The translations under genes were made by a program, and so were the position numbers. From Neelides folsomi (taxonomy: Eukaryota; Arthropoda; Collembola; Neelipleona; Neelidae), in assembly GCA_034687125.1 (NCBI GenBank), contig JAQGBZ010000142.1, positions 62,001 through 126,000 of the forward strand: DNA of 64,000 bases, read 5' to 3'. Shown piece after piece: positions 1 through 64,000 of this stretch; the stretch's first letter is position 1; the number at the start of each line of letters is the position of its first letter. The notes beneath the pieces were generated by a model. The model ran no database searches. It saw nothing but the letters and a program-made list of their open reading frames with translations, and had not been told where the DNA came from.

Positions 1-606
1 CGTTTAACGTGGCTGCTTATTAGATTAGGAAATAAATCGCATAGAAATGAATTACTTTCACATGACTGTCTTTTCTTTCATTTTTGTGAACTTTACTTTT
101 CCAGTAAATGGGCCTCCCAACCCTACATTTACAAACCATTAAATTATTTTTAGCAACCTTTTACATTATTTTCATACCCCCTACCCTGGTTATTCCTTTA
201 TTGACTCTTCAGAACTGAATGGGAATTTTTATTTAATTAAGGAGACTTTCTTTGGTCTTTAGTTTCCCCTTCTAATGTACTTCAATTTACTTTGTCGTTC
301 GTTTCAATGAGATTACATGATTAAGATTTTTCTCCTTTCATTAATTTGTTGGGATTACAAAAGGATTGGAATTCGAATCGTTGTCAGAATCCGAAATAAG
401 AGCCAAGCTCTATTTGAGTCAAACTTTTTCTTTTGGAATTCATTGATCTTTCCTCTACTGGGGAGCTTAATTGCTTTTCCTTTAATATTCTTATTTCAAG
501 GTCCATGGTCCATTCCTTCCTCGTTATCCGCTTCAATAATCCTCATTAGCCCCCCTTGGCTCTTCTCTCGCCCCTACTCACCAATTCATGGTATAATTGT
601 CTTCAG
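1..606. other. Left-edge teneurin intron
   Basis: The first supported exon begins at 607, after a clear acceptor (tgtcttcag). Nothing upstream in the window reads as a teneurin domain. A long open frame crosses 317-850, but before 607 it is low-complexity and hydrophobic, and past 607 it is in the wrong frame. I see it as intron sequence. Confidence 0.6.
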
Positions 607-3600
607 GATCTCGAACTTTCCCGGCTGTCAACTTTCCGCCAGACGGCACATCCTTCACGCAGATCAGCTTAGGAACTCGATTGTCCAACGTGATCGGTTC
701 TTACAGCTACTGGAATATGCAATTCTACCAATCGGAAGGGGCTTATGTCACTTGGGAATTCAGCGTCCCACGTGGAGCCTCCATTGGGTTTTATGCAAGA
801 CGAAACGCTCTTCCTACGCACACTCACTACGACTTCATGGAAATCCTTAGGGGATTCAAAAGCAGACCTACAAGAAGTTCACCGGTAAGTCCGAACTTGA
901 AATCACTTGATTTCATTAAAAAGATGATTAATTAAATTCATTATCTATTATATAAATTTACAGCCTTCAGTGTCAAAGGAAGTTAACAACTTCCTAGAGC
1001 AGGGTCATTGGTTCCTATCTCTATACAATGATGATAGTGATTCCCAAGAAGTCGTTTTCTCTTCCACTGTCTCTGAAGAAATGACTGAAGGATGTCCGAA
1101 CGGTTGTAGCGGAAACGGACAATGTACTCTCGGCCACTGTCAGTGCAATGCGGGTTTTGGAGGCGAAGATTGCAGTCAAAGTGAGTAATTTTGAATGGAA
1201 AACCAATTACTCTTATAATTATTAGTGTTCTGGAGTATCCATATATTAATTTCTGGTTAAATTTACTTAGCAATTGCCAATTAACAATAATTGTAGACAA
1301 AATGAATTTTTGTATATTTAAATCATTTACATAATATTTATACTCCCCACATTCCTTTACATTCCCTTACAATGAGAATGGATCCTTCCTTATTTACAGA
1401 TAGTAAAAATAGTATTAGGGAATGTCCTTGTATGTGTGCGAATCTGACAATATCGAAAGTAGCTGTACTGTATACCATATACCACCATATCTGTACTTAT
1501 GTATAGTATACTTTCAAAAATATGTAGTGAAAGTAAAATTATATCATCGTTACTTGAAGCGACTCGTGTCTGTAGAGTAGTGAAATAAATATCGAGGCGG
1601 ATAGAATGTCCGCTGAAGTTATCGCCGAGTGTAAGGAGAAAATTAAAATGCAATGTTAGAGCGATGCAATTCGCAATTTTGCAACATGAAATGAAATGGG
1701 AATCGGGCTTAATGGTTTGAGAATGTTATTTTATGTGTTTGAGATGGAAGGATAGAAGGGCCAGGGGTATTTTATAGATGAAATTGTCCAGGCTTTCCCT
1801 TTTCCCATTTCCTTCTAAATCCAACCCGAATTCGGGTTCATGGACTCATTCCCTGATAAAAAATAGGAGTAGAATTCAAAGCGCACACATTAAACCCGAA
1901 TCCCATTTCCATTGAGGAGAATGTGGAAAGGTGAGCTCAAAATCCCCTCTTTCGAAAAAATGAGAATGAATTACTTGAGTGAAAATTCTTTATTTCTCCA
2001 TCCAATTAAAAGAGCGGAGTGAGCATGAAGAGAATAATTATTTTCCAGGCGTCTGTCCGGTGCTCTGCAGCGGCCGCGGCGAGTACGTGAACGGAGAATG
2101 CCAATGCAACCCGGGTTGGAAGGGAAAAGAGTGCAGCCTCCGGCACGACGAGTGCGAAGTCTCAGACTGCAATGGACATGGAAAATGTGCGAGCGGGAAG
2201 TGTGCATGCGTCCGTGGATATAAAGGAGACTACTGTCAAGAAGGTAACTCAGCTTTCTCGAAAATCTTAGGAAAAATGAGAAATTATTACACACTTGCCT
2301 TCGGCCTGACTCAGAACCATCCCTTGAATTACAACTACAACAATATAGAGTACATAACAACATAACATTAGGTATGTAATGTACAATTAGATATGTGGGT
2401 ATGTATTTACTCCATGGAGGGCAAAACACAATTGTTCCATTCTTGTTTTTCCATTGATTACATAAAAATTATTTTCATGATATTATTATTATAAAAAAGT
2501 ACGAGTGGTAGAGTAGGACAAAATAGATCGCAAATTACTCTTATACTCCAAACATATACATAGTTAGATATCAGGGGTCGCAGAATCGGTAAAAATTATT
2601 TTTACCGGCTAACTGTAAATGAAAATCGTGTAAACCGGTTAGCCGGAAATTACGACCCCTATTAGATATATATATGTTTAAAAAATTTCATAAGGTGGAT
2701 TTATTCTTTAGGAAATAGACATCTCATTCCAAGTTGAATTGTGAAAAGAAGAAAAAACTCATTTTAGAACAGGGGAAAAATGGAGGAATTTAGTTTTTGG
2801 AGAACTTCGTCAAGGGATTTTCCGAGTGTATCAGAAACATTTGGAGTTGAATGGGAGAACATTTTTCCTCCTTCCTAATGACCTATAACGGCTCTCGGTC
2901 CCCTTCTCGAGAAATCTTGTCCTTATTTTCTTTCTTTCCTCGGAGAGCCATTCCGGATTTATTTTGCATATTTGCATTTGGAGCAATTCCAGTTCCCCTT
3001 CTTGACGACGACGGGGATGGGACAGTTGGAAGAAAACGTTGAGAAATGGTAATACACACAACGCCCTCAAAAATGAGCACCCGAAGAGTCCTTCACTTAT
3101 CTTCATCTGCACACTAAAAATGAGAGCAAATCAGCAAAGCATTCGAGTGAAAGAACAAGGAAAATGAATATTAAAATCACTTAATCGATCGGAAAAGAAT
3201 CGTTCCATAATGGATTGTCACGAATTGGAGCTCGAACATTATTGAATTATTTCTCCCTTTTTTTATTTTCCTTGCTCCAATCATTCTATCGTTCTTATTA
3301 TATTGCAAGTCTGCGTTTATTCTAATCACCATTTTATCGTTATGAAGTTAAAGAACTAAAACACGTTCTTTATTCCCTTTTGCCTTTCCTTTCAGAAATA
3401 ACTATGTGCAAGAAACGATTGACGATGGATAGAATTTAATTTGCTATTAAAAATCTTGGTTTTTTTTATTATTTAATTAAGTTAATATAATTATACATAT
3501 GATATGATCAATAATACAACTAATTGAGAAAATAAATTTAACACTTAACACTATGTAGTATATCGTATACATACATAAAGGATACCCAACGGATATGATT

Positions 3601-6600
3601 TACAACTTACTTACATACAATAGGATTGAATTTAAGATCAATGTTCGATTATGGATTACCCATACATTTTACCCAAGTGGTTTACCAATTGATTTTGATC
3701 AAAATAATTTTATTTTATTGATTAGATTATTAATTGCCCATTTCAATGTCAGTGAAATATTAATAATTATACACAATGTAATATATTTGTTCTCTATTTA
3801 TTATAGTGGATTGTCCTCATCCGAACTGCTCAGGTCATGGCTTTTGTTTTGCTGGGAATTGTATGTGCAAGAAAGGTTGGCGGGGAGTCGAATGTTCGCA
3901 ACCTGATAATGAAGCTCTTCAGTGTTTGCCAGATTGCTCTTCTCATGGCACTTTCAATCTCGAAAGTCAAAATTGCAATTGCGAGCCGAGATGGACTGGT
4001 GAAGATTGCTCTCAAGGTAAGAAATATACAAGAAACATAATAATGAATGCCCAAAATATTCGTCAATATGTAAAAGTGTAGATTATATATGTATTAAAAT
4101 TAATTTGGTATTTTTAGAACTCTGCGATTCCAATTGCGGAGTTAATGGTGTATGCATCAATGGAGGTTGTCAATGTTCTGAAGGGTGGAGTGGAAAGCTC
4201 TGCAACCAACGTGTTTGTGACAAAAGGTGCATGTTTTGAACATCTATATTAATTCTAATTAATTCTACCAAGTTTTAATAATCATTTTAAAATCATAACA
4301 TATCTCTTCTGATCCTCTTTAATTATGCACAGGTGTGCTGATCATGGTCAATGTAAAAACGGAACTTGTCTCTGTGTGACTGGATGGAACGGACGGCACT
4401 GTACTTTGGAGGGATGTCCGGCGAGTTGTAATGGCCATGGCCAATGTAAAGCCAATTACGAGGGATTCTGGGAATGTAAGTGCCACAATGGGTGGACAGG
4501 GCCCGAATGCAGCGTCATGATGGAACAAATCTGCAACGACGGGAAAGATAACGACAAAGGTGAAGAGATTTTTGGTCGAATATTTCTCTGAAATTACTTT
4601 CATGCTTTCTCGTCACAGATGGGTTGGCTGACTGCGAGGATCCTGAGTGCTGCTCGCAGCCACAATGCGAGAAAAGTCAATTGTGTGTCTCGGCCAAGAA
4701 GCCTATTGACATCCTGCTCCGGAAGCAGCCTCCTGCGATCACAGCCTCTTTCTTTGAAAAAATGAAGTTCCTTATTGAGGAAGGAAGTCTTCAATCCTAT
4801 GCTCGCCAAGACGCATTCAACGGAAGGTAAGCGCCAATTTACCATCTTTTTCCCCATCACATATCTAAACTTTCATTATTCTGAATTATTATTATTCAAC
4901 ATTAGGTATATAATAAACACCTAAATACCGTGTATTAATCAATAATATCTTTTAATACAATGCTAGGAACATTATAAAATAATTTTTCATTTGGCAATTG
5001 CAATTGCCCTTTTCTATAAAGATTCAAATCTCTTTATATAATTAGAGGTCCCTTTGGTATTTTTAATAAAATAATTTTTTATCAAATCACTAACAAAGTT
5101 TATGAAGCAAATTTATGCATGATTTCAATTCCAATTTAATGCTAGTTTCATGTGAGCATCTGTGACCCTGTCTTAAAATTCCAATTTACGCCATGTGACT
5201 TACTCTATATGTATGATATATAGTAGTACATCATCCCTATACTTATAACAATACATAATATTTATAAAATAACTTATAAAATAACTATTTACACAATCAA
5301 CTTCGCACTTTTAATAAGCATTCTTGGCTAACTGTGCTTTCTTAATCTGTCTTTTGTGCTGCTTGATTCAAGTGTGTTTTGGAGCCATTTCAACAAGAGG
5401 TAAGCCGAAATTCAAACAAGATTGTTACAAAAGCAAACCTTAATCATTTAAGCAAACCAAATACAAGTACCGTATAATAGTCTATTTAGAATATTTCTAA
5501 ATGTTCATTATGAATATTATTAATTACAATGTCATATGACGTGTTAAATATTTGACTTCCTCTGTCTGTAAATTACCCTTCGTGAAAAATAACCCAAATG
5601 ACCATTTGTTTAAAATATTTGTCACTTTGTTCTTTCTTATTCTTCTCATTCTCTTTTGTGTGTCCATGTCATGTTGAATTTTTTCAATGGTTGTTAGCCT
5701 TTCAATTAAAATGTGCCAAAAAACTAAGAGGGTAAGCAAGCAACCTTACTTACCCTCCCTGCCTCAAGTTAACCTCACAATATTTCAAATGATTTAAAAT
5801 ATGGAACACCTTTAGGTAGTGATAGTTAACTATTTCCTTTGCGTAATCTTGGACTGAAATTCAAATAATTATGTATGAGTAGGACGTATGGAGTGTAAGG
5901 ATCTGTAATCGGTCACATGAGTGACCCTACGACTCCGTATCCAGCCATCGAGAAGGAAATAAATTAATTTGGGATTTGTGTGCAGCCGGAGCGGAGTCGT
6001 GAGAGGCCGTGTGGTGACACCGAATGGAAGTGGATTGATGGGAGTTCGTGTTTCCAGCAGCTCTCCACTCGAACCTCTCGGAGGTTTCACACTCACTCAG
6101 GACGACGGATGGTTTGACCTTATGGTCAATGGAGGAGGAGCCGTGACTCTCCAGTTCGGCAGATCTCCCTTTAATTCTCAAACCCGGACCATTTTCGTAC
6201 CCTGGAACGAGGTGAGTTTTTAGGTTTTCCTCTCCTTCCTACAATCAATTTGCAAATCTACATTTATCTGTATATTATATCAGGTTGTGATTATTGACAC
6301 GGTGATGATGGGAAGTATGGATGATAAAATCTACTCCAATGGCCCTGTATGCGAGTCCCATGACTACGAGACGATGAAACCCGTGGTCCTCGCCACGTGG
6401 AAACACGGGTTCCAAGGAGATTGCTCCGAAACATCCGCTATACTCAAAGAGTCTCAAGTAAGAAATTGGACTATTGTGAGCCGTCGAGGCATAAAGGAAA
6501 GAGGTGATTAGAATTAATAAGGGACTGTTTTTGACAGGTGGTTCAAGAGAGCATCAGAATTCCCGGAACGGGCCTTCACCTCATGTATCACAGCTCAAGG

Positions 6601-9600
6601 GTTTCTGGATATTTGTCCACAATTCAGCTCCAGCTGACCTCAAGCGTTATTCCTTCTTCGCTCAAAAGAATCCATCTTCGTATTGCGATTGAAGGGGTCC
6701 TCTTCGAGAAAACCTTCGAGGCAGACCCCGACATCCGCTTCACCTACCCTTGGAACCGACTCAATGTTTACAGACAAAGAGTCTACGGACTCACGACCGC
6801 CATTGTCAAAATCGGCTACGAGTACGATAACTGCGCCCAAGTGATTTGGGACGTTCAGAGCACTACCCTTTCCGGTCATGACATGGGGATCTCTGAGATC
6901 GGTGGGTGGAACATCGACATCCATCACCGGTACAATTTCCACGAGGGAATCATCCAGAAAGGAGACGGAGCCAACATTTACTTGAAGCACCGCCCACGAG
7001 TCATCATCACAACCATGGGGAACGGGTATCAGCGAGCCTTGGACTGCACTTCAGAGTGTAATGGGGTCGGATCGAAGCAGAAACTCCTCGCCCCTGTTGC
7101 TCTCGCCTCCGCACCTGACTCTTCACTCTTTGTAGGAGATTTTAATCTCATAAGAAGGATTATGGTTGATGGAACGGTCCACAATGTTGTGAAGCTTAAG
7201 TAAGTCTTTTCCCTGTCTGTAGCATGCGTCGTTCGATTCTAAATCTCTTGTCGTTAGTAGTTTTATTACTACTCTAAACAATGTTTATTAAACTTCTATT
7301 TCCAGTGCGACGAGAGTGTCTTACCGGTATCACATGGCTCTTAGCCCAGTCGACAACATCTTGTATATATCAGACCCCGAGTCTCATCAGATCATCAAAG
7401 TGAGGAACATTGAAGACATGACAAATATAGAACAAAACTGGGAATCCGTGGTTGGCTCTGGGGAAAGATGTTTACCTGGTGATGAAGCTCATTGTGGAGA
7501 TGAAGCATTGGCAAGAGATGCAAAGTTGGCTTATCCCAAAGGAGTTGCAATGTCTTCTGATAATGTTCTTTACTTCGCTGATGGAACAAATATTAGAAAA
7601 GTTGACAGAGATGGAATCATCACAACTGTAATTGGAAACCATCAACAGAAGTCACATTGGAAGCCCATTCCATGCGAAGGAACTCTCAAAGTGGAAGAAG
7701 TATGAACATTATAATTAAAAAAAATTTATTTAGTTTATAATTCAATAAGAATTATCAATTGAAAAGGACTTAATATTAAATTTCAATATAGTATAAAGAG
7801 GTTTTACAATATTTAATTTTTTCAATAAGTGGGAAATGGGAAATGAAATAATACAGATAGAAAGCAATTTTTATTGTTGGATTAATTTTTTGTTAAAATA
7901 TTTTTCATAGAATATAAAATGTTCAAAAATCATAAATGATTTGCACACTTACCATTCTGCATATTTTTTATTTACCGATGTTACAAAGAAAAAAACATTT
8001 ATTTATTACTTTCAAATCTCAAAAATCCAATGGTTTAATATCATTTTTTGTATAAAAGCTTTTTAGTCTTCCATATCATATTTATTATTCCACTTAACTT
8101 GATCCCAATTAACTTGAAATAAGAATAAACAAATTTCACATAAAGTAACTTTTACATAGACATATATAAATTGACCTAAGTTATTTATTATATCAAAATT
8201 TACTTTTTAATATTTATGTATTTATTATAATGTCAATAAAATATAAACCCCTATACTAAACATTACATAAAATACTTATATGCGAATTCAATTTTAGGTT
8301 CATTTGAGATGGCCTACAGAGCTGGCTGTGAATCCACTGGACAATTCTCTTTACATCATTGATGATCACATGATTCTCAAATTGACAGACGACAATAGGA
8401 TCAGAATTGTAGCAGGGCGTCCATTCCATTGTCCAATTCCTCCTGGCGGTTACGACGCGGATCTTGCGACACATTCTTCCCTTATCAGTCCCCAAAGTAT
8501 TACATTTGGTTCCAATGGGGACCTCTACGTCGCGGAGTCTGATTCTCAAAGGACGAACAGAATAAGGCTCATCAGCACCAACGGGAAAATATCTCATTTC
8601 GCTGGAGCTGAATCAAAGTGCAACTGTCTTGATCGAGGATGTGCCTGCTTTGAAGATGATCACTATTTGGCTGCTACGGCAAAGATGAATACGATCTCTT
8701 CCATTGCGATGTCTCCTGAAGGAGTTCTCCATGTTAGCGACCAGGGGAACTATAGAATCCGATCAATAATGGCCCTTATACCGCAACAGCAAGGACCGAG
8801 CCAACCCTCTGACCAGTCTAGACAATATGAAATCTTCTCACCCGAAACACAAGAAATTTACGTATTTAACCGATTCGGACAACATGTAGCTACCAAGAAC
8901 ATTGTCACTGGAGAAACCATCTACACGTTTCTCTACAATGTGAACATGTCAAACGGGAAATTGAGTAGTGTGACAGATGCTGCTGGGAATAAAATTCAAA
9001 TCTTGAGAGACTATTCACAACAAGTCAAGACGATCGAAAATGCCCAGGCTCAAAAATTTAACTTAAAGATGTCGAGGGTACGGATGCTCCAGGAGTTTTC
9101 AACTCCTGAGGGCTACAATATTACCTTTGACTATTGGAGCTCAACTGGTCTCATCAAGAGCCGCCAGGACAGTTCTGGCCGAAGTTCGATCTATACTTAT
9201 GATGAGTTTGGGCGTCTTGTTATGGCAGTAAGTCCATCAGGCCAAGTCGTCACGCTCCACTTTGAACTAAGCCAGAAAGGAGCCAATGTGAAAGTTACGA
9301 GAGACACAAACTACCCGGAAAGCATCCTCATCAAAGGATCCACTGTACACAAAAGGATAAGTGAGTCTTGAAAACATTATCGCCTTGTGGCCGATCAATA
9401 ATTATATTATTTGATTTAAAACTCCATTTTCACGATTATGAGGAAAAAACCTATTTAATTTGCAGATAAAATGGAGGAGATCACGTCTGTGCAACCTGAT
9501 GGGAATGTGATTCGAATTTACCCATCCTTCAAAACCGTGACGACGGAAACCGTTCCGTACAATATTCTGAGTGATATAAGTCCCGTGTTGGCGGATAGTT

Positions 9601-12600
9601 TCCCAGTTCCTGGTAAGCAAAAAACCGAGCTCTCTGGTGACCTCCTCAATCGAGTCGAGTGGCGTTACGTTGCAAGAAAAGAAGGAAAGGGAAAAAACAA
9701 ACAAATTGTTCAAGTTGACAAGAAAATGAGGATTAATGGAGAAAACGTACTAATGGTTGAATACGACCGAGAAACTAATTCCGAGTTGATTTTTATTGAT
9801 GATCGAAATCTCGTTCTCAATGTGAGCTATGATCGTTCTGGCCGGTCGTTGAAATGGGAACCAAGGTAATGTCTTTTACCAACTTACATTATTACTCAAA
9901 TTCCATTCACGTAACTATCACGTAAATATACTGGTGATTTTAGCCACGGGTTCTCGACGGTGGATTTGGAATACGATCGCTTTGGCCGACTCATTGGGTG
10001 GAAATGGGACGAACTGAGCGAATCGTACGAATACGACCGTTCAGGGCGATTATTCAAGATCAAGTATGCTGATGGAATTAGTTGGACTCACGTTTTCAAA
10101 GATATTCTCACCACTATGGTATGCGACGCATTAATTCAATCCTTTCCCATCCCAACTTTACTCGAGTTGGTTTTATCCTATTTTAAAATATAATTTAAAA
10201 GTTGTTTGTATTTGAATATGACCCTCTGTTCAATTCCTATATTCTTTTGTTTAGCCGAATAAAATGACCACTGGCGGTGGAAGTGACTATCTTCTTGATT
10301 ACGATGGGGTCGGGGCTTTCCAGTCGCTCACAACTCCCCGCGGGCACATCCACACATTCGGATTTTCCACTTCTATAGGAGTCTACGAATATCAGTACAA
10401 AGCCCCGAGCAGTCGAGACGTGTACAAGATTCAGTACAATGACTTGGGACAAATTGTTTCAATCGTCTACCCGCAAGGCTCCGGTCGCATCAATTACGTG
10501 TACAATAAAGGAGAGAAGTTGGAGGCTTCAGTTGCCGGACTCCGCTCAGCCCAATTCTTCTACCAGGAAAACTCTGGACTTCTCAAAGTGGTCGAAGTGG
10601 CTCAATCGAGCTTCGAGCTTAAAGTTGAGTACAAATACCAGGGTGGATTTGTGAAAGAGTTGAGGGAAAAGTTTGGATCCAAAACTGGACTTGATAACAT
10701 CCACATGAAGTACCAATACGACGGAAATGGGCGAGCGACCAATGTGGAAATTGAAGTGAACGGAAAGGTGAGCCAAGGGCTGACGATGACTAAGAATCAG
10801 AATACGGGGAAGTTGGAAACTTTCCTCGACCTCACATTTGAAGGGAGTCAGAATGGGAAATTCAATAGGTCGACGATTCAAGACTTGTCCAAAGTATTCT
10901 TCCTCGTTAAGGTCAAAGATGGGGTCGGACGCGTGAAAGTCGCGAGCATGAACATCAAAGGAAACGAAGTATTCAAACTTGAAGTCACGTTTGATGCTAA
11001 AGGGAAAGTTAGACACAGGAAAATGAACATTGGTCACTCTGCATATGCCGATAATATTGTTTACGACGACGATGGGCATGTCTCGGAAGTGATTGGGTCT
11101 GGGAATTGGAAGTACGTGTACGACGAGAATGGAAATGCCATTCAAATTGTGGAACAGGGAGAAAAGTCCTCTCTCATCTACGACAGCGGAGACAGGGTGA
11201 TTCAAGTGGGAGAGCTCCTTCGTTACACCTACGACCAAAGGGGGTTCCTTGTCCAAAGGGGAAACGAAAAGTTCCAGTACGACGACAAGGGGCTTCTCAT
11301 CCACGTGGTGAAGAAAGATGCTTACAAGGTGTGGTTCTTTTACGACCACCTCGACCGCCTCACCTCTTGGAAAGACGATCAAGGAAATGTTAGTCAATTC
11401 ATCTATGGGAACCCGGACGCTCCAGATCTCATGACTCACATACATTTCCCGCTAACGGGCAAGAGCACCTTGTTCATCTACGATGGAGAGGAGAGTGGAG
11501 CTTCCCTCGTGGCATTCATCACTTCCGACTCGCAGCGGTTCTACGTCGCGACGGATCAGCACGGATCTCCAATTGGAATTTTCAATGTCCATGGGAGCAT
11601 TGTGAAGGAGATTCACCGAACGCCGTTTGGGAAAATTGTGAGAGACACCAATCAGGAATTTTACCTCCCAATCGACTTTCGAGGGGGAGTAGTTGACAAA
11701 CACACCGGGTTGGTCATTATTCGTGGAAGACCTTACGAACCAACCATCGGTCAATGGATGGTCCCGTCCTGGAACAAACTTCCTTCGGACTTCAAGAGGC
11801 CTACTGACATATTCACATATCGGTTTGCACGGAATGATCCCATCACACCCAGACATGGACTGGCTGAGAGGCGAATGATCTCACTCGACTCTTGGCTCGC
11901 CCTTTATGGATTCGACATGGACAAAATATTCGGGCAAAATTATGTGAAAGGTATTTCGGTGGAGCCGTACATTGGAAAGGGTCATTTGTCACCAGAGTTC
12001 GGAGTCGTGTCTGGCCTCGACTGCATGGCCGCCACCATTTCTTCAAGTTTCAAAAATTTTGGATTCAACAGGGACTCCAAACTGAGTCCCGAAAGTCTTC
12101 TCAATAAAGAGCTTGATTTAATGTCAAAGATTGCCTACAAGAGGACCGCCTTTGGTCCCGGTCTTCTCGTCTCAAGGATGGAGAATGGAAGGGCCCTCGT
12201 GAGCACGGTCGACAATTCAGTCATTCAAGGTGTGATTACTTCTGTCCTCAACGGCACTCTCTTCGTTGATTTCAAGTCCGCTCACTCGAGTAATTTCTAC
12301 TTTGTCAAAGACAACCCCCATAAACTTAGGGACGACATGGAAGAATTGAAGAGGTTGGGAGGCCTCTATAACATTTCAGTCCATGATGCCGAAAATGGAA
12401 TCAAAGTAATGTATTCCTTATATAATTTATAAAACATGTTGATCATTGATATTTATGTACCTGTAGTGCATGTATACGACAATACTAGCTAATACTGGCG
12501 ATGAGTAATATATAGTAAAATCAATTAATCAATTAATCGCCAGATTACCTTACTTAAATTGGGATGAAGTTAAACATAATTTATGGTTATTACTGCATAA

Positions 12601-13008
12601 ATTTTGGTTATTATGGTTATCAGTACATGTTTTAATTATTTCTTATAGGAATTGAAGCTCTCAAGCGGAGAGACAGTCGTTTCCGTTCGGTATGGAGCTG
12701 ACCCAGACGAGGAATATCAAAGACTCGTTAAGCACGCACATCGGCGAGCGATCGAAAGAGCTTGGGAGGAAGAGAAGCATTACATATCTATGGGGCTCGA
12801 CGGGCGACGAGCGTGGACGGACGAAGAAAAGGACCAGCTTCTCTCAAAGGGATTGGTCCACGGCTACAGACCCTCGGACCTCTTCAGCATCCACAAGTTC
12901 CCTCACTTGGCCGATGACCCCAATAATGTCGTGTTTGAGCGAGACTCGAGAAGGAAGAGAAGGAAAAGCAACAAGCGACATCGCGATCGTCTCTCGCCCT
13001 CATCTTAA
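607..13008 (+). CDS. Ten-m: Teneurin (Ten-m/Odz), C-terminal 2357 residues
   Basis: Type II transmembrane adhesion receptor of synapses and axon guidance; the cytoplasmic and membrane parts lie left of the window. Seventeen exons: 607-884, 964-1180, 2049-2243, 3807-4016, 4118-4226, 4333-4559, 4619-4826, 5373-5399, 5986-6211, 6284-6457, 6538-7199, 7306-7699, 8298-9360, 9466-9865, 9944-10118, 10255-12405 and 12649-13008; phases agree and the sum closes in frame. Order: pre-EGF region ([23 protein letters not shown]), eight EGF repeats (exons 2-6), Ig-like/FN-plug segment ([13 protein letters not shown]), NHL propeller from about 7000 ([23 protein letters not shown]-like [12 protein letters not shown]), YD shell (many YDxxGR repeats, 8900-11900), then a C-terminal tox-GHH-like domain ([15 protein letters not shown]). 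It ends in a very basic tail (RRKRRK). EGF2 and EGF5 each lack one cysteine (Tyr and Phe instead), the family hallmark for covalent dimers. Family identity is certain. The gene symbol is the arthropod generic one; which paralogue cannot be told. Confidence 0.97.
2586..2652. repeat. Nested inverted repeats in a teneurin intron
   Basis: CGGTAAAAATTATTTTTACCG (from about 2587) is a palindrome with one central base. It is followed by ccggctaac and, about 30 bp later, by its complement gttagccgg. The surrounding tags cgcagaatcgg and attacgacccc look like the ends of a small foldback element. Confidence 0.55.
5373..5399 (+). other. 27-nt in-frame teneurin microexon
   Basis: A 27-nt exon is framed by a good acceptor (ttgattcaag) and donor (gtaagc). 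It is phase 2 on both sides, as are the preceding donor (4826) and following acceptor (5986). Skipping it therefore removes nine residues around VFWSHFNK without shifting frame. The FNK residues fit the conserved sequence just before the RGRVV strand, so constitutive inclusion is also plausible. Confidence 0.75.
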
Positions 13009-13347
13009 TCAGTTTTGCTCTTCTTAAACATTGTTAAACTAAACACTCACGTCTCCCGAGAAAATTCCTTCTTGACGGAATCCTTTCGGAAAATCATACT
13101 TATATTTATACCTACTCTATATAAACATTAAATGAGATATTCTCTGACTGATTCGAGCCTCTAACTTTCCCTGACCCACCTCGTAGCTATAAATGACTCA
13201 ACGTCCCGCAATCAAAAATTTTTTTCAGTTTAAATTGTATATATTATAGACTACTTATTATAGACTTTCCGTCTTCCTCAACGCTTTTTTCCTATTCTTG
13301 TTTTTGTTAGTTAATTGTTAAGTAACTCTTGTATACACTTATGTAAT

Positions 13348-13353
13348 AATAAA
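13348..13353 (+). terminator. Candidate teneurin poly(A) signal
   Basis: AATAAA lies 340 nt after the teneurin stop codon, within a T-rich 3' region. It is the most plausible cleavage signal for the gene, but AT-rich sequence makes chance copies common. Confidence 0.4.
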
Positions 13354-13399
13354 TATAATGCATAATCTTTATACCTTAATAAGTAATAGGTATGGTATT

Positions 13400-16300
13400 A
13401 GGTTAAGACGGTGGCTGTCAAAAGACAAATCCACTCTGCGTGTAGAATGCAAATAAATAATCAAAAAATCATGTACCATATTTTAGCCTAATATGGCTTT
13501 AAATATGTATGTAATATGGATAAGGCTTCAACATTAAATCCATGTATTGAACAAAATGTTTTATATTTACGTTGTACGAATGATAAATGTATCAGTACAA
13601 TAACATGCTAAATACATGGCTCATTTAAAGTGATAGAATTTAATTTTTATTTAAATGATGAATTTATTTATTTTCATTGTGAAACTTATCCCTCAAAAAC
13701 ACGCTTATTTTCTTTGAAGAATTGAAGCATGAGACTTAAATCGTCACTCAAAGTATGGAATACTTTATTCTTATTAAAGATAAAATAAAATCAATATAGA
13801 TCTACTCTAGTCTTTAAACGAAGAGTCTTTACTAAATGGCTTTTAGTATAATTTCTTTTAATTATGCTCCATGTAAAACAAACATTTTTACTAATTTTGA
13901 ATATATCTATTTTAAATACAAGTTTGGAGTTCAAAATCATATTGAAGGGGCAATCACACCAGTTCATCATTTTAATTCTTATCTGTGATCATTATTTGTA
14001 AAACTTCTCACTTCTGATGTCATATGTAAATAAAGTACATAAATACTTATACAATATTTGTAAAATATGTTCAGAAAAGCAGGCAACAATTATTACAATG
14101 CATGTTGTTCAATAATCAAAATTAGGCTCAATGTTTAGTTTTTATTTATATTTATTTTCGGCAAAATGGAAAATACAATGATTCTCTTATTCAACAAATA
14201 TGCAAGGAATTGAATTAAGAGATTTGAAACTCAATGGACAAGCCAAAATGCACGGAATGCGACAGCGATTAAAAAGTATGAATGCTTTTAAATTAAAATT
14301 ACAACTGTTACAAGTTACAACAATGTTGCAATTTTACAATACATTTGAATTTCTGACTCTAAAGACTAATTTTCATTTTATAATTGAACTGCCGAGGGAT
14401 TGAATTTCTATACCTTAAAGCTATATATTTTTTTTATAAATTTGTTAATCACTTCACGGCTTTTAAATGTATTTATTTTATTTGTATAAATGACAGCAAA
14501 TACATATTTTTACCTTGATATTAAATGGGCGCTCCAAAATTAATAAGTTATGATTATAATGATTGTTATTTACCTAACCACAGAATATCGCGATATTCAT
14601 CAAATTTTTAATCCAATTTAGCCAAAATCTCACCATTTTCCATATTAATTATTTCTCTTTATTTAAGGTCAATGAATTCTTATAAAAGTAGTGTATCGGA
14701 TGATGCGTAATTAAAGTCAGCTACTTATATAAACAAATCTGTACATTAGTAGCAACCTTACTATATTCTATAAATTAGGCATGTATCGATATGTCGATAT
14801 AATGAATTATGAGAGTTTAATGTTCATGGATTCTGATGCTATATATTGTACAACAAACTGTAATTACATGCAAATAATACTTGAAATCCATTTACCTATT
14901 TACGATTAGCACATATGTAAAAGAAATTTCTAAGATTCTACCCTATATATTTAATATTTTCAATATATCTCGATTAATAGATTAAATGAGCTTCTGTTAT
15001 AATTGAATAATTACCAAAAATTGTCCTTAAAATTAATATACTAAATATGTACATATATTTCACCCAGTTTAAGAGATATTTCGTTAAAGGTCAAATATTA
15101 GAAGTAAAAAATGAATTATCATAAATGTGTAATTTAATACTTAATACTAATAATAAGGTATACTATACAATATATCGCATGAATATAAATTCATTTATAT
15201 GAATTCTGTATATTTGTGTGAAAATTCTCCCTTTCTGCTAACTATCTTGAATAATACCTTCACCTTTTATATAAAATATTTCCTATGTAATTAAGAAAAA
15301 GATCAAACCTTGAAATGGGGTAATAACCTAATAACAATAACCATACTCGTTATGTTAAATAAGAGAAACCAATTTGTTAAACTAATCATGCCACTGTTTG
15401 TACATATTTACTAAATAATTGTAAAAAATAGTATCTATGTCTAGTATATGGTAAGTATCTTATGTATACATGTAGGAAATTGAAACATAGTAAATAATTG
15501 TATACCTAGTAGGAAAAATTCCAAGTTTACTCAATGCTTAATATAGCCCTGTTTTTACATTGGATTGTTAACAGAGTAAAATATTTACAAGGTGTAACAT
15601 TAAATATCACCACCTAGGCACCTTAAGATTTGGTAAGACGTGATTTAGAATTTTAAAATAATTAACATATAAGTTACAAATACATATTAATGATTCATCA
15701 TGTAATATAAAAGTATATTAAAATTAAATCTATGTATAATATAAGTATATGGTACATGGTATAAACATTTATAGTTTAAATTAGAAATTCATCGAACATT
15801 TAGAATGAATGTCGTAAGTGAGATAAAAAGAGCGAAATTTTTCAAGAGATTAAATCTTGATTAAGGAATATGGGATAGGAATAAGTTAAAAATAAATTAT
15901 AATTTAAAAATTACCTCGTATATGCTAAAATTGTTCGTGTAGAATAAAAACTTATTAATTACGATCTTTTAATTTATAGTAATTAATAACTTTCTGATGA
16001 CAATTTCTCATGTCATATAATATATATATATATATATGTATGTAATGTATCTATGTAACTTATATTTAAACACGAGGAAAACGTATTTTGAAAAAATTGT
16101 ATTTAGTGAAGTTTAAAACCAAACTAGGCCATGTGAATTCTGGTTCTTGAAAACGGTCGAATAAATGAATAGAATGTTTTGAAATAAATGAAGCATTAAT
16201 CTTAAGTGAAATTGTAATGTAAACAAGAATAAAAATCATTTAAATTGAACTGATCAACAAGTTTACAAAATACTTTATTGAGCTAACTTTACAATAACAC

Positions 16301-17558
16301 ATTACTGCTGCTATTAGTACATATTTATTCATTCGGTGAATTAGTCCATACATACATATTATTTTATACATATTTGTATATACAATAAAATAATCACAAT
16401 CACACTTTGGGCGTAATAATTTTGCAGTTTTTAATAGTATTTTTTACAAGGCAAGGCTTAAATCTAATTTAGGAAATAGCAATATTACAATTGCCCTCAA
16501 AATATCACGTAGGCAAATCCTAAAAAAATTACCGCCGGATTTACGGCAATTGCCGTCGTGGCAATTGTGGTCACAGCAATATCCTAAAGTAGACTATTGC
16601 CGTAATTTGTATTATTTATGTTGGTGGGCAATTGCCGTAACGGCTGTCAGCAATTCCCATCAAAGCAACTAGCTATCGCCGTGACAGCAATTGCGGAAAC
16701 TTTCCTTAAAAGTGCACCGGAAAAGTAAAACTGACAATGACCCTTCGTTTATTCAACATAGAATTGAAAAAGTTTAATAGTTTACATTATTATAATTAAA
16801 CTGGAATAACATGTAGAAGTATTTAACCTAGCCTTTATTGAAACACGGGAAACACCCCCCTTTGAAGTGTGATACAACATTTTTTCCTTCCAACGTGAGC
16901 GTGAATGAAAACCAATAGGTAAATGCTAACCAAGTTTTTTGTCACTTTCAGCATTGCACACACAGAGCTCCTTCGAAGTCTGTCATAGATTTCATAAAAC
17001 ATACCTAATATTTATGTACGTATGTACTATTAGTAATTGTAAGAGTTTCAATTAAAGTAAAGGTTGAAAAATAGGTTAGCATTTCCTTATTGGGCAAAAA
17101 GTGTTGTCACTTCATACGAATGTGTTTCAATATAAGGTTAGGTTTGGTTACTGCTCTCCTATACATTATGCTCCATGGTCAACCCTGGAGAATCATGGAG
17201 TGGGAAATGTTAACCGAAAAATACTTACAATAATGATAAAAGTGTTTTTATTATAGAAAAGTAATTTAATTGAAATATCTTCCATATAGTGAAATAGTAA
17301 GAATGTGAAGGTTAATGAAATAAACATATATTAGCATTTAAGATTATTTAAATAAGAGGAAATTTTAATTGATATTACAAAATCCGTGTTAAACTATGAA
17401 TAAGTATAGCTAAATATACTTAATTAATATAAAATAATATTTCGACTTCCAACGAGCACTTGATTATTTCGACTCTTATAAATAATATAGTATATCCGCC
17501 CTTAGATATCGTTTTCACGACCAATAAAACTTTATGTCTCTGGTGATTTTTATTTAAG
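13400..17558. other. AT-rich intergenic stretch without genes
   Basis: About 4.1 kb between the ends of teneurin (+) and the Rab9-like gene (-), which converge. Open frames are short and low-complexity. The only notable structure is a cluster of CAATTG-centred palindromes near 16.5-16.7 kb, listed separately, and a short TA dinucleotide run near 16020. Confidence 0.7.
16490..16700. repeat. Cluster of GGCAATTGCCGT-type palindromic motifs
   Basis: Within about 200 bp the motif gcaattg recurs many times. It includes the perfect 14-bp palindrome ACGGCAATTGCCGT, the near copy GGGCAATTGCCGTAACGG, and degenerate forms (gtggcaattgtgg, gacagcaattgcgg, agcaattccc). The stretch is markedly richer in GC than its surroundings. 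It may be a decayed simple satellite or a fragment of a repetitive element; nothing codes here. Confidence 0.55.
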
Positions 17559-18306
17559 TTATTGGAAGTCGCAGCAAGGTCTAGACTGGTTTGAAGCCAC
17601 AGGGTCACGACGAGAGGTCAAATTGACCGTGTTTCCATTATTTGGCTTCTCGAATTTTGAGTCGAGTGAGATCCACCGTTGGACGGCGGATTTAAACGCG
17701 TCCTCAACATTGGTCGATTCTTTTGCACTTGTCTCGATGTATGGGAGATTTCCGTTCTCGGTGCACCAAGTCAAAGCGTCTTCTTCCTTCACTTCACGCT
17801 CCTCCATGTCAACTTTATTCCCAAGGACGGCAAAAGGGAAATTTCCCTTCACATCGGCATAGTACAAAAATTCCTCTCGCCAATTGCTCAAGTTCTTAAA
17901 ACTCGCTCCATCGTCCAGAGCAAAGGTCAAAAGGCAAATGTCTGAACCTCTGTAAAACGGAGTTCGTAAACTCCTAAACCGCTCTTGTCCAGCAGTGTCC
18001 CAAATCTAGGAAAATAAAATTAGCTGAGTTGTATGACCCACAAACATTATTTTAATTTATACAGACTTTATTTATTATTGTAATGCGTATTTAATATACT
18101 TGTAATGTGTAGAGTTGGCCATCGATATTCATTTCTTTATTGAGGAATTCAACACCAATTGTATGAAAGGAATGATTGTCGAAACGATTTGAAACGAAGC
18201 GATTCATGAGACAGGATTTCCCAACTCCGCCGTCTCCAAGAAGTATCACTTTGAGTAAAATGTTCTTACTTTGACCTCCCCCAGGGTTCACACTCCGAGT
18301 GGACAT
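17559..18306 (-). CDS. Rab9: Rab9-like small GTPase
   Basis: Small GTPase of late endosome to trans-Golgi retrieval. Two coding exons, 18306-18100 and 18005-17559, join in phase 0 to give 217 residues. All nucleotide-binding motifs are present: P-loop GDGGVGKS, effector region with FHTIGVEFLNK, WDTAGQERFRSLRTPFYRGS, GNKVDM and ETSAK. FHTIGVEFLNK, NLSNWREEFLYYADVK and the spacing after it are characteristic of Rab9 rather than Rab7. The start at 18306 follows an in-frame TTG codon; the ATG gives MSTRSVNPGG before the core. The C-terminus ends RPCCDFQ, so the prenylatable double cysteine is three residues from the end. The protein is about 15 residues longer than the usual Rab9, mainly in the hypervariable tail. 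Confidence 0.93.
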
Positions 18307-20795
18307 TTTCAAATGATCTGTTCTTATTTATGTATTTAAACATTTAAATAGATGACTCATGACTTAAAATGATTTATTTATCTCTTGGATTCAAAGCTGA
18401 TTAATCCAACCCAATGACTGAGAATCAACACAACCAGCTAATTAAATATTTTAACTATTTAACATTTCCCTTTTACTCTCTTATTGGCCTTTGTCTGATA
18501 TGGAGGAATTAAAATTCAAAATCTAAACTTAATTAAAAATCATATAAATGAGAATATCAATATCTTAATTGTGTGTATTTTAACTAAAAATTTATCCCTT
18601 TGTCGAACTTGGTTAACTAATAAATTGTAATTAAATCCCCAATGGTTTAATTTGTTAAAAAAGAGTAAAAAGAGGGGAGTTTGAAAAGTTTGGCTCTCAC
18701 TTTCTCTCACCAATAATTTCCTATTCCTTCCCTCATGCAAGCTTCTCCGTCTGCTCCATTCAATACATTACCTATAGGACTATAATTTATAGGATTCATG
18801 CATTTATTAAATAAACTTTAGTTAATGTTAATAGTAACATATATAAATATATTATTAGTTATTTTAAGTTTAAAAAATAAGTTCAAATGTTCAACCAACA
18901 AATTGCAGCTCATGTTTCATTTAACTACATACCTATTATGTAAATGTATGTATAATATTTATATGTAAACCATACATACCTTCTTTCCTAGTTTAACTTT
19001 AGTATATCTAATGTATTTAGTTAAATGTAACTTACTTTACATATTTAGCTATGTACAATGTCGATACCTATATGTAGAATTTCTGCTCTATTGAGAATTT
19101 AGTTTTACAATGACAATGAAATAAAGTCCTTATTATCCAGAACTTGCCAATTGTATGAAAATGGAATGAAGAGAGGTTTAATAAAAATGCTGAGATAAAT
19201 GATTCATTTGCTCAAAGCAATATTTTATTCATTTAGATCTTTAGTAAAGAAGTCAAATGGTGAAAAGTAACGAACGTCATAAAACATTATTTGTATAATA
19301 CATATCTGTATTGTATGTATATAAGTATGTAAAAAAGTTTACAAAATATCAACATTTTAAAATAACAGCGTGGTAAATAACAATAAAATTCCACATTATT
19401 ACACAAGGCCCCCTGAAGGAAGATTTAAATGAGAAATTGAGATTGACTCGAATAAATACAATTAAACCTTTAATTAAAACAGATTAACAATTAGTCTAAA
19501 AATTGAAATATAAAAGTAAAGGAATTGTGGAAAAAATGAAGGAATATTTTGAAAAAAAGTGATGAAATTCATCAAATGGTTAAATCTAACTGAACTTCTT
19601 AAACACCAATCGACTCATGATAAAAATATGCGTATAAAATAGATTAAAATTACATGCTATTGTTTTCACTTTCGTTTTGCATCATTATAGTCAATGTATT
19701 AAATACATATACCAACTATATATATATTTCATTAACAAGAGGTACAATATATTATATAACATGATACTTTTATCAAGAGTATTATCAAACTCCAAGGCAC
19801 ATCAATTGTAAATCTTGTCCATTATTGTATTTTTTTTAAATCCAAAGTCTTTTCGCTCCCTTCGCATGAGAAGGGATTTGTAAATTAACTTTGTCAGCTT
19901 TAAGTAGCAATCACGTACTTTTAAAAGATAATAGGAATTTGGCCGACAAAAGCGAAAAACATGAGTAATATTTATATTTAAATGCCCTTATAGTATAAAG
20001 TCAATTAGAGTCAATAAGTTATAAAAATGTTTAAAGGCTGCGAGTGCAAATGAAATTCGGGATTTCACCGTCGAAACAACCCTAGGTTTTTGTAAACGTT
20101 TAAGGCACAAAAGGCTTTTTTTACATTGACGGTCAATGACCCAAGGTCCAAAAATGGTTAACCCAGCTTTCACCTTTACAGTCCATGGAAGAAAATATTG
20201 AAAAAGGTCAATAAGAAGAGAGATAAAAATATAAGATTTAAAATGAGGAAAATTGTTCTTATTCAATTAGACTTTAAGTTTAAAATGAGTAGTGGGAGCA
20301 TACTGTTTTTCCACTACATAATAAATATTAAAACAAGGTATTTAAATAAATACCAAAAATGACTATCACAATGAATGCATAAAAATAAAAAAAGGAATTT
20401 TCACTAATGTGAAAAAAATGAATAGGAGAGGATAAATAATATCAATTAAAATAGAGATACTTTGGATGACCTTTGACGTCTCTGACCTTATCAGTTTGTA
20501 TATGAAGTCTTTGTAAAAATATAATATCGTTGCTGCTTATTCTTTAGTTTTACAAATATACATATATAAATATTGTAGAATTTCTTCCTACCTTATAAAT
20601 TACTTTTAGTGCTTCTTAATTCTTTATTTTTATCTTCAACGTCCCCACAACATAATTTTTTCATCAAGATAGTAATTTTAAAAGTTTTACCAATTCAAAT
20701 AAATAATGCATAATTAACGTCTAACTTAAAATTTTGCAAAGCATGCCATTGGATAATATAACTAGGAAGTAATATGTAATTAGAGGTATAGGGAA
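18307..20795. other. AT-rich intergenic stretch, no supported gene
   Basis: This 2.5-kb stretch holds the 5' flank of the Rab9-like gene and the 3' flank of SBF, both on the minus strand. One open frame on the minus strand (20266-19988) has no recognisable domain and is not called. Several TTTATT hexamers upstream of 20796 could be minus-strand poly(A) signals for SBF (for example near 20622), but none stands out. Confidence 0.6.
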
Positions 20796-23700
20796 TTAAG
20801 TTAGGCAGGCTTGGATCTTTTCAATCCAACCATTTGCGACATGCGGCTGAGTTGCGTAGAAAGTGTAAACTCGATTGACTGTCTGAATCTAAAAGTAATT
20901 AGTATTAATGTTTAATCTCTTTTTAATCAACCATTTACTTTTAATTTAAATTCAATTATTTAATAATTACCTCGAAAAAGGACCGCAAATCGGATTTACG
21001 TGTGACTTCACTTGAATTGACTGCACGCACGTTCATGACATCCGTCAAATCTAATACATTGTTTAATTAGTTAAGCATGAATTAAATAATAATTGAAAAT
21101 AGTTAATGAACCTATTGTCCCCTTTGGTTCAGAATCAGCCATCGTCTCGTAATAGCGCAATTGGTGCTTCGTCGTGTCCAGAACAAACCATCGTTGCTTC
21201 CATCCTTTAAGAATTACTCCCTTTTTGAACAAATACCCCTCATGAGTACTGTTCTCAGCCAAGTGGGAGTTAAAGTCATTAAATTTGTAATAATTCTGAG
21301 AAGTGGCTCCTGGTGGATAAGCATCTAAAGAAATATAATTAATTCAAATTTCCAATCATCAATTATAATAAAATTATTAAAATATAAATTTCGAAAAATT
21401 ACCATTTTCAACAGAATTTTGAGCCGCGGTTGGCTTGGACTTGTCTGAGATATTGTTCATGGAACCGTTCTTTCCAACGCATTGAGTTGTCCCTTCGACA
21501 CATTTCTCGTGACACTTTTCTCCGCAATTAGTGCATCGAAGGCCAGTCTGTTCAAACATTAAATATTTAAATACAACAATGAGTAGATTAAAATATTACA
21601 AGAATTTTTTTTAATTATTAAATAAGATAAATATTGAATTTGAATGAGAACCTTTCCAAGAAGATGGCCGGAGCAAACGTTACAATTGGCCAAAATAGAA
21701 ATAAATGCATGGTGCTCAAATGAATGGCCGTTGATTAAAGGGGAAGACTCGTTGATTTTCATTATCTTCCCGCGATTGATAATGTCCATGGTCGATTTGC
21801 GGAAGGGTTTTTGGGAGATTGGCTTTGTCTCCAAAATGTTAGTGTCTCCCTTTGCGTAAACATCAGCTTCGCCTGCTAAAGTCTTATAGTTCTGTGGCAA
21901 CAGACCATTTTCATTTTGGAGCTTGTGGATCTCGGAATAAGCCTGAGAAAATGCATCCGTTTCCTTTCCATCAATGCTATTAAACAACATAAGTAAAAAC
22001 AATTAAATATATAATGCTGGGTTACTTTATTTGAAAAATAAAATAAATATAATAAATTTATGCTAATATATTTGTACTATTCTAAACATACCCCTTTTCC
22101 ACAATTGGCCGATCTTCTTCTCCCAATTTTTCGTCACTAACATCAAGAGAGCTTTCTTCTTTGATTAGCTCTAGATCGTACAGAGAACCAACTTTGAGAT
22201 CCTCTTGAATGAAAAACTCCCAAGTTTCAAAGGAAACGATGTCAGTTTCAGGTTTGAGCACCTAAAAATCAATTTATGTAAAATATTCCCATAGTAAATG
22301 AATTTTATATCAATGAATTTTCCAATTTTATATTTATTATAAATGTATTAAATATATATGGTTTACACACTTGTGACGAAGTTTTGTCAAAGAGCAAATT
22401 ATTAAAGATATTCGTCTTTCCATGTCTTTTCTCTACATAGTCAAAGATAGATTGCCCGTAATACTGGACGTTGTTGTTACCAGCAAGAGTGCGACCTAAA
22501 TAAATAGAAAATAATTAAAATATCGTAATACATTTATAATTATAAAAATAACTAGCGAATTGGGAATATGATTACTTATGTAGACGCCATCATCATCTGA
22601 CAAAGATTCAACTCCTTTGTAATGTCTGGGCAATGAGCCTCTCTTGTCGTCAATGGCCATAAAACCGTATTCGACTCTTTCAAATTCGGAATCGGTCAAG
22701 AAAGTTCTGAATCGACCAGAAACAGAGTGATATGCCATGAACTTGATGTAAAATCCATTAAATTCAAACGCCTTGGGGAATTGCTTTGAAATCTGAAATA
22801 TATAAAATTTCAATTAAAATCTACCATAAAATTATTATTGTTGGGTGAATATGATAAGAAAAGTATAAAAATGTTTATTTACCTGATGGACCATGTCAAG
22901 GAATTGGATGAACGTTGGCGTGAATGAGTTATAACCACCAGGTCCGTCAAACCTTGTGGTAGTGTTATTATGGGCAAATCGATGTCCGAAAGCCAACCAT
23001 TCCTTTTCAAGAAGACAATGAAATCCTTCAATTGTCCTATAGTAGGGATCGAGGCAAATCTGAGCAATTGAAGAGATCTGCGAGAGAAATTTATTAACAA
23101 TTAGTTCTCTATAATGATTTTTGAGAATTAATCCGCATAATTAGAAGAATAATTATTTAGTTTAAATTACTTGGCAGGTAATGTCGAAGCCATCTTCAAG
23201 ACAAAGCATGACAGATGACCCATTGTCGAGAATTTCCACGGCTGAGAGAGCCAATTCAAGGATGATTTTTAGATGGTCGTACCATCCAGATGACTCCACG
23301 TTCTTTTTCACATTGCTCTCTTGAACTTTAGTGGGAGTGCAAGCTCTGAGAAGTTTTTTGAACGAATCTCTGCAGTCCAAAGTAGAAGGATATTCCGCAC
23401 GCAAATATTCTATCTTTGCTTGAACATGTCTAACGGTCTAATTAGAAATAAATAAATTATACATAGTTTAAACTCATTTCGAAATCCAGATAAAATAGAT
23501 AAACTGAGGGAATAAATAATCTAAAAGTTACATTATACAAAAGCATTAGTAATTTATTTTAATATTAATAAAAATATCAAATACAGAATAAATTTTAAAT
23601 TCTAATGATCTCTTAATGTTAGTTTACTTTATAGTGAGTCTTTTCGTCATAGATATAAAGGGACTTTTTCAGTTCAAATATCTCAGACTCCACTGGTGAA

Positions 23701-26700
23701 TCTCCGTCTCCGCTGCTCATCACGGTTTGATGGGATTGAGTCGAAGATTTCCTGGATGTAATCCCATCGGGAAGTTTAGCATTGGATTTGTCTTGTCGAG
23801 ACTTCCCCATCCAGTTGGCATAAGTTTTCCCGATCCCTTTCCCATCCCTTCAATAACAAATTGACATTTAGATTTTATAAAAATTGAACTTTTGTTCAAA
23901 TGAACTTTGAACCAATCTGAACTTACTTCAGAGTGTCTGTGACAGTTCTTATGAAAGTGCTCGACTTGTGTTTGGCCATTTCACCAAATCGAGATTGAGT
24001 CGTTACATGAGGCGTATAGGAGTCCAGAATTCCGTCGTGATCTTTCACTCCGTTTGAGGTCAATGGAGGAGAGGATCGGATAATGGCGTTCAGAAAGAAT
24101 TCCAAATCAATTTGGGCAGCTGAGTCATTCGGAGCCATTCCATTTCCTATTCAAAAAACGAAACAAAAATTATAGGAATTCCAATTCCAAAGCTCAGTTA
24201 TCTCATAAAATAAAGAATATTGTAATATTATATATTAACATTATATTTTAACTATTTTTAACATTTAATATTTTAATAATTCAACTTACCGCTTGAATGT
24301 CCAATGAATTGGGTGTGTTGAGAAGTCCGGAGAAGTTGATAACCTCTGAGAAGGAATGAAGAAGCTCGGAGTAGAAGAGTTCGGTTGTTTGGATTCTTCC
24401 AAGTGACCACTGGGAGACGATGATGTTTAAACATCCTGGCAATTCTAAATGTTGAGTCTTCAGTGATACATCCGGGGAAGATAAAAGCAGCCGGATACGT
24501 GCGACTTATGGTGTAACTCAGATTTGCAAAACTGATTCGGAAGGAATCAACTTTTAAGGCCATGTTGGACGTAGAATTGCTCGTCCCCGTTCGGGTGAAC
24601 AATCCCAAACGCTTCCAATCCTTTACGTAGTTTCTCTCTAAGACTCTTTCCATGGACTTTTCATAATTCAATTTTTCAGTCATCTTCCCATTCAACATTT
24701 CGTCGTCGGAAACTGGAAAAAAGTTACAATGATTTGTGTTCATTTTGTTAATATTGTAAAGAGTATTTTTTAATAATCAATATTTAAAAGATAGTTAATA
24801 AAATATATTTAATAAATTGGGCTTACGAGAAAGGTCATCACCATCCTTAGGAGGAGCAAACTTGGCTTGGTTTTGGGTGTTGTTAGACGAAGAGAGATAC
24901 TTGGTCGGACTGGTTGGAAGAGTCCCGCCATGAGTTCCCCAGTCAAACACATATTTGTCTCGTTTGGACGCCTTAGTCTTGATTCCTGCTTTCTTTGCAG
25001 TACTCAGAAGTGTTTTCTTGGCCATGTTCCTGAGAAATACCAAGATTCAATTAGATATGCAAATACATAGAAATGACATTTATTTAAAAATGTTTATTTT
25101 TACTTGAAAGTCATGCTCTTTCTCTTCGTGTTTGGAACTGGCGGAGGATCCATATTTGAATTTTGACCAGCAAAGGCATAATAGCTGAAAATGTGCGGAG
25201 GGTGACGAAGTTTATTGATCGTTTTGCGCAACATGTCAATGCTGTCTGATCCAACAGAGTTATCAAATATGATCTTCATTTGCTAATAAATAAAATTAAC
25301 AATAATTAACTAATATATTGTAAAAGTAATGATGAGTAGTGATTAAAAATTAAATCAATTGAGTGAGTATAATAATAGATTGTAAAATTCTGCAACTGTA
25401 ATGAACCTGGAAAGAAGTAGTTCGTAAATGAAGACCATATTGTGGGATATCATTGGCGATGTCAGAATGCTTCATGTTCATTCTTTTCTCTCTCGTAATT
25501 GAAGTAATCGGAAATGAGCGAATGATCTTGCGCTCAGATTGCACTAATTAAAAATTATTAATTAATACTTGAAATTCGTTCATTGAGGAATATAGATATG
25601 GAGCTCTAATATAAAATAAGTTAGTTGATATGATTAAATCTTTGGTTCAAAATCTTACAATCGTCCAAAGGCACTCCTTTGAATATTACTCGGTAATTGG
25701 TCAAATACAAAATCCCCTCTGAAGGAAAATATTTCAATTGCGGCATGTTGACATCAACATAATCGGCCAAAAGGAAAGCTCGAATTTGACCGTCAAATCC
25801 ATTAATGAATTCTTCGCCACAAAGAAGAGTTGGTGCAGGGATTTTGGGCTAAAGGAAAAATTAATTCATATTAGTTAAATATGATAAACTAATTACTATT
25901 ACCAGTAGATTAAAATATATATGAATAAAAGAATGTAAAATCACTCGTTGAATTGTTGGGTTCCTCTGTGACTCTTTGTACACCGCTTCTAAGGTTTCAA
26001 TTTGCATGTGCACCATGCCTGGAATCATCAAATGAAGTGAAGCAATGTGTTCACTCGTTACGCCGCTCTCATTGCATACCTAATAAATGTAAATCATAAT
26101 TAATTAGTCATTAATTAGTAAATATATGTCTAATCAATTTATATAATTGTAATAAAATTCCAAATTTAATTTACTTTGTCAACAAATCTTGAGATGAATT
26201 TGATTGTTGTTGAGATTGACTCTGCCATTGGGTCCATCTCTTCTATCTTCATTGACTCAGCACCAAGGCTATCCGTTTCCGCGATACTGAATGAAAAAAT
26301 CCAATTTTTTAGTAATTATTTTATAATGAATTGATTATATTTAATACCTAGTTATGTTACTTCCTTTGTCATCGTCCACGTGCTTGAACTCTCTGAAACG
26401 TCCAGAGTATGAATGAAGAGGAACCAAAAGCGAAACCATTCGTGTCACGTAATGAATGGCCTGGCTATAAACTGTTGATTCCTCGATACCCACCATTTCC
26501 TCGAGTTTTTCTATTTAATTTTTCACAATTAAAAACTTATAATAATAGTAATTATAACAAGTTTGGAAATAATTATTGAAACCTGGCTCAATGGTTGACG
26601 CAATTCTCAATTGCTCAGCCGCAATCTCAAGGGAGGTTCTTTGATCAACGACCTTCGTTTCCTTCTGTTGATTCTATATAAGTAATAATGATTAAAACAT

Positions 26701-29700
26701 TGTACAATAATATTTTTATCTCTAAGTAAAATCATTGTTAACTTTGAGTAATTCTTACGTCATGGTGATTGTAAGGGCTTGAACTTTTCTTTTCCTGTTT
26801 AACGTACAAGGCACGGATATGTTGCTCAACATCAGAATAAAAGCACGTTTCCCAAAACTGTTGCGATTTCCAGACAAGATTGTCCTTTAGAATTTAAGAA
26901 TAATTATTTGCTTAATGTATTTAAAAATAAAATTTGAAAAGTGAGGAATCTAAATTGGTGAATTACCTGAATGGAAGTGTAAGCGAACTGAATCACCCCG
27001 GTGTTGAGTTTCCGGCAGAACGCCATGGCAAGGGGCAATAAAGCATATGCAATTCCATTCCCGTCAAGGACATGTACTCCCTATTGAAATAGAAATTGTT
27101 TAAATATTCAAATAAAATTGTATTTTATTTAATTAAATATTAATTGATGTACCCTGAGTGCCGAAGCCATTAATTTTACTACAAAGTCGAATTGCTTTGG
27201 TTCAAGCATTGCTTTGTTCCCTTCAACATGTTCGTTGAGCTCTCGGCAAAGCATCAACTTGGCCTCTTTGTTGTCAAGGAATCGTGTAACAGCGTCCAGG
27301 GTTTTCATCGCCTCCGACAACTTATTTTCAAAGATGTTGGTAATGCATTGGCGTAGAACCTAGGAAAAAATATTAAGTAAATAAGTCACAAGTTTAATTA
27401 TACTTAATTCAATTAAATTTAAATTACATTAAGACGAAGAACGGAATTATTAGCAATTGGTCCATTTTGACCAGAGTGGACGAGAGACCCCATGGGAACA
27501 TTTCGGGACAAATTCGGGGTCGTCGACTTTTGGTACCTATTCCACAAATTGGAATGTTTGAAAATAATTATCATTAGCTTAAACATTTCTTTAAATGTCG
27601 TGTTTTTATAAGATAATTTCAAACCGCTCAATTGACTGCTTTTGCAACCCTTCGTTCATAATTTTCTCCACTACTTCCTCTTCGAGCAATGGGAAAAATG
27701 GTGCGCCTAGTTGAGAGGTTGGCTTTAAACTTTTTGGCACATACTCTTGAAAATGAGGGTTTTCGTTTAGGAACATCTTTGAGGCCAGTTCCTTTAAGTT
27801 TAAAACAAATTGTAATTTAAATTTCAATTTGATTCATTTCACAAAATTACCTGGATGTGAACCATGACTTTTTTGTGGTCTTGAGATTCAAGCCTTAGTT
27901 GTTCTGGAAGTGAACAGTAAAGTTCGTCCCAAATGTCACAAGGTCTCCATGGACATCCTCGCTCGTTGACAAACTTATTGAAGTACATCGCTCCCAGGAT
28001 CTTAACAAGAAGCTGATTTTGCGCCAAATCCAAATTCTTGACAATATGCTTGCACTAAAAGAAATTGAAAAATTGATTCATCATCATTATAATGTCAAAA
28101 TAATTTGGTCAGTTCCCAACCTTGTGAAATGTTATAAAGGGTTTGGGATGGATCCGGACTATGACGAGAGATTCTCGGTATCCCAAAAACATCTCTGCAA
28201 TTATTCTGAGAAATATCGCTCGAATTTCTTTGTCTAGTTGAACGAGATTCGAAGGCTTGATGGCAAGTGGGTGAAAGGCAAAGTCAGCATATTTCAATTC
28301 TGGCTGAAGCACACTTGTGAGCAGTTCAGTTGCAAAGGCCACAGTAGAATCTGGGAGGCAAGGCAAAGATACGTCTGAAGGCACTGTTATGGAACCGCCG
28401 TCCAAGTCAATCACGATTACTTCCTGAAAAAGTTAATATAAAATAAAGAATAATTAAGGATATTCAAGAAAAAAAATTAGGAGAAAAAATGTATTTAAAA
28501 GAGATTGTGAGATAATATTACCAGATTATTGCAATCCATTTTGGTCGTGGAATGGACTCCAATAATGAACGGAGTTGGACTATCGGTAACTTCAATGATC
28601 TTAGATGGAAGAATGGGCACATAAACATGGTCGAAGACAAATGGATACATCAATGAGCTAATGGCGTGGCAAGCTTCAGTTAACCTCATTAAACTGTTCG
28701 AATGGAACAGTAGCTTCTGCTCATTCATAACAGCACAAAAAAGAACAAGAGAGTTCTTAATTCCTGATAAAATAATTAAAAATAAATGAAGTTGTTTAAA
28801 ATGTAAATAACAAAATCGTGACAAGATTAAGAAACCAATATTTGGATTTGTATATTATTGTTATGAAATTGGCAGATTTTGTAAAATTTACCTATTTGAG
28901 CCAAGAGGTTTGCCACGGTGGTGTTTGTGACTGGAATCATTGGGTTCTGAGGCGGCTGGATGGCCTGTCGATCTCCACCCCCAATACTGTATCTGATTTG
29001 AGGACCCCCCGGAGGAGGAACCTAATTGAACAAGTGGAATGTAAAAGCTTCCTCATTAGATTATATTTCAAATTGCTTCAATTTTATTTCCAACTTACTG
29101 CCACTGAACCGATCATGTTCCCAATGAGTACTTCGAGCGTAGCATTGATCATGTTCGTATTGACCGAGAATATGGTTCCCAAACAATTCTAATACATAAA
29201 AGTAATCATAATTATTTTTAAATTAAAATCTAATTAATTTTATTTAATCTAAGATTTAAACAGCTTTCAAATTACCCGGAATGCATCTGGTAAATTGAAA
29301 TTTGAAATGAGGACCAAACACTTCGGTGCATAATGAGTCTTTGTCTCTGAGTCATTTCCTTTAATAGTCAAATTCGGGTTCTCCTGCCCTTCAGCTTCGT
29401 CCGCCTAAAAAATTAATAAATATCATTAATCATTAATTTCATTTATTTTAAATTTAAAATGGATTTAAAAAGGTTTAAACAGTGACAGTTGTCATAGTAA
29501 GTTGGTTTATCACAACCATAAATTTTAATTTGGGTATCCATGGAAATATATTTATTAATAATATAGAAAAAAATTGTAAAAAATACCTCGTCGCTGGCTA
29601 CTTCAAAGGTGTTGGATCTTTCCTCATGAAAGGTCAAACAACCGAAATATTTCCGACCTCCTTTGAGATCCGTGAGGACGGAAGTAAAAAACTTGGGCTC

Positions 29701-29990
29701 TTGGTAGTCTCTTTCGATTCTCCACCCTTGGGGTTGGCACACCTAAACAGACATTTAAATGAATAAATATTTGATAATATTATCCATTTCTAACCAGGCC
29801 AATGTCATCAAAGAACGGGTGGTCTTCCCAGTCTTTTTTGGGGAATCTTTGAAGGACGCTTCCCCTTGGCTCGTTGGCTACAAGAAAACGAGAAATTAAT
29901 ATTTATTTATTTGACCAACAATTCATTGATCTTACTCGTCTCGTCGATAGTGTAGCCGACAACGGCAAAGTAATCAATGAGTCTTGCCAT
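20796..29990 (-). CDS. Sbf: SET-binding factor (MTMR5/MTMR13 pseudophosphatase)
   Basis: A Rab GEF and inactive myotubularin scaffold of endosomal traffic, coded by more than 20 short exons from ATG at 29990 ([13 protein letters not shown]) to the stop at 20796. Domains in order: uDENN (29.99-29.0 kb), cDENN ([17 protein letters not shown] and [17 protein letters not shown], 28.8-28.5 kb), dDENN and SBF2 region (28.4-26.3 kb), GRAM ([18 protein letters not shown], near 25.7 kb), myotubularin-like (24.7-22.5 kb), a C1-like zinc domain (NCNVC, then [13 protein letters not shown], 21.7-21.4 kb) and a C-terminal PH domain ([19 protein letters not shown], 21.2-20.8 kb). In the phosphatase loop [10 protein letters not shown] stands where active enzymes have CSDGWDR, so the catalytic arginine is missing, as in vertebrate SBF1/2. 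The C1-like fold is two residues shorter than usual between its second and third cysteines. Exon borders inside the gene were read only partly. Confidence 0.93.
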
Positions 29991-30762
29991 GATGGACTTG
30001 GCAAGACTGAATATCAATCAATTTTTAATACATTTGTGTAGGGCCCGGAGCCTAACCCTTTAACCACCACCCTTCTATCCCAACCTAAACGTCTCCTAAT
30101 TCCCTTTAACCGGACTTTAACAAGACAATTAAAGTGAGGATAATGAGAGGAATCTGAGAAAATGAAAACGAAAGGTCAATGACCCTAATGTTACCCTATG
30201 CTTTCACCAAAAGTGAGAGAAAATGAAAACGGGACAAAATTGTGAGAGCTGTGTCTCCTTCGAGAGTTCGACTGCGAATGAAAAAGTTTGCAGAAAATTA
30301 ACACAAAGACTTTCTCCACACTATGGGTTGCATTGCGAACCAACGAGCCAATCAAAAACGACGGCTATGACACCAATGGTGGATTCGAGCATTGCGCTCG
30401 TCATGTGTCAGACCTATTCGCAAGTTTTAGATATTCCCTATCTAATATTCATTTTCTTTCTCTCTGACAATTGGATTTGGATGCCACGTCAAGATTGAAA
30501 CAAAACCGTCCGTCTTGAGAAGAACCAAATTATTGGTAGATTATTAATTAAATATTATTAATTAATATGTTAACTTGACCCTTTAATTATTTACCATTAC
30601 ACTCTTTTTCATATGCGGGTTGAAACTAGTAAAATACCATTTGGGAACCTTGATTAATTGATTTATTGAGTTTGATGGCAATTGGAAGGCCGGGAGAGAA
30701 TTTAGGGAATTTGAAACCAGACGGATTAATTTATTTGTTCTTTAACTTATTTAGATTGTAAA
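29991..30762. promoter_or_regulatory. Shared divergent promoter region of SBF and COPB1
   Basis: Only 772 bp separate the SBF start codon (-) from the COPB1 start codon (+). Both promoters and 5' UTRs must fit here. A splice acceptor (cttatttag) ten bases before the COPB1 ATG implies a 5' UTR intron or another form of leader addition. No TATA box or other element is convincing. A 91-codon open frame at 30223-30498 looks like chance. Confidence 0.55.
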
Positions 30763-33700
30763 ATGAAAGAGAGGAGTCAATATAATTCGGCGGAGCCTCC
30801 GTGCTACACCATCATTAATTTACCAACAGATGTGGAACAACCAAGTGAACTTCAACTCCGGGCCGACTTGGGTATTTACAAGTTATAAAATTATAATAAA
30901 TAAGGCCAGAAAATTATTTTTACAGCTTATTGTTTATATTGGAAATATTAGGTTTAACCCGAAGAGAAAAAGTAGCTTTAATTTAAATTAAAGATTTTTG
31001 TGTTATTTGGTTTTAATAGAAAAGGGAGATGTCAAAGCCAAAACAGATGCTTTGAAAAAAGTTATTTTCATGATTCTCAGTGGAGAAAAATTGCCCGGAG
31101 TTTTAATGACAATAATCCGGTTCTTGCTTCCACTTCAGGTTCGTAAATCATTTCATCATCCCCCAAATTAATTATTATTTATTTAAATAGGATCACACAA
31201 TAAAGAAGCTACTTTTGGTATTTTGGGAAATTGTTCCTAAAACTTCAGCAGATGGGAAATTGCTCCACGAGATGATCCTCGTCTGTGACGCGTATCGAAA
31301 GGTAAAAGGTGAAATAATGTCAAGGAGGAATTAAAACTTTTATTTTAATTGGCAGGACCTTCAACATCCTAATGAATTCATCCGAGGCTCAACATTGCGA
31401 TTCCTCTGCAAATTGCGTGAGCCGGAATTGTTGGAGCCTTTGATGCCCGCCATCCGAACTTGCCTTGAACACAGGCACGCTTATGTCAGACGAAATGCTG
31501 TCCTCGCCATTTATACAATTTACAAGTAAATTAATACCTACTTATTTAATTATTTTAATTATTAATTTATGTCTTAATTTCATTATCAATATAGGAATTT
31601 CGAATCACTTATACCTGATGCTCCCGAACTCGTTTCGAACTTCCTTGAAGCTGAACAAGACATGGCTTGTCGGAGAAACGCTTTTCTTATGCTCCTTCAA
31701 GTCGATCAAAACCGTGCATTGAGTTATCTCACTTCCTGCCTTGATCAAATTGGAACTTTTGGTGACATCCTTCAACTTGTCATTGTTGAATTGATTTACA
31801 AAGTAAAAAGTCGATTTAATTAGAAAATTCATATAATTCATTATCTATATAATTTTATAAAGTATTGATTAAATGTTCTTACCATGTTTAGGTTTGTCAT
31901 CACAATCCAGGAGAACGAACCAAATTCATTCGGTCCATTTACAATCTTCTCAATTCGAATAGTTCAGCAGTGCGTTATGAAGCTGCTGGGACTTTAGTGA
32001 CACTTTCGAATGCTCCTTCAGCTGTTAAGGTAATTTAATTAAAAGTTTAATTAATGTTTAATTCAAAGTTTAATTTTCATTTCATTATTAAAATTGAAAA
32101 TTTCAGGCTGCTGCCACGTGCTATATTGACTTGATCATCAAAGAGAGTGACAATAACGTGAAGTTGATTGTTCTTGAGCGCCTTTCCACTCTCAAGGAAG
32201 CTTCACTGAATGAGAAAGTGATGGAGGATTTGGTAATGGACATTCTCCGAATCCTCTCTTCCCCTGATTTAGAAGTCAGAAGGAAAACTCTGAATTTAGC
32301 TCTTGAGCTCCTCACGACTCGAACTGTCTCAGAAGCAGTTTCATTCTTGAAAAAGGAAGTGACCAGAACTCACAATTCTGTTGAGCATGACGATACTGGG
32401 AAATATAGACAATTGCTGGTTAGGACTCTTCATCAATGTTGCGTTAAGGTACTAGACATTTACATAATTCCTTAAAACTGTTTAATGGTTAATAAGATTG
32501 ATTTCAATATGTTCAATTTAATGTTTACTTTAGTTCCCTGATGTTGCGACGAGTATCATCCCTGTCCTTGCTGAGTTTCTTTCTGATACGAATGAATTGG
32601 CCGCTTCTGATGTTCTTCTCTTCATGAGAGAAGCTGTCCAGAAATTTCCATCCCTGACGTCAATCATCACTGAGCGGCTGTTGGAGGCTTTTGGCTCTAT
32701 CAAATCATCCAAAACTTTGAGATCCACCATTTGGATTCTTGGGGAATTTGCGAGTGCTCGGGAGGACATTGAAAGTGTAATTGCCCAAATCAAAGCCTGC
32801 TTAGGAGAGGTAAAACCAATCATTTAGTATCTTAATTCCAATCAATTCCTAATCTAATTGAATCACTAATTGTAATTGAGCATGTAATTGAATCAATTAA
32901 TATAATTAGGTACATAATGTTTTGTAATTAAATTTTAATTAAATTCTTAATGCCTTCAGCTTCCACTCGTTGAATCGGAGATGAAGAAACTTGGCGGAGG
33001 GAAAGAAACAAAAGAGGAAGAAGAAAATAACAAAGAAGGTCAAAAAGAAAAGAGTCAATCTTCTCGACTCGTCACTTCTGATGGCACTTACGCCACTCAA
33101 TCAGCCTTTTCCATGCAACAAACCAAAACCAAGGTAAGGATTAATTTCATATAAATATTGATCAATACTCTACATGTTTATATTAAATTCATTTTGGAAA
33201 TTGTTTAAGATTTCTCAATGTGTTTTGGCCATTCATTTCTTTATTTTTATAGGAGGAAGAAATTCCGATTTTAAGGAAACATTTTCTTGAGGGTGATTTC
33301 TTCATCGCAGCTTCCCTTGCCGCTTCCCTCACCAAGATGGTCAGGAGATTATGTCAAAGTCCCAAAGAAAGCGAAAATGTGAAGAATAAAATAACAGCTG
33401 AAGTTATGTTCATCATCACGTCCATTTTGAGACTCGGCACTTCTGGTTCAACCACAATTCCAATATTAATTTCTTTAATTAAAAATCTTTTAAATTTATT
33501 AATTTGAGTTTATTTGGGTAAATTAGGAATTCCAGTCAAGGCAGTTACAGCTGATGACATGGACCGAATGCTCGTGTGTTTGAAAATACTTTCTGGGTCA
33601 AATGAAGCCATTTCAAGGATTGTGACGAAGGAATGTCGTGGTGCTTTGGCCCTCATGTTGATTGAACAAGCCGAGTATGAGGCTAGCACTTCGAAGAATA

Positions 33701-35214
33701 AGAAAAAGAAGAATTTGAGTGTGGAAGCCGACGATCCAATCAGTTTCCTCCAACTCATTTCCAGGAATGACATCGTGAACGGAGAAGATGTTTTTGCTAC
33801 CAGCTTGAACCAAGCTGTGGGATTTAACGCCAACAAAGATCACTCAGATGTAAATAATATATTTTAATTCACTTTAAGTTATTTATATTATTTACTTTAA
33901 TTCATAAATTAAGATAATTGTTAGTTAATGTTTTATTTAATTCGTTTCATCGCTTCTAGTTCTCTTCTTCAAAGCTGAGCAAAGTATCTCAACTCACTGG
34001 ATTTTCCGATCCGGTTTATGCTGAAGCTTACATTAACGTCAATCAATTTGATATCGTGCTCGATGTTTTACTTGTCAATCAAACGAGTAAGAATTTCTTT
34101 CTTTAACTAATAACTTAAATTGTTCTTTAAAGATTTTAATTTAAATGTACATTTTAAATTTATTCTTTTAGATGATACTTTGCAAAATTGTAATCTCGAA
34201 TTGGCAACTCTTGGAGATTTAAAATTGGTTGAACGGCCGCAATCGATTGTTCTTGGCCCGCATGATTTCACGAATATTCGTGCGAGCATCAAAGTGGCTT
34301 CTACTGAAAATGGAGTTATCTTTGGGAATATTGGTAATTAATTATTCCAATTATTCTAATAATTTCATGAATATAGCTACTTTATATTAGGTAAAATGCA
34401 AATTGAAAATAATTTTTATATATAAAGTTTACGACGTGACTGGAGCTGCATCTGATCGCAATGTTGTGGTGATGAGCGACATTCACATCGATATTATGGA
34501 TTACATTCTTCCTGCTGCCTGCACTGATGTAGAATTCAGAGCTATGTGGGCCGAGTTTGAATGGGAAAACAAAGTGAGGATTTAAAGACATATAGAGTTT
34601 ATGTCATTTAAACGATAAAACCAATCCTAATACTATTCATATCTTAAATTTGAATTATGTTTGAATTAATAGGTTGGAGTAAATACGACCATTACAGATT
34701 TACAACAATATTTGCAACATCTTCTCAAATCCACAAATATGCAATGTTTGACACCAGAAAAGGTAAATAGTGAAGAAATTAAAAAGTTGATCATTCAAAC
34801 TAATGTTTTTTTTTTAATTTGAAGGCATTGATGGGCGAATGCGGTTTCATGGCCGCGACTCTTTATGCCAAATCCATATTTGGAGAAGACGCTTTGGCCA
34901 ATTTAAGTATTGAGAAGTCTCTTGAAAATCCTTCGTCCCCCGTTACAGGGCACATTCGAATAAGGGCAAAGAGTCAGGTAATTAAATAAATGCTAATTTA
35001 TATTTTAATTTATGATCAATTAAATATCTTCAATATTCCTCATTTATTATCTTATTTATTAAATATAATTTTTTATTCTAACAAATATTGTTTGGTTTAG
35101 GGAATGGCGTTGAGTTTGGGCGATAAGATCAATGTGTCGCAAAAACGAGTGACTCATACTGCAGCATTGGCCACTACAGCTGCTGGGAAAGGACAACCAA
35201 CAGAAGCCAATTAA
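30763..35214 (+). CDS. COPB1: Coatomer subunit beta (beta-COP)
   Basis: Core subunit of the COPI coat that drives Golgi-to-ER retrograde transport. Seventeen exons (30763-30871, 31020-31138, 31191-31301, 31356-31525, 31595-31802, 31892-32029, 32107-32448, 32534-32809, 32960-33133, 33253-33445, 33527-33849, 33960-34086, 34172-34333, 34428-34573, 34673-34762, 34825-34977, 35101-35214) sum to 984 residues with consistent phases, against about 953 in vertebrates. The N-terminal half is the adaptin-like HEAT solenoid ([34 protein letters not shown]). A charged linker rich in E and K follows. The C-terminal appendage is very conserved ([60 protein letters not shown]). The donor at 33446 (gttcaa) is weak but the frame and family alignment require it. 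The last 15 residues are lineage-specific. Confidence 0.97.
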
Positions 35215-35346
35215 ATTCCATCAAGTTATTTTCCCCTCCATTTGGTTAAATTATTTGTAAAATTATTAATTGTACTTTCAGGGATTTACCAAGTTGTTCT
35301 ACCTTAATTATTTTCACCTTTGCAATCAATGATTTAAAATCTATTT

Positions 35347-35352
35347 AATAAA
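35347..35352 (+). terminator. Candidate COPB1 poly(A) signal
   Basis: AATAAA lies 133 nt after the COPB1 stop, followed by T-rich sequence. This is a reasonable position for the cleavage signal. Confidence 0.45.
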
Positions 35353-35399
35353 GGATATTTAAATGTGTTTTGATAATTAGATAATATCACACTTATTTA

Positions 35400-36236
35400 A
35401 ATTATTAGAATTTAATAGGGACGCATACCAAGAATCTTTTTTTCGAGTACAAGGCTGTTAGTGAAAATGTTAACCATTTCATTTGTAGTACGAACTTAAA
35501 ATACGTTGTAAAACATTTAACATGCGACTTGGAATGATAAGAATCTTACGATTGTTGACGATTAGAACATTGAGGAATTTATTTCTTGTTTATTTATTTA
35601 AAATGGTCTACCATTTGGGAGAGAAATGTTTAAGGGAAAATACGAGGAGTTGACGATCAATTCGAGGTTAAATGCCCTTTTGACTATTAAACGTCGTAGA
35701 GGCCATATTATCTAATTTGTATTTAACTTCTGTTACATCAATTTATAAAGTTATGGCAATTTATTACAATATTAGTTAATCGTGTTGATCGTAATATATT
35801 CTACTGGTTACATGATTAATTCTACAATAAACTAAAACAACAATCTCACTACGAACATTCTAATGTTAAAGAGAGAACATTTGGCATTGAGATTCCATCG
35901 AAGGGATGAGTTGGGTTAACTATTTATTTACAGTGAGTTAGTTATAGAATTTACGAGCAAATATTTAGTTATTCTTGCTCTCTTGAACTTCTTTGTTCAC
36001 GAGTTCAAGGGCTTTGAATGTTTTTAACACATCAGACTACGAGACTTCTTCCAGTCTCAACTTGGATTCATACGAGAACGGAACTAAATTGGAAACAAGT
36101 AAATAATTAATTATTCATATCTCAATTTATTAATATCAATAGATCTGCAATTATCAGCATTTATTAATAAAAGTATTATTTATATAATCATAATTCTACA
36201 ATTATTATAATTTTCATGATTGTTCCTTTTCCAGTA
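35400..36236 (+). promoter_or_regulatory. 5' flank and probable 5' UTR exon of the gonadulin-like gene
   Basis: No coding sequence is seen between COPB1 and the insulin-like gene at 36237. A donor (acaagtaaat, intron from about 36098) and an acceptor (tttccag, ending at 36234) would remove about 137 nt. The start codon would then lie two bases inside exon 2. The transcribed 5' exon would lie somewhere before 36098. Confidence 0.4.
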
Positions 36237-36786
36237 ATGGGGAATTTAAGTTTAACAATTCTGTCCATGGTGGGAATTTTTGTTTTGATGTGTCCAAGTC
36301 CTTCCACTTCCAACAGCTCGTCTTGTAAAACGAAGCGCCATGAGATTTCACTTTTGGTAACAAAAGCTTGCAAATTTTCCAAACGAAGTTCTTCCTTCCA
36401 CTTCAACGGGGCAAAAAACCAAGAAATCGATGTCAAAAGATTCTTCGACACAATTAACAAATTAGGTTAAATCTGATATAAAATTTTTTTACATATATAT
36501 ATACGAATGTAAATGTAAATTGAACAATTTTTACAACTTGTTTGAATTTGTAGAAGAAGATTATCTCAAGATATTGATGCTAAAAGAAATTTACGAAGAT
36601 CTTGAATATCCTGTTAGTCACATTGTTTTTTATCTTCTTCTTCCACTAAATTTAATGAATATTATTTGATAGACGGAGATGAGAAATCAGCGAGATTCCA
36701 AAAATGGCGAATATGATAAAATTCTCTCACAATGCTGTCTGAATGGATGCACATACTTAGACTTCGTGCCATTTACAAACTGTTAA
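36237..36786 (+). CDS. Insulin/relaxin-superfamily precursor, gonadulin-like
   Basis: Three exons, 36237-36465, 36554-36612 and 36673-36786, join in phases 1 and 0 to give 133 residues. Residues 1-25 form a signal peptide (MGNLSLTILSMVGIFVLMC). A B-chain-like part follows (SSCKTKRHEISLLVTKAC), then KR convertase sites, a long connecting part with an acidic helix (EEDYLKILMLKEIYEDLEYP), and a C-terminal A-chain-like motif QCCLNGCTYLDFVPFTNC that ends exactly at the last cysteine. After the signal peptide there are exactly six cysteines in insulin order. The first intron is phase 1 in the connecting part, as usual for insulin genes. Spacing is unusual: C-x14-C in B (11 is normal) and CC-x3-C-x10-C in A (8 is normal). 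The second insulin-family gene next door supports the reading. Assignment to gonadulin (Dilp8-like, LGR3-type receptor) is inference; a divergent relaxin or a new class is possible. Confidence 0.62.
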
Positions 36787-37676
36787 TTTTAACCATTCAT
36801 AATTTTTCTACAATGCTTATTACTTAAATATTAAAGGTTAAAATTATATTGATACTTTACAACCTTATTCAAATTTAATACAATTTGCAAATTAATACAT
36901 ATTGTATATTTTATACATTAGTTGGTGTATTTATTTACATATTTTGTACAGGTATGCTGACAATTTTAAGACCTTCATCTTTGATTGTTTCTTAACATTA
37001 TTATCATACATCCATGTATATTATAATTATGACAGAGCATGTGTGGCTAGTGTAACAATTAGTATTACACCATATATATTATCTAAATTACCTAATTCAT
37101 TAAAAGGAGAAGTGGAATATTTTTTGATTTTTTTTACTTCTGGAGTCATTGTGCAGTCTATTCAAATACTTGATTAATACTGATTAATATCTTTAAACAT
37201 AATCTAAGTATTATTTTAATATGTATTAATATAAATAATCTAAACACGTATTCTGTATACTTGTGCCATATAATCTCAATTACTATCCATATTCCATATT
37301 TAGTAATAATTTTATTATTTAGGTGGACTATAATACATTTAAACATTTAACATACTTATTTGTTAGTAGAGATGAGACATATTTGTTAGTAGGCGTAGTG
37401 AGAAACCCTTGAGGTTCTCTTTTAAAGTCCCAAAGCTCTATCAAAGGTTTTTTATTTTCCAACTTGAAAAATTCTTAAGGGCCTCAAGGGTTTGATCACA
37501 TTTAAATTTAATTAATAGAATGAATAAAATTTTCTTTTTCTTTTTTTTCTACCTGAGCATGATTGAATAAAATTAATACCTGTAGATGTAAAATCATGGA
37601 AATATTGAAAATATTTAACTTAAATCAGTTAATGGATCTTTTGCTCGGCCAATAAATGGCCATTTGACTTAAAGGA
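36787..37676. other. Intergenic, tail-to-tail between the two insulin-family genes
   Basis: AT-rich sequence with 3' flanks of the convergent genes. One open frame (36902-37177, +) is hydrophobic and low-complexity, with no recognisable domain. I do not call it a gene. Confidence 0.5.
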
Positions 37677-38012
37677 TTATTTCAAGTAAGATCCGTCAAA
37701 AGTTCCTGCCGTGAGTGCAACGACGTCCGGCAGCGGCTGCTCCGTGATGAATTCCATCGTAGAGGCCAATTTTTCTTCAACTTCAGCCGTGTTATAAGCC
37801 ACGTTGTCCAACTTGTCCCGAATTGTCTCGTCCGACGAAGGAGCAACGGATTTTTCCTTTTGAACAAACTGAATTTGGTGAACGTCTCTGGTCTTCTTTC
37901 CGCTCCGCCTCACTCCCGGAGGAGGGAACTGGCTGAGGATCCGAAGCTCCCCGTTAGTGTTATCGCCCCAAAGTCGAAGCAATATAGGAACCAAAGATGC
38001 CCGACGTCGGGC
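37677..38012 (-). CDS. Candidate 3' exon, possible C-terminal extension of the insulin/IGF-like gene
   Basis: An open, well-composed exon on the minus strand runs to a stop at 37677-37679. It has an acceptor at 38012 (ttggttag) and a second AG at 37933 (ggatcctcag). It encodes a basic then acidic tail including RRSGKKTRDVHQIQFVQK, DETIRDKLDNVAYNTAEVEE and ending AGTFDGSYLK. It could be the E-domain-like extension of the insulin/IGF precursor at 40847-40375. That exon ends in phase 2; the 37932 start is phase 2 and joins in frame, whereas the stronger acceptor at 38012 is phase 0 and does not. A separate gene is therefore possible. I recognise no family from the sequence itself. Confidence 0.45.
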   Translation of the reverse strand, partial: ARRRASLVPILLRLWGDNTNGELRILSQFPPPGVRRSGKKTRDVHQIQFVQKEKSVAPSSDETIRDKLDNVAYNTAEVEEKLASTMEFITEQPLPDVVALTAGTFDGSYLK

Positions 38013-38097
38013 CTAACCAATGTTAATCACAAAATCACAATATTAGTTTAATTATTCAAAATATTAATATTTTAATGAGAATAAGGAACAATACTTA

Positions 38098-39124
38098 GTG
38101 GGGGCGTTTAATATTTTCACCTATATTTTTCATTTTTTTAAAAAACCACAAACATTTTTCCCAAGAGTTTTGTTTTGCCATTCCAGCTCACACCCACCCA
38201 CACCATTACTGAACTCGGATGATGTTGTCGGGTTACATTTCTCACTGAGTTGGGAATGTCTTTTCGGGATTTTGCATTAATCATTTTGCTTATTTAAATG
38301 AGCTTCAACATTGAAGATTTTTTCATTTGTGAATAATATATTTTTATATCTTCCTCTTGAAAAGCGTCGGATGAGTTCTGCACATCGAACTTTTCGATTT
38401 TTCTCTTGCTTCTCAGTCAAAAATTGGCAATAACCCATTTTCAATGGTTTTAAACCAAGATCTTTTTTCAATGCCTTGGCCATGGTCCGGGGCGACGTGT
38501 TCATTTGATTCGCCAGTGAGCGACGAGGGTTTCTTTGAATGCAGGCCTTTAAATTTTTAATAAACTTTTGAGTTCAGACCGTTTTTATTCTTTTCTTGGT
38601 CTAAATTCGGCAGTTCCAGTTTCTATGAGTCGCTTAAGAGTTCTATTGACGAACATTCGATTCACACCGTTTCCCTCGAGAAGCTTGAAAATCTCCAACT
38701 TTGACTTTCCTGCCTCAAAGAATGCTTGAATTGCAGCAGCATTTCGCTTTGTGGTAACTCTGGAAACCATGTTTTTTTAATTTTGAATGAAGTTGGCGTA
38801 GTGGGCGGTACAGGACGCTGCGGCTGCGCTGCGCTGCCTTCCCCAAATAAAGGGGGTGGTGAGAGTCGGGGGGGGGGGGGGGGAGAGGAGAAACTATAGC
38901 AAGGTAAAATGTAAAAAAATTGAACGAATTCGTGTTTTTCTCACCATTTTCACTCCGCTTCTTATGCTGAGTGTGAAGAACAGGGGATGAATTTTCCAAA
39001 AAGTTTAATTTTCTTTTAATTGCCATATATCAAGCTTCATTTTGATGTATTACTCTTGGGAAAATTGTTTGTGGTTTTTTTAAAAAAAATGAAAAAAATA
39101 TAGGTAAACATTAAACGCCCCCAC
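38098..39124 (-). mobile_element. Tc1/mariner-superfamily element, internally deleted
   Basis: About 75-bp terminal inverted repeats start GTGGGGGCGTTTAAT at 38098 and end with its complement at 39124, flanked by a TA duplication (38096-38097 and 39125-39126). The element is 1027 bp. Minus-strand coding remains start with a helix-turn-helix part (38770-38585, TTKRNAAAIQAFFEAGKSK) and continue frame-shifted with the region leading to the first catalytic acid (38504-38277, ILFTNEKIFNVEAHLNKQND). Asparagine stands where the family has aspartate, and the rest of the catalytic domain is missing. A run of about 16 G lies near 38868-38883. This copy cannot supply active transposase. Confidence 0.88.
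38277..38770 (-). pseudogene. Truncated Tc1/mariner transposase
   Basis: Two open pieces in different frames, 38770-38585 and 38504-38277, are separated by a break. The first matches the N-terminal DNA-binding helices of Tc1-like transposases (start MVSRVTTKRN). The second matches the segment ending at the first DDE acid (FTNEKIF). The sequence then runs straight into the left inverted repeat, so the second and third catalytic acids have been deleted. Confidence 0.8.
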
Positions 39125-39126
39125 TA

Positions 39127-40352
39127 GGTATTACATATTACAAATCATTGAAATCATCAACGGATAAACTCCAGCATATAAAACAAACAATATGGTACAA
39201 ATTGCAACATGTATTATGTAATTTCTTAGAAATAATGGCAGAAATTGAAAGGCAGTGCATTTGTACAGTAATACATTAATATTGCAAATCTCATGCAGAA
39301 ATGCAAAAATGCATATAGATGTTATAGGTCTGTTAAAAAGTTATTAGTGAAAATTTAATAATGTTAGGGGATAGGCAGTAAAAAGAAATAAATAAGGCAA
39401 TGTCAGCAATGGTTGTTTCCTCTACTATTAAAATATATACTTATGATGAGATTCATGCACTCGATCAAGACAAATTAATATAAACTTTAGGGGGAACATT
39501 TTACATAAAAGGTAATGGTGGTAATATCCAATTAAATAAATCATTGTTCGAATTAAATGACTTGCTTCCCATCGTAAATGCTGTGAAATGGTGAGATTTT
39601 AATTGCGCTTTCATTTTTCTTTCCAATGAGTAATAGAACTTGGTTTTATACGTGAGGAATTCAACTTTATTGAACCAAATCTACCTTTGTCGGTAAAAGG
39701 TGAATCAATGATGAAGTGAATGAACGAGAACAAATGGTGGAAGTTCAAAGGATCCCAAACATTAAATTATGGTCATTTAATATCACTTCATTCATGAGAT
39801 GGAAAAAGAACAACTTTAATGGCTTTCTAATTTCTATTCAACTCATTCATATTATAAAATAATTGCAATTGAATGGAAAACATTTGTGATCAAAATGTAA
39901 AAATAATTTTATGTTTTAAAATCCAAGCAATCTCAAATAAAAATTTTAATAAAATGAAAACGAAAAAGACCTTTTTTGGTCCTTCCAGCTCCACAAAGAA
40001 GAATTGGAGAGAAATTGAAAAAAAACTTTCCGTTTTTCCTTTCTCATCTTTCCTTCTCATTTCGCCCTGCCCCAATTGACAAAAATATGTATAATTAAAA
40101 GCAAATAGAACATTTTTAAAGAACTAATTATGATTAGTTGCCAACAGTTAGAATAGACATTGATTAAAGTTTTTGTATTTGCAACAAGAAGCTCCAGAGG
40201 TTAACAACTTTTAAAATTTTAAACCAAATATCGGTTTTTAATTAAATGGAATCTCACTTGTTTATCTTGTAAGGATGTTAGAGCCGACAGGTTTGAAAAA
40301 TTCCTATGATTGTTTTAATTATTCATTTCAATATAACCATTAAAGATTTTAC
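39127..40352. other. Non-coding stretch, probable intron or 3' flank of the insulin/IGF-like gene
   Basis: AT-rich sequence between the A-chain exon and the transposon. Open frames at 39873-40079 (+) and its antisense are low-complexity. No exon with matching phase and good splice sites was seen. Confidence 0.5.
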
Positions 40353-40847
40353 CTAATTAGTCATTAAAACACACCTGTCCAAATTCCCAGCGCAATATTT
40401 GACCATTTCGGATCTTGAACATGGTTTGAGACAGCATTCCTGAATGAGCCCTCGCGAAATACGCCTTAAAATATTGTTACCTTTCATTTTCCCTCCCCGC
40501 TTTTTGCTAGCTATTCAATTCAATTAAAATTAACAATTATATATTAATTAAATTAATCAATTAAAAATAAACTTAAATTTAATTGCCAAAAGTAATATAA
40601 AATAATCAATCGTTAAAATTAAAATTAAAATTAATAAAAAATACAATCCACCTTTTATCTGTTCAAAACGTTGACTTGTTGAGGAATCGGGTGAGTAAAA
40701 ATTATATTTGCAGAGATGAGTGAGCATTTGGGAAAGCCGATGGCCGCAGATTCGTCTTTCAAATTGACGGTCGATCGGGCGAGTGGAACAATGAAAGACG
40801 AAGATGAGGACAAGAATCAAAAGTCTCATCAATAAAACCCTGTCCAT
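40353..40847 (-). CDS. Insulin/IGF-like peptide precursor
   Basis: Exon 1 (40847-40652) encodes a signal peptide (MDRVLLMRLLILVLIFVFHC) and the B chain RRICGHRLSQMLTHLC, with the canonical C-x11-C. Exon 2 starts at 40510 and joins in phase 1, the conserved insulin intron position. It gives KASKKR, a short connecting peptide, RRISR, then the A chain GLIQECCLKPCSRSEMVKYC with canonical CC-x3-C-x8-C. Convertase sites KKR and RR/SR imply a processed two-chain hormone. After the last cysteine the frame reads AGNLDR and either stops at 40353 (tail CVLMTN) or uses the donor at 40374 (gtgtgt) to join a 3' exon near 37932. A C-terminal extension would make it IGF-like. An acceptor (ttcatag) six bases before the ATG and a donor near 40944 indicate a 5' UTR intron. 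Signalling would be through an insulin-receptor tyrosine kinase. Insulin family is certain; the subclass is not. Confidence 0.88.
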
Positions 40848-41486
40848 TCTGTCCTATGAAATAGCCATTAATATAACTAGCCATTTAATTACCAAAAATC
40901 ATGATGTTATTTAAGTATTTATGTTAATGAAGATTAACTTTTACCTTCCTACTTTGGGGAACGTTTTCTCTTCTACTTCCCTTCAGTTTCACCCGGACTT
41001 GCGAGGGCAAATGTGAAGGTGGACGAAAGAAAAATTCCTTTTTATCTTTTTCCTTTCCCCTTCAATTCCCCTTCACCCCCACCGGGTCCCATTGGGGTCT
41101 TTAATTTAACCCTCATTAGAAATCAATTCACAACACTCTTTGACTCATTTGGAAAATCTTTCATCAATTCGTTCATTCCGGTCTGGTCAACATTGAAAAA
41201 ATATTGAAATTTAAGACTTCGCAATTGAATTGTAAATTACCTTCGATTCCTTATTATTATTTTTATTTAAGGCATCTAATTATAACAAAGTAAAAACAAA
41301 TTTTATATTCAACGTGCCTTCAATGACATTATTATTATAAATACTATCTATTCTATATTCTATATTACTTAATTGACATATTATTCAATACCTAAAAATA
41401 CATTTTTCATGTGAGAGAAATGGAGAAAGCAGAGAGAATCATTAAATTGTTTACCTTTTTGTCAAATTGACACAAAAGCTCAATTT

Positions 41487-41736
41487 AAAATTTATGTGGA
41501 GACTTTTCTGCTTTCTTTTTCAACATGAAGATAGATCTGACAAAAGGATATTAAATGGTGTTTGGATCAATTCCAATCCCCATGTTGTCCTTTCTGGGAA
41601 TAAAGATGAAATGCATTGTGTCAATTCCCAATCTGGATTTGTCCATTCAAAAAGAGTTGTCTTTGAAGGATGTGAAACATATGCGAAAGAGATGGAATTC
41701 TCTCATGACCAAATGACTTGCAACAAAAATATTTGA
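41487..41736 (+). CDS. Hypothetical small ORF, no recognised family
   Basis: An open frame that may start at 41494 (MWRLFCFLFQHEDRSDKR) runs to a TGA at 41734-41736, with fairly balanced composition for this AT-rich area. It includes NPHVVLSGNKDEMHC, three further cysteines or cysteine-like positions and KR/SKR dibasic sites. It could be a lone last exon, since a pyrimidine-rich stretch ending in AG lies near 41530, or chance. No signal peptide is convincing and I recognise no domain. Confidence 0.22.
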
Positions 41737-42081
41737 TTTGAAAGACGCGATTTTATTTAATACATGTTCTTCCTTTCCTAATCAGTTGAGAAGAAGGTAC
41801 ATTACAATTGACATTCTGCTTATTACAAAATATGTACTATAATTTATAAGCAAATAATTTGTACTAATTTTTAATATACTTACTTTACATGTAAAAAAAT
41901 GAGTACATTAAACAAGCTGACAACTGACAATCCACAAAATACCATATTAGTAAAAATGGAGTTTCACAAAATTAATTAATAAATCAATTAATTAATTAAT
42001 CCAAAGTGAGAAGTAAAAACTAAAGACTCATTAAAATTGTTTTTCAAGTTAACTCATTGAATACTCAATTCATAGAAAATT

Positions 42082-42297
42082 GTAAGAAAAGTTAAAATCC
42101 ATCAATAGATTTTAAACGCAGAATGAGAAGGCTATTTGAATAACAAATATAAAATAAGGCATAATTGAGTTGTTAAAAAATTAATCAAATTATGAAAAAA
42201 AGTTAAAACCCATCAATTGGTTTTAAACGCAGAATGAGAAGGCTATTTGAATAGCAAATAAATATAAAATAAGGCACAATTGAGTTGTTAAAAAATC
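42082..42297. repeat. Tandem direct duplication of about 100 bp
   Basis: Copy 1 (about 42082-42183) and copy 2 (about 42191-42297) share the run TTTTAAACGCAGAATGAGAA and the following AGGCTATTTGAATA and TTGAGTTGTTAAAAAA. They differ by a few substitutions and a 4-nt insertion (caaataaatat against caaatat). This is a recent local duplication of non-coding DNA. Confidence 0.85.
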
Positions 42298-43247
42298 AAT
42301 TTATGAACCATAAAACGTTAAATGCAAGGTAAAAATTGTGAGTTAATTCAATAATGAGATCCTTGAATGAAATTAATAGTAAAAGAGAACATACATGGCA
42401 GTATAAAAAATTAATATAGAAATTTAGATTATCAAAAATGAGAAAAAGTAAATTAACCAATTTCAATTAAGAAAACCAATTTACTATATATAGTATTATA
42501 CTAAAATAATATAAATTTGTTACCTATTTAACTAATGAATTATTGAAATATATGGTATACTTAAACTAACAAATATATATAAAGGCTATGTATAATTAAA
42601 TAAAATGCATTAACTATATATAACATATATATTCCTATCTGTAAAATCTATTGCTTATAGACCAATCTTATACCTATATAGTAAAAGGTAATTGAGTTGA
42701 TCATTTTAATGTTGAAAATCTATTAGGTATTTAAAGTCGTTAAAGTATAGAACTTGAACTTAAAATTATTTTTAAATACTGAACAAAGACATTCGGGATC
42801 ATCTGACATGAAGTTGATATAAAAACTAATTCAATTTGGACCTATGAAATCATTGACTTGGATTTATACACATTTATAACTATTTAGGCATGAAAATGTC
42901 TAAATATGTAACCTTATGTAATTATTACGGCATTTCTCTGTCAAACACCCATTGAATATCGAATTTGGCAAATGCAAGTTTTTCAAAATATCAAAATAAT
43001 TTCCAATAAAAAATGTTTTCATATAGGAAATTTCGGGGTTCAGAACCCCTAGGAATTTACTCCTGTTTTAGTATAGATATTATTAGTTCGTATTCAATGT
43101 TTTAAAATCATTATTGGAATATAATTATATTTGTTATCTGCATAATCAATGAAGTTACACATAATATTTCAAGGTAAGCATCTAATTCTAAATATCAATT
43201 CTAATATTATATTTCTATACATTTACAATTTATAATATTACAATATT

Positions 43248-43278
43248 ACAAGACCGTAAAATAATTTTACGGTCTTGT
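43248..43278. repeat. Perfect 15-bp-arm inverted repeat
   Basis: The arms ACAAGACCGTAAAAT and ATTTTACGGTCTTGT are exact complements with one base between them, so the whole 31 bp is one near-continuous palindrome. It lies about 350 bp beyond the stop of the minus-strand zinc-finger gene. It could be a cruciform, a small mobile-element relic or a structured 3' UTR element. Confidence 0.85.
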
Positions 43279-43625
43279 CCTTTAATATGATTCAGAAGAC
43301 TCAAAAATGGACCCTCCCATTTGGCCAATATTGAACATTAATTGCTACCGACTAAATATTCCAAAAACAAAATTGCCTTGAAAATACTTTACACACGAAT
43401 GTATCTGTATAATATGAAATTATAGAATAGGATTAAAATATGAAAAGATATTCTAAACTATTTCTCTATTCTAAAAACAAATTTCTAAAAAATTATTTTA
43501 AAAACTATTAAATATGTCCAGAGTTGGAAGAATATTTTAAATTAAGCTCGTAAAGATTCCATTAACCTCTGGAGCCGATATGTGATTTACATTTACACCC
43601 GAATTTGACTTTCCTCTTGACTTCA

Positions 43626-46600
43626 TTACTGGTACGGGTAGTGGGGATAAGCAAGGAGATAAGACGACCCGCAAATCGTCTGCGGCATATTGACATGATG
43701 CTGAATGGGCGAAAGTCCATGAGTGGTCAAATGGAGATTCCCTGGGTCGTTGGGATGAAGTCCATGAGAAAGGACATGGTGTTGATGGTGGTGAGTCATC
43801 CCTTGGCAAATCCCCCCAGTTTGGATTAAATGTGCCGGTGGGGCCGGGACGTGAATGGGAGGCGTGGGTGGGTGGGGACTGGGGAGTATGGCGTGGGCCA
43901 TCGGCGGGGTCGAAGGACTTCCCATGAATTGTGTAAGATGAACAGCAGAGGAATTGGCAGTTTCGGGCATTTCTTCTTTCGAGTCACTTGACCTTTCACT
44001 TTCGCCCTCATCGCACAAACTGTGCTTTTTTAAATGTTTCTTCAGGGCTTGTTTCCTCGCAAATTCCTTTTTGCACTCCGGACACACGAACTTGCCCTTT
44101 TCGGAAAATTGTGGTTTGTTGGACTCGAGCGGGACATTGTTGAGCGGCGGGGGCGGGAGGTCAATTTCTATTGCTGCCCCTGGGTGGAACTTTTTAATAT
44201 GGGCCTTGAGGCTTTGTCGTTGGATGAAATATTTAGTGCACAATGGACAAAGAAGAGTTTGGCCAAGGGCTTTGGCTTCTTCGTGTCTTGACATGTGCTT
44301 TTCCAATCTATCCTTCCCCGTGACAAACCGAAGACATTCCGGACATTGGTGTTTATTCCCCATCCCATGGAGCTTCACATGCTGTTTGAGAATGTCCGGT
44401 CTCAAGAATTGCTTTTGACACATTGGGCAATTGTGAATTTCCTCACTTCCGTGAGACTTCAAATGATCGCTCAATTTATCCCGTCTGGAGAAACGCTTTT
44501 GGCAAATGTCACAAGAGAACATTTTCTCTTCGGAGTGGACGTACATATGGCGCATGAGCTTGTCCTTTCGTGCAAATCTTTTCCCGCATTTTTCACATTG
44601 GGAAGTTCGCTCGGAAGTGTGGGAAATTTTGTGATTTAAAAGCCGTCGTTCGACAGTGAAACCTTTCCCGCAGATATTACAAGCGAAAGGTTTTTTCCCA
44701 CCTTTTTTAAATGGTATTTCTTCCTTTTCGAATTCTTCCTCATCGTCTTCTCCAGGGGAACAATCGGGGTTATTTTCAGGAGATTCACTCGAGCCATCTT
44801 CGTCCTCTTCGTACTCGTCGTCTTCGGAGAGATCGTCTGCATCGGAATTGTCAGTTTTCATCCCTCGTCGTTTCTCCTCTGAGTCTTCAGGAGGATTTTC
44901 TTTATTGCCTTTCAATTCCTCTTCTTCGCTTTCTTTTTTCCTTCCTTTCCCGCCTTTACGTTCTTTTAGTGCCTTCTTGCAAGAATGCTTGGAGAGGTTT
45001 ATGTGATCGCCAAACTGTAGGTCGCATCGCTCACACCTGAACGGATTCCCACTCGAATGACTTTTGTCCAAGTGGGATGTGAGGAAGTGTTTGACATTAA
45101 ATGTCTTTGAGCAATGGTCGACCGGACAAGTCCATTTCTTCTTCTTGGCAGGGAATTTCTTTTCTGGTTCCTTTTTGACAAATGGTTCGATGTAGATGCT
45201 CTGAACGGAATCTTCTTCGCTCATTCCTTCGATCATCTCTCGAACCGAGTTTTGAATTTCTTTCCCATCGGACATTGAGCATTCGTGGTGAGATTCCATT
45301 TGATCATTGGTAATGTAGTCTTGGGAGCAATCTCCTTGCGAGCAATCCTTTGCCTTTGACCCTTCGTCATAATCCACGACCTGCTGTTGATGTTGTTGGT
45401 GTGTGAGTTTGAGATTCATAATTTGACAACATGAGTCTCCTTGGTTTTGGTTAGAATTCCTCCATGTGGCTTCTCCTTCCTCGTTTTCCTCTCCAGTCTT
45501 GAGCTCTTCTTCAGATTCGAAATCATCCAACCAACAGTCGGCGTCTGGGTGATTGTGGTCAGGAACTTTGTGTGAAGGTCCCAAGGGTTCAATTTCAATG
45601 TGATTCCCTTGCTTGGATTGGGAGTGGTTTGGCGGTAAGTAAGTCATTTGCATAGTTTTGTCTTCTTCAATGATTCGGATTTTCGAAGGCGGGGGATCTA
45701 GCCAAAAGAGAATTTTACTCAATTATTCCAAATTATACATTTATTGAATATTTAATTTAATATGATTTAAACTTAATATGAAATTATTAAATGGATTATT
45801 AAATAATTATAATTACCAGTCATATTATTAGGCTGGATTGGATGAGCCTCTTCTGGATAAAGTTCCACAATGATAAAATCCTCAAAGGTGAATAGAACAG
45901 CTTTCATCGTATGTCTGTGATTATCTTTATGACCCAAATGAGTTTCGTGTGGAGATTTGAGTCTGCAGACAGCACAGCCTGTCAATTGCCCCTTCTGGGG
46001 TGGAATTCCCCCACATGAAAACTCGTTGTTGGTCATGTTATTCCCATGGCCGTTGTCGGTCCATTGCTTCAAATGAAAGACGATCCGATTCTCAAAGTAC
46101 ATTTTCCCGTATACGGAAAGGCCGGAATTTGGGTCGTTGTTGCAGCCGTCATGGACAACTTCGTTCCTTGGAGGTTCCCCTTGAAACTCTTCCATTGGAG
46201 AAATGTTAATCGGAAGGATTGGGAGCATGATGGGAATTTGGGAATGGAGATGGACGCGAGGGTTCAAAGGCCCCTTTTGACATTGGTCATTGATGGACAT
46301 GATCGTTGGGCCTCGTTGTTCAAGACCTTCTCCGCCCAGCTGTTGCTGTTGACAATCAACCAATGGGGCTGAAATTGGAATTGAATGGCCCATTCCTGAC
46401 AAGTCTTCTTCTTCTTCTTCACTTCCTTCTTCTGACTCTTCAAGAACTGAAACCATTAAGAAACCATTCCAATTAATTTTTACCAATTTCAAATTAATTT
46501 TTCATTAACTTTAAGTTATTCCCTTTTAATTGTATTTTATACTGATCATTTTAAAATGTATTTAATTAATTTAAAATGTAAATTATAATTTAATTTATCA

Positions 46601-46976
46601 TTTTATTTCATATTTTATTTTCTAATTGAATACCATCTTCAATGGATTGGGTCATGGAATGAAGGTCGTGAGGCCCTCCGGGGTCATTGGTCACAGAGTC
46701 GGAGTTGGAGTTGTCTTGGCGGGTGTGAACAAGGGAATGTTGAGGAATGGCGGAGAGTTCTCCCCCAAGATGCCCATTATTGAGATGAACTGTTGGATGC
46801 GGATGAAACCGACGGAATTGTGGAGGAATGATGTGACCTGACCCGCCAAACATCAGCGTCTCTCCCACATTCATCCCATTGAGGAGACATTCGACAGGAA
46901 CGGAGTTCTGAATCGGGAAAAACGCTTCGCCCGTACTCCAACTCCCTTCCATTCCTCGATTCTCCGATTCGCCCAT
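43626..46976 (-). CDS. Nine-finger C2H2 zinc-finger protein
   Basis: Three exons, 46976-46634, 46446-45817 and 45697-43626, join in phase 1 twice and give 1014 residues. The N-terminal third has no domain I recognise. Exon 2 carries a His/Cys-rich patch (CAVCRLKSPHETHLGHKDNH) and a conserved-looking strand (KAVLFTFEDFIIVELYPEEA). A long acidic region with Glu/Asp runs follows. Then come nine C2H2-type fingers: WTCPVDHCSKTF, FRCERCDLQF (C2HC variant), FACNICGKGF, SQCEKCGKRF, FSCDICQKRF, HNCPMCQKQF, HQCPECLRFV, LLCPLCTKYF and FVCPECKKEF. The C-terminus is rich in Pro, His and Gln. It is probably a nuclear DNA-binding regulator. The acidic linker and separated finger groups recall PRDM-type proteins, but I could not see a PR/SET domain and assign no orthologue. 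Confidence 0.85.
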
Positions 46977-48128
46977 TCTATCAAATCAAATTAGGTAATT
47001 ATATAATTTTAATTCATAATTTATAAAATCATATATTAAATACAAGTATTTCAAAATACCTTTGTTTATTTTTTAACTTTAATTCAACGTCGAAAATTAT
47101 TCACTTCATTGTTTTGTTTACACAATGAATGTGTTAATGTAATGTATTAAAATGATTTAAAGTTCGTAAAAGCAAAAACGTTTGATTTTTTTCATAAAAT
47201 GGGAATTTTAACTTCCTATACATTAGAACTTTTATTCCTCAAAAAATAAATTCTAAAATGTTATTACTAGAAAGAATACAGATGAATTTCCTTATTAAAA
47301 TCGTTGAATATAACAAAGAAATATCTAATTATTACTTGACATGAAAATGAGAGTGAATTACAAAGAGTTTGTATTAAACATTCAAATCTCAATTAAAGTG
47401 TCCAAACTGCGAAATAAATGGAATCCAATCTTGTGCATAAACAATGAATTTCCACAAAGGTGTGAGTCGTGTGAGTTTAACAACAAAGAGAATCGTATTT
47501 AAAGTTGTAGATTTAACTCTCTTGAGTCTATTGGTTTTTTGGAATGAGTCGAAGAATAACTGTTGGTTGTCGGAGGGGACACGACCAGGGAATGAGGTTT
47601 AACTTTAACTCGCTTCCTTTTGTTCCAATCCCTCTGTTTTGATCCTCAGTCTGTTTAATGTGAGTATATATTGGATACTATGTCCGCATATGACTCCACT
47701 GCAACTCTCATTCCCAGAGATGGTGCATTTCTTCAGCCGCTTGCTCTCTTTGCTTGCCTTGTTACAAATACAACAACAGACCACCAAACCACGTCGGCCC
47801 ATTTGTTCTTCATATATAAATAAGGTTTAAATAAACACAGTCCAAGAGATCGGGCTCAAATCGAAATTGATTCATTAAAATTTATTATTGTTGCGTCTGC
47901 GATATTTTATTTGATGAATAATGAGAGAGTGAAACGACAAGGCGACAGTTGTCATTTGAGATTACTTTTGTTATGACTAGACCTGAGATCTGAGAGATTC
48001 TTGTCGGGATAATAAGGTAATTGATAGGGATGGATAATTATCCTAATTGCTAAGACGTCTTTGATTCAATTGAACAACCCTTCATTTATATTATTTTTCC
48101 ATAGGGTGAGACCGAGACGGGGAGAATT
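46977..48128. promoter_or_regulatory. Divergent upstream region of zinc-finger gene and nurim
   Basis: The region holds both promoters. An acceptor (tttttccatag) ending 25 nt before the nurim ATG implies a nurim 5' UTR intron. A 65-codon minus-strand open frame (47802-47605) begins after aacaa and contains a cysteine run (VVCCCICNK). It could be an upstream small ORF or 5' UTR, but I would not call it a gene. Confidence 0.4.
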
Positions 48129-50073
48129 ATGGGGGAAATGGAAGATTTCGACGATGAAGAAATTGAAAAATGTTACGGGATAATGACACGGATGAAATCA
48201 ATAGGGAAATTCCTATTTATACTTGGATCCTATTCATTTGCATTTGTCTCTCTCGCCCACTTTGGGTTCTTCCTTGCTGAATTCAAAGAGGAGGATCAAA
48301 GGAAAAGCAGTTATTTATTAGGTACAAAATTCCCTTTAACCCATTTAACTGATTGAGAATTGTTCATCTTTTCATTTTCATAAAATTTTCAAATTATTAT
48401 TGGGACTTTATTAAGAATTTATTAAATTATTATCCAGACTGGGTAAAGAAATTGATGATTGAGGATGATTGGATGGAATACGGGAAAAAGACGACGATTG
48501 GAATCGGGATCAATTTGGGTCTTATTGCTTTATTCCCTCTCCAACATAGTCTGATGTCAATTGAGAAGTTGATGGGAACTTGGTACTGGGACAAATTCCG
48601 CAATGAACTTCAAATTGATAAGGCTATCTACACCCTTTGTTCCGCTTTGGTGATTCAGGTTAAATAAACAAAAATTATCTCGCTTTGTGTGTAAACAACA
48701 TAAATTTGAATTAATGGCCAATTTACAACTTGGAAATTACAGGCCCTTGTCATGTTCTGGCAGCCGATTCCACTCCATATTTGGTCTTTTGAAGGGAATT
48801 GGATTTTGTTTAAGATCCCTCATTATCTCGCATGGGCCCTTTTGTACGGCTCTACTTTGATGATGGATCTTCCAGAGCTCATTGGATTAAATCAGGTTTA
48901 TTTTAATTTAACCTGACTAACATTATACAAATGGGCTTATTTTGATCGATTTGATTTACGATGTTTAGGTTGTAATTACCAGCCCGACCGTAACAATCAA
49001 ATCTCCACATCTTCAACTAACCTACCGATCACAGAGGCATATGGGACTTTTACCATTCCTCATCATTTTCTTATCTCATCCCTGCATGAGGTAAAGGATA
49101 AGAAGTCTAGACTAAAATATATTTACAAAGAATATTAATTACCTCTTTAGGTATCAAATCTTGGAATCCGACCATGGGCAAAAAATTGTTGAACTTGGAC
49201 AATTTGTAATAATTTACTACCATGATTGTAAAAGCAAGTAGGGGTGGAATTAATACCTTTAGGGGTCTGTTAACTGACCTGTTAACAGACCTTTGTTAGT
49301 TAAAATTAATTTAAGGAAAAATTGAAAAATGTGAAATGGAAAGAAAAGAGAAGTAATGAAGAATCATAGGAGAACATTCTCATTCTCTCGTTGTCCAATC
49401 AAAGCGCAGAGCCGATCATTTCGAACTCCCTCCTTCCTCAATTCAACCAACAGACTAAACTACTTAATTTTAATTCTCAATTACAAACTACCAATCTTCT
49501 CTAACGAATATTTAAATGCAAAAGATCCCAAAGGGCCCAGGTTTTTACCATTAAATGTCTAATTGGGGGTTGAAAGAAGAAGGGGAGGAATTGTATAGTT
49601 AGTTAAAGTTGAAGCATACAAAATACAATGTATTAATTTGAAATCCACGTATGAAAAAAGTTTGGAGGAGTAGAAGGGGAAGAAAGGTTTTTCAATACAT
49701 TCAGATTCAAAGAGGTCTGAAAAAATATTATCACAATCACAAGGAATAAAAAAAGGATAAGTCGGTTTTGAGACTTATGGTTAGTCTCAAATAAAACCTA
49801 TAAACAATTAAAGAGTCGGGCAACAGGCCCTAGCCCCGAGGGACCAGGGTCACAAATTAAATAAACGATAATATAACCCTTTGACCTCCCTATTCCTAAT
49901 TTAATTATAATGTGTGACAATTGTCTTACATTTTAATTATTTATTAAACCTGTTTCAGCTTGGATCGGATGGTTTTGGCCGGATCTTCGCTGTTGTATAT
50001 GTTGGCCAGTTGGAGATCGAGTCACACCTATGCTTATGCAAAAACTATGAAGAATGCAAAAAAGTACTTTTAA
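48129..50073 (+). CDS. Nrm: Nurim-like nuclear envelope membrane protein
   Basis: Multi-pass inner nuclear membrane protein of the isoprenylcysteine-methyltransferase-like fold; its function is poorly known. Exons 48129-48321, 48438-48658, 48743-48895, 48969-49090 and 49959-50073 give 267 residues, close to the family length. Membrane segments: FLFILGSYSFAFVSLAHFGFF, GIGINLGLIALF, then the hallmark QHSLMSIEKL, ALVIQALVMFWQPIPLHIW, and LAWALLYGSTLMMDLPELIGL. The family motif KSPHLQLTYRSQRHMGLLPF is followed by a last exon LDRMVLAGSSLLYMLASW, where vertebrates have the equivalent TDRLLLAFLL segment. Joining 49090 to 49959 is in phase 2. A second, proximal 3' exon at 49151-49241 also fits phase 2 and would replace that last membrane helix with RYQILESDHGQK and end early. 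Confidence 0.88.
49151..49241 (+). other. Possible alternative terminal exon of nurim
   Basis: An acceptor (acctctttag) 60 nt after the fourth donor opens a 91-nt stretch that stays in frame to a TAG at 49239-49241. It encodes RYQILESDHGQKIVELGQF and YYHDCKSK. It would make a 259-residue protein without the conserved last helix. It may be real alternative splicing or a cryptic acceptor. Confidence 0.35.
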
Positions 50074-50963
50074 ATGTATCTGTACATAATTGTTGTTAAT
50101 TTATAATTATAATTATATAAGTGAATTTAAATGTTTTTTGACCAATCGTGTACACAATTACCAAGAGATGAATCGCTTTAAAACTTATGAGTTGTGAATA
50201 AGGAAGTTTTGTTACTTCCTTTTGTATTATTAACAAAATACTCGTGTATAACATTGTTATTAATGAAATCTAACCATTAAAGTAATTAACATAAAAAGTA
50301 TTTTATATTTTTGTATTAACCTGTTTAACAACTAATGTTACTGTTAAAAGCCTGCACAAAACTCTCATGCTTTTTGTATTTAAGAAGTTACCTAAATACT
50401 TACAAATATTATTAAATTGATTATCAAATTGATAAACTCCAAATCAAGGTATCATATTCATGTTTACTATTAAAGTATTATTATAAATACCATCTACCAC
50501 TTAATTTATTTATATGAACTGTTAAATATTTAATAATTGTGTTTTCTCGTAAAGACGATATGACTTTTAAGGATGTAAATTAAATGAACCGAACTTGTGT
50601 CTTTATAAATAATAATATTTATTTGATCAATAAAAAATCACATGAGAAAATGGCAAATATTTTCGACGAGTTCATCCCTAAATTTTATCTCCAATTCTTT
50701 AGCACTCAATAGAACAAGTCTCGTGCTTAATCCTGCGAGGGATTTCAAATCATTTGCACGATCTTTTACAAGAAATCAAAATTAAACGAAATTATTCTTA
50801 TAAAACATTAAAACTAAAAGTTTAAAACAAGATTAAATATTTAATCCATAATTTCATACAAAGTAATATAAATTTAGTTAATTAAATATTAATGGAGTGT
50901 TTTACATGGTCAAATATTAAGTAAATGACTTTAAAACTTATTGGTGGAATTTATAATTTATAA
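50074..50963. other. Intergenic between nurim and IMMP2L
   Basis: AT-rich sequence with no open frame of note. It must contain the nurim 3' end and the IMMP2L promoter; neither can be placed with confidence. Confidence 0.5.
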
Positions 50964-51702
50964 ATGTTTGGATTCAAGTTTTCAAATAACTTTAAATATA
51001 TTATCAAAGTTGCTTCCTTCGTCATTCCAGTTGGGATTGCCTTTGTGGACTTGGTTGGTTATGTGGCAAGAGTCGATGGACAGTCGATGCAACCAGCATT
51101 GAATCCAAACACTAATTTGATCTCTGACTACGTTTTCCTCTACAATTGGCCCGTGGTTCGGAATCAATTTGAAGAATTCCACAGAGGAGACGTCGTAGCT
51201 TTCGTTTCTCCTAAAGATCCCAAAAGTCGATTAATTAAACGTATTGTTGGTCTTCCGGTAATTTCTTTTAAAATTGGAATATGTGAGAATATGCTTTAAT
51301 AAAATAGGTTTCCTCTAGGGAGATATCATCGAGTCAAGAGGAAAGTTTAATAAATTCAGATACGTTCAAATTCCAAACGGACATTGTTGGGTCGAAGGTT
51401 TCATTTTCTAAAATTATTTTAAAAATTATAAATACTTATAGTGTATATTAAATCAGTTAAAATTTATATAAAGCTAAAATTTACATATTTTATATTTAGG
51501 GGACAATCGTGAGAAATCTTATGATTCAAATTACTTTGGCCCCGTCTCTCTTGGTTTAATTAAATCAAAAGCAACGATCATCGTTTGGCCTCCGACTCGT
51601 TGGAGAAGTCTTGAGAATTTCTTGGAAGAAGATCGAGTTCCAATCAATTTGAATCCAAATCGGGAAATTGACATTGGCCAGTATAATTCCGATCTCCTTT
51701 AG
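50964..51702 (+). CDS. IMMP2L: Mitochondrial inner membrane protease subunit 2
   Basis: Signal-peptidase-like serine protease (family S26) that trims intermembrane-space targeting peptides in mitochondria. Exons 50964-51257, 51319-51397 and 51500-51702 give 191 residues. An N-terminal hydrophobic segment (VASFVIPVGIAFVDLVGYVA) anchors it. The catalytic serine is in VDGQSMQPALNP and the general-base lysine in SRLIKRIVGLPGDII. The conserved HCWVEGDN and FGPVSLGLIKSKATIIVWPP boxes follow. The stop is 5 nt upstream of the first ITFG2 ATG. Length and motif order match the family, so the assignment to subunit 2 rather than 1 is firm (VARVDGQSMQP). Confidence 0.96.
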
Positions 51703-51707
51703 TCACA

Positions 51708-53349
51708 ATGAGGAAAAATAGTAAAGATGAGAAAACAGGTTTCGAAGAAATGAAGACTCTTTCCTTGGTCGACTTTATTGAGCTCAAATTTCCTGGGAAT
51801 ATTCTCAAAAACGCCGTGTGTTTCGGCGATTGCGACAACGACGGGTTTTCCGAGCTCATTGTTGGGAATTCCAATGGAGAACTTGGGATTTTCAGAGATG
51901 ATCGATGCATTGGAGGTTGCCAGGGGCTTGGGACCATCGCGGCGGTTGCCGTTGGGGATCTCCTCAACATTTCCCGAAATGTCCTTGTAGTTGTCACAGT
52001 TGAGGGCTGGTGTTATCTTTTTGACCTTCAATCAGATGGGAAAAAGAAAGAAGACTCAGAAATTCCTCAGCAATTTCAACCCCATGAAGAAGATCTCACT
52101 ATTTACCCTTTTCACTCACAGAGAATTCCTCCCAATTCAAAATCACTCCTTCTATTCGACATTAACGAGGTTCACTTCTTTTTCATAAAATTCTTATTAA
52201 ACTTATTAAAATACTTCATTGCAATTGTTTTAAAATAACATTTATTTTTTTAAATATATATTATTCGTTTTTACCTATTAATTCAGGACGGACTTCTTGA
52301 GATGATCATCGGTTTGACCGATCGAGTACTTCGAACTTATCAATGGCGCCCTCCTCGTGAAAGAGTACTTGATTTTAAACATTACAATTTAATTATAACC
52401 TATTACTTTATGAATTATTATTTTATGTAAATGTAAAAAGCCTAATTGAGGTGTTTAACTTTTTAACTTTTCAGTTTGATGGGAGAGACGACAAAGACAG
52501 CCTTGATGGAATTGATTGGAGAGGGAAAACCAATGAAGTTTACGAAGGTGCCTTGGTTGGGATGAACAAGTGGGAATTTGGGAACCAAATTGGCTCAGTT
52601 GGGATTCATAAACTCCCCGGTGGTTCTGCTTCAATCATTGTCGGCCAACCTGGTGGAACCACGCAGATTACGGAAAGACCTGCTAAACCTCTTTGCGACA
52701 ATTCACTCAAATTCCCAGGGATCAGCACTGAACAATCATCTTCGTAAGATTTCATAATATTATCTATATTTTACTATAATCACTATTTTTTATATTTAAG
52801 GTTGAATAAAACTTCTAATATTCTTTATAGTTTTAGAAATCAATCTCCTTCGGAAAACATTTTAATTCAATACAACGGCCTCGAACCAAACTCTTCCCCT
52901 CGGAACGTGACGATTGAAGTGGCCGGGAACATTTTAATTGGGAATGACAATGATTTCTATGGGATTGGGACTTTAGACGGATCAATCATTGTGGCTCAAG
53001 GATCAAGAGTTGAATTGTATTTACCTAATTATAATTACTTTTATAAGGTTTGGTCAAGTGATTAATTCTATATTCGATGTTTGTTAGGACTCTTCAAGTT
53101 GGAAGCCAAATTCTCTCTTTGCGTGAATTGAACGGAAATCTCCTTGCATGTTTTTGGAATGGAGAAACTTATCTTATTCAGAATAAAAAGCCCACAAGAT
53201 TTCACTTTGAAGAAAGCGTCGCTGCATTTGCAGCTGGATCTTACGCTTCCCGGAACGATCAACCTTCTAGCCAACTTTCAAATAAATTGTCATTAGCATA
53301 CGTTACATTTAATGAGAAAATATATGTGTATCCAAATAGTCATCTTTAA
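51708..53349 (+). CDS. ITFG2: ITFG2-like KICSTOR subunit
   Basis: In vertebrates ITFG2 is a beta-propeller subunit of KICSTOR, which brings GATOR1 to lysosomes and restrains mTORC1 under nutrient shortage. Exons 51708-52169, 52287-52364, 52475-52743, 52831-53052 and 53088-53349 give 430 residues. FG-GAP-like blades: NAVCFGDCDNDGFSELIVGN, VEGWCYLFDLQ, DGLLEMIIGLTDRVLRTYQW, YGIGTLDGSIIV, ACFWNGETYLIQ and a C-terminal LAYVTFNEKIYVYPN. The family start aligns best with Met at 51750 (MKTLSLVDFIELKFPGN); the ATG at 51708 adds 14 residues. The last intron (53053-53087) is only 35 nt, with donor GTCAAG, and is needed to read FYKVWTLQVGSQ across. The protein lacks the extra C-terminal tail seen in vertebrates. 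Confidence 0.93.
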
Positions 53350-53539
53350 ATTATCCATTGAGCTTTATTAGAAATATTAAATAATGGTACATGTTATATA
53401 CAGAAAAGACTTAGATATAATGTATGCTAGTATCGGCAAGATTTAAGGAGGTTGGCACAGCTTGCCTCATTGAATCTTGATAACTTATTTACAATTTAAG
53501 ATATTGAGATCATGAAATTGACGACTAATTAGAATGGAA

Positions 53540-53545
53540 AATAAA
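53540..53545 (+). terminator. Candidate ITFG2 poly(A) signal
   Basis: AATAAA lies 190 nt after the ITFG2 stop. Position is reasonable, but the hexamer is common in this composition. Confidence 0.35.
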
Positions 53546-53929
53546 TAATTATATTGAAAATTAAAGCAAGTCCCTTTTCTGAATAATCTGCGCCGTAATA
53601 TTTTGTGCACTCCATTCCTTCATTTCAGGAGAGAATATAAAAGTTAACACGTGTTATGAGCTTCCCGTTATTAATTATTTACTCTAATGGATTCCTCTTC
53701 CATGAAATTCACAAGATCAGGGGTAAATTATTCTATTGAATCTCAGAAGTTGAGAAAATTTACACTGGCGTTTCTCAATTTTCCTATTTAAGTCGAGCAA
53801 GTCCATTTTCAAGTTTTTCCAGTATCATGGTAAACAGTTGCTTAAAATAATTTACCGAAATTCTCGGTTTGCCGACTTTTTTTCGTTTTCAGTTTTTATT
53901 CAATAATTTTAACCTTAATTGCTTTTCCT

Positions 53930-54632
53930 TTTTAAGGCTAGCGACCAATTCTTATAGTTCCCTAATTCTGTTCTTCTGTCGCACTCAGGTAATTTTTTAA
54001 TTCAGGATGGCTGTAAACTTGGGGTCATCGGGATGGAGTTCTGCAAGCTGATTCGCCTTAAGATTTTTAGGCTCAGTGGCTACCTCAATTGTTTGTTTTC
54101 CTTTTTAAGGCTAGCGACCTCTTCTTCCAGTTCCCTAATCCTGCTATTTTGCCGTTCTCGGGTTATTTTGGAATTCCGTGTCGCCTTGAACTTGGGGTCA
54201 TCGGGATGAAGTGTGGAGAGCTCGCAAAAGTTTAGCTTTTGGGAGCAATGGTGGTATATTGACCATCCTGTAGCGAAATTCCCCTAGCTTCTGATTTGGC
54301 TAATCTCAATTGTTCATTTTCCTTATTAAGCTTAGTGCTGATTTATTCAGCTCCTTAATTTAGCCTTTCTCGAGTAATTTTGGATTTCCGGAAGACCTTA
54401 AAATTTGGGTCATCGGGATGAAGTTCGGCTAGCTTGCAATCTTTGAGCTTTTTAGGAGCATTGTTGGAAAAATTGAACTTTTCCTCTTTCGGATGTAGTA
54501 CCCAAATGGGTTTGCGCGCTTACTGTTTCGACTATCTTCGTTTCTTTCTAGTGAGCGAGCGGGGAGTACATCGAGCTCGAATTTCCACACTTGCATATTT
54601 TCCTCGTTACGTGCATTTAAAAAAGTTATCAA
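53930..54632 (-). pseudogene. Decayed tandem array of a basic/coiled-coil coding unit
   Basis: Three diverged minus-strand units share the core LHPDDPKF, spaced about 173 and 212 bp (54406, 54194, 54021 mark the shared ggtcatcgggatg). The middle unit (about 54230-54090) is open: LHPDDPKFKATRNSKITRER, then RIRELEEEVASLKKENKQLR and a stop. The outer units have the same order but with several in-frame stops (for example RIREL*ELVASLKKEK and ITRERLN*GAE). The basic stretch followed by a leucine/glutamate heptad looks like a bZIP or coiled-coil fragment. The right unit is preceded by an open frame to 54632 (FELDVLPARSLERNEDSRN). This could be a dead gene family or part of a mobile element; I recognise no specific family. 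Confidence 0.6.
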
Positions 54633-54659
54633 TAATTGTAGTAATAAATGGTAAATAAA

Positions 54660-55354
54660 ATACGTAATTTATTCACATTTTATTAATTTTTACATATTTC
54701 ATTTGTATTACAAATTACAAGTTTGTTGGCTGGTCGCCTCAGAGCGCTATATATTTTGGAATATTTCAATAATGATTTTTGACTAATTTTCAAGTATATT
54801 TTAAATCATTTAAATAATTGCTGTTAACAAATCTTAAGACCGTTTGTAAATTCAAAATAACCAAACCTAATTCAAATGAACAATAAATAAAGCTAACAAT
54901 TAATAATAGGAAGCGCATACTTCGTTATAAACGCACTACACCCTCTATTCTCTCTCCTCCTGATAAATGAGGTGCACTAATATCGCGCATTTAACCGAAA
55001 TTCAAAATAGGGAATTTTAACTTACTTTAAATTCTAATGAAATTATTTATATAAATTTTGGATTCTTATTATTAGCCATCAGATTCGTGATCTCGATAAA
55101 TTAAATTGTAAAAAAAGTCAAGAATAAGTTGTTCCCAATTCGGGACGCATTTTTCGACGCCCTAATTGCAGGAAAGTCGTTTAAATACACGCGGTGTCCC
55201 GAGTTACGACCAGTCCAATGTTAGGACGTGTCCCGAGTTGGGCAACTTACTCTTATATTTATGAAAATTTTAATACAAATCAATGTTAAGTACGTACATA
55301 ATATAGATGTTAGTCAAATTGTAAAATGAATCAATTTTATAATTCACTTGTCCC
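54660..55354. other. Intergenic, with a short imperfect inverted repeat
   Basis: AT-rich sequence with no coding signal. GTTGTTCCCAATTCGGGAC (from about 55129) is the near complement of GTCCCGAGTTGGGCAAC (near 55229), and a second CGGTGTCCCGAGTT copy lies between. The arms could form a hairpin of about 120 bp. Confidence 0.5.
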
Positions 55355-57940
55355 TTAAATTCTAAAGGATTCTGACTTTGAATCAATGTGCTTCAGACGT
55401 AGGTAAATGTCCGTTCCGATGCCTTGAAGAGAATGAACCGTCAAACTTCCTCCCAAATATTCAGCATAAGCCCTGGAGGTCGGGAGGCCGAAACCATATC
55501 CGTGCATTGGGCCAGAAGTCACACTGTTCGCTGCATCCACCATGTTACTGAACAAATCCGCGTCCAAACGCATCTCAGTTGATAAATCTGCTGTGCTGAA
55601 GTTGTAATGCATAATTTTGGGAATTAAATGGTGGCTGATTCCCCCACCACGGTCAGAAATCCTAAAAAAATCAATAATCAGAATAATCACATACAAATAA
55701 CAAAAATCTAAATAAATCAATTTTTAAATTTTATTAAGTCGTTTATAGTCATATATTTATTAACTTTACGATTACATAATATTTACCTTACGATGAAGTC
55801 AATGTCATTGTTTGCAATTGTAATTTGAATTGGAGGAAGTGAACTTTCATTGAGGTCTTCGTGCGACTCCACGGTCGCTCGCACAGCGTTTTTCAATAGT
55901 TCTGGGAAAATGTAGTCAAGAGGAAGTTGAATATAAGGGAAAGTTGCATTGATGTGACCCGACATTTTGATCCGTGGAGCTTTTCCGTATTTGTCCTGAG
56001 CCAAACGCGTGACGAAATCGGCCCATCGCTCAATGACATCTTTCAATCGCATGGCCGTGTTAATGATCCCAACATGATTCGGCTATATAAATAATAAATA
56101 CATTTTTAGCTCTCTGTGTTATCATTTATCATTGATGGATGGTTTCATACATGAGTGTCAATTACTTTATTTTCACCAAGAGCCAAATGATGAGTGGCCA
56201 ACATGCGAATTCCCAATCGAGACGTCAAGTTCCTATCAAGAAATTGTCGAACAAGATCCTCTTGCTGTCAACAACCAAACCAATTATTACAAAAAATTTA
56301 TTATTTAATATCTAATAAATATTTTAATTATATATTATTTACACTATAAAACTCAATTAAATAGTTTTTGTTATTAAAACCTTAATGTGTTTCCTCGCCG
56401 CCTTGAATCCTTCGGCTAGTTGTGTAACCACGTTTTTAAAGTCATTGAGAAGATTCTCTAAGACATGACTATATTCCTCTTCGTCTTTTGAATCTTGAAT
56501 GACGGGGAATTCATTTAAAATTTGGAATGCTTTGATGTACATTTCATGCTGAAATACAATTAGTTATTTAATATTATAATTTTTCCACATATTTGATTGA
56601 ATTCATATATTTAACACTATGAAATAAATTATTGTATGTAACCTAACTCGACCCATACAACCCAAGCATATCATACATATGCAGATGAATATATTATATG
56701 TTTATAAGGTATATGCTATTTGTAACTCACAACTTGAAGTATCGTTGGATTACATCCGACGATAAATGGAAGACTTCTAAAGGCAGCAATTCGATGAGCT
56801 ATTCGGACCGGTAACTCTTTGTGAAGGTACTGTGCGCTTCTCTGGAAGTCATTAAGAACAAAGGTATTTAGACTCCACTTTGGATTACATACATAAATTG
56901 CAAAAATGGAGAATTGGGAATTATAAATGCAAATTACCAAAATATGCCCACTGTCAGTGTTTTTCCCAGCATACATGATGGTAGCAGGAGTGAGTCGAAC
57001 CGAAGGCTAAATAATAAATAATAAATGTTATAATTGTTAATTTATAATTAAATAAGCAATATCTTAATAAAAGCCATATTTTGATGTTGTGAAGGATAGG
57101 TATTAAAATAATAATTCCAATGGGTTGATAAATGAACGTTAGAAGCATGTGATTCGTGTTTACTCATTAAAAACAACTCATTGCCTGTGTGCTACTTTGA
57201 GGTTTTAAAGGAAAGTGTATGTCTGGAGATGTCTTTAATTATATATCTTATTATATAATAAGCAAAAGACGTTCAACCCACGCGACCAAGTCAGAGTTTC
57301 TCATTGAGCCAAATGAGATTTGGACCTCATCTTTGTTGACATATAGGAAAAAGTAGGAATTCTTCGCGGTTGACTCAAACTATTTTAAGCTGGGGGAAAT
57401 TGAAAGTGTGTGAGGTCCAAATGCCCATATGGGATTAAATGGGAAGTTAAATTAGCAGGCTCATCATTAAATGTCTCCCACCCACTTCAACAACATCCAT
57501 TTAAAATAGATAGAAAGATTCCTTTTAATGGAATTCCCTCTGGTTCATTCAAGTTCATATGGCACGGATCAATATATTTATGGAAAGTAGGACGAAGGCG
57601 GGCGATATACTTTTACATATGTATAATATGGGTCTACAATACGTTGCAATGCACATGTCTCGATAACAAACGTATAAAAAGGAATTTTACCAAACTGGGA
57701 ATTATTTAATAATTAAATTATTGTGGAGAAAAATCTCACCTTGGCAGCCGCGAGGTCAATGGCACTCTGATTGTAGTAGGCGCTGACGGTCCTTGTCCTT
57801 TCTCTCGAGGACGAGGACGAGTCATTGCTGAACTCCAGGCGGTTTGGGACCGAGGAGTAGGACGCCACTGCTTGGAGGAACTTCGAGGCCCCCAACGTCC
57901 CCCGCCCGGGGAAGGAAGCGGAGAAACTCACAAGGGCCAT
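55355..57940 (-). CDS. BCKDK: Branched-chain alpha-ketoacid dehydrogenase kinase
   Basis: Mitochondrial GHKL-fold kinase that phosphorylates and inactivates the branched-chain ketoacid dehydrogenase complex. Seven exons, 57940-57740, 57006-56938, 56841-56731, 56548-56381, 56264-56166, 56082-55787 and 55661-55355, give 416 residues, like the vertebrate protein. The N-terminus ([14 protein letters not shown], Ser/Arg rich) suits a mitochondrial presequence. Then: [20 protein letters not shown], the four-helix region with [39 protein letters not shown], and the ATPase boxes N ([14 protein letters not shown]), G1 (ISDRGGGI) and G2 ([20 protein letters not shown]). The C-terminal [27 protein letters not shown] end identifies BCKDK rather than PDK. 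Exon 1 and its upstream sequence are much richer in GC than the rest. Confidence 0.97.
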
Positions 57941-60900
57941 TTTCGGGCCGAGAAGATTCCGGCACGGCGTTTGGGCCCGAACTGGGAGCGACCTCCGCCT
58001 TCTTTTGCCAATTCCTCAGGACGCCGCGCAATCTCCGAGCTCTGCACATACCAAAATATTCCCCACACACCATTTAATACACCATTTAATACACCAATTA
58101 AATAACATGGACTTTAGATTAAATTCTTACAATTAATAACAATTAAATTTACAACTCTGTAAACGGATTTACTTATAATTAATCCCGATTAATTACAATC
58201 AATCTCATTTAGATACTCGCTTTACCTTATGGATGAAAATGGAAACCTTAATTTCCTAACTGCCAAACACCCAATTATTATAATTAAATGACCGATATTT
58301 AACAGCGGTACTGTAAAGTTGTTTTCTATTAGGGAAATCGTTAACCCGAAACTTTCCGGAAGATTTATGCGATTTTCACACTAATTGAAAAACAATTGTA
58401 CACGTGAAAGCTTCAACCATTCGAATGGCTGAATACTGAAACAGTCTTGTAAAATAGTAAATACGTATTTATGTATGAAAGTGCATATGAAACTCTGTTT
58501 TACTATATATTGAACGTATTTACGTTAGTTATAAATCATTTACAAGTAAATATGAATTGCGTACGCTTTCTAATTATTAATACTAAGAAATTGCCATATA
58601 AATATGTAGTACGTGTATTTTACTTGATTCCTGATTTCGTTCGTTGCACTTTGCTTATGTTTACTTGATTTGTTACAAAAAGATCAAAATATTGGTCGTT
58701 TGTGAATCTTTCATACCTATCATTCATTCAACGTAAATTTGTATAATTGAATTTAAGCAAAGCAAAAATGATCTATTTTAAACTTGGGCAAAATATCATT
58801 TCATACGATGGATTATAAATGTAATTGTCATATTAAAATTATGATTATTTAAGTAGTCAACTACTCAATAGATAAACTCCAACAGTGCAAATCTGAAAAT
58901 GTGGATAATTTTGTATGCCAATTAATGAATTTCTTCTCAAGCTAAATAGAAATGAATGGGATCAGATTTTTAACTCATTTTTCACTTAACATTTATTTAT
59001 GTAATTCAATTCACATTACATTAAACCTAAAAGACTATGAATGCTAATTGGATTTATTATTTAATGATGATGCGTATATTTAATAGTAAAAAGGAAGGCT
59101 AATTTATAAAATAACAACTATTATAAGGTATTAATTGAATATTATTCTAACATTAAGTTAACTTCCAAACTATATTTTAATGCTTATATTTCATAATGGT
59201 AGATGAATAAGATTGAAAGTATAATAAAATGAAGATTGTTATTAATTAATAAAATTTGGTTCGTTTCCTTTTTAGTTAAATGATAAAAATTTGACTGAGG
59301 AAGGTAGAAATTTGACCTAGAGGTCAATGTAATTAATAAGGTATTAGTGAATCACAGGTGTAGGAATTGAAATGATTCTCACACATTCATCTTATTTGTA
59401 TTCGTTTCATAAAATCGTTTCATCACTTTGTATATTTGGCTTGTGAACTGGACAGACTTAAAATACACATTTGAGAGGTCAATAAAGTTAGCACCTGATT
59501 TACCTACAAGCGGAATTATTTGGCTAAAATCCTTAACTTCTTTTAAATACTTAAGAAGGTAAAGTAAGGTACGGAATTTTAATTGCAATTTAATAACCAA
59601 TGAGAAAGTTTCCTCATCATAATTGTAAGTTGTAAAGAACTACAATCTACAATCAGAATTAATTGAATGACTAGTAATTATATGAATCTGCCTTGTATTG
59701 GTTAACTTGAAACTAAAAACCTTATTATATTAATTTAATTTAAAGAATAAAACATTAGTGGACAAATGAGTTGGGAATTAAAATAATAAATCCTAATTAA
59801 TATTTGCTATTTTATGAATTAATTTATACTCAGAGTGAATAATGTTTAACTTACGGGTCATTAACTGGGAAATGATGAAATGACTTAAGTCTAATATATT
59901 TTAATTGTAATTTAGAAGATGACAAACCAATTAATTATTATTTGTAATAAAACAAGAAGGAATTTGAATTTCATCTTTTTTGCTTTCCCAGGAAATAGGT
60001 AAATTAATTAATGGAATTATCAATTTGCACTGAACCAAGATGCAACAAACGTTTGTTAAAAGCTTTATAGGTAAATATTTTGAAAATGTAAAGGGTTACT
60101 TATTTAACTCACTGATCCTAATCATTATATTTACAATTAATTATTTCAGATATTCATATTTTAAGTATTGGAATAAAACATTTCAACTTATCTTTTTACA
60201 AATATTTACACACAAAACACGATGGATTAAAAAGGTTTGTTGGTTTTTCCTTTTTACTTAAACCAACTTACTTTTAATATTGATGGTTATATTTGCGATA
60301 AGAGAAATGTTAAATACTTATAATAAATACGTAAGACACTTAAATTATATAAGGATATATTACACCTATTATTTCATTACCATCAATCCTTACCATAAAC
60401 ATAGTTTTAAAGTCAAAAGTAAATCCCTTTGGAGTACAAAATGTAAGCTAATATAATAATGTAACATTGTATTATATAGTTTATATTATATTCATCTTAA
60501 TTAAGTTTTCTATTAGTTAAACTAATAAGTAGCTCTAATAAGAATCCTGTATGACTCGGGACATTTAAAAGAAGATATAAAATATATGACAATAATGATC
60601 CAAACTAATTTTTACAAAATCACATACAACTCGTTCTCAACCCTTAAAATTGTCTTTAAATGTTTGACTTTGGAGTAGTTTATATAAATACATAATTTTT
60701 AAATCGTAGGCCATAATTAATTATATGTCTTTGGTTATACAAATAGAGATAAAGTTATTTTAAATACAAATTTTGAACCAAGTCAAGAGAAAGTAAATCA
60801 ATTTCCTTCATTTCCAAATTCATTAAAATTAATAATATTGAATTTGTTCAAATAAGACTCATCTCTTCATTTTCCTTCTCTATTCAATTGATAATTAAAA

Positions 60901-62172
60901 TCATGGTTTTAAAGTGTTGATAAAGGTACAAGGTTTCAAATAGGAATTTCAAAGTCAAAGAACAAAAGAGGAATTGTTCTTAAATCATTCCACCCGAAGG
61001 AGTTGGAATTTAATGGATCTGGCCTATAACAAATCGGAATGTCAGTTATATTAACATAATAACAAGTAAATTGATTAATATCCATCTTTAGCTTCATTTA
61101 ACATCAATATTTAACATTCCCTATTTAATATTGTATACTTAACCATTATTTATTTATAAGATTTTAATGTTTACTTAAATTAATAATTAGACAACCATCT
61201 TACATTTTTTACATAGGTAAAGACAACAGGTATTCAGACATTACAATTAGACATACCAATTGGTATTTTGTCTTATTGTTTGGTTAAGGTTTGTATATTT
61301 AAAAGTTTAAATGTGCGCATTATAATTTTAAATTAATTAACGTATTTAATGTTAATGCTCGTTTCCTCTTGATAATGTCTTGTTGGTGTTTGACTAATTA
61401 AACTAATTTTTAAATATTTATAATAACTTGTATTTATTATTCACCACAAGACAACAACATTTAAGTATTCTATTGTGCACTAGAAATACACACAACAATG
61501 TTTAATGTTATTTATTATGATTATTAAGAATGAAGCTTGGACTTTTACGAGTGAATGCCTTATTATAAATAATTATCTGTATAATACATAATTTAATGGA
61601 AAATAACATTGGACTTTATTCTATGATAGTTCTAGGGGTTAAATATGGATCTAATTACCCGAAACTCCTCCTAATGACCAGACTAAATGACCAGATTACA
61701 TTATTAACAATCTCATAAAGAAATCAATTATTTGTATACTCTACTATAATACATAATATAAGATCCTGTGGATCTTGTCGAATATCTCTATAAGATATAC
61801 CTTAAGTACATAATTACTAATATTGGTATTTTAATTACGAATTATAATTGAACAAGTAGCAAGGTTTCAACCACAATGAAATCACATTTAGCACCACAAG
61901 GGATCCATGACTTGTTAATAATACTCATATGTATCTGTATATGTATTCTACAAATACACGACTATAATATTAAATATTACATAAATATTTTATATCAATA
62001 AATATTAGATTTAATCTTAAATGTGCAGTGTAGCAAATTACAAGTGTATTTTTTAAAGCTTAAAACCAGTGACTTTGAAGGAATGTTTGACTAACATTAA
62101 AATTTGAAAGGAATCGAGGGTACAATAAAATTATTAAATTTAATGAGAACAAGGGACCTATGGAAGTGTTTC
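57941..62172. other. BCKDK promoter side and a 4-kb AT-rich gene desert
   Basis: Sequence to about 58060 is GC-rich and is probably the BCKDK 5' UTR and core promoter. A small direct repeat (caccatttaata, twice near 58070-58090) follows. From there to 62172 the sequence is AT-rich with only short, low-complexity open frames (for example 59600-59379 on the minus strand). No RNA gene or transposon was recognised. Confidence 0.6.
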
Positions 62173-63792
62173 TTATTTGGCTTGACTCAACGTGTAATTT
62201 GATTCGATTTTGGTGAGTGCAGACGTTAAAGCTGAAGTGTGAACTTCGGCTGTCCGATGTGTAATCCCGAAAATATCTTCATGGTATCGATTGTCGTCCT
62301 GTGAATAATTCATTCATTGCTTGATTCATCCAATTGGGATCAATATTTGTATTTAAATAATAATGAGAAAAACGTTCGAACCCTCAAGGACATCATATAT
62401 CCCTCAGCTTCGTTTTCATTCATCTGTTGGCGTTTTTGGAAAATGGCTTTAAGCGTTTGGTAAACATCTTCAGCCATGGTGCAATCCCCGCACACAAAAA
62501 TATGACCGCCATTGTCCATCACTTGCTCGGAAATGCTCTCGCTCTCGCGGATCAACAAGTCTTGCACGTATGTCTATTAAATATTAAATGAATCTTAGTT
62601 ATGTTTAATTTCTACATTCACTTCTTCTCACTTTCCTTTTTATGGCAAATAATTTCAAGTTTGTTATAAAAATTTAATTGATATCAATTTTTAATTTCGG
62701 TATCAAAATTTAACTTTGTTATCAAATTTTAATTTCGATGTGAAAATTTAATTTTGATATGAAAATTAAATAACCTTTTTAATGTTGGGTTCCCTTGAGA
62801 GGGCGAGGAAAATGTCCGCTATGACGCCTTGGGTTTTCATTTCCTCCAATTCGGATCTGTAGAGGATCATTTCCTTCGTTCTGCATCCGAAGAAAAGGGT
62901 CATTTTCCCAAATGACCCTCCTTGACCTCTTAGCAATTTCCGATGATGCCAAAAACCCCGAAAGGGGGCAATTCCCGTCCCAGGACCGACCATGATAATT
63001 GGTCGAAGGGGATCCATCGGGACGTGGAAACTCGGAGCGCTGAAAAACCATTAATTTATTCAAACCCTTGCATGATCACAATTAGATAAACTGTAAAAAA
63101 AATCTCCATTTACTTTTCTTATTCCATAAATCAATTGATAAATGGTTCATTGAATAATTTATTAGTTTGGGAGTCTGAGAGAAGAAATGAATTAAATGGG
63201 AACAGGTTGAGTTTTCTCTTACAGGAAGGATTGATTCATAAATGAATTGTTTATCTGTGTAGCACAACTCGTTTCCTATTCCCCTTCCAAGTCTCAAAGG
63301 GTTGAAAGCGGAAAATGAGAGTTAGCGGCTTAGAGTGAATCAAATACTCGTTATTACAGTTAGTTAAACATTGCTGCATTATTGAATGCATCTCAATGTA
63401 CAATTAACAACTATGTACATTTATATATACAGAGATGAGAAAAAACGTTCAGACTGGCGCCATTCAACCCCATCAATACTTTTAATTCTTAACCTTCTCA
63501 CAAAACACGGGACGAGGGTTTGGAGAGGAACGTCACTGAGGTAATTTGAACAAACGCCGTAGTTGAGCGGCCCATCGCCGCCTTTAGTGTGATACGCCAC
63601 GACCGCGACAGTCAAATGCAATTCCTTCTCGTGAACCAACGGGGATGAGGAAACGCTGTAAAACCGAGGTTGGAGAATCGGAAGCATCGTACAAAGAATT
63701 TTGGCGTCTGGGCGAACAAATGGGAAAAGATCCAAGACGGTGACAAAGTTGGGCCAATGCCATTGTTTCCAATGTTCATACTCGTCCGGGTC
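62173..63792 (-). CDS. Nos: Nitric oxide synthase, C-terminal reductase part (5' end beyond window)
   Basis: The enzyme makes NO from arginine; here only the NADPH/FAD reductase end is present. Exons 63792-63494, 63039-62775, 62573-62382 and 62298-62173 join in phases 2, 0 and 0. FAD-binding region: [10 protein letters not shown] and [20 protein letters not shown], then [21 protein letters not shown]-binding region: [53 protein letters not shown]. The tail has [20 protein letters not shown], typical of NOS and absent from cytochrome P450 reductase. It ends TLSQAK and stop. The heme oxygenase, calmodulin-binding and FMN parts must lie right of 64000. Family identity is certain. Confidence 0.96.
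62640..62774. repeat. Intronic imperfect tandem repeat in Nos
   Basis: A unit of about 20-25 bp based on tatcaaaatttaatttt recurs about five times between 62660 and 62770 in the intron just after the exon ending at 62775. Copies differ by a few bases. It is simple expanded AT-rich sequence. Confidence 0.6.
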
Positions 63793-64000
63793 CTGCAAAA
63801 CCACATCATTAAAACAATTAACATATTTATAACATTTACAGTGTGAAATAAAGTCAAGTAACATTAAAAGTAGGAAGGAAGGGAATTGATTAAATTAGCA
63901 ATTTAGCATAATCTTACTAATTTTCATTTAATACTAAATTCTTAAATAATACTAATGTATTAATATAATAGCTAATATTGTATAACATATTACATAGTGT
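63793..64000. other. Right-edge Nos intron
   Basis: After the acceptor for the exon at 63792 (gtggttttgcag, minus strand) there is only AT-rich sequence to the edge. The next upstream Nos exon lies outside the window. Confidence 0.7.

Follow-up and report, generated by a model that had tools for sequence, protein, structure and literature searches.

Which hormone, if any, is encoded by the three short exons at positions 36237-36786 (forward strand) of the springtail DNA analysed here as the window (the whole stretch, 64,000 nucleotides)? The sequence-only reading had proposed either a hormone of the gonadulin type or a new class of the insulin superfamily. The question reaches beyond this locus, as the rapid divergence of gonadulins hides them from sequence search, and whole-genome Pfam screening omitted this candidate as well. 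Among the open-access papers searched, none deals in springtails with LGR3, gonadulin, insulin-like peptides or insulin-like growth factor. The window covers bases 62001-126000 of contig C142 in a 75-Mb assembly. The cox1 protein of this assembly marks the animal as a springtail: among the 120 matches listed, the best named ones come from Collembola (78-82% identity), with insects behind them (75-78%), and the protein of one further contig reaches 93%. Elsewhere, the window holds a teneurin gene (1979-13005), the product of which has EGF, FN-plug and NHL domains and a C-terminal GHH domain, and a gene for a C2H2 zinc-finger protein (43629-45719).

The structure of the candidate was recomputed from translation and splice ends. 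Exon 1 (36237-36465, + strand, 229 nt) encodes a signal-peptide-like start (residues 1-25, called by eye and a hydrophobicity rule only), a B-like region C30-x14-C45 and the beginning of a C domain, and it ends in phase 1. Intron 1 (36466-36553, +, 88 nt, phase 1, TAG/GTTAAA ... TTTGTAG) is followed by exon 2 (36554-36612, +), which covers the middle of the C domain and has no cysteine, and by intron 2 (36613-36672, +, 60 nt, phase 0, CCT/GTTAGT ... TTGATAG), the retention of which introduces an in-frame stop in the frame translation. Exon 3 (36673-36786, +) completes the C domain with R-N-Q-R and continues with the A-like chain KILSQCCLNGCTYLDFVPFTNC and the stop. The spliced product has 133 aa plus the stop, with a frame that remains intact over 402 nt across two compatible introns. 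All exon coordinates, phases and the reading frame of the sequence-only reading match this splicing (GT...AG in both introns), and retranslation agrees with its claim of a phase-1 first intron, which, like that of insulin genes, falls within the C domain. Such a phase-1 intron is characteristic of all insulin genes (PMC8286064), and the neighbouring insulin-family gene has an intron of the same phase. Upstream, the sequence offers an in-frame ATG as a possible alternative start (36216-36236, +) and a pyrimidine-rich AG, ending at 36234 (+), as a possible end of a 5' UTR intron; 3' of the stop, ATTAAA (36830-36835, +) is a possible polyadenylation signal.

Seven cysteines are present in the product (residues 19, 30, 45, 117, 118, 122, and 133), with C19 lying inside the signal-peptide-like start. 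The six past the signal region are spaced C-x14-C and then CC-x3-C-x10-C, C133 being the final residue; our recount reproduces the earlier description of six cysteines in insulin order, with this spacing and a cysteine as last residue. A gonadulin is expected to combine a signal-peptide-like start with six cysteines in insulin order, and both are found here. The tetrapeptide KTKR is encoded at 36327-36338, between both cysteines of the B region, where cleavage would split the B chain.

Signals of coding and splicing were compared with the surroundings. GC content changes stepwise at the exon edges (0.38 in exons 1 and 3, 0.27 in exon 2, 0.18 and 0.23 in the introns, 0.28 and 0.22 in the flanks). 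The introns lie near the length range (62-123 nt) seen in a neighbouring gene with the Pfam Adaptin_N domain, which we take to be beta-COP. Both candidate donors have T at +3, a base absent from that position in all six traced introns of the same gene, and are off-consensus. Codon usage is neutral, speaking neither for nor against coding: the candidate scores -0.03 bits per codon, the neighbouring insulin-family gene 0.12 and 34 coding segments at least 0.21, with noncoding open runs at a median of -0.40 and a 90th percentile of 0.26.

In order to estimate how often such a structure arises by chance, 2506 windows of 64 kb were simulated with an order-2 Markov model using the window's own trinucleotide statistics. 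The terminal motif (CC-x3-C-x7..11-C-x0..6-stop) occurred 89 times in these 2506 windows, and the full precursor grammar (signal peptide, C-x9..15-C, one or two GT-AG introns, exactly six cysteines) did not occur in any of them. In 203,332 other bases of the same genome, the single occurrence of the terminal motif was at an insulin gene in L018, the two-exon gene L002 described below, and the full grammar was not encountered. Since this grammar was composed after the case was known, and its scan of the window returned a different splicing of the candidate locus, independent tests are more useful.

The insulin-likeness of the peptide was assessed with Pfam and with the positions of the hydrophobic core. 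Against the spliced candidate, the Pfam Insulin model PF00049 reaches 15.1 bits (E 0.046, residues 74-124), below the curated cut-off of 23 bits, so by that rule the product is not classed as a member; two unrelated Pfam families do slightly better, with 15.8 and 15.2 bits. When the candidate was shuffled with signal peptide and all cysteines fixed, none of 20 shuffles matched Pfam Insulin, and some matched unrelated families. The six buried positions of insulin used here are B11, B15, A2, A3, A16, and A19. Anchoring the B region on its second cysteine (C45) and the A region on its third, these positions correspond to I37, V41, I113, L114, F127, and F130, all six of them hydrophobic; taking the best of four anchorings, 0.3% of 200,000 permutations do as well. 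With I37 and V41 at B11 and B15, three extra residues separate the first B cysteine from the helix, and with F127 and F130 at A16 and A19, two extra residues fall ahead of the last cysteine. This suggests that the additions sit at the helix ends, and that the peptide would retain the insulin core with a change of register in both interchain bridges.

A word-based search among 5.8 billion proteins returned no homologue of the spliced precursor (five proteins shared words, none scored), a PDB search gave no insulin or relaxin at E 10 or better, and NCBIfam gave no match. The precursor found a single copy in its own genome, namely itself, and the whole-genome scan with Pfam Insulin at E 10 (three candidates past the first filter) reported three loci without the candidate.

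One of these three loci is the gene next door. On the opposite strand, its exon 1 (40652-40847, -) encodes a signal-peptide-like start and a B chain with C-x11-C, followed by a phase-1 intron of 141 nt; exon 2 (40375-40510, -) encodes an A chain with CC-x3-C-x8-C and ends at the donor CAG/GTGTGT in phase 2. The probable last exon (37677-38012, -) is an open frame for a C-terminal extension ending MEFITEQPLPDVVALTAGTFDGSYLK-stop; an acceptor at 37932 fits the frame, while a start at 38012 would require a further exon. Spliced, the neighbour scores 42.2 bits with PF00049, and its best PDB match is insulin (E 3.4e-5). Inside its presumed last intron lies an element of about 1 kb (38090-39132), whose inverted terminal repeats are 56 nt long and complementary at 86% of positions; it contains a frame-broken stretch that has no clear Pfam match and that we take, by its resemblance, for the start of a mariner/Tc1-type transposase.

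Two more genes served for comparison. L002 (G000:C258:77418-80498) is a two-exon insulin-like gene with canonical spacing, scoring 34.6 bits with PF00049 when spliced. L003 (G000:C330:9157-12363, 1420-1985), an insulin-family gene in which a single exon encodes both the B and the A chain and which has a C-terminal extension, is probably an aIGF paralogue. The extension of the neighbour resembles that of L003 with a score of 65, reached by none of 20,000 shuffles, and in L003, by our reading, the extension is likewise separated from the A chain by a phase-2 intron. Within the neighbour's product, GTFDGSY is close to the GTVxPx(F/Y) of the literature, from which it differs at V and P. Given that a C-terminal extension in extra exons is the mark of arthropod IGF (PMC7357564), the L003-like extension indicates that the neighbour is probably an aIGF.

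The stop codons of the neighbour and the candidate are 890 bases apart, with the genes on opposite strands, tail to tail. Scanned over its whole length of 149,788 bases, contig C142 has the motif CC-x3..4-C-x7..11-C at two places, one in each of these two genes. A tail-to-tail arrangement of gonadulin and aIGF genes has been published, and their adjacency is described for two spiders in PMC7357564. Adjacency, tail to tail, to an aIGF gene is thus found here too, the neighbour being a probable aIGF. As the neighbour is an insulin-family gene in this orientation with a probable aIGF-type extension, the context favours a gonadulin, and we regard this arrangement, with a probable aIGF 0.9 kb away, as the strongest evidence for that reading.

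If the candidate is a gonadulin, a receptor of the LGR3 type may be expected, since all gonadulin-bearing species are reported to have LGR3 (PMC7357564 and PMC8220825). The first receptor found, on contig C234, is of the LGR4 type: among the best 120 of 163 receptors it shares at most 54% identity with crustacean and chelicerate relaxin receptors and 47-50% with most mollusc relaxin receptors, and LGR3 is stated to be absent from molluscs (PMC11863921). In trees of 63 and 45 rows it groups with the receptors of Folsomia and Allacma. This receptor had been counted as evidence against a gonadulin, an argument that was dropped once an LGR3-like receptor emerged on contig C163. There, a Capitella receptor query gave a weak match (E 9.3e-6) that proved to be a second receptor (about 97206-92313, - strand), with LDLa at its 5' side, leucine-rich repeats and seven transmembrane helices. 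We also note a receptor on C127 that, by its look, we presume to be an LGR of the bursicon type.

The best PDB match of the C163 receptor is human RXFP1 (E 5.7e-30). LGR3-type genes are marked by a phase-1 intron in TM2, the lack of an intron after TM7 and a phase-1 intron in TM5 (PMC11863921). The C163 gene has the TM2 phase-1 intron and, by our reading, no intron after TM7; in the gene model its TM5 intron is in phase 2, as opposed to phase 1 in the LGR3 genes of the same paper. Receptor trees of 63, 45, 33, and 29 rows were built from sequences hand-picked for taxon spread among the best 120 of 163 receptors, together with springtail sequences and, in all but the 63-row tree, human RXFP1. 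The C163 receptor groups with RXFP1 and the Capitella receptor with support of 91/86 (33 rows) and 74/80 (29 rows); in the 29-row tree, neither a place beside the springtail LGR4 clade nor one beside GRL101 is rejected (p-AU 0.219 and 0.218, respectively). Its branch, 4.4-5.4 changes per site, is that of a very fast-evolving sequence, and in the 45-row tree, from which it was left out, RXFP1 falls weakly (87/61) on the lophotrochozoan side. With its best tree position beside human RXFP1, the C163 receptor is probably an LGR3 orthologue.

Taken together, we propose, with a probability of about 0.72, that the product of the three exons is a gonadulin of springtails, one that likely corresponds to Dilp8 of Drosophila: a secreted hormone of insulin fold that would act through an LGR3-type receptor and not through the insulin receptor kinase. 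Of the two possibilities raised by the sequence-only reading, the gonadulin type is supported by the tail-to-tail probable aIGF, the phase-1 intron in the C domain and the LGR3-like receptor, and a new class is not needed.

Other origins of the locus can be weighed against the same evidence. The candidate might be no gonadulin but a local duplicate of the insulin-family gene next to it, one that has diverged fast and continues to act on the insulin receptor kinase. Adjacency and the shared phase-1 intron would fit such an origin, and insulin-family genes of cockroach and termite have been duplicated locally (PMC10148640); however, the two genes lie on opposite strands, in the tail-to-tail order published for gonadulin and aIGF, the candidate lacks a C-terminal extension and has a further intron, in phase 0, and the neighbour matches PDB insulins while the candidate matches none, so that we consider a local copy unlikely. 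Another possibility is that no hormone is made at all, the open frames having come together by chance or the gene having decayed to a pseudogene. The neutral codon usage, the off-consensus donors, the missing homologue and the dibasic site inside the B region would be in keeping with this, as would the gonadulin pseudogenes of the termites Macrotermes and Reticulitermes (PMC10148640). Against it stand the intact 402-nt frame with its two compatible introns, the lack of a full-grammar hit in all 2506 simulations, the GC steps at the exon edges, the core-position and Pfam-shuffle controls, and the position beside an insulin-family gene, which together leave this explanation improbable.

We give still less credence to a diverged ligand of the dilp7/relaxin type acting on the LGR4-type receptor of C234. 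In its favour, the genome does have that receptor, and no dilp7-type gene was found by the A-chain motif across contig C142 or read among the three Pfam insulin loci. Arthropod relaxins are, however, the best conserved of these peptides (PMC7357564), and a word-based search found no relative of the candidate; in addition, Dilp7 orthologues have an extra phase-2 intron (described for ambulacrarians in PMC8286064), as opposed to phases 1 and 0 here.

For the preferred reading as a gonadulin, the following course of maturation and action can be proposed. The signal peptide (residues 1-25) would be removed, and three bridges of the insulin type would form by analogy (C30-C118, C45-C133, and C117-C122). 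KFSKR50, DVKR68, and R100-N-Q-R103 may be the cleavage sites for furin-like or dibasic convertases. Release would probably take place from the gonad, as it does in other arthropods, and the peptide would act on the divergent LDLa-LRR-7TM receptor of C163. The KTKR within the B region counts against this scheme and is a real difficulty, as a cut B chain would consist of two pieces held by bridges. A more specific version, which we put forward only tentatively and hold to be less than an even bet, is a gonadulin with a new register of both interchain disulfides, where an insertion of three residues that carries the KTKR site precedes the B helix and one of two residues precedes the last A cysteine, with the core kept, an unusually fast-evolving LGR3-type receptor and, possibly, a cut inside the B chain.

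Should the gonadulin reading be true, the gonadulin-aIGF gene pair would extend to springtails, its gene order would find what sequence cannot, and the locus would be a natural test of how far the cysteine spacing of insulin can move with fold and receptor use retained. If the re-registered version holds as well, this would be an insulin-fold hormone freed from the canonical cysteine spacing.

Compared with known systems, the candidate resembles arthropod relaxin/Dilp7 in its insulin cysteine order, and it would use a related LDLa-LRR-7TM receptor, but relaxins are well conserved in both chains and have the extra phase-2 intron (in ambulacrarians), neither of which applies here. With the aIGF-like genes (the neighbour and L003) it has the insulin cysteine order in common, and with the neighbour also the phase-1 intron in the C domain; these genes combine the canonical x11 / x3 / x8 spacing, a C-terminal extension and a Pfam score above the cut-off, whereas the candidate lacks all three. 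Relative to the x11 and x8 of the neighbour, L002 and L003, its spacing is increased by three residues in the B region and by two before the last cysteine. The closest likeness is to the gonadulins (Drosophila Dilp8 and its arthropod orthologues, Veenstra 2020). PMC7357564 gives gonadulins a "typical location" of the six cysteines, in words and not in numbers; the candidate has the cysteine order, with the enlarged spacing just described. The candidate, a probable springtail gonadulin with altered cysteine register, has in common with them a secreted six-cysteine precursor of insulin order and poorly conserved sequence, a tail-to-tail aIGF-like gene and an LGR3-like receptor in the same genome.
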